DNA of 10,000 nucleotides from Treponema sp. GTDB taxonomy: Bacteria > Spirochaetota > Spirochaetia > Treponematales > Breznakiellaceae. Below the pieces are notes generated by a model, which saw nothing but the letters and a program-made list of their open reading frames with translations, searched no databases and had not been told where the DNA came from. This document shows, piece after piece, positions 1-10,000 of this stretch. Within the stretch, counting starts at the first letter, position 1; each line of letters starts with the position of its first letter. Both the position numbers and the translations under genes were made by a program. The stretch is from NCBI GenBank assembly GCA_020216655.1, contig JAIWNU010000009.1:1-10000 (forward strand), written 5' to 3'.

Positions 1-21
1 AGCGATGGATGGAGTCTATTC

Positions 22-1527
22 TTAAACCCGGCGCCGCTGATTCTCCCGCTTAAAACCGACCGAAAATTTTTCCAGCAATACTTCGAGCTGTTTCTCATTA
101 GAAATTCCGAAGGATTTTAGGGGTTTTTTATCGATCTGATCAAACGTAATAGTTCCTGCCTCGTATTCACAGAGCATATTGGCAAGGTACACCGTTTCAA
201 CCAGGTCCTTGAATTCGGTGGGGGCCACATTAGGATCATGATGCAGCCGTATTGCACTGACTAGGTTATCGGGGAAGTTCCATTTTTCAGCTATAAGAGC
301 CCCGATTTCGGCGTGGTTAAGTCCGGCAGCTAAATCTTCAAAGGTAGAGGCTGGAATTCCCTTTTCTATGCAAAAGGTCTTAATTTTATTTAAAAGGTCC
401 GGATGTACATTGGCAAAAATGATTTTGCCCATGTCGTGGAGTATACCGCCGACATAGACGTCGTCGAGAAGGTTTCGGTCCTTACGGAAATTTTTTGCCA
501 GATTATAGGCGTAAAATGCGGTTTTATATGAATGCTCCCAGAGGATGCGCTTGTCTGTAGTGTCGTCTCCTAAAATTTTCTGGGTTCCGTAGGAATAGAG
601 AAGGTTCTTAATACCCCTAATCCCAACCATTTTAACCGCTTCTGAAATACTGTCGACCTTTTTAGAAAGCATAAACTGGGCAGAATTAACAATTTTTAAA
701 AGGTCCGCGGTCATAGCGGGGTCCATGGAAATTTGCCGGGCAATATCAGTCATTTCAGACTTGGGATCGTTAATGAGTTTTTGGATCATGACGATATTTT
801 CGGGAAATTGGGGCAAGGAGCTAACCTGGTCTACGATTGCCTGAGACAATATAGAAAGATTTTCTACCCTTGTCTGGTCCAGGGGTATGGTGATTCGGGC
901 AATGGTTTCGGTGTCACTGGCGACTATATCAAAACAATCTTCGTCGAGGCCGATTTTTTTAAGCATCAGCACCAAAATAACGAGCCCTAGACCAGCCCCT
1001 TCTGAGTCATCCAAAACCTGGGTAAGGGCTTCCTCGAGGGAATTGTATTGGCGGGATCGGGCGAGCTTATCGTGGATTCGGATCAGCTCTGTTTTAGTGA
1101 TGGTTACGTTGTTTCTAATTTCTAGATTGATAATTTGAGCTTTGACATGCAGGATAACCTTAATGTAAAGACCCTTTTCCTTTTGGAGCTGCAGATAATG
1201 GCCGATATTATCCATGGTTTCCTGCTTAAAATTGGCCATTCCGAGTTTATAGTCCTCCGGGTTATTGAGATCCAATCCCCGTTCTTGGAAATAGACCCGC
1301 TTGGTATTTGCTTTTTTAGCGTTTACCGCAAGCTCCCGTAAACAGTAGGATAGATAGTCTTTAAGTTTTTCCTGGCCCAGCTCTTTTAGAAATACCTCTA
1401 AAACCTCTTCGATATACACTTCTATTTCATGAGGCAGGGTATAGGTTGTTATGGTGAGGGGAATTCCCGAATTAATGGCTTTTTTAATTCTTGCAACATC
1501 AACAATTAGTTCCTGCGATACAGCCAT
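22..1527 (-). CDS. GHKL ATPase-like / HDOD domain fusion protein
   Basis: A 501-residue soluble protein with two parts. The N-terminal ~215 residues resemble a GHKL (histidine-kinase/anti-sigma type) ATP-binding fold: an N-box RELAVNA with Glu65 and Asn69, and a glycine lid box GAGLGL at 177-182. The box that normally carries the ATP-contacting Asp is only IRNN (137-140), so nucleotide binding is uncertain. Residues ~225-450 are an HDOD domain, a helical HD-related output domain of bacterial signalling proteins, with His364-Asp365 in HDMGK and conserved NHAEIGALIAEKW (404-416) and RLHH (427-430). The tail is basic. There is no transmembrane segment, so it is cytoplasmic. HDOD proteins are generally regulatory scaffolds rather than proven phosphodiesterases. 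Start: ATG preceded by AAGGA with a 7-nt gap. It lies 76 bp downstream of the Lon-like gene on the same strand, so co-transcription or a private promoter are both possible. I infer a signalling role; its partner is unknown. Confidence 0.85.
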   Translation of the reverse strand: MAVSQELIVDVARIKKAINSGIPLTITTYTLPHEIEVYIEEVLEVFLKELGQEKLKDYLSYCLRELAVNAKKANTKRVYFQERGLDLNNPEDYKLGMANFKQETMDNIGHYLQLQKEKGLYIKVILHVKAQIINLEIRNNVTITKTELIRIHDKLARSRQYNSLEEALTQVLDDSEGAGLGLVILVLMLKKIGLDEDCFDIVASDTETIARITIPLDQTRVENLSILSQAIVDQVSSLPQFPENIVMIQKLINDPKSEMTDIARQISMDPAMTADLLKIVNSAQFMLSKKVDSISEAVKMVGIRGIKNLLYSYGTQKILGDDTTDKRILWEHSYKTAFYAYNLAKNFRKDRNLLDDVYVGGILHDMGKIIFANVHPDLLNKIKTFCIEKGIPASTFEDLAAGLNHAEIGALIAEKWNFPDNLVSAIRLHHDPNVAPTEFKDLVETVYLANMLCEYEAGTITFDQIDKKPLKSFGISNEKQLEVLLEKFSVGFKRENQRRRV

Positions 1528-1534
1528 ACATTAT

Positions 1535-1539
1535 TCCTT
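1535..1539 (-). promoter_or_regulatory. Ribosome binding site of the HDOD fusion gene
   Basis: Read on the minus strand, AAGGA stands 7 nt before the ATG at 1527. It supports this start over later in-frame starts. Confidence 0.6.
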
Positions 1540-1572
1540 AAAAAAAATAAAAAAACTACTAAAAAGTATAAC

Positions 1573-1578
1573 ATTATA
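1573..1578 (-). promoter_or_regulatory. Possible -10 box upstream of the HDOD fusion gene
   Basis: The minus strand reads a perfect TATAAT inside the 76-bp AT-rich gap, which would give a leader of about 38 nt. I find no convincing -35 hexamer at 16-18 bp, only TTGCAG at 10 bp, so this is weak. The same bases form a short TATAA/TTATA inverted repeat followed by T residues, which could instead be a feeble attenuator. Confidence 0.3.
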
Positions 1579-1603
1579 GACAATGATTCTGCAAGGATTT
1601 GGC

Positions 1604-4000
1604 CTAAGTTTCATACCGTTTGATAATTGTGGCCATCCGCTTGAGCTCCCGGGAAACAATACCGTTAATAGTATCCGACGGAAAGACCCCATCCTCGTCT
1701 GCAAACCCTGCAGGTTTGCCCATGAAGACCTCTAAAGCTTCATCGATAGTATTAACCGCATAGAGGTGGAATAGCCCTGCTTGAATATCTTTTTGGACCA
1801 GGGCACTTAGAATAAGATTGTTCATATTTCTTCGGGGTATCAGTACTCCCTGTGTTCCGGTGAGACCCCGTTTTGAACAGATTGAATGGAAGCCTTCTAT
1901 TTTTTCAGAGACCCCTCCGACGGGCTGCATATCCCCCAGCTGGTTAACGCTGCCGGTGATTGCCAGGTCTTGTCTGAGGGGGATGCCCGAAATTGCCGAT
2001 ATGATTGCGCAGAGTTGGGCGGCTGTCGCAGAATCGCCGTCTATGGGGGTGTACATCTGTTCGAAACACACACTAGCTGTGATGGAAAGGGGGAATGTTC
2101 TGGCATAACGGGAACGGAGATAACCTGAAAGAATGAGCACCGCCTTATCAAAAATCTCACCTGAGAGTCCCGATTCACCTTCGATATTAATAACCCCTCC
2201 GTCGCCGGGAGCAACTTGGGCAGAAACAACGACGGGAATCCCGTAAGAATAGTAGCCCCGATCATGTACTGCGAGTCCATTTATTTTACCGATAGCGGTC
2301 CCGCTGAATTGTATAATAATTTCATCAGCTAAAATCATGGATTGAATCGTTTCTTCCGGCAGCCTGTGGAGATAGGAACGCAGTTCAAGGGTTTTTTGGA
2401 TCACTTCGGCTGAAATCTCCGATAATTGATGTTCCCGGGCATACCAGGTAGCTTCCCTCAGAAGATCTACCACTCGGGAAAAACGGGTGCTGAGTTTTTG
2501 CCGGTGTTCCGCATCACGGACACTCCATTCAAGGACCGCCGAAACCCCTGAGGCCTCTAGGGGTAAAAGCCCTTCTTCCTGAACAATTTTATGCAAAAAT
2601 GCCGCATATCGCTGCTGCGAATGCTCATTTCTATTCATGGTTGAATCAAATTCGGCACATACTTTGAACAGCTTCTGAAAATCCGGGTCTGTTTGGTACA
2701 AAATGTCATAGGTAGACTCTTCGCCGATTAAAACAACTTTGACATACAGTTCAATAGGTTCCGGCTTTATTATGAGGGGACTGGCGATCGGGTTTGGGGG
2801 ACACTGAATTTCTACAATACCTGTTTGAAGCACCCGTTTAAGATATGGCCAGGCTTCCTCGTCTTGAACAATATCTTCCGCTCTCAGCACAAGAATTCCG
2901 CCCGCCGCTTTTATAAGGCTGCCGGCTCTGATTCGCAGGTATGCGGAACGGAGTTCTTCGGTTACTGATCCTGGCGGTTCAATGGTGCCAACAAGATTGG
3001 TGAGGGTAGGGCGGTTTTCAAAAATGACAGGAGGGCTTGAGATACCCGATCGGTCTACTATGATATTGGCTCCGTAGCGAATAAGGGCTGAGGGATGGCT
3101 ATGGCTCCGCTGTGCTTCTTTTTCGAGCCGTTCGGCATAAAATAAAGGGAGATGCCCAATAATGTCCTCTTCTAAAGTATGGAGCCAAGCTGTGATTGCA
3201 GAATATGGAAATTCGTCGGACAATTTTTCAATCTGTGAATGAATTTGAGGTCTGAGCATCTCTTTAGAAAGTTCTTGAATTTTTCTATCCAAATCCATGC
3301 GTTCCCGTTTAAGAGAATCAAAGAGACCCTTCATACGGTCAATCAGGGCATAGTAGGTTTCCCGGAGGGTATTCCATTCAGCGGCAGAAAGGGTGCCGCT
3401 TGCTACCTGGGCTTGGAGATCTTCAAATGAGATTGGCACCCCATCCCGAAGGGGTACTAGATCGGTACTTTGGGACTCCCCTTCATTTATCTGCACAATC
3501 TGAAAACCAAGAGATGCAGCTTCGCTTTCAAAAGCGCTCAGGGTTTTATTTTCCTGCTGCTCCATTAAAGAAACCAGGTTGCTTTTTTTGTTTTTAAAAG
3601 CGTCACTTTCACGATGGAGCTTGACGAGCCGTTTCATTTCTTCAATGAAGTCATGTAATTTTTGTTTAAATAGTCTGCCTGTTCCTGCAGGCAGTTGAAT
3701 GATATGAGGTTCGGTGGGAACAGCATAGTTAGGTACATATATAAAATCTTGCAGGTTGGCCTGGGATGCAGTATAGTTTGTTAATGCCTTAAGCAGAGCT
3801 GTGCGTCTTCCGGTTCCTGGAGAACCCTGGATGTAGATGTTGTATCCCTTCGCATGGATTCCCAGACCCAGCGAGAGGGCTTTCATTGCTCTGCTTTGGC
3901 CAATGATGGTAGCATCCGAATCTGTGTTTTCAGACAATTCGGGAGGAGAAATGGTAAATACTATATCTTCTGGAGATAATTCATATTTGTTCAGGTTCAC
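1604..4000 (-). CDS. Lon-type serine peptidase with degenerate AAA module (LonB/LonC-like, COG1067 type)
   Basis: A 798-residue cytoplasmic protein. Residues ~30-70 and ~310-450 form an AAA module interrupted by a long, charged, coiled-coil-rich insertion (~110-300). A LID-like helical region follows (~455-545), then the C-terminal Lon peptidase domain (~555-760). The catalytic dyad is visible: Ser657 in DGDSAT and Lys700 in GGVSEKIEGF, spaced 43 residues apart as in classical Lon. The P-loop is GSPGTGRRT (59-67), with Arg where the Walker A Lys is expected, and the Walker B-like strand GGILVLRAED (367-376) lacks the usual Asp-Glu pair. This resembles the LonC branch, in which an ATP-independent enzyme is known; ATP dependence here is therefore doubtful. 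It lacks the N-terminal substrate-binding LAN domain of LonA and any membrane anchor. The GTG start is supported by AAGGAG 8 nt upstream. It probably performs protein quality control. It is transcribed divergently from the ODP operon. Confidence 0.93.
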   Translation of the reverse strand: MNLNKYELSPEDIVFTISPPELSENTDSDATIIGQSRAMKALSLGLGIHAKGYNIYIQGSPGTGRRTALLKALTNYTASQANLQDFIYVPNYAVPTEPHIIQLPAGTGRLFKQKLHDFIEEMKRLVKLHRESDAFKNKKSNLVSLMEQQENKTLSAFESEAASLGFQIVQINEGESQSTDLVPLRDGVPISFEDLQAQVASGTLSAAEWNTLRETYYALIDRMKGLFDSLKRERMDLDRKIQELSKEMLRPQIHSQIEKLSDEFPYSAITAWLHTLEEDIIGHLPLFYAERLEKEAQRSHSHPSALIRYGANIIVDRSGISSPPVIFENRPTLTNLVGTIEPPGSVTEELRSAYLRIRAGSLIKAAGGILVLRAEDIVQDEEAWPYLKRVLQTGIVEIQCPPNPIASPLIIKPEPIELYVKVVLIGEESTYDILYQTDPDFQKLFKVCAEFDSTMNRNEHSQQRYAAFLHKIVQEEGLLPLEASGVSAVLEWSVRDAEHRQKLSTRFSRVVDLLREATWYAREHQLSEISAEVIQKTLELRSYLHRLPEETIQSMILADEIIIQFSGTAIGKINGLAVHDRGYYSYGIPVVVSAQVAPGDGGVINIEGESGLSGEIFDKAVLILSGYLRSRYARTFPLSITASVCFEQMYTPIDGDSATAAQLCAIISAISGIPLRQDLAITGSVNQLGDMQPVGGVSEKIEGFHSICSKRGLTGTQGVLIPRRNMNNLILSALVQKDIQAGLFHLYAVNTIDEALEVFMGKPAGFADEDGVFPSDTINGIVSRELKRMATIIKRYET

Positions 4001-4024
4001 AACTGATGCTCCTTATAGTAAACT
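3996..4024 (+). promoter_or_regulatory. Candidate sigma-70-type promoter for the ODP operon
   Basis: TTCACA (3996-4001; one mismatch to TTGACA) and TAAACT (4019-4024; two mismatches to TATAAT) are separated by 17 bp. The predicted start would leave a leader of roughly 45 nt before the ATG at 4075. The -10 element sits inside the inverted repeat, consistent with an operator. The matches are modest, so this is a guess. Confidence 0.3.
4009..4014 (-). promoter_or_regulatory. Ribosome binding site of the Lon-like gene, fixing its GTG start
   Basis: The minus strand reads AAGGAG followed by an 8-nt spacer and GTG at 4000. The next in-frame candidates have no comparable site. Four of its bases lie in one arm of the inverted repeat at 4011-4030. 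Confidence 0.75.
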
Positions 4025-4030
4025 ATGAGG
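4011..4030. repeat. Imperfect inverted repeat in the divergent intergenic region (possible operator or RNA hairpin)
   Basis: The left arm CCTTATAGT and right arm ACTATGAGG pair at 8 of 9 positions around a 2-bp centre. The one mismatch is a T opposite G, which would be a wobble pair if the hairpin forms on the transcript. On the Lon-like mRNA the arm includes part of the Shine-Dalgarno sequence, so the element could bind a regulator as DNA or mask the site as RNA. Neither is proven. Confidence 0.45.
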
Positions 4031-4074
4031 TGTTGGTTCATAGATTTCAAGGGCAAGGATGATGGAGGATTCAT

Positions 4075-4848
4075 ATGATTGCTGCAGATGAGGTAAACGG
4101 CAAAATTCTATATCAGGATACGGATCACATGTTTATTTGGCTTGGGGCGGATCCGGAGAGTGCCTCTGGGGTCGTGCAGACCAATCAATATCTTATTATT
4201 GATAAGGGCCGCGGGGTCCTCCTTGATCCAGGCGGCATCCACCTCTTTGCCCGGGTTGTAGCGGTTGCCAGCCGCTACATTTCGCTTGATAAGATTGATA
4301 CTATCTTTTTTTCCCATCAGGATCCGGATGTTTCCTCCGGTATTGCCCTGTGGCTTGGGGTGACTTCTGCAAAGATATATGTCAGTTCCCTTTGGCTGCG
4401 GTTTTTACCCCACTTTGGTATCGTGGATCAGAGCAGGATGGTTGGGATAGAAGAGTTCGGTAACACCTTTAAACTCAGCTCTGGGGCACTCCTGCGTTTT
4501 CTGCCTGCCCATTTTTTACATTCTACGGGAAATTACTCAGTCTTCGACGAACGGTCTGGTATTTTGTTCTCCGGTGATATTGGAGCTGCGGTTTTCCCAG
4601 CAGGAAAAGAACAGCTTTTTATAGATGACTTCCCAGCCGCTTTGCCTTTTATTGAGCCCTTCCATAAACGGTATATGGCCTCCAATAAAGTGACCTCCTT
4701 GTGGGTGCGCCAGGTCCGTGAATTAAAACCCCGCCTGATTGCAGCCCAGCATGGGGGTGTATATCGAGGGGATGCGGTTTCAGCCTTCCTTGATTGGCTG
4801 GGTAAGCTTACCTGCGGAATCGATACTATCGAATCCATCTATAAATAG
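4075..4848 (+). CDS. Oxygen-binding diiron protein (ODP), stand-alone flavodiiron-type metallo-beta-lactamase domain
   Basis: 257 residues, one metallo-beta-lactamase fold of the kind that forms the diiron half of flavodiiron O2/NO reductases. The ligand set is in place: His81, Asp83 and Asp85 in SHQDPD, His146 in PAHFLHS, Asp168 in FSGDIG, His226 in AAQHGG. The positions and spacing closely follow the flavodiiron pattern, with Asp instead of Glu in the second position. There is no C-terminal flavodoxin domain and no signal peptide, so it is a cytoplasmic protein without its own electron-transfer partner. The start codon is ATG with GGAGG 6 nt upstream. The next gene, 14 bp downstream, is a chemoreceptor without a sensor domain. 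This pairing is the described ODP-receptor system (T. denticola), in which ODP binds iron and oxygen and tunes chemotaxis. I infer the same role. A glyoxalase- or hydrolase-like role is less likely given the ligand set. Confidence 0.88.
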
Positions 4849-4862
4849 AGAAAGGGTATACC

Positions 4863-5726
4863 ATGACGGATAATACGACTTCTTTCGAAAATAGTTCCCT
4901 GGCGATTCGGAAATTTGTACGCGGGTATAATAAAAGCATCGTATTAAATACGGTCACCCTCCGCTCTTTAGATATTATTGGTTACAATCTTGAGCGTATT
5001 GGTTCAAGCCTTTCTTCTATTGTAGCAGCCTTTGAAGAAATTCGGGCCACGAGCCAAACTACTTCAAATAATGCCGACAAAATTGATGCAATGATGGACG
5101 GCATTTTAACTAAAAATGCCAGTACGGGTGCTGAAATTACCCAGCGGGTTCAAGATATTAACCAGGCGGTTGAAGGAACTGCGCGGCTTTCTACGTTGTT
5201 TGCGGATCTGGCGGAGAAAGCAAAAAGCATTGCATCGGTAACTGGTTCAATCCAGGATGTATCGGACAGGACTAATATTTTGGCCATCAATGCTTCTATC
5301 GAAGCTGCCCGGGCGGGCAATGTGGGCAAAGGGTTTCGGATTATAGCCAATGAGGTCCGTACTTTAGCTGGGCAAACCGGTGATTTTGCAAAGACGATTG
5401 AGGCGACCATTAGTGATTTTGAATCCGTTGTAGGCGAAATTACGAAGGAATTGCAGGGATTTACCAAGGTTCTAGAGTCTTTTAAACAATCCTTTTCGAC
5501 TGTTTTGGATAGTTTTCAGACCAATGCTAAATCCATAGACGAAACGGGTGCTTTCTTAAATCAGATTTCAGGATCTATCAGGGAAGAAACAACCGCACTC
5601 ACCGATGGTTTAAATTCCCTTGAACAGATTTCTACCTCTCTTAAGGACACCAATGTCGTTTTTGCTGCCCTATTGAAGACTTACGGAAATTTGGATACCC
5701 TTCTGGACAAAGAAGGAAACCGTTAG
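4863..5726 (+). CDS. Soluble methyl-accepting chemotaxis receptor, signalling hairpin only
   Basis: 287 residues, almost entirely helical, with no transmembrane segment, HAMP domain or recognisable sensor domain. The hairpin tip that contacts CheA/CheW is canonical: conserved block from about 124 to 171 including [14 protein letters not shown] (139-152) and [10 protein letters not shown] (163-172). The tip lies near the middle of the chain, so the two arms are nearly equal and the protein is little more than an antiparallel coiled-coil hairpin. Short N- and C-terminal extensions (about 1-25 and the last ~20 residues) could dock the partner. No CheR/CheB-binding pentapeptide is seen at the C-terminus. 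The start ATG is preceded by AAAGGG with a 5-nt gap. The gene lies 14 bp after the ODP gene, and its stop TAG overlaps the next GTG start. Its input is presumably supplied by ODP, giving cytoplasmic oxygen or iron sensing. Confidence 0.92.
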
Positions 5727-7108
5727 TGTCCGATTTGGTTCTGCTTATTTGGCTTATCATCGGCCTTGTTGGCCTGGAACTCCTGCGGCCGTTTTTTAAA
5801 AGTATCCGGGATGTAGCTGGATTTCTTTTATTTCCCCTTCTCGCATTACTGCTTATAATTGTCAGCGCTTTTGTTTATGGATTTCGGCCTGAGATTATTC
5901 CCTTAGGTATAGTGATTTTTTTTATTGCTGTTTTTCGCATACCCATGCTTATTTCTTTGATGCAGGGGCTCCGAATCGATGAAGATCGAAATCTATCGCT
6001 GATACGTGTCAGCATTGGGATACTTTTTTTAGGCCTGGCTGGATTTATAGCGATCCGTTTCTCGCCGCAGGAAGGATTTTATACCAGGCCCGTTTCTGAT
6101 GCTTCAACTTATGAAACAATGGTTTTAAAAGGGCAAAGCGGAAGCCCTGAGTATTTTGTTAGAAAATATATTTCTAAAGAGAATGAACCAAAGGGAACAA
6201 TACTGCTTATTCCTCCGGTAAATGGATCTGTGGAAGTTGTCGACACCATTTGTGTTGCATTAAAATCCCGCGGATTTTCAGTTTTTACCTTTTCACAACC
6301 TGGTATAGATATCCCCGCCTATGATGTACTCAATAAGGCGATTTTTCCATCAATACGAAATACTGGATCCTATGTACTGAGTTTTATTGCAGGGCTCCAG
6401 GTTAAGGCAGCCCATCAATATGGGATTTATTTTGAAAAGACCCGGATGGAGGCGCTTGATTTTCTTCTCAAGAATATAGAAGTGGCAGAAAAGCTGTATG
6501 TTGTCGGTTATGGGGCTGGAGGGGCTGCAGCTCTTAAGTACACTGCGGAGCATGCTGAGACCAACATTGCTGGTATAATAAATGTGGAAGGCCCGCTGTA
6601 TTCCGTGCTTGAGTTCCCCGATTCTGGCGGAAAAACATCAGGCTTATCGCTGCTCTTAGAAACGTTACTGCCCCATCCTGCCGTGCATATCGGAACTATA
6701 CCGGCAGTACAAAAACCGCTTTTAATCCTCGCTTCGGATAAAATAAAACGGACCGATCAAAGGGACAGCCGATATGCAACTCTCGTGAGAACTGTCCATA
6801 TGGCTCAAGCCCCTGCGGTGATAGCGGCCCTTACCGGCGCTGGCCCCTTTGATTATTCGGATGTTCCTATGCAGTATCCAGTTTATTCATCCCTTATGGG
6901 CGGCGATGGAAACAGGGTGCGCAATTCAGGCTATTATATTGATGCAACGGTGGCGCTTATTTCCAATTTTATTTGCAGTATCGAAAAACGCCAATCGATG
7001 GGAAATACCGAGTTGTCGTGTTCATCAATTCCCGTATCGGGAGATGTCTATATTGAATATAATGATTTTACTAAGAGTTATAATCCTCGGGAGGTATTGG
7101 GGAAATGA
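5726..7108 (+). CDS. Polytopic membrane protein with alpha/beta-hydrolase-like domain, probable pseudoenzyme
   Basis: 460 residues. Four predicted transmembrane helices (about 4-21, 33-51, 57-76, 92-110) are followed by an alpha/beta-hydrolase-like domain (~155-420). Positive charges in loops 1 and 3 suggest those loops are cytoplasmic, placing the hydrolase domain outside the cytoplasm. An oxyanion-type strand is seen in TILLIPPVNGS (158-168). The nucleophile elbow reads GYGAGG (261-266), with Gly263 where the catalytic Ser is expected. A later GAGPFDYSD (371-379) resembles the His-containing block of acylhydrolases but has Pro374 in place of His. If these alignments hold, the domain cannot hydrolyse by the usual triad and may bind a ligand or protein instead. 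The GTG start overlaps the receptor stop (TAGTG) and has AAGGA 8 nt upstream. The stop overlaps the next ATG. I do not recognise a named family. Confidence 0.75.
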   Translation: MSDLVLLIWLIIGLVGLELLRPFFKSIRDVAGFLLFPLLALLLIIVSAFVYGFRPEIIPLGIVIFFIAVFRIPMLISLMQGLRIDEDRNLSLIRVSIGILFLGLAGFIAIRFSPQEGFYTRPVSDASTYETMVLKGQSGSPEYFVRKYISKENEPKGTILLIPPVNGSVEVVDTICVALKSRGFSVFTFSQPGIDIPAYDVLNKAIFPSIRNTGSYVLSFIAGLQVKAAHQYGIYFEKTRMEALDFLLKNIEVAEKLYVVGYGAGGAAALKYTAEHAETNIAGIINVEGPLYSVLEFPDSGGKTSGLSLLLETLLPHPAVHIGTIPAVQKPLLILASDKIKRTDQRDSRYATLVRTVHMAQAPAVIAALTGAGPFDYSDVPMQYPVYSSLMGGDGNRVRNSGYYIDATVALISNFICSIEKRQSMGNTELSCSSIPVSGDVYIEYNDFTKSYNPREVLGK

Positions 7109-7866
7109 CATCTAAACAGCTTGATGCATATTTTCGCTCATTTTTGGATATCGAAGGTTTTTCCCGTAGCGACGACTCGGTGAATGGATTGCAGGTGGAT
7201 AATAATGGTAGTGATATAAAAAAGGTTGCCTTTGCAGTAGACGCAAGCTTGGAATCATTTACGTTAGCTGCCCAGCGGGGTGCTGGGATGCTTTTTGTGC
7301 ATCATGGACTTTTGTGGGGAAAACCTACAGCTTTGACGGGAATTATTAGGACCAGGCTGCAGGTTCTCTTTGAACACAACATTGCCCTTTATGCGGTTCA
7401 TTTACCGCTAGACCAGCATCCCGAAGTAGGAAACAACGCTGTTCTTGCAGACTTGCTTGGTCTTGAACAGCGGGAACCCTTTGGTCTCTACCATGATCAG
7501 AAAATAGGCTACAAGGGGATATTCAAAGAGCCCGTTTCTATAGAAGAAGCGGTGAAACGAATCAGCTTTATGGATCGGCCTCCGATAGGGGTGTTCCCCT
7601 TCGGTAAAAAGGAGATTCGTTCCTGTGCAGTTGTTTCTGGCGGAGCGGCGATGGAAGCCTTCCAGGCTGTTGATGAATGTCTTGATTTGTATATTACAGG
7701 GGAAAGTTCCCATAGTGTGTATCACTACGCAATAGAAGGCAAACTTAACATGATCGCCGGAGGCCACTATTCTACCGAAGTTTGGGGTGTCAGGCGAGTT
7801 ATGGAAAAATTGGCGAACGAAACGTCTCTTGAAGTAGAATTTTTAGATATTCCTACGGGATTGTAA
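7105..7866 (+). CDS. Nif3/YbgI-like dinuclear metal-centre protein
   Basis: 253 residues, matching the compact form of the Nif3-like (DUF34, YbgI) family without the extra middle domain. Family motifs in order: VNGLQV (26-31), FVHHGLLW with His66-His67 (64-71), YAVHLPLDQHPEVGNN with His99 and Asp103 (96-111), DLYITGESSHSVYHY (194-208), and GGHYSTEVWGVR with His221 and Glu225 (219-230). These residues form the dinuclear metal site of the family's toroidal hexamer. Members have been linked to GTP cyclohydrolase I-type and metal-related roles, but no common reaction is established, so I assign none. The ATG overlaps the preceding TGA (ATGA), with GGGAGG about 10 nt upstream, suggesting coupled translation. 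It is soluble and cytoplasmic. Confidence 0.92.
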   Translation: MTSKQLDAYFRSFLDIEGFSRSDDSVNGLQVDNNGSDIKKVAFAVDASLESFTLAAQRGAGMLFVHHGLLWGKPTALTGIIRTRLQVLFEHNIALYAVHLPLDQHPEVGNNAVLADLLGLEQREPFGLYHDQKIGYKGIFKEPVSIEEAVKRISFMDRPPIGVFPFGKKEIRSCAVVSGGAAMEAFQAVDECLDLYITGESSHSVYHYAIEGKLNMIAGGHYSTEVWGVRRVMEKLANETSLEVEFLDIPTGL

Positions 7867-7881
7867 AAAGGAGCTGTAAGA

Positions 7882-8412
7882 ATGGAATTTAAAAAGCAAA
7901 AAATGCTTCCCTTCCTGTTAACCCTGGTTGTGATCCTTGCAGATCAGGTCTCGAAGAGTTTTATTGTGTCCCGGTGGCCCCGGGAGGGTACTTTTATTAA
8001 AGATGTGTTTGGCAATGATTTTTTATGGATTATCCATGTTCGCAATAAAGCCATTGCCTTTAGCATTGGTGACGGGCTGCCAGACCAGCTGCGGGCCCTC
8101 TTGTTTATCATATTGCCGCTTATCGTAATCGGGGTTTTACTTGTCTATTATTTTAAAACCGATGAGTTTACCCTGTTACAACGTTGGGTTGTGGCTGGTA
8201 TTGTTGGCGGAGGTCTTGGCAATTTAATAGACCGAATCTGGCGCCCTGATGGGGTTGTCGATTTTATCAGTGTTAATGTATATGGTTTTCTTGGCTTTGC
8301 CCGCTGGCCTACTTTTAATATTGCCGATTCCAGTGTGGTTGTTTGCGGTATTTTGCTGGTGCTCAGTATGCTGTTTATCAATTCTAAATCGGCAAGGAAG
8401 GAGTCATTGTGA
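7882..8412 (+). CDS. lspA: Lipoprotein signal peptidase (signal peptidase II)
   Basis: 176 residues, normal length for this inner-membrane aspartic peptidase, which cleaves the signal peptide from diacylglyceryl-modified prolipoproteins. Four hydrophobic helices are seen (about 9-28, 70-90, 101-115, 150-166). Conserved family positions present: Asp21 in ADQVSK, Asn55 in VRNKAIAF, GNLIDRI (113-119), VVDFI with Asp127, and FNIADSS with Asn146 and Asp149; Asp127 and Asp149 are the expected catalytic pair. The substrate-side motif usually reads NxGxAF, and here an Ala stands for the Gly. The ATG has AAGGAG 8 nt upstream and lies 15 bp after the Nif3-like gene. The stop overlaps the next GTG (GTGA). 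Spirochaetes are rich in lipoproteins, so it is probably essential. It has no obvious functional tie to the chemosensory genes upstream. Confidence 0.96.
   Translation: MEFKKQKMLPFLLTLVVILADQVSKSFIVSRWPREGTFIKDVFGNDFLWIIHVRNKAIAFSIGDGLPDQLRALLFIILPLIVIGVLLVYYFKTDEFTLLQRWVVAGIVGGGLGNLIDRIWRPDGVVDFISVNVYGFLGFARWPTFNIADSSVVVCGILLVLSMLFINSKSARKESL
8397..8403 (+). promoter_or_regulatory. Ribosome binding site inside the lspA 3' end
   Basis: GAAGGAG, within the last codons of lspA, precedes the overlapping GTG of the 95-residue gene by 5 nt. It supports that unusual start, because no ATG with a good site exists near this position. Confidence 0.6.
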
Positions 8413-8696
8413 ATAAAAAGGCTAATACGATTGTATTTATGCTGGTGGCCACTGTGTTTAATGTGGTTATTACGGTTGCGTGTTTTGTGGTGCTGCTTAT
8501 CCTTTATGGACGGCTGCTTGCACCGCTCTTACCCCAGGAAACCGCAGCAATCGGCCTTCCCATTGTTTTTATTGGTGCGATAGTGCTTTCTTTTGTAATT
8601 TACCGATATGCACTTAAAGCGTTTACCAAACGGTTTGAGACAGAAAAATATTTTGATCCCCTTATCAAGCGCAGCAGGCCGCCCAAAAGAGATTAA
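8409..8696 (+). CDS. Small two-helix membrane protein downstream of lspA
   Basis: 95 residues with two strong hydrophobic helices (about 8-33 and 48-66) joined by a short loop containing PLLPQE. The basic N-terminus (NKK) and a strongly basic tail of about 30 residues ending RSRPPKRD suggest a hairpin with both ends in the cytoplasm. It has no cysteine lipobox or enzymatic motif. The GTG start overlaps the lspA stop by 4 bp, with AAGGAG 5 nt upstream, so translation is probably coupled to lspA. I recall small proteins beside lspA in treponemes being annotated as leader peptide processing enzymes, but nothing in this sequence shows catalysis. An accessory or adaptor role near LspA is only a guess from position. 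It ends in TAA at a stop-stop overlap with the convergent gene. Confidence 0.8.
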   Translation: MNKKANTIVFMLVATVFNVVITVACFVVLLILYGRLLAPLLPQETAAIGLPIVFIGAIVLSFVIYRYALKAFTKRFETEKYFDPLIKRSRPPKRD

Positions 8697-10000
8697 TATC
8701 CGTCGGAGAGGGACCGGTTTATATCCCGTTGATACAATTCCTGGTAAATATAACTGCGTCCCTTAAGTTTGTCCTTAATCGGCTGAGAGAAGGGAATATA
8801 TCTCCAGAAAATAGCCCGTACCTCTTTTTCGAGTTTTTGTATCGCATCGCTTTCCTTGGTCATCCAGATTATATAGTCCTGGATAAAGTATTCCTTCACG
8901 TCCCCTTTTAGTTTTTTAGAGGTGAACCACTGGTAATAGTTACCGGTGAGACCCTCTTCCATCCAATAATATGAGGCCTTTTCTTTTGCTACCTGCCAGC
9001 GAAGATCTCCTACGGCAGAAAGGATGGCCAGGGAAAGATTTTTAGGGTACATGGGAATCGCGATGCGGCCGCGGCTTGTTGCCCGGTTAAATCGGTCAAA
9101 GGGTTCCCAGCAAATACCAAATTCTCCATAAGATGGTACCAGGATGACATAGGGAACAATACGGTTCAGTTTATTTTTATAAGAACGGCAGAACGCTTCG
9201 GGGTCTATGCTTTCTATCCAGGCAAGCTGTTTGATAACATTTTCCCGGGTGGCAATTTCATTCGGTCCGCAGCGAAAATATTCACGGGTAAGGATGGGAA
9301 AGTGATTCCCCTGGCGGCCGATGGTGAGCTTTACCATTTGGCGAACGCTGTCAAATTCGGTATCGATTGCTTTTATATCAACCGCAACATCAGCGCCTGC
9401 TTCCCGCACCTTGTCTTCCAGCGTTTGTACATCGGCCTGGGCCTGTGAAAATTCTTTAAGAAAAGAATCCAGTTCACGATCGGCCTTTGCCATGTTTTTA
9501 AGGAGTTCCTGTATATCGCTGAAAGCCCTTCGCTGCACTTCGGTATAGACCGACTGCAGGTCAGGAAAACCGGGTATAGGTGTATGTTGGGAAAGAATGT
9601 TAACCGCATCCAGAAGTGCCCGTTCATAGCTGGCCCGTTCATCACTTTTTGCTTTTAACAAATTCCGCGCCGCGTCCCGCCGTCCTTCAGCTTTTTCGAG
9701 GAGCTGTTTTAATCGAGTTGCTTCGTTGTTTTTAGCGACCCGGACCTCGTCGGTGGTAGAATTTTTTATAACGCCGGTGCCAATAGCCTTAAACCATTCA
9801 TCAAGATAATAGATTGGCTGGTTAAGTTCGTTATCGACAATGAGTTTAGAAAACAGGTCTCGGTCTTCGGGGGCAAGAAGGTTCGGATGTAAAATGCCGA
9901 ACCGAAGGAGGAATTTTTTATAGTCCGGTAATTTACCAGGAGTTTTTCGTGCAATACCAAGAAGAAAATCCCAATAAGCGGTGGTTAGCTGCTGCCGGTA
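8693..10000 (-). CDS. Unrecognised coiled-coil protein, C-terminal part (5' end outside the window)
   Basis: The frame is open from base 10000 to the TAA at 8693-8695, giving 435 visible C-terminal residues. A TTG at 9659-9661 is in frame but is not the start, since coding-like sequence continues through it. The N-terminal visible part includes a hydrophobic and aromatic region with KFLLRFGILHPNLL-type sequence. Two charged, heptad-like stretches follow (about 84-135 and 152-225). The C-terminal ~205 residues look globular, with many aromatic residues and distinctive PYVILVPSYGEFG (170-182 of the part after the TTG) and YYWMEEGLTGNYYQW (231-245 of the same part). No transmembrane helix, catalytic signature or nucleotide-binding motif is evident. 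I do not recognise the family; a spirochaete-restricted hypothetical is likely. It converges on the operon, and its stop overlaps the neighbour's stop by 3 bases. Confidence 0.8.
   Translation of the reverse strand, partial: YRQQLTTAYWDFLLGIARKTPGKLPDYKKFLLRFGILHPNLLAPEDRDLFSKLIVDNELNQPIYYLDEWFKAIGTGVIKNSTTDEVRVAKNNEATRLKQLLEKAEGRRDAARNLLKAKSDERASYERALLDAVNILSQHTPIPGFPDLQSVYTEVQRRAFSDIQELLKNMAKADRELDSFLKEFSQAQADVQTLEDKVREAGADVAVDIKAIDTEFDSVRQMVKLTIGRQGNHFPILTREYFRCGPNEIATRENVIKQLAWIESIDPEAFCRSYKNKLNRIVPYVILVPSYGEFGICWEPFDRFNRATSRGRIAIPMYPKNLSLAILSAVGDLRWQVAKEKASYYWMEEGLTGNYYQWFTSKKLKGDVKEYFIQDYIIWMTKESDAIQKLEKEVRAIFWRYIPFSQPIKDKLKGRSYIYQELYQRDINRSLSDGY

Follow-up and report, generated by a model that had tools for sequence, protein, structure and literature searches.

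Background

ODP, the oxygen-binding diiron protein, is said in a 2019 PNAS paper to bind O2 as a stable peroxo adduct on its two irons and to affect phosphorylated CheA. Two sets of solved structures belong here, namely 6qnm and 6r9n, which I take to be the ODP of Treponema denticola (TDE2498), and 6qrq and 6qwo, presumably that of Thermotoga maritima. Zinc enzymes of the same metallo-beta-lactamase fold carry the motif HxHxDH.

According to the available part of one report, TDE2498 is the T. denticola ODP and its receptor, TDE2496, can modulate CheA although it has neither membrane nor sensing modules; the same text gives a single CheA in that genome, describes a CheW-CheR-like fusion, and states that the array densities seen by cryo-ET give no obvious position for ODP (PMC7666581). 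ODP interacts with its receptors directly and in a conformation-dependent manner, as stated in the available text of a further paper (PMC6978683). A 2019 survey, as the available part of the TREND paper relates it, found operons that join ODP and receptor genes in either of two orders, others in which ODP stands with different signalling genes, and fusions of ODP to signalling domains (PMC7319448). Both the ODP-receptor pair and the use of ODP beyond it were therefore known already.

The pair described in this report lies in the window, i.e. the whole stretch of 10,000 nucleotides that was analysed. It is very probably the orthologue of TDE2498 and TDE2496, a cytoplasmic oxygen/iron taxis module.

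Results

Identity of the ODP and its predicted diiron site

The two genes of the pair are the following:

4075..4848, + strand: ODP, 257 aa, with ligands H81, D83, D85, H146, D168 and H226 (open reading frame, PDB search, Pfam, alignments).
4863..5726, + strand: cytoplasmic chemoreceptor, predicted to be a hairpin only, 287 aa, tip at residues 139-152, 14 residues (open reading frame, PDB search, Pfam, conservation profile, AlphaFold2).

Only two distinct PDB sequences, both ODPs, match the window ODP at E 0.001 or better: 6qnm (E = 6.7e-108), a match far beyond chance, and 6qrq (E = 2.7e-86). The former is 62% (0.616) identical to the window protein in the alignment made here and 95.6% identical to the ODP of T. 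putidum; where it aligns with the ODP of locus L091, the two sequences are the same throughout (100%). Both 6qnm and L091 are assumed to be T. denticola, an assumption drawn from that identity.

In Pfam, the ODP family PF19583 matches over its full profile (1-194 of 194) with 238 bits against a cut-off of 27.2; Lactamase_B is also found (62 bits), and at E 0.001 there is no flavodoxin domain, nor anything beyond these two, in the 257 residues. Taken alone, the Pfam ODP match is weak evidence, because PF19583 also matches a protein of 404 aa with a different motif in the same genome (L115; 68 bits, plus Lactamase_B). This protein is 25% identical to the window ODP in the alignment made here, and reads HxExDH, with Glu at position 83, where the window ODP reads HxDxDV; no flavodoxin domain was found in it at E 0.001, and the label flavodiiron-like refers to nothing but its length and motif. 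For the window protein, a glyoxalase or lactonase identity, singled out beforehand as the outcome to look for among the best matches, was rejected on the ligands and on the matches, which in the PDB are the two ODPs only at E 0.001. Likewise, a flavodiiron identity was rejected, no flavodoxin domain having been found and the motif being different.

All six ligands are present in the window ODP and invariant across an alignment of 24 sequences with 61-86% identity. Genome contigs were then scanned with two peptide patterns, FSHQDPDV and [VI]QT[NM]QYLI, and the best 80 loci out of 195 relatives were retained. The ligand set is complete in 77 of these 80, the exceptions being L003 (D85N, in one MAG), L046 (a gap at H81 that arose when the sequences were cut back to their final 275 residues) and L068 (truncated at a contig end). 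The conservation of positions 81-86, and of the first three ligands among them, is partly due to selection, since FSHQDPDV contains those ligands. Val at position 86, also favoured by the search pattern, occurs in 80 of the 80 loci, while L115 has His there. At position 247, 75 of the 80 have Cys, two have Ser and three a gap or X, against Val or Ile in all nine members of a second ODP group (see below). Column 146 holds P, not H, in ten other ODP domains and in L115, which I take to be an apparent shift of the alignment.

The D85N locus (L003, 5001-5771) comes from a MAG of the same species; D85 is present in P0001, a protein of 98% identity. The substitution is either a variant or a sequence error.

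Pairing with a receptor and distribution

In 78 of the best 80 loci out of 195, the ODP gene is closely followed by a receptor gene in the same orientation; in the remaining two (L068 and L078) the contig stops within the ODP gene. The gap ranges from -8 to 250 nt over the 78 loci (median 11), 14 nt separating the ODP stop from the receptor ATG in the window. Receptor length has a median of 286 aa and falls between 277 and 298 aa in 71 of 78; the seven outside this range comprise three truncated at contig ends, one split over two frames, two made short by the start codon chosen and one of 306 aa. The record titles of the 80 loci include Spirochaetota, Aquificaceae, Thermodesulfobacterium, Thermodesulfovibrio, Nitrospiraceae and Thermotogae. 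The distances among ODPs and those among receptors correlate with r = 0.78 over 73 pairs, the window included, a figure that still contains shared phylogeny and that none of 1000 permutations reached.

At the level of the phylum, some PF19583 match at E 0.001 was found in 328 of 392 genomes, many of them weak, and a match of at least 229 bits in 45 of the 392 among the rows listed, both ODP groups pooled. In the family of the window a match of at least 229 bits occurs in 4 of the 17 genomes listed, and the module is therefore patchy there. A normal-sized receptor adjoins the ODP in 21 of the best 30 loci of this search and is absent beside the other nine. Beyond the phylum, a search with the window ODP counted 4076 relatives at E 0.001, some of which may belong to other families than ODP.

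Other arrangements of ODP

A second ODP group (L116-L122) is found without a normal receptor. In each of the seven loci examined, of nine, a gene for 182-205 aa lies just upstream of the ODP gene on the same strand, and its product looks like a receptor tip that lacks the long N arm. Five of these seven mini-receptors match MCPsignal with 18-37 bits (two above the cut-off), the other two not at all. The model of one family (P0241) has five helices, with a mean pLDDT of 88.7 and a pTM of 0.79; a fold search of this model against the PDB found nothing at E 0.001 or better, and receptor chains came up only as weak matches. The tip Glu of normal receptors is absent, by eye, from all 19 aligned mini-receptor rows, so that binding to CheA or CheW may have been lost. 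The arrangement itself may be already known, two gene orders being on record in the available part of the TREND paper (PMC7319448).

Elsewhere, the ODP domain is fused to a SpoIIE phosphatase and TPR (L123, L124), to GGDEF (L125) or to GGDEF and a receiver (L126-L128), or is encoded next to a guanylate cyclase (L130, L131) or a histidine kinase (L132).

The receptor and where ODP may dock

MCPsignal (96 bits) is the sole Pfam domain of the window receptor over its cut-off. Its PDB matches are cytoplasmic receptor domains, residues 44-241 (198) aligning to 296-479 (184) of an MCP I (Tsr) chain. The AlphaFold2 model, built on an alignment of 40 sequences, has helices at 4-150 and 156-285 and no further element (mean pLDDT 87, pTM 0.46; end blocks at pLDDT 65 and 57). 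The receptor thus modelled appears to have no membrane, sensor or HAMP part.

So far the original prediction is borne out: it had described an ODP without flavodoxin domain and with an intact ligand set (His81, Asp83, Asp85, His146, Asp168, His226), placed 14 bp before a receptor that is the signalling hairpin alone, and had read the two as orthologous to the T. denticola pair, with which the identity to 6qnm, the receptor also present at L091 and the pairing across relatives agree.

Two segments of the receptor deserve to be singled out:

4923..4967, + strand: residues 21-35, hairpin base, candidate ODP docking site (conserved among spirochaete rows).
5013..5072, + strand: residues 51-70 with E58 and E59, candidate methylation (adaptation) region of the N arm (conservation; role suggested by a motif).

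They were drawn from a conservation profile of 73 receptor rows, 52 spirochaete and 21 other, sorted by record titles (those of L027 and L074 name no phylum). Six rows below 275 aa were left out, namely L017, which is in two frames, L024, L048 and L056, cut by contig ends, and L029 and L077, which are short because of the start codon chosen. Conservation is highest in the tip region, at about 131-180. In the 52 spirochaete rows, information content further peaks at 21-30 (3.1), 51-70 (3.5 and 3.1) and 231-250 (2.8 and 3.1), and is lowest at 1-10 (1.3) and 281-287 (1.7). Over all phyla, segment 21-30 drops to 2.2, against 2.8 at 51-60, and is not outstanding. E58, E59, E241 and E242 are conserved and would be putative methylation sites.

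The short terminal extensions of the receptor had been proposed as the sole docking candidates outside the hairpin. The proposal holds only in part: in the model the extensions barely exist beyond the two helices, and the ends are the least conserved parts. For this latter reason the base of the hairpin itself may be the better candidate, although the profile is a weak pointer. Specifically, ODP might dock on the base (about residues 21-35 together with the adjacent C-arm terminus), replace the HAMP/membrane part and push the rod where ordinary receptors get their signal; I regard this as a tentative proposal, somewhat more apt to be wrong than right. It derives from the conservation profile, which covers ODP-linked receptors only. 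Furthermore, segment 21-35 looks like a spirochaete signature that diverges elsewhere, and on this alignment it cannot be the whole docking code. ODP positions that are common to receptor-linked ODPs and different in other ODPs include V86, S87, G89, T97, A99, R109, F174 and D250; if docking at the base is true, these would include the matching surface.

A short receptor of the same genome, C63 (288 aa), was considered as an unlinked control and rejected: it runs to the contig end, and a 96% identical relative in genome G451 sits in a frame of 553 aa, which makes it a longer receptor that has been cut. Another short receptor of the genome, C123 (272 aa), has an atypical tip.

Neighbouring genes

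Upstream of the pair, Lon-like and HDOD genes lie on the opposite strand. Downstream, the order is as follows:

5726-7108, + strand: fast-changing gene, which overlaps the receptor open reading frame by one base, the last of the latter.
Within 7105-8696, + strand: NIF3, LspA and a 95-aa gene.

The 5726-7108 gene has no match in Pfam or NCBIfam; its counterparts in L005-L007 are 25-28% identical, as compared to 60-74% for NIF3 and LspA in those loci, and by eye its product looks like a membrane-anchored alpha/beta hydrolase. No Pfam match was found in the 95-aa gene. At E 1e-10, and within the DNA covered around each locus, 10 of the best 80 loci have NIF3 and LspA near the pair, 9 have the 95-aa gene and 5 have the fast-changing gene. 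Promoter-like matches near the pair (3, against a shuffled mean of 3.2) and terminator-like matches (3 against 2.3) are close to chance.

Host genome and chemotaxis genes

The source genome is a 2.66-Mb assembly of 251 contigs, 90% complete. Over the ODP, its nearest named relative among the best 80 of 195 loci is the Gracilinema caldarium MAG L003, 97% identical; G. caldarium belongs to the Treponematales (Spirochaetota). The genome holds 24 MCPsignal matches, three CheA genes and four flagellin matches. On one contig (C75) a CheA with a P2 domain, a CheW-CheR fusion and CheX stand side by side; the other two CheA genes are on contigs C166 and C248. Because there are three CheA genes, the target kinase of the pair is uncertain. 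At one tip position the window receptor has Arg; the comparison covers 20 other receptor open reading frames, three weak MCPsignal matches being left out, and gives His in 12 and Arg in five (with ALNAA(I/V)EAARAG tips), the remaining three being atypical. The tip of the T. putidum receptor (L028) has the same 12 residues as that of the window.

Discussion

How the pair may work, and other readings

In the proposed mechanism, ODP would bind two irons and then O2, and the oxygen-bound protein, docking perhaps at the hairpin base, would alter a receptor devoid of sensor, membrane and HAMP parts. The receptor tip, whose canonical sequence is kept, would relay the change to CheA in the chemosensory array, the most likely target being the kinase beside the CheW-CheR fusion. 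The window pair would sense oxygen or iron, and the sign of the response is likewise presumed.

The pair might also work as supposed and yet signal to the CheA of C166 or C248 instead of that of C75, with an output different from that of T. denticola. I consider this unlikely, though it deserves to be kept in mind. The genome does offer three CheA genes, and the Arg at the window tip, where 12 of 20 other receptor frames have His, is shared with the five ALNAA(I/V)EAARAG frames; on the other hand, T. putidum has the very same tip, and its relative T. denticola is described in the available part of the report as having a single CheA (PMC7666581).

Much less probable is an ODP that is mainly an enzyme, a flavodiiron-like scavenger of O2 or NO sitting beside a receptor by chance. 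The metallo-beta-lactamase fold, the type of diiron ligands and the Lactamase_B match would all suit such an enzyme, but no flavodoxin domain was found, the motif is HxDxDV against HxExDH in L115 (404 aa, 25% identity), and chance proximity sits badly with a receptor neighbour in 78 of 80 loci. Along the same line, a zinc metallo-beta-lactamase of glyoxalase or lactonase type with an unrelated function would share the general fold and nothing more; with Asp83 and Val86 in the ODP, the latter in 80 of 80 loci (a count favoured by the search pattern), and with ODPs as the matches in both PDB and Pfam, it is scarcely credible. The reading of the pair as an oxygen/iron taxis module is thus preferred here. 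With it, a spirochaete related to G. caldarium would join the hosts of a studied module, and the alignment of 73 pairs marks a definite segment for the question of how a detached sensor might drive a bare signalling rod. In this genome, unlike in T. denticola, three kinases would be available to the pair.

Comparison with known systems

Flavodiiron proteins resemble the window ODP in fold and in the type of diiron site; the latter differs from them in having no flavodoxin domain, and it has Asp83 and Val86 where L115 has Glu and His. The ODP of 6qrq and 6qwo, presumably from Thermotoga maritima, belongs to the same family and has the same ligands (HDDHDH), yet it is 53% identical to the window ODP in the alignment made here. 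As for T. denticola, the gap between the two genes is roughly 140 nt or more at L091, taken to be that species, against 14 nt here, and the present host is instead near G. caldarium (L003). Three CheA genes stand against the one reported there, whereas a CheW-CheR fusion is common to both genomes (C75 here), as far as the available part of the report goes (PMC7666581). The T. denticola pair is alike in its two partners: its ODP has 62% identity to that of the window and shares all six ligands, and the adjoining receptor is without membrane or sensor part.
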